Below, in pieces: positions 1 through 60,034 of a stretch of DNA of 60,034 nucleotides (position 1 is the stretch's first letter; each line of letters begins with the position of its first letter). The position numbers were made by a program, and so were the translations under genes. Source of the stretch: a virus; the IMG/VR virus record IMGVR_UViG_3300049215_000182, positions 1 to 60,034 of that record. One strand, written 5' to 3'. The notes under the pieces were generated by a model. That model had not been told where the DNA came from and did not search any database. It saw only the letters and a list, made by a program, of their open reading frames with translations.

Positions 1-54
1 TTGACTTTGTTGACTTTGTCGCCTTTGTTGACTTTGTTGACTTTGTCGCCTTTG
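1..54. repeat. 27-bp tandem repeat, two exact copies
   Basis: Positions 1-27 and 28-54 are identical. Each unit is itself built from TTGACTTTG and TCGCCTTTG sub-units. The first copy begins at the window edge, so the array may be longer in the intact molecule. Confidence 0.9.
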
Positions 55-143
55 TTGTGGAGCAAGAGGTAGGCCGGTCCATTATGCCAAAGAGTCTGAT
101 CGACTGGTCCAATGAGAGGAGTCTGATAGGCTGTGCCATGTTA

Positions 144-333
144 GGACTAGTCCCAAGGCCAAGGCCAAGGCCCTGTCTGGACTGGTCCGTCTGGTCCGTC
201 TGGTCCAACCGGCTGGTCTCTGCCCTGCCACACTGTTATTGGCGGGCGGCCGGTTGCGGTGAAACTAAATCGGTCCAACGCAGCTCGGACCTGTCTGGAC
301 TAGTCCGAACAGGGGCCGGTCGGGGACTAGTCC
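144..333. repeat. Cluster of GGACTAGTCC palindromes (operator-like)
   Basis: The perfect 10-bp palindrome GGACTAGTCC occurs at 144-153, 297-306 and 324-333. A near match, GGACTGGTCC, lies at 179-188, amid repeated CTGGTCC units. Repeated symmetric sites in a gene-free control region suggest binding sites for a dimeric protein. No binding protein can be assigned. Confidence 0.5.
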
Positions 334-340
334 GAACTGT

Positions 341-370
341 TTGGAACGGTTTGGAACGGTTTGGAACGGT
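341..370. repeat. 10-bp tandem repeat, three copies
   Basis: The unit TTGGAACGGT is repeated exactly at 341-350, 351-360 and 361-370. It lies between the palindrome cluster and the AT-rich inverted repeat. Confidence 0.9.
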
Positions 371-432
371 TTGTATACAAAGTGTAGGCCCGTGAGCACA
401 TTGTTTTACATTGTATTACATGTGTAGTCAAA

Positions 433-702
433 AAAAAGGGTTATCGATTTTGAGCAAACATGCTCAACAAGATGTTAAAATTTATATCCTACTACCTACC
501 CTGCACTGTTGGCCGAAAAAATTGAGGGTAGGAACTAAATCCAAATTGAGGATGTGGACTTAAAACCTACATCCAAATTGAGGTAAGAACTACATCCAAA
601 ATGAGGGCGATATCACAGTTTTGATTATTGCCAAATTTAGGCAAAGGCTATTCATTTTAACATCTTGTTGTCTCAGTTTTACCATAATTTGTAACCCTTT
701 TT
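433..702. repeat. Large inverted repeat enclosing iteron-like repeats; origin candidate
   Basis: Two pairs of perfect arms face each other. The 11-bp arm 433-443 pairs with 692-702, and the 17-bp arm 465-481 pairs with 654-670. The gap between the arms is 21 bp on each side, so these are parts of one imperfect inverted repeat of about 49 bp per side. The AT-rich interior holds AAATTGAGG-type direct repeats starting at 519, 543, 575 and 598, with a weaker copy at 633, spaced about 23-35 bp. AT-rich iterons inside an inverted repeat are typical of replication origins or multi-operator regions. The function is inferred. Confidence 0.5.
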
Positions 703-710
703 CTACTCAA

Positions 711-808
711 ACAAAGTAGAACAAAGTAGAACAATCCATAAACTTGTATAAACTAAAAGCAAAGCATAGCAAAGCAGCGCAAAGCAGCGCATAGCAGCGC
801 AAAGCAGA
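711..808. repeat. Short tandem repeats (ACAAAGTAGA x2; AAAGCAGCGC-type x5)
   Basis: ACAAAGTAGA occurs twice in tandem at 711-730. A degenerate 10-bp unit related to AAAGCAGCGC is repeated about five times at 761-808. No gene is encoded here. The repeats lie between the inverted repeat and promoter 889-917. Confidence 0.8.
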
Positions 809-888
809 GTAACACACAAACCGTTCTAAACAAACATTTCTTTTCTTCATCATGTACAAAATTTTAGGCCCGACTATCATTTTGACTA

Positions 889-917
889 TTGATTGCCCCA
901 AAAGTCTCCTATATAAT
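889..917 (+). promoter_or_regulatory. Sigma70-type promoter P1
   Basis: The -35 box TTGATT (889-894) is separated by 17 bp from a perfect -10 box TATAAT (912-917). Transcription should start near 924, about 50 nt before the first gene at 977. It is one of nine closely similar promoters in the left arm. The transcribed leader contains a GCAACA-type repeat (927-963). Confidence 0.8.
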
Positions 918-976
918 CATCTTGTAGCAACAGCAGTAGCAACAGCAACAGCAACAGCAACAGAGCCCTAAATCAA

Positions 977-2155
977 ATGCCCTATATGTACAGCAATACG
1001 GATCCCACCGTTGGACCGGGTTACCCTACCAGAGCAGAACTGGAGAAGCAGCGAGATCCCAAACACCCCTTACTGTATGCCAAGATACCTGACACCACTT
1101 TGCCATACTGGGCTTCAACTGATGGTGAGGTCCTGCGAGACAGCCAACTATTCAGAGACGACCAGACACGACGCGTCAAACCTACAATAAACCACGGTGG
1201 GTACCGGATAGTTTCCATAGACTCAAAACAAGTCCCCTTAGCGCGTGTCATCCTAACCACATTTCGTGGTCCACCTATGGTAAAATGCCATGTGAGCTAC
1301 AAGGTAAGCGACAGGTTCAAACTCTGTAACCTGGAAAATTTGAGCTGGAACGACCCTTTACAGGGTATCCAACACGATACAGCCTTCGAGATTGCTACGG
1401 CACACACCACACATGGCGTCCCGTTAGCTCAAATCGCACGTCACTTCGGTATTCCTGGTAAGATATGCAAGGAAATCATATACATCGCCACAACAGGCAA
1501 TCTAACCAACTACTTTAACCAAACCTACATCATCCCAGGTGGTCTATACACCGAGCCTCACAGCAGCGAAGAGTACAGGACTCCCTACAAATCCATTGCA
1601 GAGGCATGGCAAGAAGGTAATTACGACGATCCCTCAAAAGTGAGCTCATTGATCGAACCCTACACCAACCAACGTGCAAACCAATTGGAAAGCTCCGACG
1701 AATTCCCGAATATGTCATACTCCGAAGTAAACATTGGCATCATGATGGACATCATCCGCATCTCGCCAAGACCTCACTTAGGTTACTACCGCATTTTTGA
1801 CCATCTACAGCAAAACTATCCAAAGATCCAACAGCTTATGAGCACGTATCGCGCTCTCCCAATAACTCAGCACGACAATCAAGCACAACAAGACCCAAAC
1901 CAGAAAAGAGCACACCGACGTCGCTTAGAGCTGTACATCACGATCGAGTCAGATACAGTGCTCTACCAGAATGCGTACAAAGCCTACACAAGCACAATGC
2001 CCTTCCATGAATTCCTCCAAAAACAGAGGCTCCAAGACATTGACAACCCAAGCCCTCGCGACAACTACTACGAACGTATCTCCATCCCTTGGGACGAAAA
2101 CGGGAACGACATCCCTAACAAACCCTTCAATTACTTCAACCTGCAGATGCTCTGA
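977..2155 (+). CDS. NUMOD4/HNH-like protein with helix-turn-helix segment
   Basis: This 392-residue protein has an N-terminal half that follows the layout of phage NUMOD4-HNH proteins. A WASTDGEVLR segment is followed by KPTINHGGYRIV and then a CHVSY...NLENLSW segment, which corresponds to the usual H-x-D-x-N...NLEW core. The core is altered: only one His remains and the last Asn/His motif is not obvious, so cleavage activity is doubtful. Around residues 137-165, TTHGVPLAQIARHFGIPGK looks like a helix-turn-helix. The C-terminal 200 residues are not recognised. It is first in the rightward block, under promoter P1. No Shine-Dalgarno is seen before ATG 977; an in-frame ATG lies at 989. It resembles its neighbour at 2188, so the two look like diverged paralogues. 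A regulatory or DNA-binding role is inferred. Confidence 0.75.
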   Translation: MPYMYSNTDPTVGPGYPTRAELEKQRDPKHPLLYAKIPDTTLPYWASTDGEVLRDSQLFRDDQTRRVKPTINHGGYRIVSIDSKQVPLARVILTTFRGPPMVKCHVSYKVSDRFKLCNLENLSWNDPLQGIQHDTAFEIATAHTTHGVPLAQIARHFGIPGKICKEIIYIATTGNLTNYFNQTYIIPGGLYTEPHSSEEYRTPYKSIAEAWQEGNYDDPSKVSSLIEPYTNQRANQLESSDEFPNMSYSEVNIGIMMDIIRISPRPHLGYYRIFDHLQQNYPKIQQLMSTYRALPITQHDNQAQQDPNQKRAHRRRLELYITIESDTVLYQNAYKAYTSTMPFHEFLQKQRLQDIDNPSPRDNYYERISIPWDENGNDIPNKPFNYFNLQML

Positions 2156-2187
2156 CCAGCACACACACCACACACACACCACACACC

Positions 2188-2940
2188 ATGACAAAGAAAC
2201 GGGACTACTCACAGCGCCGCAGCAACAACGGCGAGATTATGACCCATCTCACTTGGCCATTTAAGCGTCTTGGCTTTAACTACAGAGACCTCCCAGACCC
2301 ATCTCTGTTGGGCTGCTACCTTGTTTGCGATGGTGGTTGGTTCGTGGACATGCGCCCATTACCAAGCGGCTACGAGCTCTTAGGCACAACGCCATTAGGC
2401 AAATTGAACTATGTCATACCCATCATAGACAAAGACGGCATCAGACAAAACAATATGCAGCGGGACCGTACAATCCTCATGCTGTTCGGCCCCAAAGACG
2501 AAACCCAATACGCCATAACCAACCAACTGTATTGTAAGCACCGTGACAATGACCCCTCTAACGGCCATATCGACAACCTTTACTGGGACATCCCAATCAA
2601 GCGCCAAAAAGAGGCGGTTGACGATATCCTACGTCGTCGCAAACAAAAAACACCAGCCTCCCAAATAGCCGACGATTTAGACATCCCAGTCACTACAGTG
2701 AACAACGCCATATATCAGCCTAGCACGGTCATTGGTCACGAGAGCAAATGGTCTCCAAGCCATTTGCTCCTTATCAACACATATCGCCAGCAGCAAAGGC
2801 AAAGCGCAGACACATTCGCCCCTTTGCCAGACCTCACCGACGAACAGATCCTAGGCATAGAAAATAAACCAAAGGGCACACAAAGCCCAAAGGGCACACA
2901 AAGCCCAACAAAAGAGGATAAGCCCGGGCGCGCTGACTGA
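2188..2940 (+). CDS. NUMOD4/HNH-like protein with C-terminal helix-turn-helix
   Basis: This 250-residue protein has the same architecture as the gene at 977. A GKLNYVIPIIDKDG strand region leads into a better-kept HNH-like core at about residues 113-133: CKHRDNDPSNGHIDNLYW. A helix-turn-helix follows (TPASQIADDLDIPVTTVNNA). The core keeps a His, Asp and NL.W signature, but the final catalytic Asn/His motif is not evident. The C-terminus carries a short tandem repeat, GTQSPKGTQSP, mirrored in the DNA at about 2874-2907. The start follows a CA-rich repeat and has no Shine-Dalgarno, as for the preceding gene. Homing-endonuclease relative or transcription regulator are both possible. Confidence 0.75.
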   Translation: MTKKRDYSQRRSNNGEIMTHLTWPFKRLGFNYRDLPDPSLLGCYLVCDGGWFVDMRPLPSGYELLGTTPLGKLNYVIPIIDKDGIRQNNMQRDRTILMLFGPKDETQYAITNQLYCKHRDNDPSNGHIDNLYWDIPIKRQKEAVDDILRRRKQKTPASQIADDLDIPVTTVNNAIYQPSTVIGHESKWSPSHLLLINTYRQQQRQSADTFAPLPDLTDEQILGIENKPKGTQSPKGTQSPTKEDKPGRAD

Positions 2941-2982
2941 GGCAGGGCCAAGACAAAGTGACAACAGGTAGGTCTTAACCGA

Positions 2983-3016
2983 CCAAGCGCTTCGCGCTTA
3001 CTCGTGCCCCCGTCAA
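2983..3016 (+). repeat. Dispersed repeat B, copy 1
   Basis: This GC-rich element begins CCAAGCGCTTCGCGCT and ends CCCCCGTCAA. Near-identical copies lie on the - strand at 33433-33467 and 46914-46942, with partial copies at 6019-6052 and near 59886. The GCGCTTCGCGC core folds back on itself, and in this copy the end forms a CCCCGT/ACGGGG hairpin that could act as a terminator for the gene ending at 2940. It lies in the gap before promoter P2. Confidence 0.7.
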
Positions 3017-3065
3017 CGGGGCGAATCTCAAAAAAGAGAATCTTGAGCGCACATCATTTGGACAC

Positions 3066-3095
3066 TTGATTACCTTCTAGTGTCTATTATATAAT
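3066..3095 (+). promoter_or_regulatory. Sigma70-type promoter P2
   Basis: TTGATT (3066-3071), an 18-bp spacer and TATAAT (3090-3095). It drives the gene at 3127. The text after the -10 box (ATAATCATCTTG) is identical to that after P1, so the start-site region is conserved as well. Confidence 0.8.
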
Positions 3096-3126
3096 CATCT
3101 TGTTGCACTCAAACAAAGGAACACAG

Positions 3127-3495
3127 ATGCCCACAAACAGTGACGCGTTCGAGGAGCTCCAACAGGCCATGAGAGTAGGTGAGGAGTCACATCAGTTCCT
3201 GGAAAAGATCGGGAGTGCTATTGAGCAGCACTCCCGAACACTGGGAATGCCGATCAGAGTGATCTTCGCACCAGCTCCCTCAGACCCCCAGCAACAACTG
3301 AAGGATATGTCGCCCGATATGCAACTGAAGGCATTAGATGCCATAGGCTGCATCATGAATCTCCTAACCAATGACATCGACCATATGATCATGTCCTTGA
3401 AGGAGACTCAGTTCCGGATGCTCAAAGCCAAATTACACAAAGGCCTATTTGAAGATCCCCCGAGCGCACCAGATCACAATATCGACAAAATTTAA
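3127..3495 (+). CDS. Hypothetical protein, helical (122 aa)
   Basis: No family is recognised. The protein looks all-helical and hydrophilic, with MRVGEESHQFLEKIGSAIEQ near the start and a central region rich in Met and Leu (DMQLKALDAIGCIMNLL). ATG 3127 is chosen because it follows AAAGGA at a good distance. An upstream in-frame ATG at 3100 lies almost on the expected transcription start of P2 and is unlikely to be used. It forms a single-gene unit between P2 and P3. As an isolated early gene it could be a host-takeover factor, but nothing in the sequence shows this. Confidence 0.75.
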   Translation: MPTNSDAFEELQQAMRVGEESHQFLEKIGSAIEQHSRTLGMPIRVIFAPAPSDPQQQLKDMSPDMQLKALDAIGCIMNLLTNDIDHMIMSLKETQFRMLKAKLHKGLFEDPPSAPDHNIDKI

Positions 3496-3519
3496 TTTCG
3501 CGGCCCATCATTTTACCAC

Positions 3520-3549
3520 TTGCTACCCTCTAGAGTCATCCGCTATTAT
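3520..3549 (+). promoter_or_regulatory. Sigma70-type promoter P3
   Basis: TTGCTA (3520-3525), an 18-bp spacer and TATTAT (3544-3549): a weaker relative of the other promoters. It is preceded by ATCATTTTACCACTTG, which matches the upstream text of P1, P5 and P8. The transcript would include a 37-codon open frame (3575-3688) that overlaps the start of the gene at 3628 out of frame, a possible leader peptide. Confidence 0.65.
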
Positions 3550-3627
3550 ACTCATGTAAGAGAGAAGAACACAGATGTCTCTCGAGCACATAACTCATAG
3601 GCTTAACAGTAACCAAGGAGACAGACC

Positions 3628-4164
3628 GTGGGTAAGTACAATCACAAAGACAACGGCCTCACCGTTGATCTGCGTAAAGTCGACATGAAAGAGGTCGAGC
3701 AGGAGGCGCTGGTCGACGAGATGATGGCGGACGCAGAAGAGCACGGCATCGTCGTCAGCGACATCGTCGCAAAGATACCTGAAGGGTGGGGCGAGATCGA
3801 CACGACAAGCGATCAGCAGGCGGCAGCAGTCACGAATCTCGAGGGAATCAAGACAACGAGCGCACCAAAGGCGTCGGCAGTCAGTGCTGAGCTGCAGGCC
3901 TATCTCGATACGCTGCCAACGAAGAGCGCCAAGATTCGTCACATGAACTCTCTCGGCTTTCGGCGCGCTCAGATCGCCAATCATCTGGGCATCATCTACC
4001 AGCACGTGCGCAACGTGCTCACGCAGGAGGTCAAGCGTCCACGCAACTCTGTAGAGAAGCAGATGCAGCCAGTACAGCAGATGGCGACAAGCCAGAATGT
4101 GGTGCCAGAGGAGATAGCGATCAACGAAGGCTCGTGTGAGCCGCAGATGCGTATCTACGGCTAA
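3628..4164 (+). CDS. Hypothetical DNA-binding-like protein with HTH (178 aa)
   Basis: GTG 3628 is the start: AAGGAG stands 8 nt upstream, and no better in-frame start is present. Residues 1-75 are acidic. At about 118-140 the segment LGFRRAQIANHLGIIYQHVRNV reads as a helix-turn-helix followed by a basic stretch (KRPRN). This suggests a small transcription regulator or a recombinase-like DNA-binding domain without a catalytic part. The gene is followed directly by a strong intrinsic terminator. Codon use appears more GC-rich than that of its neighbours. A full-length antisense frame opposite it is a by-product of this codon use. Confidence 0.75.
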   Translation: MGKYNHKDNGLTVDLRKVDMKEVEQEALVDEMMADAEEHGIVVSDIVAKIPEGWGEIDTTSDQQAAAVTNLEGIKTTSAPKASAVSAELQAYLDTLPTKSAKIRHMNSLGFRRAQIANHLGIIYQHVRNVLTQEVKRPRNSVEKQMQPVQQMATSQNVVPEEIAINEGSCEPQMRIYG

Positions 4165-4174
4165 CAAACTAAGG

Positions 4175-4214
4175 GATGAGCACCTAACCCCTATAGTTAA
4201 GTGCTCATCTTTTT
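4175..4214 (+). terminator. Intrinsic terminator after 3628 gene
   Basis: A 9-bp perfect stem GATGAGCAC/GTGCTCATC (4175-4183 with 4201-4209), with further pairing inside the loop, is followed by five T. It ends the P3 transcript just before promoter P4. Confidence 0.9.
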
Positions 4215-4229
4215 ACCTTATTTTGCCTA

Positions 4230-4259
4230 TTGAGACTATAGATTGTCATCAGCTATAAT
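4230..4259 (+). promoter_or_regulatory. Sigma70-type promoter P4
   Basis: TTGAGA (4230-4235), an 18-bp spacer and TATAAT (4254-4259). It starts the long run of small genes from 4292 to 7809, which are packed with overlaps and have no other clear promoter. Confidence 0.8.
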
Positions 4260-4291
4260 AACACCATACGAAACAGAGAGGAGAGGAGCTC

Positions 4292-4489
4292 GTGATGAAT
4301 AAATACTTCAACACACTGACAGATGAGCAACATGACAAGATCATAGAATATCTGGTCGATGGCAACGATCCCTACGATTTGGCAGCACAGCTCATGGAGC
4401 TGCTACCAGACGATAAGTTGAAGCAAATCGTCAAGCACATCGAGATGCTCAGGATAGATCACAACGAGGACAGGGAAGAGGATATCTAA
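4292..4489 (+). CDS. Hypothetical small acidic protein (65 aa)
   Basis: It is short, acidic and helical, with no recognised domain. It starts at GTG 4292 or at the adjacent ATG 4295; a strong GAGGAG lies 6-9 nt upstream of either. It is the first gene of the P4 transcript and is followed after one base by the next gene, so the two are probably translated together. Small acidic proteins of this kind in phage early regions are often host-modifying or DNA-mimic proteins, but no evidence for that is visible here. Confidence 0.7.
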   Translation: MMNKYFNTLTDEQHDKIIEYLVDGNDPYDLAAQLMELLPDDKLKQIVKHIEMLRIDHNEDREEDI

Positions 4490-4490
4490 C

Positions 4491-4865
4491 ATGCTGAACT
4501 CAGCAACCCTTCGCACTCGCGGTGCGGATTTTGATCTGAAGGCAACAATGCACAAAGTCATTATGGATACAGCTATGAAGGTCTATCACAAGTCAGACCA
4601 GTATAGATGCGAAGATGAGTGCTTTACAGTCTACAACGACGGTGCGATCTGGCATTCATATGATCGCGGCCCTTCGGGCAAAGAGGATTTCAGACAGTGT
4701 GAAGAAGTGCTTGCACCTTACGGACACAGAAAACTGGGCAAAATACTCTGGCCAGCTGAAGTATTTCCAATTCAGACATCATACGTCGGATTCCAACTTG
4801 GCTGCATTTACGTTGGGAGTCTGGAGACGGCACAGAATTTCGTCAAGATGATGCTAGAGGGGTAG
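4491..4865 (+). CDS. Hypothetical protein (124 aa)
   Basis: No family is recognised. It appears to be a mixed alpha/beta soluble protein with the short motif YRCEDECFTVYNDGAIWHSY near the middle. It starts one base after the stop of the previous gene, indicating translational coupling, and lies in the P4 operon before a small membrane protein. Confidence 0.7.
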   Translation: MLNSATLRTRGADFDLKATMHKVIMDTAMKVYHKSDQYRCEDECFTVYNDGAIWHSYDRGPSGKEDFRQCEEVLAPYGHRKLGKILWPAEVFPIQTSYVGFQLGCIYVGSLETAQNFVKMMLEG

Positions 4866-4877
4866 AAGGAGAAAGCA

Positions 4878-5078
4878 ATGCAATCACAAGCATCTTTGTC
4901 ATACTGCACTATGTATCCACCAGTAAGCTGGTTCTTATGGGGTGCATGCGCAATGCTGATTGCGATAATCATCAGCGCGTTCATAACGAGCGTCATCATG
5001 CACTACATACGCACAAGTATCAGGCGAAGACGAGGTCTGCGTGGGTATTACAGATTACCAGGGTTCAAGAAAGACTAA
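4878..5078 (+). CDS. Small single-pass membrane protein (66 aa)
   Basis: A hydrophobic segment at about residues 17-42 (WFLWGACAMLIAIIISAFIT) is followed by a strongly basic tail (RTSIRRRRGLRG). This predicts one membrane span with the basic C-terminus in the cytoplasm. AAGGAG lies 7 nt before ATG 4878. Its role is unknown; such proteins in early phage operons can block superinfection or alter the host membrane. Confidence 0.75.
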   Translation: MQSQASLSYCTMYPPVSWFLWGACAMLIAIIISAFITSVIMHYIRTSIRRRRGLRGYYRLPGFKKD

Positions 5079-5187
5079 CACTAACCACCAACACATCTGT
5101 AAGGGCTCAAGCTGCATATGGTAGCTTGTAGCCTTTACACATGCATTGGGCATGAACTCACACAGCAACTACAGAAAGAGTAGCAGG

Positions 5188-5412
5188 ATGTCAAATGTAT
5201 TGAAGGTTGAGTTCATCTTGTGTCAGGAACGAAGAGACTCAGTAGTGTACGAAGAGGTTCGGGATGGTATGATGCTGACAGGTGGGCTGGCAGGCGGTCT
5301 GGAAGCAGTCATAGGTATACTTGCTATCAAGAAGAGTCACATGCCCTTATCTCGGCGTGATAGCACATGGCCAATAAGGATCACAGTGACGATCGAAGAG
5401 GATGGGGTCTAA
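5188..5412 (+). CDS. Hypothetical protein (74 aa)
   Basis: The chosen start ATG 5188 follows AAAGAG at 7 nt. In-frame TTG 5146 and ATG 5152 upstream lack a ribosome site, and the residues they would add look random. The protein begins MSNVLKVEFILCQERRD and contains a Gly-rich stretch (LTGGLAGGLEAVIGI) that could pack as a short hydrophobic helix. No family is recognised. Its end overlaps the next gene by 11 nt. The 5079-5145 gap upstream contains an imperfect hairpin (AGGGCT...AGCCTT). Confidence 0.6.
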   Translation: MSNVLKVEFILCQERRDSVVYEEVRDGMMLTGGLAGGLEAVIGILAIKKSHMPLSRRDSTWPIRITVTIEEDGV

Positions 5413-5836
5413 GCTGATCATGGGCAAGAATGCATTAACAGCAGCTGACTTAGCTAAGATGCCTTTACATGTGCAGCAGGCTATCGCGGCACAGCTCGAT
5501 GCTCAGAGTGTCCAACAGAACGTCAACACATATGCACGCCGGATACATACAAAGTCTAGCGGTGTACGACGAACGCATGTTCAGCATACCAAGGAAGAAC
5601 TACTAGAGCTGGAGAAACAACGCTTGGCGGCGTTATTTTCAACCAACGAGTACGGGTGGAAAACGCCAGCAGCTGACGTAACGTGGATGGTGATCAAACA
5701 GGCGGAGAAAAGCGCAGGGAAGAAAGGTGCAGGCTATTACGTGTTCATGGCATGTACTTTCTTGACTCTGGGCTTCTTGGCTCTGATGATGTCATCACAC
5801 CATCAGGCAAGTTTTCACGGAGGGCTCTTCAAATGA
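5402..5836 (+). CDS. Hypothetical C-terminally anchored protein (144 aa)
   Basis: The N-terminal part is helical and charged (AADLAKMPLHVQQAIAAQLD; EELLELEKQRLAALF). A single hydrophobic segment lies close to the C-terminus (YYVFMACTFLTLGFLALMM), so the protein is probably tail-anchored in the membrane facing the cytoplasm. It overlaps the previous gene; an alternative in-frame ATG lies at 5420. Its stop overlaps the next start as ATGA, so the pair of membrane proteins is likely made together. No family is recognised. Confidence 0.65.
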   Translation: MGSKLIMGKNALTAADLAKMPLHVQQAIAAQLDAQSVQQNVNTYARRIHTKSSGVRRTHVQHTKEELLELEKQRLAALFSTNEYGWKTPAADVTWMVIKQAEKSAGKKGAGYYVFMACTFLTLGFLALMMSSHHQASFHGGLFK

Positions 5837-6177
5837 GCCCTGATGAACTTACTCTAACGTTGCTGGCAAAGTCCTCAGGTGATCTCCATGCGGTCTACAT
5901 GCTTGGTCGCCAAGTAGTGATCCAGGCAGCCTGTCTCACTACTACGGTATTTGCAGGCATAACACGCGCGCAAGTTGCAATTCCAAGTCCAAAAGCAAGG
6001 GTTCCAATTCCAAGGGTTCCAAGCGCTTCGCGCTGCTTTCGGCGCCCGCCAATCACGTTTCGATCGGCACTATTGCTGGTAATGTTCCTCTCCACAGGAT
6101 TCAGCATCTACCAGGCTCTCAATATCTGGGACGCGAACCTGCTCCCAGGTAAGTTTCTCCTCCAACACCTACAGTAA
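5833..6177 (+). CDS. Small membrane protein, two predicted spans (114 aa)
   Basis: ATG 5833 overlaps the stop of the previous gene (ATGA). There are two hydrophobic segments: VVIQAACLTTTVFAGI near residue 30 and SALLLVMFLSTGFSIY near residue 85. Between them lies a basic, Pro-rich stretch encoded by a partial copy of dispersed repeat B (6019-6052) and by short GTTCCAA repeats just before it. The connecting loop therefore seems to have been altered by repeat insertion. Function unknown. Confidence 0.65.
   Translation: MSPDELTLTLLAKSSGDLHAVYMLGRQVVIQAACLTTTVFAGITRAQVAIPSPKARVPIPRVPSASRCFRRPPITFRSALLLVMFLSTGFSIYQALNIWDANLLPGKFLLQHLQ
6019..6052 (+). repeat. Dispersed repeat B, partial copy inside a gene
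   Basis: It shares GGTTCCAAGCGCTTCGCGCT with the copy near 33467 and then diverges, ending GCCCGCCAA where the full copies end CCCCCGTCAA. It is translated in frame within the membrane-protein gene 5833-6177. Confidence 0.55.
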
Positions 6178-6198
6178 CAACAGCAGAAAGAGTCTATC

Positions 6199-6765
6199 AT
6201 GGAACTCAGCCAAGAGGCGATCGAAGAAGGCATCATCTGCAAAGTCGCCGACGAGATGATACATAGTGCTGATATGAGGAAGAGAATACAGCATGCCGTA
6301 GATGAACGAATCGACAAACTATTCCAGACTGTCGCTAACGCACAGATCACGAGAGCAGTGGAGGAGGCAATCAAACAGAGCTTCGAGCGCGAATTTTGCC
6401 GCGTCGATAGTTTTGGTCAGCAAGTCGGTAAGACTACGACCATCCGAAAGGAATTGGAAATCCTCATTGGTGACTACTGGAATACTAAGGTAGATAAGCA
6501 AGGTAAGCCATGCACTTCTTACTCCAGCAGCATAACTCGAGCTGAATATATCATGACTAAACTTGTTGCTGCAGACTTCGAAGGGGAGATGAAGCAACAC
6601 GTCATCAACATAGGCAGTTCACTAAAAGACAAACTTAGGAGTGAGTTGCATGAGACTGTTGACAAGCTCCTAAGTGAAGTCTTCCATGTACGTTCAAAAG
6701 GAGACAACACCACCAATCAAATGGACAAGAGCCTCATACATCCTAACCAGAAAGGAGACGTGTAA
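6199..6765 (+). CDS. Hypothetical helical protein (188 aa)
   Basis: It is mostly amphipathic helix and may form a coiled coil; examples are EEGIICKVADEMIHSADMRK and QHAVDERIDKLFQTVANAQ. No known domain is recognised. The internal segment SYSSSITRAEYIMTKLV could be a short ordered motif. It starts at ATG 6199 after GAAAGAG. Its end overlaps the start of a 15-codon mini-gene (TAATG), and AAAGGAG lies just inside its 3' end. Confidence 0.7.
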   Translation: MELSQEAIEEGIICKVADEMIHSADMRKRIQHAVDERIDKLFQTVANAQITRAVEEAIKQSFEREFCRVDSFGQQVGKTTTIRKELEILIGDYWNTKVDKQGKPCTSYSSSITRAEYIMTKLVAADFEGEMKQHVINIGSSLKDKLRSELHETVDKLLSEVFHVRSKGDNTTNQMDKSLIHPNQKGDV

Positions 6766-6812
6766 TGGGTATTGAGCAAGTCTACGATAAGAAGAGGGAA
6801 CAGGAGAGGTAA
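6765..6812 (+). CDS. 15-residue mini-ORF with strong ribosome site
   Basis: ATG 6765 overlaps the TAA of the previous gene and follows AAAGGAG at 7-8 nt, an ideal ribosome site. It encodes a short charged peptide (MGIEQVYDKKREQER) and stops just before the next gene, whose own ribosome site (AGGAGAGG) lies inside the mini-ORF. It may serve only to hand ribosomes on to 6821; a functional peptide is possible but unproven. Confidence 0.4.
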   Translation: MGIEQVYDKKREQER

Positions 6813-6820
6813 TAACAATC

Positions 6821-7051
6821 ATGGCCTTCTGGCAACCAAAGAGGCAGAAAATAACACAGCCAAAGGCGGGGCAGCAGATCACAGATGCTCAGGCATTTGA
6901 TCTGCTGTGTGCTATGTGCCTGTCTCAGGAGCAGTTCCCTGGAGAGATCCTCTCGACAGGGAATGCTTCAGGCTGGTACGAGCGAATACGCAGTATAGGC
7001 ACAAGTCTAGGCTGGGATGTGACTATCACCATAACCGACAAGGCAAAGTAA
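6821..7051 (+). CDS. Hypothetical protein (76 aa)
   Basis: A small soluble protein with a basic N-terminus (WQPKRQKITQPKAGQ) and a C-terminal strand region (GWDVTITITDKAK). No domain is recognised. AGGAGAGG precedes ATG 6821. It ends 2 bp before the next gene, in the P4 operon. Confidence 0.65.
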   Translation: MAFWQPKRQKITQPKAGQQITDAQAFDLLCAMCLSQEQFPGEILSTGNASGWYERIRSIGTSLGWDVTITITDKAK

Positions 7052-7053
7052 CC

Positions 7054-7809
7054 ATGAACACGAATTCGAACGACAACAGCAACGACAGCGAACGGAAAAT
7101 GGAGCGTAGGAAGATCAGCAAGATCGAGGTCTCTTTCCCTGTACCTGTGATAATGCCTGCCAAGTCACATCAAAAGATCGCGGATTGTATTGATAACATC
7201 TGCAAGCTGTACGAGATCCAGAACCCAACAAGGGTTATGTGGCCATTTGGCTTTGGGTCCAAACCCAAGTACATCTGGGAGGCGATCGATGATGGTGAGC
7301 AAGTCTACGACGACTCAGTCTTCTACATAGAGGTAGCTGAACGTGAGGACTATAAAATCACTGAGGCGCCTCAAGTCGACGACGTCCGTGATCATGCAGC
7401 TGTCTACGCTCAGCAACTGAGGGGAGCCAATTGCTCCTTACCAGAACTTGATATCCAGTTAATGCTGCAGCATCTAGTTAATCAAGCCTATGCTATAGGT
7501 CTAAAAGATGGTATTGGCAGTGATGCAGCTAAATTGCTTCGCACTCAACTCCGTAGCGTCGACCTGTCGCGTCGCGGCGCAGGCGTCTGCCCTACATTCA
7601 CCCCAGAGCTCCGTTTTTTAACTATCCTTGCCAAAAGACAGGCTGAACAAAAGACTACACCCACAAAGGTGCTCATAATCCATCCACATGAGATCGCAGA
7701 CTTAGCTGCAGGTGGTTGCTTGGACATTGGTCAAGGAACCTTTGGCGAGACCTACATCAAATACATGTCACCAGAAGACATGAAAGCAGAAGAGGAGGAC
7801 AATAACTAA
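7054..7809 (+). CDS. Hypothetical protein interrupted in frame by repeat A (251 aa)
   Basis: ATG 7054 is taken as the start because it lies 2 bp after the previous stop; an internal ATG (residue 23, MERRKISKIEVSFP) is also possible. The N-terminus is Asn/Asp/Ser-rich. The part IEVSFPVPVIMPAKSHQKIADCIDNIC resembles small phage proteins of unknown function, but the match is not secure. The residues LSRRGAGVCPTFTP (about 170-184) are encoded by dispersed repeat A (7566-7604), so the protein carries a repeat-derived insert between two ordinary-looking halves. A second copy of the repeat follows directly after the gene. Confidence 0.65.
   Translation: MNTNSNDNSNDSERKMERRKISKIEVSFPVPVIMPAKSHQKIADCIDNICKLYEIQNPTRVMWPFGFGSKPKYIWEAIDDGEQVYDDSVFYIEVAEREDYKITEAPQVDDVRDHAAVYAQQLRGANCSLPELDIQLMLQHLVNQAYAIGLKDGIGSDAAKLLRTQLRSVDLSRRGAGVCPTFTPELRFLTILAKRQAEQKTTPTKVLIIHPHEIADLAAGGCLDIGQGTFGETYIKYMSPEDMKAEEEDNN
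7566..7604 (+). repeat. Dispersed repeat A, copy 1 (inside a gene)
   Basis: The core GCAGGCGTCTGCC is preceded by a CG-rich arm (TCGCGTCGCGGC) and followed by CTACATTCACCCC. The whole core-plus-tail recurs at 17792-17830; the arm-plus-core recurs at 7820-7844 and, in a variant form, at 12811-12834. It is translated in frame within gene 7054-7809. Confidence 0.75.
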
Positions 7810-7819
7810 CCACCCATGT

Positions 7820-7844
7820 TCGCGTCGCGGCGCAGGCGTCTGCC
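7820..7844 (+). repeat. Dispersed repeat A, copy 2
   Basis: It matches 7566-7590 over 25 bp (CG-rich arm plus GCAGGCGTCTGCC) but has a different 3' flank. It begins 10 bp after the stop of the gene that contains copy 1. Confidence 0.75.
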
Positions 7845-7898
7845 TCACCTCAGCGTGTTGGACCACAAGAAATCTAAGACTGGTCTTCATTTTGACCA

Positions 7899-7928
7899 TT
7901 GAGACCAACTGTAGTCTATCTCTATAAT
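7899..7928 (+). promoter_or_regulatory. Sigma70-type promoter P5
   Basis: TTGAGA (7899-7904), an 18-bp spacer and TATAAT (7923-7928). TTCATTTTGACCATTGAGAC is shared with P8. It drives the genes 7960-9049. Confidence 0.8.
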
Positions 7929-7959
7929 ATAGTTGTAGATAAATGAAGGGATCAACTCT

Positions 7960-8238
7960 ATGGCAACGTTAATCTTGTACGAGGATAATCCATTAAGGTC
8001 AAATAGAGTAGTGTCTTACCATTCGATTAGGGCGACACAGCTCTGGCTCAAGCATTATGATAACATGCTCATGCTCATGCTGGAGTTCTTCGCCAAGAAT
8101 GAGACGGACTTCACTATGCGTCGACGTGCTGAACACGAACTCACCATTGCCAGGCGAAAAATGGAATACTTCGAACGACATCAGAACTTCAACCAAGATG
8201 AAGCCACCCGTGGCTCGTTAGCCCTAAAGAAGCGCTAG
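7960..8238 (+). CDS. Hypothetical protein (92 aa)
   Basis: A helical soluble protein with a Met-rich segment (NMLMLMLEFFAK) and a charged C-terminal half (RRRAEHELTIARRKMEYFERH). AAGGGA stands before ATG 7960. No family is recognised. It is the first gene behind P5, before a zinc-ribbon protein. Confidence 0.7.
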   Translation: MATLILYEDNPLRSNRVVSYHSIRATQLWLKHYDNMLMLMLEFFAKNETDFTMRRRAEHELTIARRKMEYFERHQNFNQDEATRGSLALKKR

Positions 8239-8653
8239 GAGAAGTAACAACAGGAGCAGCACAAGAAAATGTCTCAGGGAGACATGTGCCCATATTGTCT
8301 GGAGATGGGAGCCATAGTAAAGGATACCAGACCAGATGAATACGGACGAAGAAGGCGTAAAGAGTGCCCAAGTTGCGGCAAGCGCTGGTCCACGCATGAG
8401 GTCAATCATGAATTAGTACAAGCTATGAGCCTAATTCAGGAAAGGATCTTGCAATATGCTCATGTCTTCACTGAGCTCCAACAGCTGGTGGAGATGCTAC
8501 GCCCATCGAAAGGAGAGAAGGGAGACAGGAGAAAAGATCTACTTCAGGAACTAGCAGACAAATACCGCGAAGAGTACGATCACAATCACAATTACCCTAA
8601 CGCGGATGTGGACGAAGAACCCCCAATCAAGTTCATAGCAGAGGACAACGCAT

Positions 8654-9049
<396 letters not shown>

Positions 9050-9073
9050 TCGAGAGGCACTATAAAATTCCTC

Positions 9074-9103
9074 TTGATTAGCCTAGAATGCCTATAGTAT
9101 AAT
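9074..9103 (+). promoter_or_regulatory. Sigma70-type promoter P6
   Basis: TTGATT (9074-9079), an 18-bp spacer and TATAAT (9098-9103). The region TAAAATTCCTCTTGATT and the CCTATAG before the -10 box are identical in P9. Confidence 0.85.
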
Positions 9104-9125
9104 CATAGAATGTGTGGAGAACATA

Positions 9126-9494
9126 ATGAGCACGACCACAGCTGCGAAGGTGGCTACCTACATGATTGCCAATATCGATCTACCAGAGGCTCCAGCTAAG
9201 TATGTGCCCCCTTCACTGGGAAATGCTACGCCAGAGACCTTGGTCGATGAAGTGGCGAGGATACGAAAGTGGAAAGCCCACTTCGAAATGGCTGACAAGT
9301 TTCTAGGCACAGCCTTGAAGGCACGTCTAGATGACAAGAAGGAGGCTACGGGCGAGGTCTACAAGATGACAAGGGAGAAAGTCACTCAGGTGAGGATCTC
9401 CCCAGAGAAGTGCCGAGAAGTTCTCAGTGCTGAGCTCCTGTCTCAGGTCGAATACGAACTCGAGATGGAGCAAATGCGGTTCAGCCGTAAATAG
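9126..9494 (+). CDS. Hypothetical protein (122 aa)
   Basis: A helical protein with IRKWKAHFEMADKFLGTALK and a C-terminal amphipathic helix. This general layout (a lysine-rich helix pair with EATGEVYKMTREKV) occurs in phage proteins near primase genes, but no family can be named. ATG 9126 follows TGGAGA at 6 nt. GTG 9114 upstream is in frame but lies next to the expected transcription start of P6. Confidence 0.65.
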   Translation: MSTTTAAKVATYMIANIDLPEAPAKYVPPSLGNATPETLVDEVARIRKWKAHFEMADKFLGTALKARLDDKKEATGEVYKMTREKVTQVRISPEKCREVLSAELLSQVEYELEMEQMRFSRK

Positions 9495-9571
9495 CCGCAA
9501 ATAGCCGCAAATAGCTACCAGATACCATCATACTCTGACACTCTGACACCCTACCTTACGAGGATACTCAA

Positions 9572-9907
9572 ATGAACTACCAGGATCCGGTTAAAGTGGC
9601 TGCCGAGAAAAACCAGATGTTCGAGCGTCTGGCAGGCGAAGATATGGATGAAATGGAGAAGAGGATCATCCATGTCCTGACTCTGTACCCAATCCTGATG
9701 CCTACCATGCTTCACACTGGTATTGGACCACATGTGAAGCCTGTTGAGTGGCGTCCTGTATTGGAGAAGCTCGTCCGCGAAGGCAAGATCATCCGAGAGG
9801 TGAGGACAACTGTATCACCTATTGGTCAGAATAGAGCGTACACAGTCATTCGACTGCCGAATGCTGATGAGCTGGTCAAGATCCAGCAGCGTCCTCAGTA
9901 CGGGTAA
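9572..9907 (+). CDS. Winged-helix-like protein (111 aa)
   Basis: Residues 30-95 read as a winged helix-turn-helix: RIIHVLTLYP (helix 1), EWRPVLEKLVREGKII (recognition region), then two strands (REVRTTVSP, NRAYTVIRL) forming the wing. That suggests a small DNA-binding regulator. It lies between the P6 gene and the primase gene. The gap 9495-9571 holds AAATAGCCGC tandem repeats (about 9487-9513) and a CACTCTGA repeat. No partner is evident. Confidence 0.65.
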   Translation: MNYQDPVKVAAEKNQMFERLAGEDMDEMEKRIIHVLTLYPILMPTMLHTGIGPHVKPVEWRPVLEKLVREGKIIREVRTTVSPIGQNRAYTVIRLPNADELVKIQQRPQYG

Positions 9908-10019
9908 GCCCCGTAACCGCAGCTGCATTACTCTACTCTGACAGGCTTTGGGGGTTGACAGACTCTTAGCTTTGTGGGGAACTAGGCAACTAAGAGTCTA
10001 TAGTCTGAGGCTAACTAAA

Positions 10020-12668
10020 ATGGACCCTAATACGGTTAATTCTGGGCCCTCGGGGGAGGACCTAGGAGGAAACGTTGTCTTGTTTACTGACCTAAAATCA
10101 GGTAAGGACCCAAAACAGGTATATGATCCAAGAGTCATAGCGGACTTAGCGAAGAGTGGTCTCACACCTGAGGAACTAGATGTACAGTTCCTTAATGCTG
10201 ATATGCGCAGGTCTATTGGTGCGTTAAATGCTGATGGGTATAAGATTCCCTACTACACGATAAGAGGAGCTGTAATTGATTTCTACCGTGTTAAGGTCTT
10301 CAACAGCAATGTGTCAGGCTCTAAGTACAGACAGCCAACTAAGTCCAATAACCATATCTATTTCCCTCCAGCGTTCTACGCCACCCTGATTGCTTGGGTG
10401 AAAAAGTGGCCACAACAAGCCATGCTTGTGATCACCGAGGGAGAGAAGAAGGCTGCCTGTGCTACCAAGATGGGAATCCCTACTGTTGGTCTTGGCGGTG
10501 TCGACTCTTGGAAATCACGGACTATAAGCTTGCCAAAGGAAGTAGAGCTTACCTCCAACAAGCAAGATATCAAAGCCAAGCTACCTGGAAGCAATACCAG
10601 ACTGCCTGAAATGATGACACTTGCTGAAGGCTTCCAAGACATGATGGATGTCATTAACCAGTTCAATATCACGCCTGTACTAATCTTTGATAGTGATATT
10701 GGCGGGACAATGAAAGCAGACATCCAACGATCATTGACTATGCTAGGCTATGAATTGCGATACCTAGGTTTGCCCGCAACTCGCATCCGACAGTTGATCC
10801 TACCAGACATCCACAATAGGCCTGCAGATGCTGTAGTGCATCCTGATGAGGATACTAAGACAGGCCTCGATGACTACTTGATGATCCATGGGCCGTCACA
10901 GATAATCAGGGAGATGCATGAGATCTTCCATGATCCTACTAAATTCCCTAGACATCCTAACTCAAAGGGGTTCTTGGGGACACAACTGAATAACTTCCAA
11001 GACCGAAAACTAGCACAGCAGATTGGCCATGTTATCATGGCAGAGCTTGATTCTGATGGGATGCGATTCCGAGATACTTATTCAGGGCAGCCATACTACT
11101 ACAACAGGGAGACATACAAGTTAATGCCTGCTACTATCCTCAATGGTCGTGGGCAGTTCATGCATGAGACTCCTTTTGGTGTCCTACTGTACCAGAGATT
11201 TGGGCTAGGAGCTGGTGACATCAAAGTCTTGACATGGTTGGCATCACAGTTTACAGGTGAAGAACCCATCGTGGATGTGACACCTCGCCGCGTACGAGCA
11301 TTAGTAACGGAGAAGGAAGATCCAACTAACCCAAATGGTATAGCTATCCAAGTAGGGGACAGCAATTTCATCACTGTCTCATCAAGTACAGAAGAGCCTA
11401 TTAAGCTTTGCACTAATGGTGATCTAGGCTTGCTCTTCGAACAGAATCATGTCGAGCCCCTTGACGTAGATACGGTCTTAGAGGCTTTCGAGCAGATCAA
11501 TGCGGAGCCAGGGCCTTTAGCACCCTGGTGGTGGGAAATCCTCCAGGATACTAACATTGGCAGGAATTTGAAGGACCTCCAGACAGCCTTTCCTGATAAG
11601 AATCCTGATGAGGTAGATTCACTAGATATCCCGATAAGCCCTCAGGGGCATCGTATGCGCGAGTTAGCTACCTTGCTTTACTACATCTCACCTTGGCTCC
11701 AACGTTGGAAAGGTATCCAACTACCTGTGGAGATCATGATAGGTGGTCCTGGAAGTGGTAAGTCTAGCCTCTACGAGATGCGCCTAAATATCCTAACAGG
11801 TCGTCCTCATCTGCGTAATCTGCCTAATGACATTAAGGACTGGCAGGCTTCCCTTGCCAATAGTGGCGGCCTACACGTGATTGATAACGTCCACTTCACC
11901 AAGAATGACCTGAAGCAAAGGATGTCAGACGAGATCTGTCGACTCACTACAGAGCCGCATCCCACGATTGAGGTACGACAACTCTACACTACTGCCGATC
12001 TAATTCGATTCCCGGTTGATGTGACGTTCGGTTTCACAGCTGTCACACAACCCTTCCAGAATGCCGACCTCTTCTCCAGATCCACCATATTCGAGACTTG
12101 CAACTTAGGCAAGGCCCCCGATAGTGATTGGGTGCGGAAGAAGATGGAATTGTTTGGTGGCCGAGAAATGTGGATGGCCCATCAATTGGTATTCCTCCAT
12201 AGGTTCTTCAAGTTGGCAGCCAAACCTGTCGAAGAAGGTGGCTGGGATGAGAATTTCCATACTATCCATCGCCTAGCCAATCTAGAGCAAGCCTTAGGTA
12301 TTGCAGCTCGAGTAGTGGGTATGGATAAATCCTTCGTGCGTAAGACTGTGAAGGAGATCCAGCTTAATGCCTCGACGGATAGCGATTGGGTGCTTCAGGG
12401 TATCATCGAGTTCACGACTAATTGGCGAGAAGGCAGTCCTCAGGATCTTTTCACTATGCTAGACATAGTTGCTTGGGTTGAGATGGGTGAGTTCCGTAGT
12501 AATCCTATCCTATCTAATGCTCGCCGCCTAGACAGGTATTTCAAGGCACATTACAGTCTGATAGCGTCCACAGCCGGAGTCCGAATGGCTGGGGAACAGA
12601 GTGGCCAACAAACATACCGCGTCACAGAGCTCCCCACACCCAAACCCGATCAAGCAGATACGACATAG
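10020..12668 (+). CDS. TOPRIM primase fused to P-loop helicase
   Basis: This 882-residue replication protein, counted from ATG 10020, has a TOPRIM/DUF3854-type primase part: LVITEGEKKAA at about 138-148 provides the acidic Glu, and VLIFDSDIGG at about 222-230 provides the DxD. The C-terminal half has a Walker A motif (GGPGSGKSS, about 575-583) and a Walker B-like motif (LHVIDNVHF, about 616-624). It would open the fork and make primers for the phage polymerase. TTG 9948 lies in frame upstream, but the residues it would add look random and it has no ribosome site. The Walker B motif has Asp-Asn in place of Asp-Glu, which is unusual for a helicase and worth checking. Confidence 0.85.
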   Translation: MDPNTVNSGPSGEDLGGNVVLFTDLKSGKDPKQVYDPRVIADLAKSGLTPEELDVQFLNADMRRSIGALNADGYKIPYYTIRGAVIDFYRVKVFNSNVSGSKYRQPTKSNNHIYFPPAFYATLIAWVKKWPQQAMLVITEGEKKAACATKMGIPTVGLGGVDSWKSRTISLPKEVELTSNKQDIKAKLPGSNTRLPEMMTLAEGFQDMMDVINQFNITPVLIFDSDIGGTMKADIQRSLTMLGYELRYLGLPATRIRQLILPDIHNRPADAVVHPDEDTKTGLDDYLMIHGPSQIIREMHEIFHDPTKFPRHPNSKGFLGTQLNNFQDRKLAQQIGHVIMAELDSDGMRFRDTYSGQPYYYNRETYKLMPATILNGRGQFMHETPFGVLLYQRFGLGAGDIKVLTWLASQFTGEEPIVDVTPRRVRALVTEKEDPTNPNGIAIQVGDSNFITVSSSTEEPIKLCTNGDLGLLFEQNHVEPLDVDTVLEAFEQINAEPGPLAPWWWEILQDTNIGRNLKDLQTAFPDKNPDEVDSLDIPISPQGHRMRELATLLYYISPWLQRWKGIQLPVEIMIGGPGSGKSSLYEMRLNILTGRPHLRNLPNDIKDWQASLANSGGLHVIDNVHFTKNDLKQRMSDEICRLTTEPHPTIEVRQLYTTADLIRFPVDVTFGFTAVTQPFQNADLFSRSTIFETCNLGKAPDSDWVRKKMELFGGREMWMAHQLVFLHRFFKLAAKPVEEGGWDENFHTIHRLANLEQALGIAARVVGMDKSFVRKTVKEIQLNASTDSDWVLQGIIEFTTNWREGSPQDLFTMLDIVAWVEMGEFRSNPILSNARRLDRYFKAHYSLIASTAGVRMAGEQSGQQTYRVTELPTPKPDQADTT

Positions 12669-12711
12669 CTCAACCTAACATAATACCTAATCACCTGAAA
12701 GCTTACACACC

Positions 12712-12804
12712 ATGTATGCCTTACTGCTAATAAGTACCGGAGGAATCTTAGGTGCCGCTGCTCTGTACATCTACATCATCGTCACCCACAAGAACCCGTT
12801 CTAA
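12712..12804 (+). CDS. 30-residue predicted membrane microprotein
   Basis: MYALLLISTGGILGAAALYI continues to a short basic end (THKNPF); almost the whole chain could form one membrane helix. No clear Shine-Dalgarno is present (GAAAG about 10 nt upstream), so the call rests on composition and on the clean frame. It lies between the primase-helicase and repeat A copy 3. Confidence 0.4.
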   Translation: MYALLLISTGGILGAAALYIYIIVTHKNPF

Positions 12805-12810
12805 TGGTTC

Positions 12811-12834
12811 TCGCGGTGCATCGCAGGCGTCTGC
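12811..12834 (+). repeat. Dispersed repeat A, copy 3
   Basis: TCGCGGTGCATCGCAGGCG plus TCTGCC is identical to the copy at 17792-17830 over 24 bp; its 3' flank differs. It lies 6 bp after the microprotein stop. A CTCGAAAAAGAG hairpin follows, just before promoter P7. Confidence 0.75.
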
Positions 12835-12894
12835 CTGGCCACAGTTCGAGCGGGCGTCTCGAAAAAGAGATTTTTGGTGACCATCAGATTTCAC

Positions 12895-12924
12895 TTGATT
12901 GTCCTATATTGTCTAAGCTATAAT
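12895..12924 (+). promoter_or_regulatory. Sigma70-type promoter P7
   Basis: TTGATT (12895-12900), an 18-bp spacer and TATAAT (12919-12924). It drives 12976-14534 and the structured RNA between those genes. Confidence 0.8.
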
Positions 12925-12975
12925 CTAGGAGTTAGCAAGCATACAGCTTAGCGCTCTTTTTGAAGGATACACCAG

Positions 12976-13509
12976 ATGAAGGCTCACACCAAGGATACCT
13001 CTCACGTGGAGACTGTAGCTCAGGAAACTCCACCGGCGGCTCAGGCTCCGGCTCATGTCGCTCCAGTCACTGCTCATGTCGAGCACATCACCCCGGCAGC
13101 GCCGACTCATATCCATGTCGAAGCTCCCATCGCTGAAGCCACTCCCGCAACTGCTCCTGTCACCGCGAGCGAGACCGCGAGCGAGACCACGGCTGCAGCC
13201 GAAGCTGCGGCGCTAGAAGTTCCCAAGCCTGAGTATCTTCCGGCTGCGAAGGAAGGTGCGAAAGTCATGCTGACGAACGGTGTGGCACGTGTCGACTACA
13301 TCAAGAAGCGGTACGCTGAGGGTGCCACGCGCTCTGCGATCACTAAGGAGGTCAACGAACTCCGTACTCCCGGCAGCGCACCGATCCCCTACCAGATCAT
13401 CTTCGGGGCGACCAAACCCAAGCCGAAGCCTGCTCCTGCTGAAGATGCGGCGCCGGCTGCGGCTGAAGTTCCTCCGGTGGCGCTCGAAGCCATTGCCGAA
13501 ACTGCGTAA
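12976..13509 (+). CDS. Ala/Pro-rich hypothetical protein (177 aa)
   Basis: Residues 1-80 are low-complexity Ala/Pro/Thr/His/Glu with repeated HV and ETA units. A short ordered segment follows (GAKVMLTNGVARVDYIKKRY; GATRSAITKEVNELR; IPYQIIFGATK) that could be a small helix-turn-helix-like DNA-binding fold. The C-terminus is again Ala/Glu/Pro-rich. The composition recalls histone-like or scaffold proteins, but no homologue is recognised. It lies close behind P7 and codes in a more GC-rich style than the primase gene. Confidence 0.7.
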   Translation: MKAHTKDTSHVETVAQETPPAAQAPAHVAPVTAHVEHITPAAPTHIHVEAPIAEATPATAPVTASETASETTAAAEAAALEVPKPEYLPAAKEGAKVMLTNGVARVDYIKKRYAEGATRSAITKEVNELRTPGSAPIPYQIIFGATKPKPKPAPAEDAAPAAAEVPPVALEAIAETA

Positions 13510-13533
13510 CACTAACACTTGGTTTTGAGATGT

Positions 13534-13674
13534 CTCCAGTAGGGGTAGCTCCTCTTTGGACGCCTACTGGAGGCTAGAACCTGGAGGTGGCTGAGAGCTG
13601 ATCTGTTCGGCAGCTGTCCTAGCCCTTCCGGGATCCGTGAGAGGAGTAGTCTGTTGACCCCAGGCTGCTCCTCT
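13534..13674 (+). ncRNA. Structured non-coding stretch with three strong hairpins
   Basis: Between the genes ending at 13509 and starting at 13857 the + strand can form a 10-bp stem, 13534-13543 with 13563-13572 (CTCCAGTAGG/CCTACTGGAG); a two-part stem, 13589-13600 with 13611-13624; and a 10-bp stem, 13640-13649 with 13665-13674, containing one G-U pair. No gene fits here. The density of stable hairpins suggests a transcribed RNA, possibly one unit with the tRNA-like part that follows. Class and function are unknown. Confidence 0.45.
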
Positions 13675-13692
13675 TCATGTATCTAACGTAGA

Positions 13693-13827
13693 GGGCCCTA
13701 AGCTTGATGGTGAGCTTTCTATAGTACGCGGCTATAGGACTTTAGTTAGGTAGTTGTTTAGCGGCAACGAGAAGACTAAGGGAATCCTGCAAGAGGATAG
13801 AGGTGGGTTCGAATCCCACAGGGCCTA
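13693..13827 (+). ncRNA. tRNA-like RNA with enlarged middle region
   Basis: A 7-bp acceptor-like stem pairs 13693-13699 with 13820-13826 (one G-U). A D-arm-like GCTT-GATGGT-GAGC follows at 13702-13715. A perfect T arm, GTGGG-TTCGAAT-CCCAC, lies at 13803-13819, and A13827 is the discriminator. A 5-bp stem with 7-nt loop at 13720-13736 could be the anticodon arm (loop TACGCGG), but it lacks the usual U33. About 66 nt of extra hairpins (GTTG...CAAC, ATCCT...AGGAT) replace a normal variable loop. It could be a degenerate tRNA, a tRNA mimic or part of a larger RNA. Confidence 0.45.
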
Positions 13828-13856
13828 TCAATAAGTTAGGAAGGCGAGACATAACG

Positions 13857-14534
13857 ATGGCAGCATTTACCTTCACAAGTCATATGCCATATATGTCAAG
13901 CATGAATAGGTTTAATCAGATCTATCAGCGGGCAATAGATATGCGACGTAATCGCGGTGAAGACGAAACTGTGATGACGTGGCAAATGTTGAAGATCATC
14001 ATGGAAAGGCTAGAAGAGATGTCACAGTCAAATCAATCAACAGCACAACTGCTCCAAGCAGAGATGAATGACCTCAAGACTGATCTCATCGTGAGTGCAG
14101 GGCAGGTCAACTCTCTGGTGAACTACATAAATAGTCTCCAGACCCAGCTCTCACAGGCTCTCGCCAATCTCGCCAATCAGGGCATCGATCCGAATCTCCT
14201 AGCAGAGCTGACAGCAATTGATACTGCGGTCAAGCAGAACCAGGCCTCTCTAAGCGCCAACCAGTCCGTGGCTCCTGCCTTCGCGCCAGCACCTACTCCT
14301 GTGGCACCTGTACCAGCTCCAACGCCTATGGTTGGTGGGGCTGCAACAAGTTCCACTGTTACCGAGGTAACTTCGGGTGGGACCACAATGTCGGAAAACA
14401 ATTCTCCTGCAACCAAACCCCCGCTAAGTAACGTGTCCAGCGGGGGCACGGCAACAGCAACAACAGCAACAACAGCAACAGTAGCAACAGTTGCAGCTCC
14501 GACAACATCGGGCGGAGCCTCAACAGCTACCTAG
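13857..14534 (+). CDS. Hypothetical coiled-coil protein with Ala/Thr-rich tail (225 aa)
   Basis: ATG 13857 follows GGAAGG, and a longer frame reaching back to 13803 would run through the tRNA-like T arm, so it is rejected. Residues 10-120 are helical (MTWQMLKIIMERLEEMSQSN; LLQAEMNDLKTDLIVSAGQV) and likely to form a coiled coil. The C-terminal 100 residues are low-complexity Pro/Ala/Thr/Val/Gly, partly from an ACAGCAACA DNA repeat (about 14450-14490). No family is recognised. The heptad pattern suggests self-association. Confidence 0.65.
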   Translation: MAAFTFTSHMPYMSSMNRFNQIYQRAIDMRRNRGEDETVMTWQMLKIIMERLEEMSQSNQSTAQLLQAEMNDLKTDLIVSAGQVNSLVNYINSLQTQLSQALANLANQGIDPNLLAELTAIDTAVKQNQASLSANQSVAPAFAPAPTPVAPVPAPTPMVGGAATSSTVTEVTSGGTTMSENNSPATKPPLSNVSSGGTATATTATTATVATVAAPTTSGGASTAT

Positions 14535-14825
14535 CAGTTTCACGAATCGGGTTACTGGCGCAGCTGAGGGCATACTGACAGGTGTGTTACTCCGCGAGGT
14601 GATAACCTGATAACCTGATAGTCTGCATTACCTTGGATATCTGCACGGAGTCGTGGGTACCAAGGGACAGCACTGTAGGGCCGTGGTGTTTGTAGACTTA
14701 AGTCATGTAGCGTTGACTCCGATAGCGACTACGTGTGCGAACGGTTCCTATTACGGGGGTAATAGGAACTAGACTAGATAGGGCTAGCAGACTACACTAG
14801 ACTGTAGCTAAGGTGGAGGTTGGTT
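14535..14825 (+). other. Gene-free stretch with strong hairpins
   Basis: No gene is seen. The DNA holds a tandem ATAACCTG repeat (about 14601-14618), a CCTTGG/CCAAGG stem around 14631-14666, and a perfect 11-bp stem, 14744-14754 with 14759-14769, with a GGGG loop. No T-run follows, so it is not an ordinary terminator. CTAGACT repeats lie at about 14769-14802. It resembles the structured region at 13534-13827 in style and may be a long structured leader of the gene at 14826. Confidence 0.5.
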
Positions 14826-15380
14826 ATGCCAAGCTTTGAGCATATCTATAATAATGCCTTGAATGCCTTAAAGATTAGGCCACCACCGGAAAGATTAGTC
14901 AGTCTTGATCCAGGAGCCACCACAGGTGTGGCTGTCTTTCGTAGGCTCAGCCTACATATGGCTGCACAACTCAACACAAGCATGCCTGATGTTGCCTTAG
15001 AGCAACTCACACTGTTCTTCGATCAGCAGCGTCCTACAGAGGTAGTCCTTGAAGACTACCGTGTATACGCCAATCGAGTTGAGCAGCATGCTGGATCATC
15101 CTTGCAGACTCCCCGACTGATAGGGATGATTGAGACCTTATGCATGCAGCGTAAGATCCCATTCCATAAACAGCCTGCAGGTACTGCAAAGTATTTCTGT
15201 ACTGATGACAAGCTCAGAGAGTGGGGCATGTATGCAACAGGACAGCGTCATGCACGTGATGCTGTCAGACATGCAGCATACTACATTCTGTTCCCACCCA
15301 AGACTCGGACGAGTGAGAACATAGTCAAGATAGCTGTCCCAAACAAAACCTTGAGAGGAGGAGGTCGCCATGTCGGATAA
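14826..15380 (+). CDS. RuvC-like RNase H-fold nuclease (Holliday-junction resolvase type)
   Basis: This 184-residue protein begins its fold with VSLDPGATTGVAVF at residues 25-38, the first catalytic Asp of the RuvC/RNase H family, followed by VVLEDYRVY at 73-81 and the late HARDAVRHAAYY motif. These match the four acidic positions of phage RuvC-like resolvases, which cut branched DNA during recombination and before packaging. ATG 14826 has GGAGG at 6 nt; TTG 14820 lies in frame but is not needed. It overlaps the kinase gene by 11 nt and belongs with the recombination genes further right. Confidence 0.8.
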   Translation: MPSFEHIYNNALNALKIRPPPERLVSLDPGATTGVAVFRRLSLHMAAQLNTSMPDVALEQLTLFFDQQRPTEVVLEDYRVYANRVEQHAGSSLQTPRLIGMIETLCMQRKIPFHKQPAGTAKYFCTDDKLREWGMYATGQRHARDAVRHAAYYILFPPKTRTSENIVKIAVPNKTLRGGGRHVG

Positions 15381-16086
15381 TCGTAACCATAACAACCACA
15401 ACCATAACTATGATTACCCGGATGAACCCGGAAAAAGCAATCCAAAAGTCATTGGCTTCTGCGGGGCTGGAGGTGTAGGCAAGACTACTACAGCTTTGAT
15501 GCTCACGACTTACTTGAAGCCCTATGGCTATGGGTTCCTACCCAGCAGCAGTAGGAGTGTGTTCGCTGCTATGGGTATCTCTTCAGAAGCTGATCAACAT
15601 AGTCTATCAGATACTAAACGATGGGCATTACAGAAGAATATCCAACTTGCCCATAATCGAAAGATACTTGAGAGTAGGGGCAAGAACCTCATCTGTGACC
15701 GCACACAATTGGATCAATTCTGTTATGCTCTACAGTATTGCTCAACATATCTGGATGAGAGTAAGATTAATTGGCTACTGGATCTGACTAGCGATGCCAT
15801 GAGCCGCTTTGACATGATTTTCTATTTCCCCTTATGTACATGGCCAGATACAGATGACGGGATGCGTACACCATTGCCTGGTCCTCGTGTCATGTTCGAC
15901 TTCCTACTTCAGGGTGTTCTTACAGACCTCGGCCGCAGCTATTATGTTGTACCTGCTACTGATACTACCTCACGTTGTGCTCTTATCCTCAAGGTAATGG
16001 CTCAACGCGGCTTCATTGACCCATGTAAACTTGATCAGGAGATGTTCAACTTAATTAGCCCTCAAGTGGGGGGCTACAATGGCTGA
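15370..16086 (+). CDS. P-loop nucleotide kinase/ATPase (238 aa)
   Basis: A Walker A motif, GAGGVGKT, stands at residues 32-39 after a strand (KVIGFC). A later ICDRTQLDQFCYAL segment gives the conserved Asp-Arg seen in deoxynucleoside and thymidylate-type kinases and in AAA_28/NadR-like kinases. The C-terminal part has a strand plus acidic motif (FDMIFYFPLCTWPDT). Length and layout suit a phage nucleotide kinase that feeds DNA synthesis; the substrate cannot be read from the sequence. The Asn/His-rich N-terminus (about 20 residues) is likely disordered. AGGAGG precedes ATG 15370. Confidence 0.7.
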   Translation: MSDNRNHNNHNHNYDYPDEPGKSNPKVIGFCGAGGVGKTTTALMLTTYLKPYGYGFLPSSSRSVFAAMGISSEADQHSLSDTKRWALQKNIQLAHNRKILESRGKNLICDRTQLDQFCYALQYCSTYLDESKINWLLDLTSDAMSRFDMIFYFPLCTWPDTDDGMRTPLPGPRVMFDFLLQGVLTDLGRSYYVVPATDTTSRCALILKVMAQRGFIDPCKLDQEMFNLISPQVGGYNG

Positions 16087-16135
16087 GCCTGAGCCTAAAC
16101 CTAAAAATAATTTGGACAGACAATCATTTTGACCA

Positions 16136-16164
16136 TTGAGACCCTTTTAGAATTGATATATAAT
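16136..16164 (+). promoter_or_regulatory. Sigma70-type promoter P8
   Basis: TTGAGA (16136-16141), a 17-bp spacer and TATAAT (16159-16164). ATCATTTTGACCATTGAGAC is shared with P5. It starts the run of genes from 16185 to 21272. Confidence 0.8.
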
Positions 16165-16184
16165 AAGGTTGTTAAGAGGAAATA

Positions 16185-16571
16185 ATGTATCTGAAAGGGG
16201 TACAGAAGATGTCTCAGGCAATCAGTGCTTTGAATGGAGAGGGTTGGATCAAGGCTGAGGATCGGGTGCAATCTCGCAATGGTGGAATGCCAATGAAGTG
16301 GGATGCACAGAAGTATCAGCTAGGGTCATATAATCATGATCAAGTCAGAGTATGGTGCGTGCGAGATGCTGTCTGGCAGACATTTCGGCTTTCGCTGAAA
16401 GGTGTCTCGACGCAGGTGAAACTGATGCGGCTGGAGTGGTGGTGGCGTAATAAGATGCAGGTTGCTTCGACGGCTGAGCAGCAAGAGCGTGTTCGCTGTC
16501 AAGTGACAAACTACTTGTACGCATTAAAGCGTGGCGGACAGCTCGGCGACAATTTGGAAGTGAGGAGGTAA
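16185..16571 (+). CDS. Hypothetical protein (128 aa)
   Basis: Two starts are plausible. ATG 16185 follows AGAGGA at about 5 nt. ATG 16209 follows GAAAGGGG at about 8 nt and begins MSQAISALNGEGW. The protein appears to be alpha/beta, with several Trp residues (VWCVRDAVWQTFRLSL; RLEWWWRNKM). No family is recognised. TAATG overlap with the next gene shows translational coupling. Confidence 0.65.
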   Translation: MYLKGVQKMSQAISALNGEGWIKAEDRVQSRNGGMPMKWDAQKYQLGSYNHDQVRVWCVRDAVWQTFRLSLKGVSTQVKLMRLEWWWRNKMQVASTAEQQERVRCQVTNYLYALKRGGQLGDNLEVRR

Positions 16572-16921
16572 TGAGTCAGGTTCGTGAGAAGCATTTCAAA
16601 TGCAGAGCAAGGTTACCTAAGATCACAGTCACAGTCACAGCCAAAGCAGGTGCAAGTGTTGATCCTGATTGGCCGATGGCTGGCAAGAGAGATATTTTCA
16701 AGGCTCAGCTGTCGATCAGCAATGGCTTACCATACCAGACTGTCTTGCTCTACAATAAGAAGAAGAGCGTCATGTCTGAGATCAAGGCAGAAGCAGACAT
16801 GCTGAAGCTCTTCAGAGGCAGCATGAAGATGTTTCTCACCATCACCTACGTGAAAGATCCAGCAGGGCCTAACAAGTACAAGCTGCTGGTTGGCTCACGT
16901 GTGTTAGATAGGGATTGGTGA
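16571..16921 (+). CDS. Hypothetical protein (116 aa)
   Basis: It overlaps the previous stop by one base, and AGGAGG is placed just upstream. The chain is basic and rich in strands (ITVTVTAKAG; MKMFLTITYVKD; YKLLVGSRVLD), suggesting a small beta-rich fold. No known domain. Confidence 0.65.
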   Translation: MSQVREKHFKCRARLPKITVTVTAKAGASVDPDWPMAGKRDIFKAQLSISNGLPYQTVLLYNKKKSVMSEIKAEADMLKLFRGSMKMFLTITYVKDPAGPNKYKLLVGSRVLDRDW

Positions 16922-16923
16922 GT

Positions 16924-17175
16924 ATGAATGTAGGCGAAAGTGGGAGTGGAAGTGAAAAATGGCCAGCCTGTGAGAGGCAGACATCGCCTAAGTGTGATGG
17001 AGAAGTCAATCCAAAGCGTTGGGCTCTAGGCTACAGATCTTGTGTCGATTGTGGCGACGGGAAGAAGGAATTCACTAGTGCACCAATGCATAAGTCAGGC
17101 TATGTGTTGGTGACAAATGCTGCTGACTTGAAGTTCCTTTGCGTAGCGACTCCAAGAGAGGGTCAGAATTCATGA
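16924..17175 (+). CDS. Small Cys-rich, zinc-binding-like protein (83 aa)
   Basis: Four cysteines arranged C...C and CVDC (ACERQTSPKCDGE, RSCVDCGDG) resemble a treble-clef or zinc-ribbon metal site. ATG 16924 is taken; GTG 16918 and TTG 16915 are in frame just upstream. It starts 2 bp after the previous gene. Function unknown; small zinc proteins are common in phage early operons and may bind nucleic acid or host enzymes. Confidence 0.65.
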   Translation: MNVGESGSGSEKWPACERQTSPKCDGEVNPKRWALGYRSCVDCGDGKKEFTSAPMHKSGYVLVTNAADLKFLCVATPREGQNS

Positions 17176-17199
17176 GCATCCAGGAGTGGAGACTATCCT

Positions 17200-17673
17200 A
17201 TGCCGAGTGACAGAAAGGCCGGTCCAAAGAGGAATCGCATCCCTCTGTTAAACTCTCCTGTCTTTGCTATACGCGGCGAGGCTGTCAAATGGCCTACTCT
17301 ACGAGGTGCCTACCTGATAGACAAGTCCATCCTTGAGCTGCGTAAGATTGCCTTCGGTGTGATATTCCTTGAGGGGAATTACAACACACGGCTGAACTAC
17401 GACAAGAAACCATCCTTGGAGAGGGCTGTGTTCTTCGAACACCTCCACAAGGTGGATGGCGATCAGCTCTTCTTGCTATGCTGGATCGGGAACTATCATG
17501 CAGGCAGTATCTTCCACTGTGCTTGGCAGTTTCCACAACATCTCAATTGGCCTACACAGCCTTTAGAGTATGCTGCCTATCGAACGTATCGGCAGGTAGC
17601 CAACATCCTTTACGCGGATATTCCACGTGAAGAACGAGACCTTGAAGTCCGTCAATTCCTGAAAGAGGTATGA
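17200..17673 (+). CDS. Hypothetical protein (157 aa)
   Basis: An alpha/beta soluble protein with a basic N-terminus and conserved-looking aromatic stretches (FGVIFLEGNYNTRLNY; IGNYHAGSIFHCAWQFPQHL). No family is recognised. GGAG lies 7 nt before ATG 17200. It is in the P8 operon ahead of a membrane microprotein. Confidence 0.65.
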   Translation: MPSDRKAGPKRNRIPLLNSPVFAIRGEAVKWPTLRGAYLIDKSILELRKIAFGVIFLEGNYNTRLNYDKKPSLERAVFFEHLHKVDGDQLFLLCWIGNYHAGSIFHCAWQFPQHLNWPTQPLEYAAYRTYRQVANILYADIPREERDLEVRQFLKEV

Positions 17674-17679
17674 CACAAC

Positions 17680-17868
17680 ATGAGCATCTTCGCTGACATC
17701 AACACGCCTAAGTTCTGGGCACAGACAACTCTCTTCCTCATATTCTTTGCCTGGGGCTTTGGAGTAGGTACCTACTATGGCTACCACAAGTCTCGCGGTG
17801 CATCGCAGGCGTCTGCCCTACATTCACCCCGATGCGGGAATGAGCATGAAGATTACGGCTGTGACTAA
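17680..17868 (+). CDS. Small single-pass membrane protein with repeat-derived tail (62 aa)
   Basis: Residues 14-36 (AQTTLFLIFFAWGFGVGTYY) form one hydrophobic span. The tail (SRGASQASALHSPRCGN) is encoded by dispersed repeat A copy 4, so the original C-terminus was probably shorter or different. The end overlaps the start of the next gene by about 29 nt. Confidence 0.55.
   Translation: MSIFADINTPKFWAQTTLFLIFFAWGFGVGTYYGYHKSRGASQASALHSPRCGNEHEDYGCD
17792..17830 (+). repeat. Dispersed repeat A, copy 4
   Basis: The arm matches 12811-12834, and the core plus CTACATTCACCCC matches 7566-7604. It spans the 3' end of the membrane-protein gene and reaches to just before the next start codon. Confidence 0.75.
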
Positions 17869-18175
17869 CAAAAATCGAACCCGTGGACTTAGAACAGATC
17901 CCCGCCCTGAGCGGAGGCTTCCGCCAGATCAGGTCGTAGGGACCATTATCTCCTTGAGAGTCCCTGTTTGGCTGGAAGCCATTCTCAGGAAAGAAGCCCA
18001 CAACAAGGGCTTACGCCCGGGTGTGTATGTACGGAAGCTCCTGGTGGAGATGTATGGCCACAAAGACATCTCACGCTGCAAAGACCACCGTCTGAACAAG
18101 CAACAGCGCCGACAACAACAACAGACCCAAACCCAGACCCTGATCACCCACCCTCAGGGCTATCTACCACTCTAA
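17840..18175 (+). CDS. Ribbon-helix-helix-like protein (111 aa)
   Basis: The middle segment reads as a strand followed by two helices: VVGTIISLRVPVWLEAIL, RKEAHNKG, RPGVYVRKLLVEMYG. This is the pattern of ribbon-helix-helix/CopG-like DNA-binding proteins. The C-terminus is Gln/Thr-rich. The start is uncertain: ATG 17840, ATG 17846 or, through the repeat, ATG 17777. The first two avoid translating repeat A. A regulator is the most likely role. Confidence 0.6.
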   Translation: MSMKITAVTNKNRTRGLRTDPRPERRLPPDQVVGTIISLRVPVWLEAILRKEAHNKGLRPGVYVRKLLVEMYGHKDISRCKDHRLNKQQRRQQQQTQTQTLITHPQGYLPL

Positions 18176-18187
18176 GGTAGCACGACC

Positions 18188-18796
18188 ATGGATGACGACA
18201 AGACCACCAACGAGCATCTGGTGAAGGGCAAGCCTCGCAAGAGGAAGATACACAAAAGACCTAACCGGAAGAAAAAGGAAGCCGATCGTGGATGCTTCTT
18301 GCGTAGGCTATCTTACAATTCCTTCTCCATGATGCTTGAGCGGTGCAACAATCCTAAACACGTGGGCTATGCCGAGTATGGTGGGCGAGGCATACATGTG
18401 TTTGATCGCTGGCAGCCTACCCACGCAGATGATCCTCATAGTGATCTAGGTCCTACGAAGCTACAGGCTTTTGAGTGGTTCCTGAAAGATGTCGGCTTAC
18501 GTCCTAGTAGGAATCATACTCTTGACAGAATTGATCCTAATGGCCATTATGTCCCTGGTAATGTCAGATGGGCAACCTATGAAGAGCAGGGTAGCAACAA
18601 GCGATGCACACACTACGTACTGCACCCCAAGACAGGCAAGAGGATCCCGGCTGCTACTCTAGCACGTGAGTTAGGTATGTCGTACCAAAGCCTTCGTGCC
18701 AGGCTAATGAAAGCAGGTACTTGGTATAGCCTGATGCTCAACAAAAACGACAAAGACAATGACGGCACAAAGGTGAAAGACCTAAAAGATGCATGA
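18188..18796 (+). CDS. HNH-type protein of the GGRGI...DRIDPNG...NVRWAT class
   Basis: This 202-residue protein has YGGRGIHVFDRW at about 62-73, then HTLDRIDPNGHYVPGNVRWA and TYEEQGSNKR at about 114-141, followed by a helix-turn-helix-like end (IPAATLARELGMSYQSLRAR). This layout is well known from phage HNH/AP2-linked homing endonucleases and free-standing phage proteins of this class. The His, Asp and Asn positions of the core are present (H..DRID..G.Y.PGN.RWAT), so it may be active, unlike the two degenerate HNH-like genes at 977-2940. It overlaps the ligase gene by 8 nt and could be a mobile gene sitting in the replication block. Confidence 0.75.
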   Translation: MDDDKTTNEHLVKGKPRKRKIHKRPNRKKKEADRGCFLRRLSYNSFSMMLERCNNPKHVGYAEYGGRGIHVFDRWQPTHADDPHSDLGPTKLQAFEWFLKDVGLRPSRNHTLDRIDPNGHYVPGNVRWATYEEQGSNKRCTHYVLHPKTGKRIPAATLARELGMSYQSLRARLMKAGTWYSLMLNKNDKDNDGTKVKDLKDA

Positions 18797-19730
18797 GAAC
18801 GTGAACGTGAACATTAAACCTTTTCGGCCTATGTTGGCGTATGATGGGGATCTCAGGATCTTTGAGAGACTCCTACAGTTCCATAAGAGGATCTATGCTA
18901 GCTACAAGCTAGATGGTATCCGGGCTACGGTTATGAATGGGCAGCTGATCTCTCGGTCGGGCAAGCTCATCAGGAGCCAACGAGCACAAGAACTGTTTGC
19001 CATCCCACAATTAGAGGGGGTTGATGGCGAACTCATCATTGGCCTACCAACAGGCAATGATGTCTTCAAGAGAACTGTGTCAGGCATCATGACAACGGAT
19101 GCCTCGGTTATCCCTTGGTTCCATGCCTTCGACATCGTCAGGAATGAGATGACATTCGAGGAGCGTCAGAAGTTCCTCTATGACAAAGCCCGAGATGCAA
19201 AGGTACTGTACCATACAAGTTTTAGATTAGTGCCTGTTGAACAGTTCAGGATCGAATGCCTGCCTGACCTCATCAGCTTAGAGCAGGCTGCTGTTGAGAA
19301 AGGCTATGAGGGTCTTATTGTTAGATCCCCCACTAGCAACTACAAGTTTGGCCGCTCAACGGAAAAAGAAGGGGGGATGGGTAAACTCAAGCGTTGGGAG
19401 GACGCTGAAGGTGTTGTCACTGGCTTCGAGGAGATGCTACATAACGACAACCCAGCGACGGTTGATGCTAGAGGCTATCAGGTGCGTTCGTCGCATAAGG
19501 AGAACAAGAGTGGCTTAGCCATGATGGGTAGGGTCATCATCAATGATCTTAAGTATGGGTGGGAAGTCAGAGTAGGCAGCGGCTTTAATCATGATGAGCG
19601 CCGAGAGATCTGGATGAACCCCCAGAACTACATGGGGAGGATCCTCAAGTATAAGTTCCTACCACATGGCACAGATAAGGTTGCAAGACATCCAGTCTTC
19701 GTAGGCTGGCGTCACAAGGAGGACATGTGA
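18789..19730 (+). CDS. ATP-dependent DNA ligase
   Basis: The nucleotidyl-transferase core starts with motif I, YKLDGIRA; Lys40 is the adenylation site. Motif III-like GVDGELIIG, motif IV-like GYEGLIVRSP and motif V-like GMGKLKRW follow in order. The C-terminal part matches the OB domain (AEGVVTGFEEML...GRVIINDL...VGSGF). At 313 residues it is a compact phage-type ligase sealing nicks during replication and recombination. It overlaps the previous gene and is followed immediately by a 31-residue membrane microprotein. Confidence 0.9.
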   Translation: MHENVNVNIKPFRPMLAYDGDLRIFERLLQFHKRIYASYKLDGIRATVMNGQLISRSGKLIRSQRAQELFAIPQLEGVDGELIIGLPTGNDVFKRTVSGIMTTDASVIPWFHAFDIVRNEMTFEERQKFLYDKARDAKVLYHTSFRLVPVEQFRIECLPDLISLEQAAVEKGYEGLIVRSPTSNYKFGRSTEKEGGMGKLKRWEDAEGVVTGFEEMLHNDNPATVDARGYQVRSSHKENKSGLAMMGRVIINDLKYGWEVRVGSGFNHDERREIWMNPQNYMGRILKYKFLPHGTDKVARHPVFVGWRHKEDM

Positions 19731-19731
19731 T

Positions 19732-19827
19732 ATGGACAAGCTATTTGTCGTGCTCATCTTGCTGCTTCTGGCTGTATTTCTTTTCCACCCACACTACTTG
19801 CACATTGGCTTAGGCTGGAGGTTCTAA
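19732..19827 (+). CDS. 31-residue membrane microprotein
   Basis: ATG 19732 has AAGGAGG 9 nt upstream, and its TAA overlaps the ATG of the helicase gene (TAATG), so translation is very likely. The chain MDKLFVVLILLLLAVFLF is one hydrophobic helix followed by HPHYLHIGLGWRF. It lies between ligase and helicase and is too short for routine gene calling. It could be a small inner-membrane protein tied to replication or simply a coupling element. Confidence 0.7.
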   Translation: MDKLFVVLILLLLAVFLFHPHYLHIGLGWRF

Positions 19828-21272
19828 TGGCAAACATACATGAGCTCTTGTACGGGAACACAAACTACAATACCCGTTTCCCCATTAAGGTCACACCTAG
19901 GCCTTACCAGTTGGAGGCTGTTAACTGGTTCATCAATGAGGCCAATTGCAAAGGGATCATCGCAGATGGTATGGGTCTAGGCAAGACTGGTGAAGTCTAC
20001 CTGGCTTGGAGAGCTGCTGGTTACCCTTTGCCTTGCTTGCTGATTGCTGGTCGCAATGCCCAGATAGCTTGGTTGAACCAAGCTGATGATTGGGGTTCTC
20101 CTGCTCCTGTCATCATACGAGGGAAGACACGAGAGATCCGCAAGGAGATGTGGGCTAAACATGGGTTGGGCTTTGTTGCCATAACACGTGAGTCATTGAA
20201 GCTGGATATTCGATCTGGCTTCGTGAACCCGAATATGTTCAAAGCTGTGATTGTGGATGAGTGCCACAAAGACTCCAACCGAAAGTCCGGCAATTTCGAG
20301 TCACTGAAGGCTGTGACACGGCACGCAAGCTTCATAGCTCTCACCTCGGGTAGCATTGCTCGTAGAGGTCCACAAAGTATGTGGGCCCCGTTGAACATCG
20401 TCAGGCCAAAGCTCTACACGTCCTATTGGCGTTTCCTTGAACGCTATTGCATTGTGACTCGTGGCGAGTATGGCGTGGAGATTCACGGAACGCAGAATGA
20501 AGAGGAGCTGAAGAGGTCCTTGAGCAAGGTAATGATCCGACGTACCAATGCTGAAGTTAGACCTCAGATGCCACCTAAAGTCCGTGACCTCGATAGCAAT
20601 GTCATGGAGATGTCTGATGACCAACGCAAGATGTATAATAGTATCATTGAGGAGCAACTTGTAGAACTGCCATCAGGAGGCGTCATAACTATACCTAGTA
20701 TTCTGGCAAAGATTCAGAGATTGCGGCAAGTATTGGTGACACCTAAACTACTCAGCTCCGAAGCGAGTTGGGGTGCAGGGCTCGATAGGCTTAGTGAACT
20801 CTTGGAGGATGCAGATGACCAGCATATGGCAGTATTTACTCCTTTTGCTAGTGCTCTGCCCTTTATTCGTGAGCGTCTACTGGCTTCGGGAATTGATTCA
20901 GAAAAGATCACTATACTTCGGGGTGGGCTCACAGTCGAAGAGCTCTCAGAGCGAATTGCCTACTTCAAACGAGTCAGAGGAATAGCTCTATGTTCCATCC
21001 GCTATGCAGAGAGCTTCGACTTGCAACCTGCAACGTGGGGCGTCTTCCTAGGCTTTGAGTGGGACGCTTGGGACAATCTCCAAGCCGAAGATCGGCTACA
21101 CAGAGGTGAGATCTCCAACCCAGTCAATATCTACTACATCCGCTACAAGGATGGGATTGACAGCGAGCTGGTGTTGAATGCCTTGGACACTAAGGTGAAC
21201 AACGTGATGGCTATCCTACGAGATATTGATCAAGTACGGCAGATGCTGAAGACAGTCAAACCTGAACGGTGA
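19827..21272 (+). CDS. SNF2-type SF2 helicase/ATPase (481 aa)
   Basis: The order of motifs is that of SF2/SNF2 ATPases: Q-like RPYQLEAVNWF (25-35), Walker A DGMGLGKT (47-54), motif Ia (LLIAGRNAQIAWL), Walker B DECH (144-147), motif III (IALTSGS), and C-terminal motifs HMAVFTPFAS and a Q-x-x-D/R-x-x-R-like end (NLQAEDRLHRG). Phage enzymes of this type remodel forks or drive recombination branch migration. No nuclease or SWI2-specific insertion is seen. TAATG coupling to the microprotein is upstream. Confidence 0.88.
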   Translation: MANIHELLYGNTNYNTRFPIKVTPRPYQLEAVNWFINEANCKGIIADGMGLGKTGEVYLAWRAAGYPLPCLLIAGRNAQIAWLNQADDWGSPAPVIIRGKTREIRKEMWAKHGLGFVAITRESLKLDIRSGFVNPNMFKAVIVDECHKDSNRKSGNFESLKAVTRHASFIALTSGSIARRGPQSMWAPLNIVRPKLYTSYWRFLERYCIVTRGEYGVEIHGTQNEEELKRSLSKVMIRRTNAEVRPQMPPKVRDLDSNVMEMSDDQRKMYNSIIEEQLVELPSGGVITIPSILAKIQRLRQVLVTPKLLSSEASWGAGLDRLSELLEDADDQHMAVFTPFASALPFIRERLLASGIDSEKITILRGGLTVEELSERIAYFKRVRGIALCSIRYAESFDLQPATWGVFLGFEWDAWDNLQAEDRLHRGEISNPVNIYYIRYKDGIDSELVLNALDTKVNNVMAILRDIDQVRQMLKTVKPER

Positions 21273-21288
21273 CGGTGAAGTAATGGTG

Positions 21289-21308
21289 ACCTAAAAATAT
21301 TTTTAGGT
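21289..21308. terminator. Perfect 20-bp palindrome, terminator or operator
   Basis: ACCTAAAAATATTTTTAGGT reads the same on both strands. As RNA it gives a short stem with a T-run, able to end the P8 transcript after 21272. As DNA it lies 17 bp upstream of the P9 -35 box, a position that would also suit an operator. Confidence 0.5.
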
Positions 21309-21324
21309 GACCATAAAATTCCTC

Positions 21325-21354
21325 TTGATTGACCTCTAATACCTATAGTATAAT
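21325..21354 (+). promoter_or_regulatory. Sigma70-type promoter P9
   Basis: TTGATT (21325-21330), an 18-bp spacer and TATAAT (21349-21354). It is almost identical to P6 from -45 to -7. It drives the nuclease, Sak4-like and SSB-like genes and possibly the 7-deazaguanine cluster. Confidence 0.85.
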
Positions 21355-21401
21355 CTATAGATAGTGAGAGCCACCCTTTGGGTGTATGTATAGGATCGCC
21401 A

Positions 21402-22646
21402 GTGTCCGAGAGTCAGAGTCATGAGTCAAGCTTCGATAGCGAACCTATAGGCGATTTCATATCTCTTCCTATTGAGGAGGATCAGGGCACATCGACTCTG
21501 CCTCTTCGTGTAGCTTATATTCGCACGAGTGATAGGTCAACCTTTCGGCGTTGCCGAAGGAAGTTTGGCTGGTCATACATCCACCGTGGAAATCGAACTA
21601 GTAGATTTGCCAAAGCCCCTTTGTGGTTTGGTACGGGCATTCATTATGCCTTTGAAGACTACCACGGGTACAAGAGATTCCCTACAGCTCGGATGGCCTT
21701 CGAGGGGTATGTAGATGCCTCTAAGCGAGTCCAAGGACTAGAGTTGCCGCCTAACTTAGCTGAGCTTACACAGCTTGGTCAAGGGATGTGCGACTATTAC
21801 GAGGAGTGGCTCTCCTCAAGAGATCCAGGTACAACACTCGTTGTCAACGGAGTACCCCAAGTTGAGGTACGTTTCCAGATCGAAGTCCCTCTTGATCCTG
21901 ATCTACTACGTAGCTATGGCTATGACAAATGCTATTATACCGGAACCATTGATCGTGTCATCCTCGATGAATATGGCCGTATATGGCTCTGTGACTATAA
22001 GACAGCTAAGAACATCATTACAGCACATTTGGATACCGATCCCCAGATCACAGCCTATTGCTGGGCAGCTACACAGATCTACGAGCAGCCTGTAGCTGGC
22101 TTCGTCTACCAGCAGCATAAGAAATCTGTTCCCAGAGAACCTGAATTTGTCAAGAGCACAGGGATGTTTAGTGTCGCCAAGACACTGAACACCACCCATG
22201 CTCTGTACAAGAAAGCTCTGGTGAATATGTATGGGTCAGCTGAGAAAGCACCTAGGATCAATGTTCAATACCTAAACAACTTAGCCTCTGAAGAGACCAA
22301 GTGTGCTGACAAAGTCATTCGCAGGGACTTCATTGAGCGGAATGAATACCAGATAGTCAACGAGAGCTGGAAGATCTTGGCTGAGTCAGCTGAGATGCTG
22401 AACCCCAATCTTGCATTGTTTCCCAATCCCACCAGAGATTGCAGCTGGGACTGTGATATGAAAGCCGCATGTATCAACTTGGATGATGGTGCGGATTGGG
22501 AATTTGAGCTTGAGAATAGTACCATAGACCGTGGAGAGGAAGATCTATCATGGCGACGACACCTACAAGTACCGCTACAAGACTATATACAACCAGCAAC
22601 ACAACTCTTCCTACCCCCGACACGCCACCTAAGACGCCGTCGGTAA
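21402..22646 (+). CDS. PD-(D/E)XK nuclease, RecB/Cas4-like
   Basis: Counted from GTG 21402 (414 aa) the protein has an N-terminal helical motif, RTSDRSTFRRCRRKFGWSY, and WFGTGIHYAFEDYHGY. The nuclease core IDRVILDEYGRIWLCDYKTA has the D-x-K of PD-(D/E)XK exonucleases at about 195-200. A late Q-rich helix (PQITAYCWAATQIY) corresponds to RecB motif QL.Y. Near the end, CSWDCDMKAAC recalls the Cys ligands of Cas4/AddB-type iron-sulphur nucleases. GTG 21402 has AGGA at 7 nt; TTG 21378 is in frame upstream. Together with the next gene it forms an exonuclease/annealing pair for recombination. Confidence 0.82.
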   Translation: MSESQSHESSFDSEPIGDFISLPIEEDQGTSTLPLRVAYIRTSDRSTFRRCRRKFGWSYIHRGNRTSRFAKAPLWFGTGIHYAFEDYHGYKRFPTARMAFEGYVDASKRVQGLELPPNLAELTQLGQGMCDYYEEWLSSRDPGTTLVVNGVPQVEVRFQIEVPLDPDLLRSYGYDKCYYTGTIDRVILDEYGRIWLCDYKTAKNIITAHLDTDPQITAYCWAATQIYEQPVAGFVYQQHKKSVPREPEFVKSTGMFSVAKTLNTTHALYKKALVNMYGSAEKAPRINVQYLNNLASEETKCADKVIRRDFIERNEYQIVNESWKILAESAEMLNPNLALFPNPTRDCSWDCDMKAACINLDDGADWEFELENSTIDRGEEDLSWRRHLQVPLQDYIQPATQLFLPPTRHLRRRR

Positions 22647-23638
22647 CTACAGGCACCACACACACAGCTAGTGCTGGTGCTGGAGGGATCCAGCCAGGGA
22701 GCCCATCTGGGTCCACTGCTACGCCTATGTCACCTGTTGCAGGGAAGGCACCCTTCATTGTACCCGTCAATCGACCTAGGCTGCCTTACTTGAAGGCTTT
22801 GGTCTATGGCGAGTATGGTGCAGGCAAGACCTGGCTCTTCGGTACATCAGCAGATGTCGCTGAGATGCGGGATGTCATTATGATCAGCGCGGAAGGTGGC
22901 GAACTGACACTCTATGATCCTGATCATCAGTTCCATCTCATCGATCCTGTGCGCGTAAGTAACTATGCTACAGTTGCCCGAGTCTATGACTACCTGAAAC
23001 TCCATTGCCAGTTCAGAGATGACCCATCGCCAGAGGCAGAACAGAAGCTTCGCAACCTACAGAACGTGATCATGCCTAACGCACCTGAAGAGCGTCTGCG
23101 GAGATACAAGACGGTCATCATAGACTCTCTCACCGAAGTAGAAGTCTATTGCATGAATCAGCTTCTCGGCGTCAATGACGCCACGAAGATTGACGAGGAG
23201 AGTTCTGCCGCCGAGTGGGCTCAATACAGGCAGCAGCACATGATGGTGCAGCGCCTCATCCGCAACTTTAGAGATCTCCCGATGCATGTGCTCTTCACCG
23301 CCGCGAGAGCGTATGTTCAGGACGAGCTGAAGAGGCAGATCTATTCTCCTATGATGACCGGCAAACTTGGAAGTCAAGTTCAAGGCTTCATGGATATGGT
23401 AGGCTATCTCATCATTGGTCAGGCAGCTGATGATCAGACAACGCCTCCCAGGAGGATGTACATCCAACAAGGGCCACGCTACGCAGCCAAGTCGAGGTTC
23501 AGCGTGTACAAGCCCCACTATTTCGACAATCCGACAATGGGGTCAATCCTGAAGCAAGTCGGGTTGTTGGGCGAAGTGCCTAAGTCAGGAGCCACACCAG
23601 TGACTGTGGCAAAGTCTACATTAGCACCGGCCACCTGA
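22550..23638 (+). CDS. Sak4-like RecA-fold ATPase (recombination mediator)
   Basis: This 362-residue protein has a 65-residue Thr/Ser/Pro-rich start, then the RecA-like core: KALVYGEYGAGKTWL (Walker A at 87-94), VIMISAEGGELTLYD, and Walker B-like KTVIIDSLTEVE. Phage Sak4 proteins of this AAA_24/RecA-fold group promote single-strand annealing together with an SSB. The next gene indeed looks like a single-strand-binding protein, supporting the call. The start overlaps the nuclease gene by 97 nt with AGAGGA upstream, so the low-complexity start is encoded in the overlap. Confidence 0.8.
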   Translation: MATTPTSTATRLYTTSNTTLPTPDTPPKTPSVTTGTTHTASAGAGGIQPGSPSGSTATPMSPVAGKAPFIVPVNRPRLPYLKALVYGEYGAGKTWLFGTSADVAEMRDVIMISAEGGELTLYDPDHQFHLIDPVRVSNYATVARVYDYLKLHCQFRDDPSPEAEQKLRNLQNVIMPNAPEERLRRYKTVIIDSLTEVEVYCMNQLLGVNDATKIDEESSAAEWAQYRQQHMMVQRLIRNFRDLPMHVLFTAARAYVQDELKRQIYSPMMTGKLGSQVQGFMDMVGYLIIGQAADDQTTPPRRMYIQQGPRYAAKSRFSVYKPHYFDNPTMGSILKQVGLLGEVPKSGATPVTVAKSTLAPAT

Positions 23639-23721
23639 TGTAGCCTTCTAAGGTTGTGCAACCTAATGCAGACCGTTAACAAGTACGACACTGTACTGGT
23701 ACTGCAATAAGGAGGATGACT

Positions 23722-24249
23722 ATGTCTAACGCATTTGCTGAAGCTGCGGGTACTGCCGAAGCTGATGATGCCAACGTCGAGACTGAAGACGGCAATGGCA
23801 TTGTCGTAGACCTCGGTGGCGTCAACGAGGAGGGTAACTTTGTTGCCATGCCTCGTGGCCTGTATGACGTCACCGTGGTCCAACTGGACTTCGGCAAGAG
23901 TCAGAGGTCGAACAACCCCATGTGGACATGGGTATTCGAAGTTGATGGAGGTGAGTTCAACGGCCGCAAGCTGTTCTACCATACCGTCTTCAATGAAGGC
24001 GGTCTGCCTCGTGTCAAGCGTACTCTTGCTCGGATTCAGACTGACGACGGCTACCCACAGGCGTTGCTGAACCAGAAGTTCAATCCCCAGACAGTCGCCG
24101 ACGAAGGGCGCCTACTCGGGGCACGAGCCAAGGTGCGACTGGATATCCGTGTCTACCAGGGCAAGAAAGGCAACGATGTCAAAGATGTCCTGCCTCCTGG
24201 TCCTGCAGGAGCTGCAGCTGGTGGCGGTGGCGCCTTCGCAGGCGTCTAA
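23722..24249 (+). CDS. DUF669-like single-strand DNA-binding protein
   Basis: This 175-residue protein follows the DUF669 pattern of phage SSB-like proteins: an N-terminal acidic/Ala-rich part, then MPRGLYDVTVVQLDFGKS, WTWVFEVDGGEFNGRKLFYH, LLGARAKVRLDIRVYQGKKG and NDVKDVLPPG with a Gly/Ala-rich tail. DUF669 genes usually sit next to Sak4-type recombinases, as here. GGAGG lies 6 nt before ATG 23722; ATG 23716 is too close to it. Between this gene and the previous one are two small stems (AGGTTG/CAACCT; AGTAC/GTACT) but no clear promoter. Confidence 0.8.
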   Translation: MSNAFAEAAGTAEADDANVETEDGNGIVVDLGGVNEEGNFVAMPRGLYDVTVVQLDFGKSQRSNNPMWTWVFEVDGGEFNGRKLFYHTVFNEGGLPRVKRTLARIQTDDGYPQALLNQKFNPQTVADEGRLLGARAKVRLDIRVYQGKKGNDVKDVLPPGPAGAAAGGGGAFAGV

Positions 24250-24471
24250 CCAACCCAGCAGTAGAACTTAGGTGTTTATCGCGGCTCAGTGAGGCATTCT
24301 GAGGAAAGACACAATTCCCGCGGCAGGAACCAAGGACAGCAAGCCAACTGTGGGCTATAGCACAATGCCCTGCACATCTAGGTTAGGTTAGCTTAGGTTA
24401 GGTTAGGTTAGGTTAGGTTAGGTTAGGTTCGACTTCAGGCTTCACACCCAGAGAAGGAAAAGGAGAAGGTA
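24250..24471 (+). promoter_or_regulatory. Structured leader in front of queC
   Basis: No gene is seen in this 222-bp gap. The first part can fold as an outer CGCGG/CCGCG stem holding CTCAG/CTGAG, followed by GCAGG/CCTGC around an AGCC/GGCT stem. The last part is a pentanucleotide repeat and a strong ribosome site (AAGGAGAAGG) before ATG 24472. No known preQ1 or other riboswitch consensus is recognised. Position directly ahead of the preQ0 pathway makes a regulatory RNA a reasonable guess. Confidence 0.4.
24381..24430 (+). repeat. Pentanucleotide tract (GGTTA)10
   Basis: Ten consecutive 5-bp units: eight are exactly GGTTA, the third is GCTTA and the last is GGTTC. The tract ends 42 bp before the queC start. 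Length change by slippage would move upstream elements by half-helical steps, so it could vary expression. Confidence 0.95.
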
Positions 24472-25329
24472 ATGGATTTGCACCGGTCATTCGTTTTACA
24501 TAGTGGGGGTGTTGATAGTTCGACAGCCCTTGCTATGGCGAGAGCTGAAGCTTATTCAGAGGGTATCTGGCATGATGTCGTGAGCATCTCTGTCGACTAC
24601 GGACAAAGACACAAGAAAGAAACGGAGTTCGCACAGAAACTCTGTGACTTCTTCGGTGTCAGCCATGAGACAGTCTCGATGGCATATCCACCGAAGAGCA
24701 TGCTCACAGATCCAAGTATCAAGCTTCCAAGTTCGACTTATGCTGAGTTGCCAGAAGGCATCTCGCCTACGTACGTTCCCTTCAGGAATGGACAGCTTCT
24801 GTCACGAATCGCAGGCATTGCACAGGGCTGGATCATGGAACAAGATAAGCTGGGGATCAACGCAAAAGCCTCTATCTGGTTCGGCGCCCATGCTGATGAT
24901 GCAGCTCGAGATGCCTATCCAGACTGTACCCCCGAGTTCATAGGTGTCATGGCGTCTGCTATCCACCTCGGCACCTATCGTCGCGTGAGGCTCATCACCC
25001 CATTCACCCATATGGAGAAGAAGTCTATCGTCGAGATTGGCTCCAAGTTGGGACTGCCTTACGATCTAACGTGGAGCTGCTATGACGGGAAAGAGAAACA
25101 CTGCGGCACTTGCCCTACATGCCGTGCTCGCAAAGAAGCCTTCCAGCTAGCGCAACTACCGGATCCTACCACATATGAAGATGGTCTCCTAGTGTCTCAC
25201 GGATCACTTCACGGTACTTATACAACACCAGCCCCAGATTACATGGTTGATGAGCCAAAAGCCTTTGTCCAGCGAGGGCTCAAACCAGATCACGGCACAG
25301 ACATGGGAAATGATACCATACCATTCTAA
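24472..25329 (+). CDS. queC: 7-cyano-7-deazaguanine (preQ0) synthase QueC
   Basis: QueC converts 7-carboxy-7-deazaguanine to preQ0, using ATP and ammonia. The PP-loop SGGVDS is at residues 11-16, SVDYGQRHKKE follows, and GAHADDAARDAYPDC carries the substrate pocket. The zinc site is formed by C203, C211, C214 and C217 (CYDGKEKHCGTCPTC). At 285 residues it is longer than cellular QueC (about 230) by a C-terminal tail of roughly 60 residues. No glutamine-amidotransferase (Gat) domain is fused, in contrast to the Gat-QueC of phage 9g, so the end product should stay at preQ0. It is the first gene of the cluster. Confidence 0.92.
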   Translation: MDLHRSFVLHSGGVDSSTALAMARAEAYSEGIWHDVVSISVDYGQRHKKETEFAQKLCDFFGVSHETVSMAYPPKSMLTDPSIKLPSSTYAELPEGISPTYVPFRNGQLLSRIAGIAQGWIMEQDKLGINAKASIWFGAHADDAARDAYPDCTPEFIGVMASAIHLGTYRRVRLITPFTHMEKKSIVEIGSKLGLPYDLTWSCYDGKEKHCGTCPTCRARKEAFQLAQLPDPTTYEDGLLVSHGSLHGTYTTPAPDYMVDEPKAFVQRGLKPDHGTDMGNDTIPF

Positions 25330-25356
25330 TCAAATTCGAGGAGAAAGGTTGATACG

Positions 25357-25881
25357 ATGGGAGGCTTTTCGATTACGAGACAAATAGGCATCGATGTTGG
25401 TCATCGTGTGCCTACACATGGCTCGAAGTGCTGGAACTGGCATGGACATCGATACACGATCAATGCCACGTGCAAGTCATCAGAACTACACAGAGAAGGA
25501 TTCCAGACTGATATGGTTCTAGACTTCGGCTTCCTCAAGCATGTCATGATGGAGTACTGTGATGACCTATGTGATCATGGAACTGTGGTATGGGTTGATG
25601 ATCCACTACTGCATGTCATGATACCAGCTAAACAGTACCGTGACATGGTTATCCACACAGTGAAGCGGGAACCCATGATCTACTGCCTAGTAAACGAAAA
25701 CCGCGACAGAAATCAGACAAAGGTTCTCGTTGTGCCTTTCATTCCTACAGCTGAACGCCTTGCAGAGTTCTGGTTTAAGCTGATGGTAGATAGAGTCCAT
25801 GAGCTGAGTCAAGGCCTTGCAGAGCTGAGTGAGGTCGAGGTCTTCGAGACACCTAACTGCTCTGCGAGGTACCCACAATGA
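25357..25881 (+). CDS. queD: 6-carboxytetrahydropterin synthase QueD
   Basis: QueD makes 6-carboxy-tetrahydropterin from dihydroneopterin triphosphate. The zinc ligands H16, H29 and H31 are seen in VGHRVP and CWNWHGH, and the catalytic Cys is C25. A DLCDHGTVV motif corresponds to the usual LDH region, and VFETPNCSARY near the end to the Glu substrate-binding motif. At 174 residues it is somewhat longer than cellular QueD, with an insert around DPLLHVMIPAKQYRDMV. The stop overlaps the queE start (ATGA). Confidence 0.9.
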   Translation: MGGFSITRQIGIDVGHRVPTHGSKCWNWHGHRYTINATCKSSELHREGFQTDMVLDFGFLKHVMMEYCDDLCDHGTVVWVDDPLLHVMIPAKQYRDMVIHTVKREPMIYCLVNENRDRNQTKVLVVPFIPTAERLAEFWFKLMVDRVHELSQGLAELSEVEVFETPNCSARYPQ

Positions 25882-26645
25882 CTACCGATGCTAAAGTATC
25901 TTACGAGTACATAGCCGAAGACAAACGGCTGCCTGTCATTGAGATATTTGGTCCTGTTATTCAGGGTGAGGGAGCAATGATAGGCCGTGTTACCCATTTC
26001 CTACGTCTGGGAGGATGCGGGTACAGGTGTGACTGGTGTGACAGCCTCCACGCAGTCCTCCCTGAAGAGGTGAAGAAGAACGCCAAGCGCCTAGCAGTTA
26101 CTCAGATCACGGATGCCCTCTTGCAACTTGGAAGCCCCCACACTGGAGCCAAGTGGGTAACTATCTCTGGTGGTGATCCTGTGATGTATGAGCTCTCACC
26201 GCTGATCGATAGACTTCACTATGAGGGCTTTCGGGTAGCCATCGAGACACAGGGGCAGTTCTTCAAGCAGTGGCTTATCAACTGCGATAGTGTCACAGTC
26301 TCTCCCAAGCCACCAAGCAGTGGCATGGCTGAGAAACTTGACCGCGACATGCTCTCAGCCTACTCATCTCTCATTGCACCCCCTCGCATTAGCCTCAAGG
26401 TGGTGATAATGGATCTTGAAGATCTTGAGTGGGCAACTCAACTACATGCTGACTATCCTAGGGTCAACTTCTTCCTGTCAGTAGGTACACAGAATAACGG
26501 CGAGACTGACAGTGATGTGTTAGCTAGCAAGATCCTTACCAGGTATCGCTGGCTGATCGAAGAGGCTCAGAAGTATGGCCTTGCTAATGTCTCCATCCTT
26601 CCGCAAATGCACGCCATGCTGTATGGTCACAAGTTGGGAGTCTAA
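25878..26645 (+). CDS. queE: 7-carboxy-7-deazaguanine synthase QueE (radical SAM)
   Basis: QueE is a radical SAM enzyme that contracts the pterin ring. EIFGPVIQGEGAMIGR is the QueE start signature. The 4Fe-4S cluster Cys triad is C47, C51 and C54 (CGYRCDWC). WVTISGGDPVMYE is the GGE-like SAM-binding motif, with Asp in place of Glu. VTVSPKPPSSG is the typical late strand. The length of 255 residues is normal for this family. It overlaps queD by 4 nt and is followed by folE after 5 bp. Confidence 0.92.
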   Translation: MTTDAKVSYEYIAEDKRLPVIEIFGPVIQGEGAMIGRVTHFLRLGGCGYRCDWCDSLHAVLPEEVKKNAKRLAVTQITDALLQLGSPHTGAKWVTISGGDPVMYELSPLIDRLHYEGFRVAIETQGQFFKQWLINCDSVTVSPKPPSSGMAEKLDRDMLSAYSSLIAPPRISLKVVIMDLEDLEWATQLHADYPRVNFFLSVGTQNNGETDSDVLASKILTRYRWLIEEAQKYGLANVSILPQMHAMLYGHKLGV

Positions 26646-26650
26646 CAGAT

Positions 26651-27388
26651 ATGCGTAAATCCTCAAGTAAGATAACACCTGCACAGGCTTTCAATAGTCA
26701 CCACAGATACAGGAAAAAAGGAAAGCCAACACCTGTAGCTCCCATTCCAACTGAACTCGAAGCCGAAGCCGAAGCCGAAGCCGAAGCCGACGGGCTCAAT
26801 CCGGACTACGAGCCTGTACCTGGCGTGAAGCAGATAGCTGTAGATGCCATGGCTCATGTGCTGAACATCATGTATGGTTGGGAATCTGATGATGCGCAAG
26901 CTAAGACACCTCTGAGGTTCCTCAAGTACCTAGCTGAGTTCAACAAGCCTTACACTCCGAAGGATGTCTTAGGAGACCTCTTCGAGGGAACTAAGGCTGA
27001 GAACATCGGAGGCGTCATCGTACAAAGCAACATACCTTTTAGGATGATCTGTGAACATCACCTTCTTCCTGCTGTGGGTCACGCTTGCGTTGGTTATATA
27101 CCTAGGGGCAAAGTTGTCGGCCTCTCCAAGATTGCCCGCCTTGTACAAGCAGTTGGTACATCACGTCCAGGCATGCAGGAAATCTTCTGCGAAGAGATAA
27201 CAGACGTACTACATGACTACACAGATGCCAACGGAACTATAACAGTGATCAAGAGCCTACATACCTGTATGGCCTGTCGAGGTGTGTATACTCCTGACAC
27301 CCTGACCTCCACATCTTGCGTGCGAGGACTCTTCCGAGATGTGCCATCAGCACGATCGGAATTCTTTGCCGTAGCCGGCATCAAGTAG
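26651..27388 (+). CDS. folE: GTP cyclohydrolase I FolE
   Basis: FolE converts GTP to dihydroneopterin triphosphate, the first step of the 7-deazaguanine pathway; a phage copy removes dependence on the host enzyme. CEHHLLP at residues 134-140 gives zinc ligands C134 and H137, and TCMACRGVYT gives the third ligand, C206. VGYIPRGKVVGLSKIARLVQ is the family core. The N-terminal 60 residues are extra and include five Glu-Ala units from a 6-bp DNA repeat (about 26759-26790), a likely flexible linker. Confidence 0.92.
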   Translation: MRKSSSKITPAQAFNSHHRYRKKGKPTPVAPIPTELEAEAEAEAEADGLNPDYEPVPGVKQIAVDAMAHVLNIMYGWESDDAQAKTPLRFLKYLAEFNKPYTPKDVLGDLFEGTKAENIGGVIVQSNIPFRMICEHHLLPAVGHACVGYIPRGKVVGLSKIARLVQAVGTSRPGMQEIFCEEITDVLHDYTDANGTITVIKSLHTCMACRGVYTPDTLTSTSCVRGLFRDVPSARSEFFAVAGIK

Positions 27389-27412
27389 AAGACACAATAA
27401 AGGCAAGACTCT

Positions 27413-27706
27413 ATGACTCCAAACCAGAGGAGTGCTCTCAGAGCACTGCCTGTCTTCAATGTCCAAGGTTGGCTTAGGCATGTAGCCGACCTTCTAGAGG
27501 CAGGCGTTGTCACATTGCATCACCACCAGATTGCAATGGATAATTCCGACCTCGCCATCAATGCCAGGTTCTCCATCGTCGACAAGAAGCATCTGGAGAT
27601 GCTCGACATAGCCGACAAGCATGAGACCCAGACCCAGACCATGACCAAACCTGAAATGCGTAAAGAAGAGAAGGCGGCACAAGGGCATGTCCATACAGAT
27701 TCCTAA
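27413..27706 (+). CDS. Hypothetical protein inside the 7-deazaguanine cluster (97 aa)
   Basis: No family is recognised. The N-terminus (NQRSALRALPVFNVQGWLRH) is helical, and the segment HHHQIAMDNSDLAINARFSI has three consecutive His that could bind metal. The C-terminus is charged. It sits between folE and dpdA and overlaps dpdA by 20 nt, so it is co-translated with the base-exchange enzyme. A role in the modification pathway is suggested only by position. Confidence 0.65.
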   Translation: MTPNQRSALRALPVFNVQGWLRHVADLLEAGVVTLHHHQIAMDNSDLAINARFSIVDKKHLEMLDIADKHETQTQTMTKPEMRKEEKAAQGHVHTDS

Positions 27707-28484
27707 CTTTCCGAGGTATGCTCCTGTATGCCCTCCCCATGTTCTAGGCGCCCTCAAGTCTTGGGGTGTAGGTATCGCGGGATCATATCATCTGCTTCTG
27801 GCACATGATGTGGCAGCGAATCCAACAAGCTACAGGGGTTTGCTTCCACCTAACTCTCTGGTCATCATGGATAACTCGATCATTGAACTTGGGTATCCTG
27901 TCGAGCCTGACGTCATGCATAAGGCTCTCAACATTGTAGAGGCTCAGATTATTGTCCTACCTGACGTCATACGTAACAAGGACAAGACAATCGAACTGGC
28001 TTGCGAGTATGCCAACACCTATGAACCCTATCTAGCTCGGGGTCAAAAGTTCATGGCTGTACCTCAAGGCAACACCTTGGCAGAGTTAAGGGAGTGTGCC
28101 TGGGAGCTCTCACACATGCCCGGTGTGGAGTACTGGGGCGTCGGTCGCTTCGTCACCGACATGCTGGGAACTCGAAAAGATTTCCTGAACTGGCTTTACG
28201 TTACCATGCGTAAAGAGTTCGGGGCACATGAAAGATTCATTCACCTCTTGGGGTTCTCAGACAACTTCCAGGATGATATCACCTGTGCCAAGAAGCTCGG
28301 TGTGATGGGTATCGACAGTGCCGCACCTATCAGAGAAGGACAAGAAAGGAGACTTATGTACAGGCACCCTCTAGGGCCGCACAGCAAGAGGGGTAAGACC
28401 TGGTGGGAAGATGTCCCAAGTGTCATCACGTCTGAAACTATTGCCAACCTTTCACTGATCCGTAATTGGATCCTGGAGATCTAA
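27687..28484 (+). CDS. dpdA: DpdA-type DNA 7-deazaguanine transglycosylase
   Basis: This 265-residue TIM-barrel-like protein is related to tRNA-guanine transglycosylases and fits the short phage DpdA type. MDNSIIELG (61-69, D62) is the likely catalytic/substrate motif, LPDVI (91-95) the next barrel strand, MAVPQG (123-128) the base-pocket loop, HLLGFS (186-191) and GIDSAAP (208-214) the later strands. DpdA enzymes exchange guanine in DNA for a 7-deazaguanine base. The neighbouring queC-queD-queE-folE genes supply preQ0, which supports a DNA rather than tRNA target. No zinc-binding Cys cluster typical of bacterial TGT is seen. Confidence 0.85.
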   Translation: MSIQIPNFPRYAPVCPPHVLGALKSWGVGIAGSYHLLLAHDVAANPTSYRGLLPPNSLVIMDNSIIELGYPVEPDVMHKALNIVEAQIIVLPDVIRNKDKTIELACEYANTYEPYLARGQKFMAVPQGNTLAELRECAWELSHMPGVEYWGVGRFVTDMLGTRKDFLNWLYVTMRKEFGAHERFIHLLGFSDNFQDDITCAKKLGVMGIDSAAPIREGQERRLMYRHPLGPHSKRGKTWWEDVPSVITSETIANLSLIRNWILEI

Positions 28485-28485
28485 C

Positions 28486-28737
28486 ATGATCGAAGTCATC
28501 GGCTACGCTACGTTGGATGAACTGAATAAGGTCAAGAAAGACCTAGCTCAACAGGAAATACTCATACTGCAGATGACAGGTATCCTCGAGACCATGGAGC
28601 AGGTACTCGGTGCGATGATCAACAAGTTCATTGCCATGGGAACCCTATCCCATGAAGAGGTACATCGACAGGAAGCCCGAATGGGTGAGGTCTCCAACAG
28701 CATCCAAAGCCTGAAGCAAGCTAAGTTCGATAGGTAA
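28486..28737 (+). CDS. Hypothetical coiled-coil protein (83 aa)
   Basis: Heptad-like helices (LDELNKVKKDLAQQEILIL; EEVHRQEARMGEVSNSI) indicate a small coiled-coil protein, perhaps a trimer or dimer. It begins one base after the dpdA stop and ends 25 bp before the polymerase gene. No known family; a polymerase or DpdA accessory factor is possible by position alone. Confidence 0.65.
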   Translation: MIEVIGYATLDELNKVKKDLAQQEILILQMTGILETMEQVLGAMINKFIAMGTLSHEEVHRQEARMGEVSNSIQSLKQAKFDR

Positions 28738-28762
28738 GTGAGGCAAGTGAGGCAGACGAAAT

Positions 28763-31432
28763 ATGGGTGGATTGTTAGCAGGGCCGAAACCGAACCACCC
28801 CAGCAACCTAGGAGCATGCCCATCTTGTCCGTACGGGGGACCTAAATGCGGCAGCAGAGGGAATCCTGAGGCTCCGATTGTCTTTGTAGGTGAGGCCCCT
28901 GGTATCCAAGAGCTGAACAGTAGGTGGGCTTTAACGGGCCCATCTGGTGACCTGTTCTGGCGATCACTCCCAACTGAGTTAAGGTCTTGGGGGATCTCCC
29001 CTGAGAACGACATCTTAGTGCTAAACACTTTGCAGTGCCGCCCACCATCCACTAAGGATGCCAAGAAGAACACAGCCTTAGTGTCAACAGGAGCAGATGT
29101 ATGCCGCTCAAGGTTATTCTCTCAGTTGACACGACATCCTCGGAAAGTGATCGTGACTATGGGGAACCATGCATCACGTGTGGTGTTAGGTAACTCAAAC
29201 CTGAAGATCACCCAGGTACGTGGTATGCTCGTACAATCGCCACATGCAAGTATTGGGGTACTCCCCATCGTCCATCCAGCTGCACTCTTAAGGGGTACGG
29301 GAAACTACAGACAATTCCGAAATGATCTCACCTATGCTTTTGATCTCCTACGTGGTACACCTCCCAAGAAGCCAATAGTCCCTACTTGGTACATTGCAGA
29401 CACAGAAGATGACCTCTGGGAGATCTACAACACGCTCAAAGATAAGCCATACATTGCAGCTGATACGGAGACTGCAGGTTTCAATCACCTGACAGATGAA
29501 GTCCTTGCCATAGGTTTATGTGCAGACCCCGAAGAGGTGTACATCATACCTGGTGAGGTTGCCAGTAGATATCCTACTACGACAGCGGAGATCTTCATCA
29601 ATAAAGGTCCCCAATTCATTTGGCATAATGGCAAATTTGATATGCGCTTCATGCGCCATCATATTACCCCTCACAGTAGGGTTGATGAAGACACGATGCT
29701 GCTCAGCTATACCTTAGATGAGGTAGGAGGTATCCATGACTTGGAGCAGGTATCAGGAGACCTTATTGGGGCACCTGATTACAAGCACATGCTTAAGCCG
29801 TATCTACCCAGGAGGAGCACCTCTTATCGAGTCATTCCTCGACACATTCTTTACCACTACCTCGCCCTTGATACATCTAACACCAGGCAGATATTTAATC
29901 CGCTTAGAGAACAGGTGCGATCTGATAGCCGACTGGATACCCTTTACACCCGTGTTCTCCTCACAGCATCAGAGTACCTGTACAAGATCGAGAAGCGGGG
30001 CATCACAGTCTGTCCCAATAGAGTTGAGCGGCAAGCAAGAGTCCTACAAGCACGAATCGAGGACGCTAACAAACGCCTCCAGGAAATTGTTCGAAGAGTT
30101 GGTGGAACTGATATTAACCCAGGATCGCCTAAGCAGCTTGCACACCTCCTGTGGGACGTCCTCAAGTTCGTACCTCCCAGAGCTGGGAGTCGCAGCACTG
30201 GTAAAGAAGTTCTGGCTAGCCTTCCCAAACACCCTGTACTGACAGCATTGCAGGATTACAGAAGAGCACAGAAAGCAAAGAGCACATATGTCGACTCTCT
30301 CAAGAAGAATGTCAACGTTGACGGACGTGTTCATAGTACCTATCTCATTCACGGAACCAGGACGGGTAGGCTCAGTAGCCGTGGTCCGAATATGCAAAAC
30401 ATCCCACGAGATACTGCACTGCGTGGAATGTATTGTGCCTCCCCTGGGTATGTGTTTATCAAGGTAGACTTAAATCAGGCAGAGCTGAGATCTCTCGCTT
30501 GTACCAGCCTTGATGACTATCTCCTCGAGGTATATTGTTCAAACACCCGCTCACTGCATTCTGAAACAGCTGAAGAATTCTATCCCGGTTGGAAAGCACG
30601 CGGGGGCAAGAAAAGCCATCAAGGTGGTGAGGAGCTTATCCGTGCAAAAGCCGTTAACTTCGGCGTCGTGTATGGCCGTACGGCGGAGAGCCTTGCGGAC
30701 GAGTATAAGCTCCCAGTGCAGGAAGCTCAGAAGTGGATTGACAGGTGGTTCAAGCGATCACCTAAGGCAAAGGCATTCATCGATAGGTGCCGAGCCGCTC
30801 CTATTACAGGGACTACATTAGTCACACCTTTTGGCCGCAAGAAAAGGCATATGATCGTCACAAGGGAGAATCTCAGCGCGTTGCAGAATGAGGCATCCAA
30901 TTTCCCTCATCAATCCATTGCATCTGAGATCTGCGGTCTAGGAGCAGCCAAGGCGGCAGAGATACTAGACTTCTGGGGTATCTATCCGGTGAATGCAGTC
31001 CACGATGAGGCTATGTTCGAGTGTCCGGATATCCCAGAAGTAATAGCGTGGGCTAAGTGGGTCATAGAGCAATGCATGGAATCCATAGCTCCTGAATGGG
31101 GTCTCAAAGCTGTCCCATTCAAGGCTGAGGGTGACGTAGGTAAGCGTTGGGGAATCTATCGCAAGGAGCCATACAACTATGAGCCAGAATCTAATGACCC
31201 TGATACCAGGTTCAGGCCCTCACAAAGGGTTGTTGACCTACTCAACGATTTACGACGCAACACTAGCCTACTGGCGTCTAAGCCTACGCTGCAACAACCA
31301 CCCATCATCTTCCCCAGTGACGGTGGAACAAGCAACGAAGGAGATACGGAGGATCTTGACAATGACTGGGATCCCTCCGACGGCCTCACTGCGTTTGGTT
31401 TTGTACCGCTTGCAGATGCGGATAGTGAATAA
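28763..31432 (+). CDS. Family A DNA polymerase with N-terminal uracil-DNA glycosylase domain
   Basis: Three modules make up this 889-residue protein. Residues 15-195 are a family 4-like uracil-DNA glycosylase: cluster cysteines C19, C22, C92 and C114, the active-site motif VFVGEAPG (41-47) and the late motif IVHPAAL (H171). Next is a 3'-5' exonuclease with ADTETAG (233-239) and HNGKFDMRF. Then comes a Pol I-type polymerase with motif A VDLNQAELRS, motif B RAKAVNFGVVYG and motif C NAVHDEAMFE. No 5' nuclease domain is present. A glycosylase domain in front of a phage family A polymerase is known for SPO1-type phages. The gene follows the base-modification cluster closely. Confidence 0.9.
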   Translation: MGGLLAGPKPNHPSNLGACPSCPYGGPKCGSRGNPEAPIVFVGEAPGIQELNSRWALTGPSGDLFWRSLPTELRSWGISPENDILVLNTLQCRPPSTKDAKKNTALVSTGADVCRSRLFSQLTRHPRKVIVTMGNHASRVVLGNSNLKITQVRGMLVQSPHASIGVLPIVHPAALLRGTGNYRQFRNDLTYAFDLLRGTPPKKPIVPTWYIADTEDDLWEIYNTLKDKPYIAADTETAGFNHLTDEVLAIGLCADPEEVYIIPGEVASRYPTTTAEIFINKGPQFIWHNGKFDMRFMRHHITPHSRVDEDTMLLSYTLDEVGGIHDLEQVSGDLIGAPDYKHMLKPYLPRRSTSYRVIPRHILYHYLALDTSNTRQIFNPLREQVRSDSRLDTLYTRVLLTASEYLYKIEKRGITVCPNRVERQARVLQARIEDANKRLQEIVRRVGGTDINPGSPKQLAHLLWDVLKFVPPRAGSRSTGKEVLASLPKHPVLTALQDYRRAQKAKSTYVDSLKKNVNVDGRVHSTYLIHGTRTGRLSSRGPNMQNIPRDTALRGMYCASPGYVFIKVDLNQAELRSLACTSLDDYLLEVYCSNTRSLHSETAEEFYPGWKARGGKKSHQGGEELIRAKAVNFGVVYGRTAESLADEYKLPVQEAQKWIDRWFKRSPKAKAFIDRCRAAPITGTTLVTPFGRKKRHMIVTRENLSALQNEASNFPHQSIASEICGLGAAKAAEILDFWGIYPVNAVHDEAMFECPDIPEVIAWAKWVIEQCMESIAPEWGLKAVPFKAEGDVGKRWGIYRKEPYNYEPESNDPDTRFRPSQRVVDLLNDLRRNTSLLASKPTLQQPPIIFPSDGGTSNEGDTEDLDNDWDPSDGLTAFGFVPLADADSE

Positions 31433-31480
31433 CCCCTAAACATACCACCTAAACTAAACCAACCTTGATCGGAACACACC

Positions 31481-31801
31481 ATGGCTTCGAATGATGACCT
31501 TAGCAATATCATCCCTCCGGACTTCTTCAGCAAGAGGCAGTCTGACCTGGCTGATGAACCTGAACTCATTCCACAGAAGTCCTGTGGCTTGTGTGCTAAT
31601 GCCTATGCAGTCAAAGGATTTCCTGGCTTTCCTGCCGACATCAACATGCGAGAGTGTCGTGAGAGCTCACCCACAGTAGCGTTCTTCCTACTACCTCCTC
31701 AACGTCCTAGTCAAGGTCCCGCTGTGATGGAGCACTCTGGCTGGCCTAAGGTTCACTCCAGCTTCACTTGTGGCCGCTGGCGACCAATTCAGGCTAACTA
31801 A
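31481..31801 (+). CDS. Hypothetical Cys-containing protein (106 aa)
   Basis: Four spaced cysteines (SCGLCANAY, RECRESSPT, FTCGRW) look like a metal site. Small phage proteins with this CxxC...C...C layout are common near MazG and polymerase genes but have no known function. It is read from ATG 31481. Confidence 0.7.
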   Translation: MASNDDLSNIIPPDFFSKRQSDLADEPELIPQKSCGLCANAYAVKGFPGFPADINMRECRESSPTVAFFLLPPQRPSQGPAVMEHSGWPKVHSSFTCGRWRPIQAN

Positions 31802-31871
31802 AAAACAGCGGAACGCTAGGCTTCGCCCTTGCACGGACCTCCCGTTTAACGTACACCAAGGAATATCAGCC

Positions 31872-32339
31872 ATGCCTAACACAGTTAGTCCAGCGTATAC
31901 ACGTGAAGATGCTCTGGCTTACAAGCTCAATCTAGCCTATGACATGAGCATCAGAGGAGCAGCCTATTCTATCGACCAGCATATGGCGATGTGTCATGTG
32001 TCTAACGTGGCTATGGGCTGGTGGTCAGACCTCGAACATTTCAAGGAGACAGGAGAGCATAAGCCTGTCGAACGAAATGTGGGTGAACTTCTGATGCTCA
32101 TTACCACTGAACTGAGCGAAGCCTTTGAAGGACATCGTACCAACCAGATGTCCGACAAGATTCCAGAGTTCACGGCTATGGAGGAGGAGCTCGCAGATGT
32201 TCTCATCAGATTATTCGATACTGCCAGAGCGGCCAAGCTACGCCTTGGTGAAGCTTATGCCGCTAAGTTTGCCTACAATCAATCGCGTAAAGACCACACC
32301 CTCGAAGCTCGAGCCCAGAAGCATGGAAAGCAGTTTTGA
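31872..32339 (+). CDS. MazG-like nucleotide pyrophosphohydrolase
   Basis: Counted from ATG 31872 (AAGGA at 9 nt) the protein has 155 residues. The core NVGELLMLITTELSEAFEGH and MEEELADVLIRLFDTARA matches the EExxE and ExxDxxxxxxD metal-binding motifs of all-alpha NTP pyrophosphohydrolases of the MazG type. Such phage enzymes hydrolyse non-standard nucleotides or lower the host alarmone level. A longer frame from 31770 would overlap the preceding gene and has no ribosome site. Confidence 0.8.
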   Translation: MPNTVSPAYTREDALAYKLNLAYDMSIRGAAYSIDQHMAMCHVSNVAMGWWSDLEHFKETGEHKPVERNVGELLMLITTELSEAFEGHRTNQMSDKIPEFTAMEEELADVLIRLFDTARAAKLRLGEAYAAKFAYNQSRKDHTLEARAQKHGKQF

Positions 32340-32340
32340 G

Positions 32341-32622
32341 ATGAGGTATTTCCGCCTACCAGGTTTGAATGCTATTGTTCCTGCTAAGGGAAGCAGGTGG
32401 CGCCACAAAGGAAATGGCGTCACCTATGTCGTCACGGGATGGACAAACATCAGAAGCTTTGTTCCTCCCAACAATGAAGAGGAGGAAGAACGAGCACATA
32501 ACTACCCGCCTACTATCATCTACAGCATCATAGGCTGTGAAGGTATGTCTCTGGAACAGTTCTCTATGCCTTGGAGTAGGTGGGAATTAAGCATGGAGTC
32601 CCAAGACCTACCTGACTACTAG
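32341..32622 (+). CDS. Hypothetical protein, DUF1653-like (93 aa)
   Basis: The pattern RWRHKGNGVTYVVTGWTNI...PTIIYSIIGCEG...FSMPWSRWELSM resembles DUF1653-like small beta-barrel proteins (H/Y-K-G...Y.V...VVY...W.RP...F). The match is weak. It starts at ATG 32341, one base after the MazG stop; ATG 32323, overlapping MazG, is also possible. Confidence 0.55.
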   Translation: MRYFRLPGLNAIVPAKGSRWRHKGNGVTYVVTGWTNIRSFVPPNNEEEEERAHNYPPTIIYSIIGCEGMSLEQFSMPWSRWELSMESQDLPDY

Positions 32623-32662
32623 ATTAACACAGGCTCGCACACATAACTCGGGGGAGTTACGA

Positions 32663-33118
32663 ATGATGGAAAGGAATCTGCTAGCAACTACACTGATGCT
32701 GGGGCTGTTGCCATTGAGGGGGATAGCAGCAGCACCACCAGAAGGAAGTCCTGATTGGATCATCACACAGGATGACAAGCAAGCAATACAGGATACCTAC
32801 AATAAGAGTAGTGACCATTGCTGTGGCTACGCAGATGGACGACCACTGAACGATAACGGGATACGGTTCAATACTACTACTCAGCACTACGAGGTAAGGT
32901 ACAATAAGGCTAGGTGGGATTCCGGAACCGTAAGCCAGGCGCCAGCAACTACAGAGAAGGACGACGTGTGGTTGGAGGTGATACCTGGGAAGCTCACCTT
33001 CGATTACCAGCCATGGAGGTTTACCGAAGCTTGGGTGTCAAGGTGGCAAGACATCAACGGCACCAAGATAGAAGAACACCAAGAGATTCTCTGCCTCTCC
33101 GTACGAGCCGGATATTAG
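32663..33118 (+). CDS. Predicted exported protein (151 aa)
   Basis: A typical Sec signal peptide is visible: MMER, a hydrophobic core (LLATTLMLGLLPL) and a cleavage-like end, GIAAA. The mature part contains SSDHCCGYADGRPL with two adjacent cysteines, and a Trp-rich end (WLEVIPGKLTFDYQPWRFTE). No family is recognised with confidence; similar small exported proteins with a CC motif occur in alphaproteobacterial genomes. Export to the periplasm would suit a cell-envelope or superinfection-exclusion role, which is inferred. GGGGGAG stands about 10 nt before the start. Confidence 0.7.
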   Translation: MMERNLLATTLMLGLLPLRGIAAAPPEGSPDWIITQDDKQAIQDTYNKSSDHCCGYADGRPLNDNGIRFNTTTQHYEVRYNKARWDSGTVSQAPATTEKDDVWLEVIPGKLTFDYQPWRFTEAWVSRWQDINGTKIEEHQEILCLSVRAGY

Positions 33119-33128
33119 AGGAGACTAG

Positions 33129-33329
33129 ATGACAGAAACACCAATAGATTTCAAGTGCAAGGTATGTGGCAAGGAATGTGACATATCACCCACAGATGGT
33201 TCTGGTGCTATATGCCCTGAACACTGTGAGGACCACGAGTACGAATACCAGCATGACGTGGCTTGGTATCACTGTAAACACTACAATGATCCAGCACCTC
33301 ACGACTACTGGTACGACTTCGACTACTAA
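33129..33329 (+). CDS. Small zinc-ribbon-like protein (66 aa)
   Basis: CKVCGKECDI and CPEHCEDHEYEY give a CxxC...CxxxC/H-type site, followed by an acidic/aromatic end (HYNDPAPHDYWYDFDY). It is the last gene of the rightward block and has AGGAGA before ATG 33129. Function unknown. Confidence 0.65.
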   Translation: MTETPIDFKCKVCGKECDISPTDGSGAICPEHCEDHEYEYQHDVAWYHCKHYNDPAPHDYWYDFDY

Positions 33330-33374
33330 AAGCACCTAGTTTTGCCTGTTTGTTGCTGCACTATAAGCTGGATA

Positions 33375-33400
33375 AGGAAAGCCCCTCACGGGGCTTTCCT
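33375..33400. terminator. Bidirectional terminator between the two gene blocks
   Basis: A perfect 11-bp stem AGGAAAGCCCC/GGGGCTTTCCT with a TCAC loop. The A-run on one side and the T-run on the other let it end transcripts from either direction. It lies exactly where the rightward and leftward genes converge. Confidence 0.9.
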
Positions 33401-33432
33401 AGTCTTAGGCAAGTGTGCCTCGAGCAACGCTA

Positions 33433-33467
33433 TTGACGGGGGCTCGAGTACAGCGCGAAGCGCTTGG
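33433..33467 (-). repeat. Dispersed repeat B, copy 2
   Basis: On the - strand it reads CCAAGCGCTTCGCGCT followed by GTACTCGAG and CCCCCGTCAA, differing from copy 1 (2983-3016) by one inserted base and a few changes. It lies between the terminator and the holin stop codon. Confidence 0.7.
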
Positions 33468-33492
33468 AACCCTTGGTCTTGGACCTACTACG

Positions 33493-33783
33493 TCACGATT
33501 TTTGTGGTCCTGAAACGGGCTTTGCTTCCGCGAGGGTTATTGCCGCTTTGAGTTTGTCGGCATTGAGTTCATTCTTTGCGTTGGCATAGTTGCCACCTAG
33601 CCAGTTGAGGATCATCCGGAAGTAGAAATACCACTTGCTGGATGTAGGGGTAGATTGCGGCAGCCAGGCAGCTAGCTGTGCACATATACCGCACAGTGCT
33701 ACGAACAGTAAGACGGTAATCGGAATGTAGCTAGCCGGCATCCCGATGGTGGTCAACAAGGCAGTAAGTTCATCAGCAGTCAT
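33493..33783 (-). CDS. Putative holin (96 aa)
   Basis: One clear hydrophobic segment (YIPITVLLFVALCGICAQLAAWL) near residue 20-42 is followed by MILNWLGGNYANAKNEL, a phrase typical of short phage holins of proteobacteria that ends in a charged tail. GGAGG stands 5 nt before the start. It lies directly downstream of the endolysin gene, the expected place. It would form the membrane lesion that releases endolysin. Confidence 0.75.
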   Translation of the reverse strand: MTADELTALLTTIGMPASYIPITVLLFVALCGICAQLAAWLPQSTPTSSKWYFYFRMILNWLGGNYANAKNELNADKLKAAITLAEAKPVSGPQKS

Positions 33784-33784
33784 C

Positions 33785-34537
33785 TTAGCCTCCGTTGGGT
33801 TGGGTGGTGTCTAGCAGACTTAGTTGCATCTGATTTAGTGAATCAGATGACGTAGATGTTTGGTCGCCTACAACTGCAACTGGAATCTTTTCAGGTACAG
33901 CATTAGAGGGAACAGAAGCTCCTAATGCCTTTAGGGCAATGTTGCACATTGCAATACGGTCATCAAGGCCTATGGTCCCTCCGTTGATCCTTATAGAGAG
34001 CTTTGTCAGAGCCCAAGCATCTGCTAAGGCACCACAATCCAGGTTAATCCAATCCCAACACCCTGCCTCAGCTGCGCCGCTTGGCGTTTCCATCCAGCTG
34101 GCCATGTCAGCTGGAGTGCGGCCGTAGGCGTTGGCTAGCTTGGTGTAGGCTTCTCGACCAGTAGTCTGTAATGCTCCACGGCCTCTGAATAGATAGCCGT
34201 CACCTGATTCTGGAGGACCGTTACCCATTCTGTTGGCATAAACAAAGTTGCCTATCTTCTCAGGCTGCCTAGCATACTGCATTGCCAAAGCTAATGATGG
34301 AAAGCGCTGAGGCCAGGTATTGCGGAGACCCTGAGCGCTGTAGTTCATGTTCTCCACTAGCTCGGTGAAACCGCCTGACTCAACAACTACCTGCCCTATG
34401 AAGGCAGCTAGTTGATGCACAGAGGTGATCTTGTACCGCTCTAAGGGGCCACGGAAGGCAGTAGACCACACGTTGATGTTGTATGAGGACATGTGTGGGC
34501 ATGAAGCAACCAAAGCTGGGGTGATATCAATAGCCAT
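33785..34537 (-). CDS. GH19-type endolysin
   Basis: This 250-residue muralytic enzyme of the chitinase-19 type degrades peptidoglycan at lysis. The core signature is present: FIGQVVVESGGFTELVENMNYS carries the catalytic Glu, then FVYANRMGNG, GYLFRGRGALQTTGR and a second Glu in SGAAEAGCWDW. No signal peptide or transmembrane anchor is seen, so release through the holin next to it is expected. The C-terminal 50 residues are Ser/Thr/Gln-rich. GGGAG lies 6 nt before ATG. Confidence 0.88.
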   Translation of the reverse strand: MAIDITPALVASCPHMSSYNINVWSTAFRGPLERYKITSVHQLAAFIGQVVVESGGFTELVENMNYSAQGLRNTWPQRFPSLALAMQYARQPEKIGNFVYANRMGNGPPESGDGYLFRGRGALQTTGREAYTKLANAYGRTPADMASWMETPSGAAEAGCWDWINLDCGALADAWALTKLSIRINGGTIGLDDRIAMCNIALKALGASVPSNAVPEKIPVAVVGDQTSTSSDSLNQMQLSLLDTTQPNGG

Positions 34538-34539
34538 GA

Positions 34540-35391
34540 CTAGCTCCCTTGCCTGCCTGATGCTCCTAAGGGAGCAGGGCTTGTTTGGTAGATGGTACTC
34601 GGGAAGAAATCACGTTCAGGGTAGCGCTCACCAGGATGTGTCTTCTCCCAGAGCATGGAGTTGATACGATTCTGGTTGGCCATCTGGATGTTGGAGATAT
34701 TCGACATGGCATGGAACTGCTGTTCGATCTCCACAAGTCTAGCAGATACTTCAGCTCGCGCTGAGGCTCGATCAGCCACGACTTTGGCTTCCTGCTGCTC
34801 CAAGGATTGAATACGCATGTTGATCTGTACACGGTCGGCTTGGCTAGCAGCTTCTGAAGCACTTGAATGTGACGTAGCTTCGGATAGCCGCTGTAGTGTA
34901 TCAGCTGATGTCTTCTGCTCTGCGATCAGAGAGGCTAGCTGGGTCTCCTGGTTGGAGATCAACCTGTCTTGGGTATTGTCCTTGATGTTTATATCTGTGA
35001 TCTGCTTATCGTGAGCAGTCTGGTTAGTCTGCAGCTGTGAGATGTTGCTTGTGATAGGAGCTACAGCCTTATCGATCTGCCCTGAGATGAAGTATAGGCT
35101 ACCGCCTCCTGCAAAGGGAATCAGAGAGAAGAGGAGCACTAGCATAGGGTAATTGACCTTGCGACTCTCCTTGAACTCCACGATGAGTGCTTGAACAGCA
35201 GCACCTAGATCATTCAGTTGCCCCTTAATATCTTCCTGATCCTTCTTCAGGACAATGAATTCCTCACGCTGTGTTTGTAGGCGTCGATCAAGTGAGGAAG
35301 ATGGGTTATGTCCATCCATCATCGAAGCAAACCAGTCACGTATCTCATCAGATGTAGCGCCTTGTGTCTTTGAACCATCTTCCATTTTCAT
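34540..35391 (-). CDS. Membrane-anchored coiled-coil protein of the lysis region (283 aa)
   Basis: Residues 1-75 are polar and helical (LDRRLQTQREEFIVLKKDQE); one span follows (YPMLVLLFSLIPFAGGGSLYF, about 81-101), then a long coiled coil (ISQLQTNQTAHDKQITDINI; QRLSEATSHSSASEAASQAD; SARAEVSARLVEIEQQFHAM). The topology of one span plus a long coiled coil is like spanin or tail-associated membrane proteins, but the long N-terminal part before the span is unusual for a spanin. It is read with the endolysin and holin genes. Confidence 0.7.
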   Translation of the reverse strand: MKMEDGSKTQGATSDEIRDWFASMMDGHNPSSSLDRRLQTQREEFIVLKKDQEDIKGQLNDLGAAVQALIVEFKESRKVNYPMLVLLFSLIPFAGGGSLYFISGQIDKAVAPITSNISQLQTNQTAHDKQITDINIKDNTQDRLISNQETQLASLIAEQKTSADTLQRLSEATSHSSASEAASQADRVQINMRIQSLEQQEAKVVADRASARAEVSARLVEIEQQFHAMSNISNIQMANQNRINSMLWEKTHPGERYPERDFFPSTIYQTSPAPLGASGRQGS

Positions 35392-35559
35392 CTCACCTTA
35401 TTAGATAGCCCAGGACGAGTTGACAGTGTCCTAACACACTGTGTCACGTATAGAACTGTAGCTGCCGCCAGCACGCGGGCTGGTTAGCCACCGTGGCGAA
35501 CGCTATCCCGGCGCACGCCAGTTGTCGAAGCCCTCAAGGGCCTGAATGGTCGCGGTCAT

Positions 35560-38500
35560 TTAACGAACTCCGGTGAGGGTCAAGCTGAGATCGGCAAGCG
35601 TCACGTCCGCAGTGGCCTGATTGACGATGTTAAGCGTGCCGCCTGCCGTGATCGTGGTGGCGCTCGCGACGGAGATCGTTCCTGTCGAGGAAGATGCGGG
35701 GATGACGATGCTTCCGACCTGAGTGACACCGTTCGAGATCGTCAACGTGTTGGAGGCGGTTGCCGCCGTGCCCGCGCCGACGTAGGAGCCTGAGAAGTTC
35801 GTGGGGAACACCACTTGGCGAGCCATGACGGCGCGCACGAGTTTCTGAGAGGACGCGAGGGTTCCCGGATTGAACACGAGAAGGTCGAAGGGTTGTTGAC
35901 CAACGGTCGTGATCGTGCCGCCCGAGTTCATCGCGATTCCGGTGCCCGCATTGAGTGTGCTAGCCGATACGACTGTTCCAGCCGACTCCAGCGTCAGCTG
36001 CTGGGGAGCCGTGACGGTGAGCGTACTGCCACTGAGCACAGCGCTCAGGTTGGTGGAGAAGTTGATCTCCGATAGGTTCACTGCTGCGATGCTGGCTGCT
36101 CCGTAGGCCGTGAAGCCTGTCGGGACGCTGTAGGCGAAGGTCGAGCTGCCGAAGTTGGCCGTCGCACTCGACCCAGACCCGAGGACAGCCACAGCAGGGT
36201 GGGGGGTTCCCACCACAGGCATCGTACTGCCCCCAGTCCCTGTCGCGGGGTTGCCGCTGACCCAGGAGCCCCCGATGTTGAACCACAGTTTGCCTGCATT
36301 GACGTCCCAGGCGATGCCGATGGTGGTGCTGGCGCCATAGGTGATGCCAGTCTCGTAGGACCCATTGCCGGCATACCACACACTCCCCTGGCCCTCGAAT
36401 CCTATACCGCTGCTGTCGCTGCTGCCCATCCAGGCGCCCAGCGCCGCGCCGTAGGTGGCGAGGCCGATCATGGTATTGGAGCCGGTTTGGGAGCCTGTGG
36501 TGATTTCCCAATAGAACTTTGTGACCCCTGTAGTGTTCGTGGACTGGGCGATGCACATTGTCCAGTTGTAGGAGCCCGTGTTGGAGCCGTTGAACGTCAG
36601 GTTGCCTCCGCTGAGCGTAGACGACCCCCCGACGTAGGAAGGGTTCCACGTCGAGCCCGCGACCGTGCTGCCTCCGATCAAAGTTCCCTGGTTGGCGTAG
36701 GATAGTCCCTGGAGAGTGGCGGTCCCCGACGACACGGCAGCCGTCACACCGTTGGTCGCCACGAGCGTGCCGAATGGGGTGTAGCTGCCTCCCTGGTATA
36801 GTTCGAGTGTCCCCGCACCACCTCCTCCACCGCCCGAGGTCAGAGTGAGAGTACCAGAGGCTACTGAGGCTGTGAGCCCCGATGAGACGTTGAGTGTGTT
36901 AGCAGAGACAACGGTGCCAGATGACTCGAAGTAGGTCTGTGGAGCACCTTGAATAGTCAGGGTACCACTAGCCAAGGTGGCAGTGAGATTTGACCCGAAG
37001 TTGAGGAAGCTTGCGGTCTCTGTAGTCCCTTGAGATTCCAGTGTTAGCTGTGTAGGGACAGACAGCTCCAAGGTCCCCGAGCTCACTGTACCAAGGAGCC
37101 CAGCGTTGAAAGAGATGGTGCCTACAGCATCGACGGTGTTGTTAACCTCAACAACTATCGAGGTGGCTACAGTCCCTGTAGTGCAGTTTACCCCTGATGA
37201 GGCACTTGAGGTACCCGCAGCATTGGAAGCTTGAACAAAGTAGGTGTAAGCAGTAGAAGCACTTGTAGAAGTGTCGAGGAACGTGGTGGATCCTTGAGCA
37301 CCATAGCCTACGATGGAGGCACTTGAGAAGGAAGCACCAGTACCTGATGCTCGGCTGATAGTGTAGAAGAGATTGGTCTGAGGTCCTGATGTCCAGGCAA
37401 TCTGCGCTTGGGTGCCCACAGCTGTAGCTGTAACGCCACTTGGTGCTGATGGTACACTTGCAACTAGAGTCCCGCTGGATACAGATGCGGCGGTGGCGTA
37501 GGTAGATAGTGCAAGGCCGTTCTGACTATAAGCCTGTACACGGAAGATGTAATTGGTTGAAGCTACAGCTGGTGTCAATGTGTAAGATGTAGCTGCTGAA
37601 CCTACTTGGATAGGAGTGCTATATGTAGAGCCTCCATTTGTTGACCAGCTAACATTGTAGCCTGCCAGATTCGGACCTGTTGAGGCTGTCCATGATACAG
37701 TCATGTTCAGCAGAGTAGTACCGTCAGCCTGAGTCGTCCGAGTGACAGCAGTAGAGGCCGACGTAGGAGGAGCTATGGTATAACCTACACCTGTAGGCGT
37801 ATAAGTGTAAGCGCTAACGCCGGACAGCTGTTCAAGGGCATTGCCGAATTGGTTGAAGCTCAGGAACTTGAAGTAGAGAGTTGTGCCTACGTAAGCCTGA
37901 GGCAGAGAATAGGTAAACGTATCAGCAGAGCTAATCCAGTAGAACTGTGCTCCTGTAGAATGTGATGCAGGCGTAGTATTGTAGACCCCTCGACGTAAAC
38001 CTGTAAGGTTGTATGTGAATGCACCTGTAGATGTAGAGGTGCCAAAGGATATGATCTCGTTGTCGATCAAAGATGCTGTGCGATAGGCATTGGCGTCAGC
38101 GCTGGTGAAGCTGGTTGGGAGGGTAGTATCACTCTCCGTTAGGTTGACGGATATCGTGTTGGAGTTGTCAGGGTCGACATGCAAAGCAAGAGAAGCTGAT
38201 AGCGTGCCTTGAATAATTGGGCTTGTGACCTGTCCTACAGAAGCATAGTTGGTACCATCAGCCGATACCCAGATCTGTGCTCCGCCCCAATTAGCTCCTC
38301 CTGAAGCACCAATCCACAGTTCAGGTACACCACCTGTTAAGCTTACAGGAGGCTCAATAATCAGTGGAGGGTTCACTACTCCAGGATCTACTTGGGTATT
38401 GACGATATTATTCGTAACTGATTGCTTTGGATGGGCACTAGATATGCCGACACTTCCAGGGCATTCTTCAGCTCCGAATTTCAGATAGCCTTTGTCATCC

Positions 38501-39723
38501 TCGCTAACATCAGTAATCCTGACAGGAGTTGTAATGATGCCGATATTGGAATCTGTTAAGGTAACAATGTCACCTGGCTCAAGAAGGATGTAGGAATAGT
38601 CAAGCGTGAACTCATAGGTGTTCCTGATGTAGACGCTTCGCTGCCCTATCAAGGAGGCCATGATAGCAGCTACATTAGGATCACACACCTCGTCTGCTGT
38701 GACAGTCTGCGACTGCAGCTGGCCAAAGGTTGAGACAGAGGTAGAGTCTTCCCAGTATGTGGGGTCGGTATTGTAAAGATCGTTCCGGTTGCGGTTGTCG
38801 ATCTCTACGCGATTGTAGCCATCAGCAGGGTCAATACGCGTGACTGTTACAAGGGGACCATCTTTGGAATCGGGGATGAAGTCACTCTCATCCAGAGCGT
38901 AGATGGGCGTTAGGTTAGGAGTATAGGTCACCCCGTTGCTGGTGATTGTCGCGTCCCCCAAAGGGACAAATTTCATCTCCACACCATTCCAGAAGATCCA
39001 AGAATTGGTGAGCTGCGCCCATCTCTGTAACGTTTGGGTAGCCTGTTCCTGTGTGCGGAGGTACGGTGACAGCAAGAGAGCTTGAGCTAGGCAGTAGGTC
39101 CTGTAAGTGCTCAGAGAGGTGCTGTCAATGTAAGTAGCGCCTGGATCAAGGCCATAGAGAGAATTAGTCAGGTAGTCATTGATAATGTCTGCTGGGTTAG
39201 CATCTGGGATGCCTGCTATGCTGCAGGTACCAGAGAGATAGCCATCTACCTCAAAAGTAAGGTTGGGTAACGTAGCACTCTCACCTAGTGAGTACTTCTG
39301 CGACCAGACATACGCTGTGCCTGCGTAGCTCAGGCTCTGGCTGGGGAAGTTTGACGTGAACCAGCTAGGTATGGCCTGGCTCTGAGTGCCCGTTACTAGA
39401 CCTAGATTCCAGTAGCTAAGGCTTTCCGATTGCTGGTCTTGCCAGCATTGTAGGACATCCTGGATCGTACCCTCACATAGGGCAGCAATTAAGGCACACC
39501 AGTAGTCATATGTGCCGCCACCTTTACCTCCGCCACCCTTACCGCCACCTTTACCAGAGACGGGCTTCGATATGAAGTTGCCAGTCCAAATCAGGTTGCA
39601 GCCAATTCGGTTGCGGCCCCATAGCAAGGGGATGCATACACCTAAGGCAGATGTCTGGATGTCCAGTGATGTGTATCGCGTGATCTTTTGGGCAGCAGAT
39701 CCACCATTGCCAAACAGACCCAT
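35560..39723 (-). CDS. J-like tail tip protein with fibronectin III and SPRY-like domains
   Basis: This 1387-residue protein starts like gene-transfer-agent gp15 and J-type hub proteins, with a Gly/Lys-rich loop (GKGGGKGGGGKGGG, about 56-70), then Phage-tail_3-like sequence (ALDESDFIPDSKDG; LLEPGDIVTLTDSNIG). Residues of about 640-850 hold two fibronectin III domains. From about 880 on there are repeated beta units (LTLESQGT, YFESSGTV, LTLESAGTV). A SPRY/ConA-like domain (FYWEITTGS...GIAWDVNAGKLWFNIGGSW) stands at about 1050-1220. It would form the tail tip and host-binding fiber. The last third is markedly more GC-rich, suggesting recent replacement. Confidence 0.88.
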   Translation of the reverse strand: MGLFGNGGSAAQKITRYTSLDIQTSALGVCIPLLWGRNRIGCNLIWTGNFISKPVSGKGGGKGGGGKGGGTYDYWCALIAALCEGTIQDVLQCWQDQQSESLSYWNLGLVTGTQSQAIPSWFTSNFPSQSLSYAGTAYVWSQKYSLGESATLPNLTFEVDGYLSGTCSIAGIPDANPADIINDYLTNSLYGLDPGATYIDSTSLSTYRTYCLAQALLLSPYLRTQEQATQTLQRWAQLTNSWIFWNGVEMKFVPLGDATITSNGVTYTPNLTPIYALDESDFIPDSKDGPLVTVTRIDPADGYNRVEIDNRNRNDLYNTDPTYWEDSTSVSTFGQLQSQTVTADEVCDPNVAAIMASLIGQRSVYIRNTYEFTLDYSYILLEPGDIVTLTDSNIGIITTPVRITDVSEDDKGYLKFGAEECPGSVGISSAHPKQSVTNNIVNTQVDPGVVNPPLIIEPPVSLTGGVPELWIGASGGANWGGAQIWVSADGTNYASVGQVTSPIIQGTLSASLALHVDPDNSNTISVNLTESDTTLPTSFTSADANAYRTASLIDNEIISFGTSTSTGAFTYNLTGLRRGVYNTTPASHSTGAQFYWISSADTFTYSLPQAYVGTTLYFKFLSFNQFGNALEQLSGVSAYTYTPTGVGYTIAPPTSASTAVTRTTQADGTTLLNMTVSWTASTGPNLAGYNVSWSTNGGSTYSTPIQVGSAATSYTLTPAVASTNYIFRVQAYSQNGLALSTYATAASVSSGTLVASVPSAPSGVTATAVGTQAQIAWTSGPQTNLFYTISRASGTGASFSSASIVGYGAQGSTTFLDTSTSASTAYTYFVQASNAAGTSSASSGVNCTTGTVATSIVVEVNNTVDAVGTISFNAGLLGTVSSGTLELSVPTQLTLESQGTTETASFLNFGSNLTATLASGTLTIQGAPQTYFESSGTVVSANTLNVSSGLTASVASGTLTLTSGGGGGGAGTLELYQGGSYTPFGTLVATNGVTAAVSSGTATLQGLSYANQGTLIGGSTVAGSTWNPSYVGGSSTLSGGNLTFNGSNTGSYNWTMCIAQSTNTTGVTKFYWEITTGSQTGSNTMIGLATYGAALGAWMGSSDSSGIGFEGQGSVWYAGNGSYETGITYGASTTIGIAWDVNAGKLWFNIGGSWVSGNPATGTGGSTMPVVGTPHPAVAVLGSGSSATANFGSSTFAYSVPTGFTAYGAASIAAVNLSEINFSTNLSAVLSGSTLTVTAPQQLTLESAGTVVSASTLNAGTGIAMNSGGTITTVGQQPFDLLVFNPGTLASSQKLVRAVMARQVVFPTNFSGSYVGAGTAATASNTLTISNGVTQVGSIVIPASSSTGTISVASATTITAGGTLNIVNQATADVTLADLSLTLTGVR

Positions 39724-40331
39724 TACACATTACCTTGGTTGCTGATGCTATTGCTATTGCCGTTGGCAATCTGTTTGATGTGTGCCCACACGTCGAAGAT
39801 CTTCATAGGTCTTAACTGAGTGCCTCGCCTATCGAAATACCTTAGTTCAGGATCAGAGAGATCGCCTAAGGTACACTTTCCTGTTATAGCTGCCGCATGG
39901 ACAATCTGATTTGGTTTATGCGTGAAGATCCCGCTATGGGAGAAGCAGCGCCCAAACTTGAAGAGGGCGATGTCTCCTGGTTGAGCCGTTTGAACCTCGA
40001 TTGCCAAGGTTTGCATCCAGGCAAGGTACCGCTCTTCTGAATGATGTAGGTACCAAGTAGGCGGGTACGGTCTCGGATCGAATTCCTCCACCAGACCACT
40101 GCCAACGTAAGCAGCCACAAGAAGCATAGAGCAATCAACAGCACCGTTGGGCCCTTTCTCATATCCCTGCTGCCTATAAGGCGTTTGATCCCAAGTCAAG
40201 GCTTCAGCTACGACCAACGCACGTGCTTCAGCTTCAGCTTCAGCTTCACCCTGCATCAGAGCCAAGGCTTTTTGGGTAGGTACCAAGGTGATTGGGATCG
40301 GCGATTCATCTGTCTCTGTTTGGGACATCAT
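39723..40331 (-). CDS. NlpC/P60-type tail peptidase (202 aa)
   Basis: The catalytic Cys lies in GAVDCSMLLVAAYV and the His in GRCFSHSGIF, the NlpC/P60 order. Gene order (DUF2460, DUF2163, NlpC/P60, J-like) is that of the gene-transfer-agent distal tail (gp12-gp15). It would cut peptidoglycan during DNA entry. A run of Glu-Ala units (GEAEAEAEARA) near the N-terminus comes from a 6-bp DNA repeat. Start and stop overlap both neighbours (ATGATG; TAATG). Confidence 0.88.
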   Translation of the reverse strand: MMSQTETDESPIPITLVPTQKALALMQGEAEAEAEARALVVAEALTWDQTPYRQQGYEKGPNGAVDCSMLLVAAYVGSGLVEEFDPRPYPPTWYLHHSEERYLAWMQTLAIEVQTAQPGDIALFKFGRCFSHSGIFTHKPNQIVHAAAITGKCTLGDLSDPELRYFDRRGTQLRPMKIFDVWAHIKQIANGNSNSISNQGNV

Positions 40332-41218
40332 ACCCCCGTCTCTGCAGGGGGTACATAAGGAAAGGCTCTGAAGTGCTGTGAGTTGCTGAAGGTCCCGCAG
40401 TTAGCATTGGGACCATTAGATAGTGTCTTGTTGCAGCCATACACTACGCTGAAGGTGTCGCCCGCTGCAGGAACCTCATACATAGGGTAGGGATAAGCAA
40501 TTCCAGAGGCACCTACTTGGCTTATGGTGCGTGTGATACCAGTTGCAGCACCTGAGGTCATGGTCACAGCACCATAAGCCAGGTAATTGTAGTTGCCGCT
40601 TGTAGGGTCAGAAACCCAATTCAGCTGGATCTTATTGGCAGTACTAACAGTACCTGTAAAGGTGTAGCTTGACTTTGAGACAGTACATCCGGTATCATAC
40701 AGAGCATGAATGCAGGAAGTCAGGAATCGATTGCGAGGCATATACTGCTGGTGCTTGACATTAGCACCGCGAACAGTAATCTTAGCCCCTATGGAGGTGA
40801 TCTGGATCTGACCTACAGGCCCAGCAAAGATCGGGACTGTCCCCAGCGAGGTAGTCCCGTAAGTACCAGAAGCGGGCATGAATGCCCTATCCATCTCAAG
40901 CCAGGCACCATCAAAGAAGCCATTGTGTAACAGGAGCTTGATATTGACCCCTCCTGTGTAATCCGTTCCTGAGGAGTTAAGCTCGATCTCCATCTCAGGG
41001 ACGTCCATCGTATTCTTGACAGACCAGCTCTTACGAGTCAGTGCTACGATGCTAGATGATGCACAGTACCAAGTATGGCCGCTGTAGGTGATGTTCGCAT
41101 CAGCGCTGGTGTAGCGGAGAGTTGTACCATTAGGCAGGCTGAAGGTGAATAGGTCAGCTGACCACCAGGGCTGCTTACTAAGCAGGAATGAAACAAGAGC
41201 AGTTGACGCTGGGCGCAT
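40328..41218 (-). CDS. DUF2163-family distal tail protein
   Basis: This 296-residue protein matches the DUF2163/phage_BR0599 family, a hub/baseplate component in gene transfer agents and many siphophages. It has the N-terminal WWSADLFTFSLPNGTTLRYT, a C-terminal Cys-containing segment (CIHALYDTGCTVSKSSYTFT) and the late VVYGCNKTLSNGPNANCGTF that usually binds a metal via Cys. The neighbours on both sides are the matching families. Confidence 0.85.
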   Translation of the reverse strand: MRPASTALVSFLLSKQPWWSADLFTFSLPNGTTLRYTSADANITYSGHTWYCASSSIVALTRKSWSVKNTMDVPEMEIELNSSGTDYTGGVNIKLLLHNGFFDGAWLEMDRAFMPASGTYGTTSLGTVPIFAGPVGQIQITSIGAKITVRGANVKHQQYMPRNRFLTSCIHALYDTGCTVSKSSYTFTGTVSTANKIQLNWVSDPTSGNYNYLAYGAVTMTSGAATGITRTISQVGASGIAYPYPMYEVPAAGDTFSVVYGCNKTLSNGPNANCGTFSNSQHFRAFPYVPPAETGV

Positions 41219-41223
41219 GATAT

Positions 41224-42066
41224 TTAGCCCTTTAGGCTTTCAATGGTGATCTTCTTCAGGGACCAAAGCTGGTATAGGAACTTCTCCCACTCTTCGGTGT
41301 CTTCCTTGAAATGGACATAAAAGTAATAGGAAAAGTCTGCTGTGATAGCATATCCCGTGGCTGGAGCTGTGTTGAAGGTCAATAGTTGAGACATAGGTGT
41401 AGTGGTGACAACACTGTAGGTTGATGGACTCTGTAGAGTACCACCTACATACACATTCAAAGTACTGCCAGTATTAACGTAGCCTACATTCTCTGTCTCA
41501 GTCTGGCTGTAGCCATAGGTCCTTACAAAGGTCCAAGAGGTTGTCGTGCCGTCCGATGTGCCTAGGGCTTGGCCTACTACGGCATTGTCATCTTGATCTT
41601 GATACAGGAAAGGTTTGAAGCTACCCTGCATAGCAAGGTAAAAACCAAGAACAGTCTTGAGCTCGCTAGAGGAACTGTAGTCCTCTTGCCGTTCATATGT
41701 AAGATCCCATTCCCATGTAGGAGTTGCACTGTATGCAACACGAGTAGTCCAACCGCTACCACTCTTGGCCTGAGAATTGTAGAATACAGGTCTCTTAATG
41801 ACACTGTATCCTAAACCTAAGGTAACAGGAAAAACAGGATATGTCACCGGACTACCATTCCAGACAAGGATGTTGAGTAGAAGCTGTGCAACTTGAGCTG
41901 TAGTCCCGCCATTCTTAACCAAAGCCTGAAGTATTAGCTGTGTTACCTGAGCAGTAGTACCACCATTCTTAGCAAGAGCCTGAACAATCAGCTGTGAGGC
42001 TTGAGCAGTTGTACCTGAAATCTTTACTAAGCATTGTACTGATAACTGGCTAACTTGAGCTGTCAT
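41224..42066 (-). CDS. DUF2460-family distal tail protein with N-terminal repeats
   Basis: The C-terminal 210 residues match DUF2460 (TIGR02217): YPVFPVTLGLGYSVIKRP, WEWDLTYERQED, GFYLAMQGSFKPFLYQDQDD, ending with WSLKKITIESLKG. It corresponds to gene-transfer-agent gp12. The N-terminal 70 residues are four tandem repeats of about 18 residues (TAQVSQLSVQCLV, TAQASQLIVQALA, TAQVTQLILQALV, TAQVAQLLLNILV), which probably form an extra interface with the gene product at 42070. Confidence 0.85.
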   Translation of the reverse strand: MTAQVSQLSVQCLVKISGTTAQASQLIVQALAKNGGTTAQVTQLILQALVKNGGTTAQVAQLLLNILVWNGSPVTYPVFPVTLGLGYSVIKRPVFYNSQAKSGSGWTTRVAYSATPTWEWDLTYERQEDYSSSSELKTVLGFYLAMQGSFKPFLYQDQDDNAVVGQALGTSDGTTTSWTFVRTYGYSQTETENVGYVNTGSTLNVYVGGTLQSPSTYSVVTTTPMSQLLTFNTAPATGYAITADFSYYFYVHFKEDTEEWEKFLYQLWSLKKITIESLKG

Positions 42067-42069
42067 GTA

Positions 42070-43086
42070 TCACGACAGAGCCTTATAGCCGGCTATCAAG
42101 GAGTTTACGTCAGTTAGGACCCAGCTCACACCTGTAGCAGGATTGATTGGGTAGATGTCTGTGAAGTATTGCCAGCCTTGAGATAGTGTCTTAGCTGCAC
42201 CTGGATAGTCAGTTCCAGAGATATGCAACAATTGTTCTAACGTATGGGCTGCCGCATCTGTCTCCTGATAAGCTCCTTTGATCTGTACTCCTATGATCTC
42301 CGAGATGACACTACTTAAGGTCTGGAGATTGAACAGATCTTCATTGCCTACAGTAGACGTGGTGTTGTAGGTTGTCCCTAGAGACTGTGTACCCTGATTG
42401 TTGATATCCGACCAGTTATTACTGCCGCTAGGTGTCCAAGTAACAGAACTGTTGCTAGAGGGATATATCGATGCAACGCGAAGATCTCCGCCCCAAGAGT
42501 TGCATGGATATGTTCCTGCTCCCGTAGTGGTATCAAAAAGACGCATATCATCAACAACAGCACTTCCATTACCTGCTCCAAAGAACACAGCATTGAAATA
42601 ATTGTTAGCTGAATATGCGGTCTTGACACCCGAAATAGATGCTATTGTATTCCCGTTGTACTGTACCTCAAAGATGCCTGCAGTTGCATGGGTTTTTAAG
42701 TGGATCTCAAGAAAGCCATAAGTACCTAGGTTGGTTGAATTATTGCCTGTAGCATAAAGTAACGCTGAGCTATTACCTCCATATAGCTTTGTAATGCCGT
42801 AGATAGTGTCCAATGTTAGGGTAGCCTGATAGGTGTTAGTAGTGGCATCTATAAAGTTGAACGTAGGATTAGCTGCTGCTTTGATGGCAAATCCCAGATA
42901 GCACTCTGTCTGATTAACTCCAAATGAAACTATAGCGTTGCCAAAAGACAATGCTTTGCCTATTCCACCTCTACCAGTAGGCAGAGTGCAGAAATTGACA
43001 GTAGACCACTGCGCAAAGCCAGTATTATTAGTTAAGTCTGCTGGCTGGTATAAATTGTCGAAGCCCTCTGCCCAAAGCCAAGCCAT
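42070..43086 (-). CDS. Hypothetical tail protein, ConA/LamG-like (338 aa)
   Basis: A beta-rich protein. GFLEIHLKTHATAGIFEVQYNG followed by VVDDMRLFDTTTGAG is the typical strand pattern of a LamG/ConA-like jelly roll used in phage tails and fibers. No further family is recognised. It lies between tape measure and DUF2460, the place of a tail-tip component in related phages. It is next to, and probably contacts, the DUF2460 protein. Confidence 0.7.
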   Translation of the reverse strand: MAWLWAEGFDNLYQPADLTNNTGFAQWSTVNFCTLPTGRGGIGKALSFGNAIVSFGVNQTECYLGFAIKAAANPTFNFIDATTNTYQATLTLDTIYGITKLYGGNSSALLYATGNNSTNLGTYGFLEIHLKTHATAGIFEVQYNGNTIASISGVKTAYSANNYFNAVFFGAGNGSAVVDDMRLFDTTTGAGTYPCNSWGGDLRVASIYPSSNSSVTWTPSGSNNWSDINNQGTQSLGTTYNTTSTVGNEDLFNLQTLSSVISEIIGVQIKGAYQETDAAAHTLEQLLHISGTDYPGAAKTLSQGWQYFTDIYPINPATGVSWVLTDVNSLIAGYKALS

Positions 43087-43094
43087 AGTATCTG

Positions 43095-46000
43095 TTACCT
43101 CCCCGGAACCATGAGATTACCGTTGCGGGTAACATTATTCATGTAGGACTTGAATTCCTTGAAGTTATTGCGTGCCACAGCTTTGATATCGCTACTGCCT
43201 CCGTGGAAGCTAGGTGAGTAGTTAATGGAAGAGTTCATATGTGTAGTATCACCTCCTCTGCCTCCTCCACTCATTTGACTACGGATACCGTCAGCAAATG
43301 TTCTTGGAACCACCATCTCACCAGCATGGATATTAGCCAACATATCTTTAGGGACATTCATCGTACCGGTAGCCATGCTAGCCATACCAGCATAGCTAGC
43401 TAGATCACCGTAGACAGTAGCAGCTGCTTCTGGAGCCATTTCAGGACCTACAACAGGGATTGCTGCAGTACTAGCACCTGCAGCAGCTCCACCAACAGCA
43501 GCATAAGAAAGTGCTTGTGTGACATTGGATGTCACAGCTGTGCCAGCAGCTTCTGTATCCGCACCTGTTTGAACTCCTACACGCGTAGTAGTTCCGGTTG
43601 CTGTTGCGCTTGTCATACCTAGCTCAGATGCAACCCACTTGGCTGCCCGAGCTATAAATGATAGATTGTCTTTAGAATCTGCTGCTGTCTGGATTCCTTC
43701 TCTAGCACCTGTACCCGTTGTAGTTGCCGCAGTCTTCTCTGTCTCCGTAGCTGTATGAATTCCTAATGAACGTAACAACAATGTCACAAGACCTGTTTGG
43801 CCGCTTTTATCTTGAGCCTCACGAACAGCATTCTGAGTGGTGGTAGAAGCAGTCTTAGCTAGCTCAGTAGCTACCCAAGAGCCTAACATCTGTAGACCTG
43901 TCTTTACCGCATCCTGGACTACTGCCTGTCCTACTTTCAGAGCAGCTTTCTGAAATGAATCCTGACCAGAGATCATACCAGAGATAGCAGATTCTGAGGC
44001 TTCACTAATCTTATCGAAAGCCTGCTCCCACTCCTGTGTTGATTTCTCAGCAGCCTTACGATCAGCTTGAGCAATCTCATCAGCTATAGCATCATGCTGC
44101 TCCTTCATCCTCTGCAGAAGCTCTTCACGTTTGTTAGTTGCTTCTTGCCAAGCTACCGTACCCTGTGTCAGGCTCTTTATTTCGGCATCTAGCATCGCGA
44201 CCAATTTCTGGTCGTGCGATTGCTGGAAAGCATCAAGCTGAGCCAGCTCTTCCTTCTTCGTAATCTGGTATTGCGCTACTTCCTGGTCAAGGTTCTTCTT
44301 CAGATCATTGTACATGATCTGGTTGGTGCGAGAGGCAGAAGCAATCTTCTGTTGCTCAACAGAGGCTGCCTGCTCCTTTTCTTCTTCCATCAGCCTTGAG
44401 CGGCGGATCATCTCAGTCTGGTATTGGGTGCTCTGAGCTCCGTAATGTGCTTTGACTATCGAGAGGATCTGGTCCTCAATGGCCAACTTGGCTGCATAGT
44501 CTTTACCGTATAATTCCTGCTTGGCACGAAGAGCCTCTTCCTCAGAACGGACATCCTGATTGCCTGCACCTCTGGCTGCATTGGCTTTCTGATTTAGGAC
44601 TTCCTGATATTCCAGGGTATCTGCTTTGTCGGCAGCCCGCAACAAGGCAAGCTTCTGGTCATAGATAGCCAACGTAGCACCGAGGCTATTCTTCTCTTGG
44701 TTGATCTGCCCATCAAGCTTAGCCAGATTCAACCTAAGCTGCGCATCAGCTGCTTCGCGTTGAGCAGCAGTAGCCTGAGTAGCAGATGTCCTAGCTTGGT
44801 TGCTAGAATCTCCGTAATACTTGGCATCTTCGGCTGCTACCTGTTGTTTGAGTGCTGCTACACGGTTAGCATGATCATGCTCTGCTGCAATTTGCTCATC
44901 AAGCGACCGCAGAGTAGCTTGGTGCTGCTGCTCTTCAGACGCCGTATGTGTCTCGCTGATCTTCTTCTGGGCTTCAATGATAGCGTTGATAGCTGATTGC
45001 TGCGCAGCCACATCACCTGAATCTTGTGCTGCCTTCTGTGCTCTCTGAGCGGCAGCAAGCTCCAAGGTTGCTTGCGTCCTCTTCTGCGTAGCCATATCTA
45101 GCTGTGCTACCGCTGCAGCGTCATCTCTGGCTTGAGGAGCAATAGGAGGAATCTGATTAGTGGTAGCCTCTTCATAGGCTTTCTTGTGAGCCTCATCCCA
45201 TTCATTGAGTTTGGCAGCTGCATCCATATCACCGTCAGCAGCCATCACGCTGAGACGCATCTTCTCAGCTATGCCGATATTGAGCTTATTGACAGCTTCG
45301 CCTGAAGCACCGTATCGCTTATTCAGCTGATCAATGATAACTCCCATAGCCTGGGATTCTTGTTTCGCCCCCACCATAGCTTCAACCTGCGAACGCAATG
45401 CAGGGTCAAGCAGATGGATCTTATCAGCAAAGCCTACAGCTCCTGAGCCGCCTTTGTTGAAGGCCTCAAACAGATCCTGAGCATACTTAGCAACATCACC
45501 TTGGGTCAGAGCTGCCTGGCTATAAGCTAACTGCGTGAGTTGCTGTCTAAACTGAGCTGCATCTCCTGACAAGCCCGCCATTGTCTTGGTGACATCACCT
45601 GATGTCGATTGCCACTCATGCCAGTGAGCAGCATTGCTGGCGATCTCCTTTGAGAGCCCGTCAATACTAGCACCGGTATTCTGACCAGCAATGGTCATCG
45701 CACCTGCTGCCTCTTTGGCAGCATTCTCTGCTTTGATCCATTGCACCGCTAGGTAGCCAACACCTATTGCCAAACCTGCTACACCAGCTGCAGCTGCTGT
45801 CATAGCAATGTTCAGTCTGCCAAATGTTGTCACGACGCTGGCTAATGTACCATCAAACTGACGCCAGCGGCCTGCAATCGCTTCATCAAGCATAGCAGAT
45901 AGCTTGCGAGCAGTATACCCAGCAGAGGTACCTACCTGCGTAATGCGATTCTGCAAGGTAGCTGCAGCTGCAGCAGCCTGGGCAGCGGCTGCAGCCATAG

Positions 46001-46154
46001 CAGCACTTGACTGTGCCATAGAAGCAGAGGCTTGTTGAAATGCAGCCTGAGCTTGCTGGGCGAACTGCTGTGTAGAAGCAGCAGCAGCAGCCATCGCAGC
46101 CTGAAATTGGGCGGCATCAACATTGATATTGGCATTGATATTCGAGCCAGACAT
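43095..46154 (-). CDS. Tail tape measure protein (1019 aa)
   Basis: Length, Ala/Gln-rich helical start (about residues 12-75), Gly-rich hydrophobic segments (AAAAGVAGLAIGVGYLAVQW) and long coiled coils (AQREAADAQLRLNLAKLDGQ) are typical of tape measure proteins that set tail length and insert in the host membrane. The late region has TATGTGAREGIQ-type repeats and a C-terminal LANIHAGEMVVPRTFADGI motif common to these proteins. It starts 7 bp after the frameshifted chaperone frame. At about 0.15 nm per residue a tail near 150 nm would be predicted. Confidence 0.9.
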   Translation of the reverse strand: MSGSNINANINVDAAQFQAAMAAAAASTQQFAQQAQAAFQQASASMAQSSAAMAAAAAQAAAAAATLQNRITQVGTSAGYTARKLSAMLDEAIAGRWRQFDGTLASVVTTFGRLNIAMTAAAAGVAGLAIGVGYLAVQWIKAENAAKEAAGAMTIAGQNTGASIDGLSKEIASNAAHWHEWQSTSGDVTKTMAGLSGDAAQFRQQLTQLAYSQAALTQGDVAKYAQDLFEAFNKGGSGAVGFADKIHLLDPALRSQVEAMVGAKQESQAMGVIIDQLNKRYGASGEAVNKLNIGIAEKMRLSVMAADGDMDAAAKLNEWDEAHKKAYEEATTNQIPPIAPQARDDAAAVAQLDMATQKRTQATLELAAAQRAQKAAQDSGDVAAQQSAINAIIEAQKKISETHTASEEQQHQATLRSLDEQIAAEHDHANRVAALKQQVAAEDAKYYGDSSNQARTSATQATAAQREAADAQLRLNLAKLDGQINQEKNSLGATLAIYDQKLALLRAADKADTLEYQEVLNQKANAARGAGNQDVRSEEEALRAKQELYGKDYAAKLAIEDQILSIVKAHYGAQSTQYQTEMIRRSRLMEEEKEQAASVEQQKIASASRTNQIMYNDLKKNLDQEVAQYQITKKEELAQLDAFQQSHDQKLVAMLDAEIKSLTQGTVAWQEATNKREELLQRMKEQHDAIADEIAQADRKAAEKSTQEWEQAFDKISEASESAISGMISGQDSFQKAALKVGQAVVQDAVKTGLQMLGSWVATELAKTASTTTQNAVREAQDKSGQTGLVTLLLRSLGIHTATETEKTAATTTGTGAREGIQTAADSKDNLSFIARAAKWVASELGMTSATATGTTTRVGVQTGADTEAAGTAVTSNVTQALSYAAVGGAAAGASTAAIPVVGPEMAPEAAATVYGDLASYAGMASMATGTMNVPKDMLANIHAGEMVVPRTFADGIRSQMSGGGRGGDTTHMNSSINYSPSFHGGSSDIKAVARNNFKEFKSYMNNVTRNGNLMVPGR

Positions 46155-46161
46155 CGAATCT

Positions 46162-46485
46162 CTAGCCTTTCACTTTGCCGCCCATAGCCTTAACCCACTG
46201 TACCATATCTTTAGCTTCCATCCTACCGTCGCCCATCAATCCAGCACCTTTGCTATCTCGGTGCTTCTTTTTAGGCTTCAGATAGACCATGCAAGCCAGA
46301 GCAGGCCAAGGTGGATGCGTCTCCCAGACCTTCCTGAGTTTGTTGAGCTCAGCTAAGCCTAAGCTGCTTTCGATTCGTTCCCAGTCGCCGCCACAGACAC
46401 CATTTGTGACGAGCTCGGCGATGATAAGGTCCCAGTCTCCGTGGAACTCTGGGGGCTCATCTCCGCCATCATCTCCCCCTGACCG
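46162..46485 (-). CDS. Tail assembly chaperone extension made by -1 frameshift (T-like part)
   Basis: Below the slip site GGGAAAC (46491-46485), the -1 frame is open for 107 codons to TAG 46162-46164. It begins RSGGDDGGDEPPEFHGDWDL and continues through LAELNKLRKVWETHPPWPAL to a basic end (MGGKVKG). It has no start codon of its own. The zero frame stops earlier, at 46359. The result would be a 231-residue fusion with the G-like protein, as in phage lambda gpG-T. The extension ends just before the tape measure gene, the expected place for such an extension. Confidence 0.8.
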   Translation of the reverse strand, partial: RSGGDDGGDEPPEFHGDWDLIIAELVTNGVCGGDWERIESSLGLAELNKLRKVWETHPPWPALACMVYLKPKKKHRDSKGAGLMGDGRMEAKDMVQWVKAMGGKVKG

Positions 46486-46856
46486 TTTCCCAGCTCAAAT
46501 CCAGAGATTCCAAGTAACTCGTTGAACTTGTCGGGGATCATCTTGGTTTCGTACAAGTCCAGCATATCCTCCAGCTTGTCTTGGGTCATCTGCGGTTGCG
46601 TACGCTGCATTGCCGAGGTAATGACCTTCAACATGAGTTCCAGCTTCTCAGCATGCCAGACCATGAAGTTAGGATCTGACGAGACGTCGACAAAGGTGCC
46701 GTCAGCTCTCTGTGGAAACTGAAGCTTGCCCAGTTCTGCAATCCGAGTGATCGCAGGCCAAGCAACCTTAAGCTGCTTGAACCTCATACGCTGTATCTTG
46801 AATTCCTGACCTCCTGCAGTGAAGGCCATCTCATCGCGTAGCATTGACGTTGACAT
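46359..46856 (-). CDS. Tail assembly chaperone (G-like), with -1 slip site
   Basis: This 165-residue protein binds the tape measure chain during tail assembly. It is helical (FKQLKVAWPAITRIAELGKL; KLELMLKVITSAMQRTQPQM) with an acidic C-terminus. Codons 123-124 (GGA AAC) are part of the heptamer G-GGA-AAC, a canonical -1 slippery sequence like the lambda GGGAAAG. Shifted ribosomes read into the 46162-46485 extension. Position between tube protein and tape measure fits. Confidence 0.8.
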   Translation of the reverse strand: MSTSMLRDEMAFTAGGQEFKIQRMRFKQLKVAWPAITRIAELGKLQFPQRADGTFVDVSSDPNFMVWHAEKLELMLKVITSAMQRTQPQMTQDKLEDMLDLYETKMIPDKFNELLGISGFELGNGQGEMMAEMSPQSSTETGTLSSPSSSQMVSVAATGNESKAA

Positions 46857-46913
46857 TTGGTGTGTACCTTATCTGTTATCCTACCCCATCCTACCGTGCC
46901 TGGAGACGCGCCT

Positions 46914-46942
46914 TTGACGGGGGTACGAAAGAGCGCGAAGCG
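46914..46942 (-). repeat. Dispersed repeat B, copy 3
   Basis: On the - strand it reads GCGCTTCGCGCTCTTTCGT and then ACCCCCGTCAA. It is located in the gap between tail tube and tail chaperone genes (46857-47022). The rest of this gap holds no gene or clear promoter. Confidence 0.65.
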
Positions 46943-47022
46943 CCGCAGTTGGATTGCTCGCGCGCGTTTCCCGCAGCTCAGTGGGTTCTGACGCGCGAGG
47001 TGTGCCTCTTTATGCGGCAACA

Positions 47023-47760
47023 TTAGGTAGTCGAGCTGAACTCAAAGACTTGGTTGGCAGCGTTGGCGTAGGCACTGAAGTCGAACTCTGGGATGATGTA
47101 GTCGTCGATCTTCCCAGCCATGTTGAGCTTGGAGCATAGGCAGGCAAACAACCGAAGCGTGACGGTATTCCCTTCATACTGGTTGGTGAAGGTGCAACCG
47201 AACCTCGGGGCGTAGCCCATAGGCTGGTTGGTCATCAACATGGTGGTGCCTGTGGCAACGGTAGAGTAGATGTAGTCGAGGATCATCGTGTTGCCGGCAG
47301 CACCAGTACCGAAGTTGTAGGTACCAGTGTTGTTCACGACATAGGTGCCTGTGGTCCCTACGGTTCCTCCAGACAGAACCAGAGGTTCGCCCGTCAGGCC
47401 GTTTCTGGCGCCGAGGTCTGCGAAGAAATTGGTACCTGCGTTGGCAACTGCGATAGTACCGCCGGAAGCTACAGTCCCCGTCTCATCGTAGCTGACGAGC
47501 TTCTGCCCTGCAGTGGTCGTCTGGCCGAAGAAGATGCTGTTGAACTGTACCGTGGAGATACGGGCAGCCTTGGCCTTGCCCGTGATCTTGGCTTTGCCAG
47601 CAGCGACGTCGATCGGGTACTTGTACTGCCCGAAGAGCTCCTTCATCTCACCATCGAAGTCAATAGTGACGTCCTGCAGCGCTCCGAAGCGGACAGGCGT
47701 AGCGTTGGCGATATCCGAGCGGCTGGCCCAGAGAACACCCGAACCAAATGCAAATTCCAT
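47023..47760 (-). CDS. Major tail (tube) protein
   Basis: This 245-residue protein has the tail-tube pattern: an N-terminal ALQDVTIDFDGEMKELFGQY and PIDVAAGKAKITGKAKAARIS, then VQFNSIFFGQTTTAGQKL, and a C-terminal YEGNTVTLRLFACLCSKLNM plus EFDFSAYANAANQVFEF. Many short Gly/Thr-rich strands suit the tube fold. It lies between terminator and chaperone genes. The start has AAGG just upstream. Confidence 0.85.
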   Translation of the reverse strand: MEFAFGSGVLWASRSDIANATPVRFGALQDVTIDFDGEMKELFGQYKYPIDVAAGKAKITGKAKAARISTVQFNSIFFGQTTTAGQKLVSYDETGTVASGGTIAVANAGTNFFADLGARNGLTGEPLVLSGGTVGTTGTYVVNNTGTYNFGTGAAGNTMILDYIYSTVATGTTMLMTNQPMGYAPRFGCTFTNQYEGNTVTLRLFACLCSKLNMAGKIDDYIIPEFDFSAYANAANQVFEFSSTT

Positions 47761-47764
47761 AGCC

Positions 47765-48019
47765 TTACAGTCCTTTCACTAGCATGCCCACCAGAGCAGG
47801 GAGGGCGGTTGAAGTCAGATGATTCCAGGCGGCAGTGTTCTGAGCAATGGGCGAGTTACGCACGTGATTGTTGAGCCAGTCCCCGAGGATTGACTCAATC
47901 GTAGTCTGTGGCGAGGCAACGACCTCCGCAACTAGAGGTGCAGCCTCAGCTACCTCCGTAGCCACTTGGACTACCTCGGTCACCGTGTCTGTAGTTGTGC
48001 TGTTGGTCACGTCAGACAT
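47765..48019 (-). CDS. Hypothetical small structural-region protein (84 aa)
   Basis: ATG 48019 has GCAGGAG 9 nt upstream; longer frames to 48154 would overlap the tail terminator gene and lack a ribosome site. The first 45 residues are Thr/Val/Ala-rich (TTTDTVTEVVQVATEVAEAA); then TIESILGDWLNNHVRNSPIA and TALPALVGMLVKGL, which may be a hydrophobic helix. No family is recognised. Proteins at this place in siphophages can be minor tail or virion proteins. Confidence 0.65.
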   Translation of the reverse strand: MSDVTNSTTTDTVTEVVQVATEVAEAAPLVAEVVASPQTTIESILGDWLNNHVRNSPIAQNTAAWNHLTSTALPALVGMLVKGL

Positions 48020-48062
48020 AGCTGCGGCTCCTGCTTTTGGATTGATACTATCATTGGCAGTG

Positions 48063-48536
48063 TTAAGGAGGACGGATACGTAGAGGGTAAACAGCAACCG
48101 CATGACCGCCGATATCACCTGGGTCTTTCCTGATCGTACCTTCCTGCCACACACGGTAGACCTGATTATTGAAGGTCAGGGGGGTACCGTTACCAGCATT
48201 CAAACCTAGAACGACTTCTATAGCGTCCAGGAGGTTGTTGATCACTACAGAGCCTATTGCCGTTTGGTCTAAGGGAACTTCTGCATACATGATGAGATGG
48301 ATCACCCACTCTGCTTTACGGGGAGTAAATCGTGGCGTAGGTAGACCAATCTCTTCTGGCTCTTGCATGTAGAGTATGGGCTTCAGCTCAGAAGGGACAT
48401 TGTACCACAGTTGCATGCGGCGAGAGATAGTCACGAAGGGACCCGGCGTAGGTGTGTTAGTGCTTAGTAAAGGCTGCAGTAAGGCCAAGAAGGCTGTCGA
48501 AATATTCTCCCTAGTGGGTTGTGTGTACAAGGTCAT
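48063..48536 (-). CDS. Tail terminator-like protein (157 aa)
   Basis: The order connector, HK97-gp10-like, this gene, tail tube predicts a tail terminator (gpU-like). ISTAFLALLQPLL, WVIHLIMYAEVPLD, INNLLDAIEVVLGL and a late strand pair (NQVYRVWQEGT; GHAVAVYPLRIRPP) fit the alpha/beta fold of minor tail proteins that cap the tube. It overlaps the preceding gene by 4 nt (ATGA). Confidence 0.7.
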   Translation of the reverse strand: MTLYTQPTRENISTAFLALLQPLLSTNTPTPGPFVTISRRMQLWYNVPSELKPILYMQEPEEIGLPTPRFTPRKAEWVIHLIMYAEVPLDQTAIGSVVINNLLDAIEVVLGLNAGNGTPLTFNNQVYRVWQEGTIRKDPGDIGGHAVAVYPLRIRPP

Positions 48537-49048
48537 GGTTTGATAGCCTTGTCTACCGCATGCTGAACAGCAGCAGTGAAGTTATAGCGATTCCGCTTCA
48601 AAGTGTTGAGGATGAAATGCTTAGCTGGGATGCTAGCACCGGGCCAAGCCACAGCAGCAAAGAAACTCATGTCTCCCGCTAGGCCGCCATTACCTCCGCC
48701 AGCCCACATGAATGCCAGAGTCTTAGCACTGTTAGGCAAGATTACACGGCCTGGAAGCTCTCCTCCTTGCTCTTGGATCCTAGCATAGTCGACGTTATCC
48801 GACTCCAGGGAGATACCAACACTACTACCTCCCTGAGTGATCCTCGCAGAGATACTGTCGCCTAGCTTCCCACTCTTTGGGTTAGTGGCTGCAGCAGCTT
48901 CATCCCTCATGTCAAAGGCTAAGTTCAGCAGTTCCTGCTTCAGGTTGCTCAGAAGTGCTTCAGGCGCCCTCTTGAACCGAGCAATCAGAGCCTCTTGCCC
49001 TGTCAGGACAATCTTGACCTCGATACCCTTGTTGCTGCTACCGCTCAT
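48533..49048 (-). CDS. HK97 gp10-like tail completion protein
   Basis: ATG 49048 overlaps the stop of the upstream gene (ATGA) and is preferred to 49093. The 171-residue protein starts GIEVKIVLTGQEALIARFKR and continues LLNLAFDMRDEAAAATNPKSG, SISARITQ, VDYARIQEQGGELPG, which is the HK97 gp10/neck protein pattern. It joins head and tail. It is followed by the tail terminator. Confidence 0.85.
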   Translation of the reverse strand: MSGSSNKGIEVKIVLTGQEALIARFKRAPEALLSNLKQELLNLAFDMRDEAAAATNPKSGKLGDSISARITQGGSSVGISLESDNVDYARIQEQGGELPGRVILPNSAKTLAFMWAGGGNGGLAGDMSFFAAVAWPGASIPAKHFILNTLKRNRYNFTAAVQHAVDKAIKP

Positions 49049-49890
49049 AGTGGGAGCACCGACTTGTAGGGCTGCAAGATAGTCATAGCCCAAGGAGGGA
49101 TCCCATAGGCTGTCTCGAAGCTGCCGGACTCCATCGTTGCAAGATTGTGGGATTTCAGACCAGGGCGATTACGGCGCTGCATGGTCTCATTGATCATGTC
49201 TAGTATTGCTTGTTCTAGTGCAGCAGGCACATAGGAATAAGAAATACTGACTGCAGCGTTATCATCAGCCACATTGAACAAGTAGTTGCCGCAGGTAGTT
49301 GGGTCTATTGCATACTGACCTTGAGCTGGGTTGCTAGAGACTTGGGTCAGAGGGATGCCTGAAGAGGTGTAGGTTACCCCGTTGTCGTAATTCCAGATAC
49401 CATACTGTTGATTGGTCAAGGCACTTGCATTTGAGACGGTCTGTGATTCATTCAGGATGCCGTAGCCAGCAGTATAGGTGATGCTGACATTCTGCTTGCC
49501 ACGGTAGAACTGATAGCCAACAAGCTCTACCTGTTGAGGAGAGCCGGGAGGGATACCTGTCCAGTCTTCGTAGAAGTAGCCTGAGGTAGGGTTGTTGTTA
49601 GTCGTAGAGTAAGCTGCAGCAGAGATACTGTTGCCGTTCACCGAGACACTAGACACGCTTAATACGGGCCAATTCTCAAGGAATTGGTTCTGATTGTTCT
49701 GCCCATCCACAGTATCAGTGTAGGTACGCATAAGCAAGGATGAGCGTTCCAGGTAGCTTAGCACTTGAGAGGAAATACGCATCAGCAAAGAGGAGAGCAC
49801 AGCATCGCCTGCTGTCGAGCCGGTTTGCGACAACCAGGTCTTGACATTGGTCAGATTGCTAAGCAACTCAGGCTTGTAGCTGACAGTCAT
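49045..49890 (-). CDS. Head-tail connector/adaptor protein (281 aa)
   Basis: The N-terminus (LTNVKTWLSQTGSTAGDAVL; SRISSQ-like helix then LERSSLLMRTYTDTVDG) and C-terminus (ALEQAILDMINETMQRRNRP) match the helical layout of HK97 gp6/SPP1 gp15-like head completion adaptors. A central beta-rich insert of roughly 150 residues (YFYEDWTGIPPGSPQQVELV and onwards) makes it about twice as long as those families. Located between capsid and gp10-like genes, as expected. Confidence 0.75.
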   Translation of the reverse strand: MTVSYKPELLSNLTNVKTWLSQTGSTAGDAVLSSLLMRISSQVLSYLERSSLLMRTYTDTVDGQNNQNQFLENWPVLSVSSVSVNGNSISAAAYSTTNNNPTSGYFYEDWTGIPPGSPQQVELVGYQFYRGKQNVSITYTAGYGILNESQTVSNASALTNQQYGIWNYDNGVTYTSSGIPLTQVSSNPAQGQYAIDPTTCGNYLFNVADDNAAVSISYSYVPAALEQAILDMINETMQRRNRPGLKSHNLATMESGSFETAYGIPPWAMTILQPYKSVLPL

Positions 49891-49936
49891 GACTACACTA
49901 GCCTATCTCTCTGTGGTCTATGGTCTGGTCTGAGAT

Positions 49937-50050
49937 GGCAGTACGATACCACACCAATAATACCGTACTGCCACCCCATCCCCGACCGGTGAGCCGCTCT
50001 CCGGTCAGTACTCTAACCTGCAGTATTTAGGTCCCCCGACCTACAGGTTA
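49937..50050 (-). terminator. Three successive hairpins after the major capsid gene
   Basis: On the - strand transcript the order is TAACCTG/CAGGTTA (50044-50050 with 50014-50020, the stop codon lying in the stem), GACCGG/CCGGTC (50001-50006 with 49984-49989) and a 9-bp stem GGCAGTACG/CGTACTGCC (49964-49972 with 49937-49945). No strong T-run follows, so these are either weak terminators or stabilising 3' structures for an abundant capsid mRNA. The gap 49891-50047 holds no gene. Confidence 0.6.
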
Positions 50051-51604
50051 GATATTCGCGATGTTCGTAATCACCCCCATGGCAAAAGTGGCGTACACGG
50101 CTAGTACCTCTTCGCAGTACACACCATACTCCTTCTGGCGAGTACGCAGAGGCCAATCCACCCGATAGTAGTCGCGGCGGAGAAGCATCTCGGCGACGTT
50201 AGGGACTTCGTTGGATTGGTACCAGGCCGGAAGTTTGGAGCACCAGGCGATGATCGTGCCAGGTGGGACATCTGGGTGCAGCAAGATGGGGATCTTCACA
50301 CCGCCACCCATCGTGAACGGGTTGTAGTAGTACTCCACCACACCGCCAGCGACGATGCCGTAGGCCTGGCCGCCCGAGGCAGGAGTGTCATACCGGAGCA
50401 AGGGACCAGCGGTGTTGCTGAGCACCTTGTTGGTGATGTTCTTCTGCTCTTGGGAGTTCACGTAGATGACATCGGGGCCGATGTTGTACGTGTTCCACAT
50501 GGTCTGCAGCATCTGGTCGATCTCGTTGACCGAGCCGCGGCCGCTTGCAGTGAGGCCAGTACCCGTCGAGCCATTATTCGGCAAGATGCTGACATAGGCC
50601 TGAGCCGCTGTCGCATTGACGAAGAACGGAGCATTTGGGTTCAGAGCGCAGGTCAGTAGCCCGTCGAAAGCCAGTCCGGGATTGCGGCTGCAGTTGCCAG
50701 TGATAGCAGTTGCAGCTTGTGTGCCGGCAGTCAGAGGCAGTGAGAAGTTGGCTGCAGAGATGTTGGTGATCGCTTGCAGCGTCTCATTGCCGACGGTGCC
50801 TACGAACCAGGCATATGCCATGGCGCCCTGGATCGGCGGGACAGTAGCCGTGAGGATCTGCCCGAGGGTGACAGCTTGGGTGGTATTGGAACTCTTATTG
50901 CTGCTGCCACCGTAGAGCGTGAAGTTCTTGCCGTCGGCGCCTGTGATGACCTTGGTCGTAGCCACACCGTAGGTGAGCGACGAGTTCTTCCACCCCTCGA
51001 GAGTCAGTGCGACACAGTAGACGCTGTAGGTTGCGGAAGGCAGAGTCCCCGTGCTACCCGCAACGCTCAGCGTTGGAGCACTTGGAGGAGAGAGCGACAT
51101 GGATGCATTGCCGCCGAGGATACCGAGCTCCTCTTTGCGCATCATCTTCTGTAGGAGTCGGAATGTCACCATAGCATTCTCATCCTCGAGGCCCGTCGCA
51201 GCGGCCTCGGCTTCGAATGTCAGGTAGTCTTCCTCACCCAGTGTGATATAGGTCGCAGCCATGTCATTCGACTGGTAGCTCATCGTCCCAGAGCGCTGAC
51301 CTTCTGGCACCCAGCCCATGGCATCGTAGCCCGACCCCACGAGGGTCATGATCTGCTTCCAGTGAGCAGCATTACCAGGAGTCTTCTTCAGGTTCCTGGG
51401 AATGGCATTGCGCAGCGGCGTGATGATCGGGTAGAGCATCTTCGCCGGAGCAGCAAGGTCGTACCACGTAAGTCCCGTGGAGAGAGTCACCCCCTTCTGG
51501 AGCTGATTCCCGAAGCGGTCAGTAGGAGCCCCTAGGGATCCCTTCATCATGTCCATGGTCTGCTGGGTAAGAGACAAGCCAGCGACCGGGTCGTATCCAG
51601 GCAT
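50048..51604 (-). CDS. Major capsid protein with inserted Ig-like domain
   Basis: This 518-residue protein has the HK97-type layout: KMLYPIITPLRNAIPR, EDYLTFEAEAAATGLEDENA (spine helix region) and a C-terminal NVAEMLLRRDYYRVDWPLRT. Around residues 185-300 a separate beta-sandwich is inserted (PPSAPTLSVAGSTGTLPSAT; YSVYCVALTLEGWKNSSLTY; MAYAWFVGTVGNETLQAITN), like Ig/FN3-type surface domains on capsids. No N-terminal delta/scaffold part is seen; the scaffold is likely in the protease gene upstream. AGGAA precedes the ATG. Confidence 0.88.
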   Translation of the reverse strand: MPGYDPVAGLSLTQQTMDMMKGSLGAPTDRFGNQLQKGVTLSTGLTWYDLAAPAKMLYPIITPLRNAIPRNLKKTPGNAAHWKQIMTLVGSGYDAMGWVPEGQRSGTMSYQSNDMAATYITLGEEDYLTFEAEAAATGLEDENAMVTFRLLQKMMRKEELGILGGNASMSLSPPSAPTLSVAGSTGTLPSATYSVYCVALTLEGWKNSSLTYGVATTKVITGADGKNFTLYGGSSNKSSNTTQAVTLGQILTATVPPIQGAMAYAWFVGTVGNETLQAITNISAANFSLPLTAGTQAATAITGNCSRNPGLAFDGLLTCALNPNAPFFVNATAAQAYVSILPNNGSTGTGLTASGRGSVNEIDQMLQTMWNTYNIGPDVIYVNSQEQKNITNKVLSNTAGPLLRYDTPASGGQAYGIVAGGVVEYYYNPFTMGGGVKIPILLHPDVPPGTIIAWCSKLPAWYQSNEVPNVAEMLLRRDYYRVDWPLRTRQKEYGVYCEEVLAVYATFAMGVITNIANI

Positions 51605-51668
51605 TACATTATTCCTCGTTGTGATAGTCGTGAAGAAAGGGTAGACTGATCCGCGGCCTTGTTTGCCC

Positions 51669-53498
51669 TTACGGGACGTTCAGCGTTGGGTTAGCTAAGG
51701 CATATTTCATCATTGCCATTGCCCTGTGCTCAGGTGGGATGGCTGCAAGAGCCTTCTCAAGGTTCTCCTGGGGGTTGTCAGACGCTCTCTGCGTCTGACC
51801 ACCGGTAGCTTGGGCTGTGTCCTGAGCTTTGGATACAGCCTGATACTGAACCCCTTTGAAGGGTACAGGCTCAGCTGCAAGCTCCTCGACACGTTTGGCA
51901 AGCTTGGCAAGCTGATCACCGTACTGGGTGACTTTGTTTTCCAAGCCTGCATTCTTGACCAGCACTAGGCGTACAGCCTGAGGCAGGTCGCTGTTATCCG
52001 GACGCAAGTCTGCTTCGGTGAAAGTCAGGCCGAAGGTCTTGTTCAGCTGCTGGCTCTTCTCGAGGTTCTGCAAGGCATCCTTGTAGGCTTTCGTGAGCTT
52101 CTCGTCGACAGGCACACCGCAGTTGAGTGTACCCTTCAAGAGGGTCTCTGGCATGGCAGCTGCCATGATGATGATCGTATCAGAGGGTCCCTGTGCTTCA
52201 CCACCATCGCCCTGCACAGTTGCCAGAAGCTCTGATGTCTCCTCGGCTACTACGCTGCTCAGCAGATCGACCATCGCCGAGATGATGGCTGCCGCTTTTC
52301 CTGGATTGGCTGAGTTGTCGTTCTCGACGGCAGCCTCCGTAGCCATGCACTCGTAGCACCACTTCAGTTCGCAGAGCAGACTCGCAATACGACTGATGTC
52401 GTACATGCCCTTGTTGAGGGCATCCTGCTTCTGTTCCTTCGAGGCATCCTTAGACAGACCTGCTAGGTGAGCCTTGCCGTAGACAGGTGCCTTAGGCTTC
52501 TCAGGTACCTGAGTAGTCGGACTAGAAGGCACCGCCGTCGACGAGGTCTGTTGGACTCCGGGCTCCGTTCCAGAAGAGGCATTGAGATCCTTGTTGAGCA
52601 GAGAGTTGAGCTTCTGCAGAGCTTCATCGGCGCCTGACGTGATGCCCGCGACAGCTGCATTCATCTCCAGAGTAGCATTGTGTGCTTCACACAGCTCCCG
52701 CTTCTCGAAGTAAGTGCCGTCTGTTGCCTTGTACACCACCAGAGGCTCCGTAACGGGCTTCGGGGTGCTAATTGCGCCGGTGGTAGCGGCTGCCTCTAGT
52801 GCTGCGATCCGCTTCTTGAGCTCATCAACGAGCTCTGCATCCGTCTTTGGAGGCGTCTGAGAGCCAGCGCCCGTATCAGCTGGGGTACTTGTTGATGCCG
52901 CCTTATCGAGGAGACTTGGAGGCGTGACAGGAGGAGTGAGTTCAGGTAGGACTGAGTAGTCGATCGCGATACCGTCGGCGACGACGGACTTGAAGAGCCG
53001 CTGCTCCGGAGGTGCTGCTGAGGTGTTGTCCTTGACATACTCAAAGGTAGCTCCTTTGGCACAAGGGAGATCGACCAGAGAGATCTCCGTCGGCGTAGCT
53101 GTGTACCGCACCTTGGTAGGATCAGATGGGTCTTGCCAGCGCTTGGAGTAGATCCCACCAACAGAGAAGCCTGTGTAGACGCCTGCCTCCACCTTCTCCC
53201 ACTCATCATTGTCGATGATACGGGTCATGGCTTTCATGACTCGGGCGTTGTCATCGAACTCGATGGGCTGGGTGATCACTCCAGCTCCGATAGGCTTGTG
53301 CATCGCGCGCACATTGCCGTAGCTCTTACCGCCTGAGGACTTGTAGACCTCATTGGACCAGTGCTCGAAGTTGGGCTTCGAGGTCTGGTAGTCCATGATC
53401 TCATTGCTGCGATCAACGGCTTCCTCAGTGAAGGTCCCATACACGATGCGCTGAGCAGCATCTACCTTCGTTATGGGGATGTAAATCCTAGCAGACAT
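51669..53498 (-). CDS. Prohead protease fused to scaffold-like region (609 aa)
   Basis: Residues 1-150 match the XkdF-like/prohead protease family: AQRIVYGTFTEEAVDRSNEI, KSYGNVRAMHKPIGAGVIT, EKVEAGVYTGFSVGG, EISLVDLPCAK. From about 180 on the chain is low-complexity with long helices (ELVDELKKRIAALEAAATTG; DQLAKLAKRVEELAAEPVPF), as in internal scaffolds. This unit would shape and then mature the prohead. GGAGGAG precedes the ATG. Confidence 0.8.
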   Translation of the reverse strand: MSARIYIPITKVDAAQRIVYGTFTEEAVDRSNEIMDYQTSKPNFEHWSNEVYKSSGGKSYGNVRAMHKPIGAGVITQPIEFDDNARVMKAMTRIIDNDEWEKVEAGVYTGFSVGGIYSKRWQDPSDPTKVRYTATPTEISLVDLPCAKGATFEYVKDNTSAAPPEQRLFKSVVADGIAIDYSVLPELTPPVTPPSLLDKAASTSTPADTGAGSQTPPKTDAELVDELKKRIAALEAAATTGAISTPKPVTEPLVVYKATDGTYFEKRELCEAHNATLEMNAAVAGITSGADEALQKLNSLLNKDLNASSGTEPGVQQTSSTAVPSSPTTQVPEKPKAPVYGKAHLAGLSKDASKEQKQDALNKGMYDISRIASLLCELKWCYECMATEAAVENDNSANPGKAAAIISAMVDLLSSVVAEETSELLATVQGDGGEAQGPSDTIIIMAAAMPETLLKGTLNCGVPVDEKLTKAYKDALQNLEKSQQLNKTFGLTFTEADLRPDNSDLPQAVRLVLVKNAGLENKVTQYGDQLAKLAKRVEELAAEPVPFKGVQYQAVSKAQDTAQATGGQTQRASDNPQENLEKALAAIPPEHRAMAMMKYALANPTLNVP

Positions 53499-53540
53499 AG
53501 ATGCGCTCCTCCCGTGTTACCGTACCATCTCGTGGCTCTG

Positions 53541-54194
53541 TTAGTCGAGAGGCTGGATGCTGGCGTAGTCGAGAGTGGTGTCGCTCGCCGTGGTAGCCGA
53601 ATTCAACGTGAACGCGACGAGGATAGGCGACGTCTCCGTTAGTGTTAGAGCCTGAGGGACGCCCATACCGCCGTGCGTGGCACCGATGATGACTGCTGTC
53701 TCGAAGCCGACCTGCGTGTTGGCGCCGAGGATACCGATCTTGGTGATCTGGGCGTTCAACTGGAAGCCAACTTGGCCTGTAGTGCTGTAGGCGCCGGTGG
53801 TTGCGAGAGTCGTGCCACCCGTACCCACAGTAGAGCCGATGACGGCAGTTGCAGGACCGACGATGATCTTCGCGGTCTTGGTATTGGTGTTGTTCGCGAA
53901 GGTACCGATCATCGTCAGGTCGACGCCGACGCCATCTCGGGTGAAGAAATTTGCTGGCAAGGTACCGACAGCCATGACGACGTCAGAAGCTGTCGAAGCA
54001 GGGTGAGCAGTCTCACTGTCAAACTGGAAGTCAGGGACCTGCATAGCGAAGTCACACCCGGCGTTCAGGAGATCTGCGATGTCCCACTGCTGGATAGTAG
54101 CGTAGATCATGGAGTTGCCGTCAGCGGTGTAGGTAGTGCCCTGACGTGTAGTGATCGAGACGTAAGGTCCGGGAGCCAACATCTGGATAGCCAT
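53541..54194 (-). CDS. Hypothetical virion protein, beta-rich (217 aa)
   Basis: It begins MAIQMLAPGPYVSITTRQG and QQWDIADLLNAGCDFAMQVP, typical of small structural proteins encoded near the capsid gene, and ends with many Thr/Gly/Val strands (QVGFQLNAQITKIGILGA). No named family. A head decoration or head-fiber role is inferred from place and composition. AGGAGAA precedes the ATG. Confidence 0.65.
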   Translation of the reverse strand: MAIQMLAPGPYVSITTRQGTTYTADGNSMIYATIQQWDIADLLNAGCDFAMQVPDFQFDSETAHPASTASDVVMAVGTLPANFFTRDGVGVDLTMIGTFANNTNTKTAKIIVGPATAVIGSTVGTGGTTLATTGAYSTTGQVGFQLNAQITKIGILGANTQVGFETAVIIGATHGGMGVPQALTLTETSPILVAFTLNSATTASDTTLDYASIQPLD

Positions 54195-54239
54195 GGTATT
54201 CTCCTATGGGTGGGAAGTGAGCGTGAGTGGGTTAGTGGG

Positions 54240-55967
54240 TTAGTTGTCGAGGTTAGCTACGTTCACCCCACCGGAGTCTCCGGTAGGTGTACCGTGGATA
54301 GCATTAGCAGCAGGGCTTCCTCCAGAAGCCATAGCAGCTACAGCATTAGCACCAGTCAAAGCCCCCAGAGGTACATAGCCAGCAGTCGTAGCAAGCATTG
54401 GTGTCTCTGCGACGCCTCCTAGAGGTTTACGTCCACGATCGCCACGTACCTCATCAATCGCGTAGATGCCTGCTTTCACGTAGCCAGTATCGATCTCCAT
54501 CTGGGCTTTTGGATCTTGTTCTCTATCCTCGAGAAAGACGAACTCGTAGCCAGGTTCCTTCAAGTCAAATCGGATGATCTGGTCGATGGTGGATTTCCAC
54601 CAACGCTGTAGTGGGAGCTTACCCTCTTCCAGTGCACGTGCACGTCCTGATCCGCCCGCTGCTTTCGACCCTTTGCTAATAAAGGGTTCTGGGTCAACGT
54701 CGAATACAAAGCATATTACACGTGCAAGCCATTCGTCGTATTCATCTTTCAGCGGTGGTTCTTTGGTCTCGACGTATTTGAATTCTCCGGGCATGAACCG
54801 TGTCTTACGACGGTTTGCTAGGTTGCCCTCCATCAGACCATCAAACCACTGCTGGAAATCCTTGATGTTGCTGAGGTTCCAACTCGCAGGGAGACCTACG
54901 AAGGCATCTGGGTTGGAACCACTCAGGTAGTATTCTAACTGAAACACCGCGCGGCGAATGGCCGTGTTGGCCGTAAGTACCACCTGCTCCACAGGGCTGA
55001 CGCCATATAGCCTGTTGGTTTTGACGTTACGCGGAAGGTATAGTAGCTCTGAAGCAGTATAGTCTGCAGCAGGAATTCCATGAAGGATTTGCTGGAATGC
55101 CGGATCGCCTGGAAGCGTTGGACGACGTCCGTTAGCGTCGATGAGTGGGAAGATGGTTGCGCCATCGATGAACTCCAATGAGTAGAGTTGTCCGCCACGC
55201 GTAGGCCGCTTCCAGATAGTCGCTGCATCACAGACAAACATATCCTCGTTGATTGCCCGTGTCCACTGATCCCAGGTATGCACCTTATCCGGATACGTGA
55301 AGAAATCCGTGAGCCTGGATACAACAGCTGCTTGATCCTTCGTCATGCGAAGGGAGTTGAGCTGTTTCCGTGTTACAGAAGGTGATGGATTCCCCGAATT
55401 GACAGAAGAACCAGTAACCAGCTTACCGCGGCTACTGCCACCAATATGCGGGCCTCCTTTACCGTTACCCGTCGCCGAGCCTGCAGCTCCTGTGTTTGCC
55501 TTGCTAAGGCCGCTACTGTCTTGCGGGTCATCGAATCCTTCTCCTATACTGCTTCCCTGTGAGTCTCCGATATCAGCATCAGCGTCGTCCTGTGTCGTTG
55601 CCAGCCTTGGACGGATAACCCAATCCATGGCAGCTATCTGATCACACCGCGCCTCAATTACACCGCGAAGTACTTCACAGTTGTAGCTTAGCGCTCGGAG
55701 ATCTGCAAACTGGACAGCTGCGTCTCCGCGCGGAGTATAGTTGAGGTTTCTGCCAACTTGGTAGTCGTATCTGCGCCCTTTTACTCCTGATTCTATATCC
55801 TGAGGCGCAAAAGGCGCCAAAGGCTGCATAGGCCCGAACCAAGTTGCGTTGGTTACGCCTGTGATAGCATAACGTACAGCTTGGCTAGTCCGCGTTACCC
55901 AGTTGGGTATCACGGGAGTTACCTTACCTCCGAAGCCTGTAGGGAGTGTTGGCATGTATTCTATCAA
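54240..55967 (-). CDS. Portal protein
   Basis: This 575-residue protein has the order YNCEVLRGVIEARCDQIAAM (wing helix), WTRAINEDMFVCDAATIWKR, LYSLEFIDGATIFPLID, LYLPRNVKTNRLYGVSPVEQ and RWWKSTIDQIIRFDLKEPGY, which matches the phage portal family. It would form the dodecamer at the packaging vertex. The start at TTG 55967 overlaps the preceding stop; ATG 55955 (MPTLPTGFG) is an alternative. The C-terminus is Gly/Ala/Asn-rich. Confidence 0.88.
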   Translation of the reverse strand: MIEYMPTLPTGFGGKVTPVIPNWVTRTSQAVRYAITGVTNATWFGPMQPLAPFAPQDIESGVKGRRYDYQVGRNLNYTPRGDAAVQFADLRALSYNCEVLRGVIEARCDQIAAMDWVIRPRLATTQDDADADIGDSQGSSIGEGFDDPQDSSGLSKANTGAAGSATGNGKGGPHIGGSSRGKLVTGSSVNSGNPSPSVTRKQLNSLRMTKDQAAVVSRLTDFFTYPDKVHTWDQWTRAINEDMFVCDAATIWKRPTRGGQLYSLEFIDGATIFPLIDANGRRPTLPGDPAFQQILHGIPAADYTASELLYLPRNVKTNRLYGVSPVEQVVLTANTAIRRAVFQLEYYLSGSNPDAFVGLPASWNLSNIKDFQQWFDGLMEGNLANRRKTRFMPGEFKYVETKEPPLKDEYDEWLARVICFVFDVDPEPFISKGSKAAGGSGRARALEEGKLPLQRWWKSTIDQIIRFDLKEPGYEFVFLEDREQDPKAQMEIDTGYVKAGIYAIDEVRGDRGRKPLGGVAETPMLATTAGYVPLGALTGANAVAAMASGGSPAANAIHGTPTGDSGGVNVANLDN

Positions 55968-56197
55968 TCCACCTGAGCTAAATCGATGACAAGGTCATCA
56001 TCTAGCTCTGTCATAGCCCTATTTGGGAGCGCTTCTGCACATTCCAATGCCTCATAGAAGTCCTGAGCCTCAGAAAGTGTGACTTCCCTATCATACATCA
56101 CGGCCTTTCGGACAACATTCCATGCCTTGATAGCATGTGGATTGCCTTTTATGGCCCGGTCAACAGCGCTCACGAGGTGTTCCGGCATGATACTCAT
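55964..56197 (-). CDS. Hypothetical protein between terminase and portal (77 aa)
   Basis: ATG 56197 overlaps the terminase stop (TGATG); GTG 56200 is also possible. A helical, acidic protein (VDRAIKGNPHAIKAWNVVRK; LSEAQDFYEALECAEALPNR; ELDDDLVIDLAQVD). No family is recognised. Its tight overlaps on both sides suggest translation with the packaging genes. Confidence 0.65.
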   Translation of the reverse strand: MSIMPEHLVSAVDRAIKGNPHAIKAWNVVRKAVMYDREVTLSEAQDFYEALECAEALPNRAMTELDDDLVIDLAQVD

Positions 56198-58203
56198 CAC
56201 TGATTTGCCTGCATGAAGGCGCTAACCTGTGATTTTGCCTTGGCATTTTGGCTGAATTTTAGTGTTCCTTGCTCTGCTGCCAGCTTAACCTGCTCGCGGT
56301 AGTACGAAATGAAGCCATGACCGATGATATTTGGCTGTGCAAACGCATTGATCAAGGCCTCAGCACGGTCAGGTGAGCGCATAATGCGCTTCTTGATGAG
56401 CTTTTTATCCTCAAGAATGATGCCTCGAACAGTCAAAGACCACCTTGGTGCAGCTAAATCAGCCGCCAACTCAGCATCTGGAGGCAAAGCGATGTTCAAA
56501 CCGAGGTCAGGATCGAGTGCTTCGCGGAATAACCACCACCATTCTGCACGTTTGTTGGCAAAACCTATGGTACCTGAGCGGTCAGTCGCATGTGAGGACT
56601 CGCTACCGTTCATGGCAACGACGTTCATGCCCTCAAGACGGCCAGCATCTACCGGTGACGACCCCGCCCCAACAACATCAATCTTACAACGCCATTCCTC
56701 ATACCCCAGTTCTTTGAGGATGTTGATGACTGCTTGTCCGGTAGGTGTGCGGATTCCGGGGACGGCTTTGAGGGGTGCGAACCATGATCCGATCCTTTCG
56801 CTGACGACAGTCTTATCACGACCGCCCCGAGCAACATCGACACCCACATCCCGAGCACCAGGTAGATCAATTGACCGTCCCTCCACCATTTCGGCAGCAT
56901 TGCTGTTGACTTTTTGCTGCCTCTGTGTCAGGAACTCACTCAGGTCAACACCTACCTTTTGGGGTATATTATTGAGCAATGCATCACGCTCATTAGCTGA
57001 GCGCAGCTCGTCGCTATCACCACGTGCATTCCCGATAACGGGGGTTCGACGTAGCCCAGGCGAAGCCTGGCTCGCGCGCGATTGTTCAATGCTGAACAGA
57101 TTGACGGCATCAATTGTAGTGTCGTCAAGTGCTTTCTCATGGTCAGCAATCTGCGTACCAGCAGCACGATGACGCGCATGGAGCTTGTGCAGGTACTCCT
57201 CGTAGCTAGGAGCCCAACGAGCCTGTGCTTCGGTGATCCAACCACTTGGGATCACTTGCCACTCATCATCCTCCTGGAGGACTCCAAAATTGCCTCCGAG
57301 CATCCTTGAGCGGAGCGGTTCCGGCAATGCCTGCAAGACCGACAAGTAACCACTCTGGATCAGGAACGTGTTGTCCTGAACCTTAGCACGGATAAATGTA
57401 CGGGATGTAGGTTGGACCCACTGAGGGACGCCGTCAAGGGTCAACCAGACAGGTGTATTGTCTGGGACCTCTCGGTCGTTGCCTACTTCATCAGTTACAA
57501 ACCAGCGGAGCTCACCTGGTTCGGCAGGATTCTGGTGCTCACTGTCTAGCCAGGGGGCCCAATACCTGATGACCCACTGACCCTCTGCATTGACAGGGGG
57601 GTTGCCAGCAGCAATTACCCTAGTCCGCTGAGGGAGGCCTGTGTTGGGATCACGGCGAGTGGTGCGGTTCCAGCCCTTGAGGAACCTAAATTGTGCTTCG
57701 GTGAAATGGGTGACCTCATCAAAGGCTTTAAGGTCATGTGGGCGACCTTGGTACTTTTGTTCATCCCCATCAAATTGGCAAGCACCGAGCTCGACAGATT
57801 TGCCTAGGTAAGGCGGCTGATGAAAGCGCCAGACATAGTCACTGCCGTTGTACTTGGCAAAGCCGTTGTAGATCTCCGCACAACGTTTGCGGATCCCTTT
57901 GAGCTGGGCGAACTCACGGCGGAAGATAATGCTGTCATGGTGGTTCATCATCGCGGTACCGATCAGGAGATCGGTTTTCCCGCCACCTGCAGCACCGCCA
58001 TAGAAGGTCTCGTCGGCCTGGCTCTCAATAGCCATCGTCTGTGGGCCAGGCAGAGGCATCCACGGTGGGATGAAGATGTCACTCAGGAGATACTCAAGCT
58101 CATCCAGTTCAGACTCTGTCATGAACGGGATAAGCTCTTCTACGCTTACCTCACTGTTAGTGCCGTCTGTGTGTGTTCCGTATGGCCCTCCGAAGAGTTG
58201 CAA
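56197..58203 (-). CDS. Large terminase subunit (TerL)
   Basis: This 668-residue packaging motor has the ATPase motifs GGAAGGGKT (Walker A, 69-77) and KAFDEVTHF (Walker B, 159-167), a C-motif region (RVIAAGNPP), and an RNase H-like nuclease part with GVDVARGGRDKT (about 450-462) and KIDVVGAGSS. It cuts and translocates concatemer DNA. The start codon at 58203 is TTG next to the previous stop; ATG 58122 (MTESELDEL) is an alternative. An insertion of about 100 residues separates the ATPase and nuclease parts. Confidence 0.92.
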   Translation of the reverse strand: MQLFGGPYGTHTDGTNSEVSVEELIPFMTESELDELEYLLSDIFIPPWMPLPGPQTMAIESQADETFYGGAAGGGKTDLLIGTAMMNHHDSIIFRREFAQLKGIRKRCAEIYNGFAKYNGSDYVWRFHQPPYLGKSVELGACQFDGDEQKYQGRPHDLKAFDEVTHFTEAQFRFLKGWNRTTRRDPNTGLPQRTRVIAAGNPPVNAEGQWVIRYWAPWLDSEHQNPAEPGELRWFVTDEVGNDREVPDNTPVWLTLDGVPQWVQPTSRTFIRAKVQDNTFLIQSGYLSVLQALPEPLRSRMLGGNFGVLQEDDEWQVIPSGWITEAQARWAPSYEEYLHKLHARHRAAGTQIADHEKALDDTTIDAVNLFSIEQSRASQASPGLRRTPVIGNARGDSDELRSANERDALLNNIPQKVGVDLSEFLTQRQQKVNSNAAEMVEGRSIDLPGARDVGVDVARGGRDKTVVSERIGSWFAPLKAVPGIRTPTGQAVINILKELGYEEWRCKIDVVGAGSSPVDAGRLEGMNVVAMNGSESSHATDRSGTIGFANKRAEWWWLFREALDPDLGLNIALPPDAELAADLAAPRWSLTVRGIILEDKKLIKKRIMRSPDRAEALINAFAQPNIIGHGFISYYREQVKLAAEQGTLKFSQNAKAKSQVSAFMQANQ

Positions 58204-59880
58204 CTATGTAGAGCCCCGACTCTGTGGGGTGCTGCCCGCTTGTCGAGCACGTGCAAGATCTAGGAGTTGAGCAATTCGTCTTGCACGCTCATCGCCAGTC
58301 GGTCCAACCTGAGACCCAGCACCCCCCGATGCTGTGTTAGTAGTAGCCGTCTCAGGTTGGAAGCCACCTAGCCCCCGCATAGGTGGCCTACTCACATTCG
58401 CATTAGCCGTGTTGGTCTGGGCGCCTATCTGGGCATGGGCTTCCGGGTTGATCCGGCCATGCTCGTCAGGGCGCAACTGGTTACCGTGGTTGATAGCTCC
58501 TCTGCTGAAGTTGTCATGTGCCTGACCCCGCGCGCTAGAGGGCAGACTGTTACTGTTACTGTTACTGTGGGTGCCCGAGCCGTTGGATTTCGGGCGGCCT
58601 CTACCCCTGGATGGCTCGGCGTCGGACTGGTCTGCAAAGCGGCCTAGAGCAACACTTGGACTGTCTTGGGACAGGCCTACGCTCAGGCGCTGCATCTGGA
58701 TCAGTGTCTTGAAGAACTCGGTAGCTGTCTTCGGGCTACCTGCTAGTTTCTGCCAGAAACGGCTCTCACCGTTGGTGTCATGGTACTTCGGGTTGTCAGG
58801 GTCGAAGATTTCCTGGAGCCTGCGATACATCTGCGTGCTGTCTTGCAGATGGCCGTTCTCCAGCTGCAAGGCCATTGCCTCGCGCCCACGGCGGATACTA
58901 TCCACGTAGAAGAGATCGTGAGCTAAGGCACGCGTTGACCAGTGATACAGGTAGTACCACTCAATCAAGGTGTCATGGTCAGCTCCCGCTTGGAGCATCC
59001 CGTACAGCTTAGACCTCTTCTGGTCGGAGAGCTCTAGTGCATCACCACCTGTAACGTTAGGGACGAAGCCACTGCCATCCAAGGCAGACTGTTTCGCCCG
59101 TTCTGCTTCACGGAGATCTTCCTCATCTCGGCGGTCCTGCTCTTCCTGGGAGAGAGCAGGCGGCCGGTTACGGGTGTTATTCTGGTGTGAGCTAGGATAG
59201 CCACTTGCTGGGCCGTTGGGCTCCGGGTAGTAGTAGCCGCCTCTGGACTCTAGCTTTGAGGCTTCCTGGTTCATCCTGCTGCGCGCAACAAGGATGCGCT
59301 GCTGCATGGACTGTTTGTCCTGCAGGAGAAAGAGCTGTCGGGAGCCGTAGGACCCCATCTCGACATAAGCCTGGAATGCCACGAAGGCATCCAGAGGCTC
59401 AAAGTCCAACTGTTGCCAGTAGGGCTTGCCATCAGGTAGGACAGGGTATCCCTCATCGTAGTTCAACGGTACATATGCATTGCGTAGCACACGCTCATTG
59501 AATACGATTGCCGGAAGCCTGTAATCCTCGCTGATCAGTGTCTGAGCAGATGTAGGGTCCCCTACGTCTGGGTTGGGGCCTTGGGCTTGTGAACCTGTCC
59601 GGCTCTCGGTTTGACCAGCTCGGCTGTCGACTTGTGATGGCCATGAGTGCTGGTTGTCTGATGCTTCAGACCGCCCGTGTGATGGTTGCTGCTGCCCCTG
59701 ACTACCTTCAGAGCTCGGCTGCCCCGTCCTGATCTGGATTGGGTTCCCTCGCCCGATGCCGTCGAGCTCGGACTGGACCGGAGATCCTTCGGCGTTCGGG
59801 CTCCCCGACTGCCTCTCGACATAGGATGCCTCGCTGGTGGTGGTGGTGGTGCCAGTGGTGCCAGTGGTGCCTGAGCACAC
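58204..59880 (-). CDS. Unknown protein before TerL, candidate small terminase (558 aa)
   Basis: The gene begins with a low-complexity Gly/Thr/Ser/Gln stretch (residues 1-100), then an ordered core: LLQDKQSMQQRILVARSRMN, QKRSKLYGMLQAGADHDTLI, EWYYLYHWSTRALAHDLFYV and ATEFFKTLIQMQRLSVGL. The end is again low-complexity (Asn/Ser/Thr/Gly). No terminase small subunit family is recognised, but its place right before TerL is where one is expected. The start is uncertain: no Shine-Dalgarno is seen at ATG 59880, and the real start could be internal. Confidence 0.6.
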   Translation of the reverse strand: MCSGTTGTTGTTTTTSEASYVERQSGSPNAEGSPVQSELDGIGRGNPIQIRTGQPSSEGSQGQQQPSHGRSEASDNQHSWPSQVDSRAGQTESRTGSQAQGPNPDVGDPTSAQTLISEDYRLPAIVFNERVLRNAYVPLNYDEGYPVLPDGKPYWQQLDFEPLDAFVAFQAYVEMGSYGSRQLFLLQDKQSMQQRILVARSRMNQEASKLESRGGYYYPEPNGPASGYPSSHQNNTRNRPPALSQEEQDRRDEEDLREAERAKQSALDGSGFVPNVTGGDALELSDQKRSKLYGMLQAGADHDTLIEWYYLYHWSTRALAHDLFYVDSIRRGREAMALQLENGHLQDSTQMYRRLQEIFDPDNPKYHDTNGESRFWQKLAGSPKTATEFFKTLIQMQRLSVGLSQDSPSVALGRFADQSDAEPSRGRGRPKSNGSGTHSNSNSNSLPSSARGQAHDNFSRGAINHGNQLRPDEHGRINPEAHAQIGAQTNTANANVSRPPMRGLGGFQPETATTNTASGGAGSQVGPTGDERARRIAQLLDLARARQAGSTPQSRGST

Positions 59881-60034
59881 TGCATTTGACGGGGGCTCGG
59901 TGGCAGGTAGATCGAGCGTCGCGCACTCTTTTTGTGAGCCTGAGTTGTTGCTAGCAGGGCCGGCGACAGCGCTTGCTGTTTGTGGGCTCGACTGGCTCGA
60001 CTGGCTCGACTGGCTGGTGTAGTTGATGGGGGCT
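59881..60034. other. Right-end non-coding stretch with 9-bp tandem repeat
   Basis: No gene is seen. A TTGACGGGGGCTCG segment near 59886 matches the end of dispersed repeat B. At 59986-60012 the 9-bp unit GCTCGACTG is repeated three times exactly. With 1-976 this would make up the divergent control region if the molecule is circular. Confidence 0.6.

What the first reader, a model, noticed from the sequence alone, without database searches (positions are those of the whole stretch)
13534..13827. tRNA-like RNA with a perfect T arm and enlarged centre
Acceptor stem, D arm and a textbook T arm are in the right order, but the anticodon loop has no U33 and about 66 nt of extra hairpins stand where a variable loop belongs. 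Three strong hairpins lie just upstream. It could be a tRNA mimic, a decayed or intron-carrying tRNA, a tmRNA-like RNA or a decoy for host tRNA enzymes.
Basis: seen in the sequence. Interest (0 to 1): 0.62.

Follow-up and report, generated by a model that had tools for sequence, protein, structure and literature searches.

The report
Phage tRNA-like RNA with enlarged centre
An uncultured phage carries, between two genes, a well-folded RNA that copies the top half of a transfer RNA (the part host tRNA enzymes grip) but whose lower half has been rebuilt so it should not read codons; it resembles in design, not in sequence family, the still unexplained 'RNA C' of phage T4.

Summary
At 13693-13827 (+), in a non-coding gap between two phage genes, a 135-nt RNA has a 7-bp acceptor stem, a D-like arm with a GG loop, an anticodon-like arm, two extra hairpins and a textbook T arm. 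Nearly all helix pairs are near-certain in the ensemble. A strict T arm plus acceptor is expected about 0.001 times in a random 60-kb sequence. It is not an ordinary tRNA: ARAGORN and Rfam reject it (ARAGORN also after the extra arms are set aside); the anticodon-like stem is 8 bp and U33 is A. Its 3' half resembles tRNA genes of many phages, and a 22-mer occurs in viral contigs only in a jumbo-phage tRNA-Met. The 24-mer is absent from about 85,000 prokaryote genomes and no integrase was found, so an attP copy of a host tRNA end is unlikely. Relatives at 40-50% protein identity lack it, so covariation could not be tested. Best reading: a tRNA-derived, non-decoding phage RNA, probably cut out by host tRNA enzymes, built like T4 RNA C but not a member of that family (its covariance model does not match). 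Processing and function are inferred. New variant of a known kind.

The parts
13693..13827 (+). tRNA-like RNA, predicted mature species of 135 nt (5' end by RNase P-like cut before 13693, discriminator A13827)
   Evidence: fold and pair probabilities; Monte Carlo; cut sites inferred from tRNA rules
13693..13699 (+). acceptor stem, 5' strand GGGCCCU
   Evidence: pairs with 13820-13826, probability 0.83-1.0
13820..13826 (+). acceptor stem, 3' strand AGGGCCU; followed by AUCA, no encoded CCA
13701..13716 (+). D-like arm, loop GAUGGU with the GG pair
13717..13739 (+). anticodon-like arm, 8-bp stem (canonical 5), loop UACGCGG, A at position 33
13740..13781 (+). extra arm: 8 bp, internal loop, 6 bp
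13784..13798 (+). small hairpin, like a class II variable arm (5 bp, 5-nt loop)
13803..13819 (+). T arm GUGGG-UUCGAAU-CCCAC
13521..13581 (+). upstream hairpin 1
13582..13630 (+). upstream hairpin 2
13631..13684 (+). upstream hairpin 3
12895..12924 (+). sigma-70-like promoter TTGATT-18-TATAAT, likely source of the transcript
   Evidence: scan as a whole not above chance; similar sequences visible at the same place in relatives L006, L007, L010, L023
12976..13509 (+). upstream gene: disordered, Ala/Pro-rich ends and a three-helix domain, conserved in relatives
13857..14534 (+). downstream gene, unknown function, SD-like AGGAAGG just after the RNA

Best explanation
A phage-encoded, tRNA-derived, non-decoding RNA. 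It is transcribed with the gene before it, probably from the promoter at 12895-12924. The acceptor/T-arm half (and the D-loop GG that would lock onto the T loop) lets host RNase P cut before 13693 and host 3' tRNA enzymes trim the end, releasing a stable RNA of about 135 nt and separating the two messages. The lengthened anticodon-like arm and the extra arms rule out ordinary decoding and carry whatever the RNA does in trans, most likely occupying or recruiting host factors that grip the tRNA elbow and acceptor. Shown: the fold, its improbability by chance, tRNA likeness of the 3' half, failure as a tRNA by two programs. Inferred: transcription, processing, stability and any role in trans.
For: Unique fold with all tRNA arms in order; chance about 0.001 per 60 kb; the covariance model of this RNA, searched over 1.3 Mb, finds as next-best matches mostly ordinary tRNAs (tRNA-Phe 20.5 bits, tRNA-Gln 16.3); BLAST of the 3' half hits annotated phage tRNA-Lys, -Cys, -Ala, -Leu, -Arg at marginal E-values; a 22-mer through T arm and acceptor occurs in viral contigs only in a jumbo-phage tRNA-Met; non-coding gap; no intrinsic terminator on the + strand in 12600-14900, so the 3' end must come from processing or lie further on; T4 RNA C, a proven stable RNA, has the same plan.
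Against: Single copy: no homologous RNA in any relative, so no covariation. No transcript data. CCA not encoded. The D-loop is short (6 nt in the best fold) and position 8 is A, not U.
Confidence: 0.55

Rival explanations
1. A decaying tRNA gene: a phage tRNA that lost its decoding half by insertions and is on its way out.
For: The 3' half is close to real phage tRNAs; AUCA is one change from ACCA; relatives lack it, so it is dispensable across the group. A relative (L027) carries another degenerate tRNA-like element elsewhere.
Against: Decay should break stems; here every arm is intact, with pair probabilities near 1 and z = -3.2. The inserted arms are themselves well folded, and even without them the core fails as a tRNA.
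Confidence: 0.2
2. A cis-acting element only: a tRNA-shaped RNase P (or RNase III, at the upstream hairpins) cutting site between the two genes, the excised piece having no function of its own.
For: Lies between two genes, shortly before an SD; two relatives have simple hairpins after the homologous upstream gene instead (L006, L023), so this spot tends to end or divide the transcript.
Against: A minimal substrate would not need a D-like arm, anticodon-like arm and 63 extra nt.
Confidence: 0.15
3. An attachment site: the T arm and acceptor end are a copy of the 3' end of a host tRNA gene used for integration.
For: Such copies seem to occur in this phage set (L084 looks like the 3' part of a tRNA-Glu with CCA, recognised by eye).
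Against: The exact 24-mer is absent from one genome each of about 85,000 species; no integrase in the ORFs scanned (not every ORF was scanned); no CCA; a copied 3' end would not come with a matching acceptor 5' strand and intervening arms.
Confidence: 0.04
4. Chance fold with no function.
For: Only one copy known; the first-stage scan may have looked at many windows.
Against: 0.001 expected per 60 kb for T arm plus acceptor alone, before counting the other arms and the folding energy.
Confidence: 0.06

Closest known systems
Phage T4 RNA C (species 1 RNA, rnaC)
   Same: 139 nt against 135; T arm with canonical UUCGAAU loop; acceptor-like closing stem; a hairpin directly before the T arm; large non-tRNA centre; no decoding arm; lies directly after another small RNA (RNA D in T4, three hairpins here).
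   Different: No match to the RNA C covariance model; different arms; RNA C sits in a tRNA cluster and its acceptor is broken by a U-U internal loop; here there are no tRNAs and there are full acceptor, D-like and anticodon-like arms.
Class II tRNA (long variable arm: Leu, Ser, Tyr)
   Same: Acceptor, D arm, anticodon-like arm with 7-nt loop, short hairpin in the variable position, T arm.
   Different: 8-bp anticodon stem, no U33, an extra 42-nt arm; below the Rfam (21.9 of 29 bits) and ARAGORN thresholds.
tmRNA
   Same: tRNA-like end on a longer RNA.
   Different: The acceptor closes locally within 135 nt instead of joining the ends of a large RNA; no family match and no tag frame called at normal thresholds.
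GOLLD and ROOL RNAs
   Same: Structured phage RNAs often found near tRNAs (PMC12286853).
   Different: Much larger; no Rfam match here.
Plant-virus 3' tRNA-like structures
   Same: tRNA mimicry at the acceptor end.
   Different: Ends of RNA virus genomes, unrelated; from general knowledge and PMC4810235.

Membership tests
tRNA (RF00005) | Covariance score at or above the gathering score | tested here: not met
   21.9 bits against 29, carried mainly by the T arm
tRNA (RF00005) | 7-bp acceptor and canonical T arm | tested here: met
tRNA (RF00005) | 5-bp anticodon stem with 7-nt loop and U33 | tested here: not met
   8-bp stem, A at 33
tRNA (RF00005) | Recognised by ARAGORN, also with introns | tested here: not met
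tRNA (RF00005) | Aminoacylation | not testable with these tools
   needs biochemistry
T4 RNA C | Match to a covariance model of seven RNA C copies | tested here: not met
   no match in the window up to E = 10
T4 RNA C | tRNA-like 3' end (T arm plus acceptor) on a non-decoding RNA of about 140 nt | tested here: met
T4 RNA C | Stable transcript of defined size during infection | not testable with these tools
   northern blot exists for T4 (PMC9697503); none for this phage
tmRNA | Family match or ARAGORN call | tested here: not met
   one tmRNA call only at a 50% threshold that also yields five spurious tRNAs
Integration attachment site (tRNA 3' end) | Identity to a host tRNA 3' end | tested here: not met
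   24-mer absent from the genome collection
Integration attachment site (tRNA 3' end) | Integrase gene | tested here: inconclusive
   none in the ORFs scanned; not every ORF was scanned and the record may be incomplete

The most novel reading that the evidence does not exclude
A new class of phage non-coding RNA: a neofunctionalised tRNA whose upper half is kept as a handle for host tRNA enzymes or elongation factor Tu while added arms do something else (for example blocking a tRNA-directed host defence), arising independently of T4 RNA C.
Probability: 0.2. Interest if true: 0.75.

Novelty: new variant of a known kind. Interest (0 to 1): 0.45.

Why it matters
T4 RNA C has been known for decades without a function (stated as unknown in PMC3014915 and PMC9697503). 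A second phage RNA of the same plan but a different family suggests that keeping a tRNA's top half while replacing its decoding half may be a recurring phage strategy, and ARAGORN and Rfam miss both. That makes a directed search for such RNAs worthwhile and gives a comparison for working out what they do.

Tried and rejected
Homologous RNA in relatives: local alignment of the gap with the matching gaps of L005, L006, L007, L010 and L023 is not clearly better than shuffles. L007 has a strongly folded stretch in the same place ending in a T-arm-like CGGG-UUCCAGU-CCCG, but no acceptor, a broken T stem and a competing pairing, so it is only suggestive. Exact DNA patterns in viral contigs and genomes. 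RNA C model on the window: nothing. Intron-carrying tRNA. Structure of the upstream protein: low confidence outside a three-helix domain, no significant PDB match. A first Monte Carlo of 60 sequences was too small and was replaced by one of 2000.

Full report
WHAT IS THERE. The window is a 60,034-base virus record of a tailed phage: portal, terminase large subunit, tail proteins, DNA polymerase, helicase, plus a queC/queD/queE/GTP cyclohydrolase cluster. It has no ordinary tRNA or tmRNA and no Rfam match at curated thresholds. The finding lies in the gap between genes 12976-13509 and 13857-14534, with no convincing reading frame across it.

THE FOLD. 13690-13830 folds at -52.6 kcal/mol, z = -3.2; 13520-13830 at -139.8, z = -5.75 with none of 100 shuffles as good. 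Pair probabilities are 0.9-1.0 for nearly all helix pairs. In order: acceptor 7 bp; D-like arm; 8-bp anticodon-like arm with loop UACGCGG; a 42-nt arm; a 15-nt hairpin; T arm GUGGG-UUCGAAU-CCCAC; the acceptor's other strand; then AUCA. Three hairpins precede it (13521-13581, 13582-13630, 13631-13684).

CHANCE. In 2000 random 60-kb sequences with the window's dinucleotide make-up, a strict T arm occurred 44 times on either strand and a T arm with a 7-bp acceptor twice: 0.022 and 0.001 per window. In nine relative genomes only one other comparable element was found.

IT IS tRNA-LIKE BUT NOT A tRNA. RF00005 reaches 21.9 bits, below its 29-bit threshold. ARAGORN finds nothing, with or without introns, nor in the core with the extra arms set aside, except at a lowered threshold. 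Lacking U33 and with an anticodon stem three pairs too long, it should not decode (established knowledge of tRNA). Yet its nearest matches are mostly tRNAs: a covariance model of this one RNA, run over 1.3 Mb, next-best matches an ordinary phage tRNA-Phe (20.5 bits) and tRNA-Gln (16.3); the last 53 bases hit annotated tRNA-Lys, -Cys, -Ala, -Leu and -Arg of many phages at marginal E-values; and the 22-mer GTGGGTTCGAATCCCACAGGGC occurs in one viral contig, in a jumbo-phage tRNA-Met. The 5' half matches nothing meaningful. This fits a tRNA-derived upper half with a new centre.

RELATIVES. Through the large DUF3854 gene and a RuvC-like gene, relatives at 40-50% protein identity were found that share the gene order DUF3854 gene, 12976-type gene, RuvC-like gene. 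None carries this RNA: gap sequences do not align clearly better than shuffles and the model finds none. L006 and L023 have simple hairpins after the upstream gene. L007 has a strongly folded stretch in the same place (z about -5.7) ending in a T-arm-like hairpin without an acceptor; suggestive only. L027 has, elsewhere, directly after its helicase gene, another small tRNA-like element with T arm, near-complete acceptor and encoded CCA but no proper D or anticodon arm.

CONTEXT AND MECHANISM. A promoter-like site (TTGATT-18-TATAAT, 12895-12924) precedes the upstream gene; similar sequences stand at that place in several relatives, although the scan as a whole is not above chance. No + strand intrinsic terminator was found, so the RNA is probably part of a longer transcript. 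An acceptor stacked on a T arm is the minimal RNase P substrate (established knowledge); cleavage before 13693 and 3' trimming would release about 135 nt and part the two genes. This is inference.

COMPARISON WITH T4 RNA C. T4 RNA C (139 nt, NC_000866 70908-71046) has a canonical T arm, a closing acceptor-like stem, a hairpin just before the T arm and a large foreign centre; it is found in 718 phage records but no Rfam family matches it at curated thresholds. In seven diverged copies the acceptor shows an A-U to G-C exchange and the T stem G-C/U-A/A-U exchanges, so that type of RNA appears to be under selection to keep its tRNA-like end. It is a late T4 RNA, confirmed by northern blot, of unknown function (PMC9697503, PMC3014915). 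A covariance model of RNA C does not match the window: same plan, not the same family.

VERDICT. Observation confirmed; interpretation as a tRNA-like RNA supported, intron and tmRNA readings not. Best filed as a new variant of a known kind, with function open and only one copy known.

Noticed in passing
L003:1409-1547 (T4 RNA C) and alignment A6: In seven diverged copies of T4 RNA C, UUGACG in the large arm and CGUCAA in the hairpin before the T arm are invariant and fully complementary: a possible kissing pseudoknot. No Rfam 15 family matches RNA C at curated thresholds.
   Followed up: partly
L027:17248-17319: A second tRNA-like element in a relative: T arm, acceptor (6 of 7 pairs) and CCA, but no proper D or anticodon arm; starts 2 nt after the helicase gene.
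   Followed up: partly
L007:11313-11690: Strongly folded gap in the same position as the finding, ending in a T-arm-like hairpin without acceptor.
   Followed up: partly
window 24472-27388: Cluster matching QueC, QueD, QueE and GTP cyclohydrolase, suggesting 7-deazaguanine DNA modification; no transglycosylase (DpdA) identified in the ORFs scanned.
   Followed up: no
L084, minus strand near position 40: Looks like the 3' part of a tRNA-Glu gene with CCA, possibly an attachment site.
   Followed up: partly
L112:1261-1634: A tmRNA is predicted just upstream of the RuvC-like gene of a distant relative.
   Followed up: no
window 12976-13509: Conserved small protein with disordered ends and a three-helix domain, copies standing behind a promoter-like sequence; no family match.
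   Followed up: partly
window 8269-8748: ORF with an NrdR-like zinc ribbon at its N-terminus.
   Followed up: no
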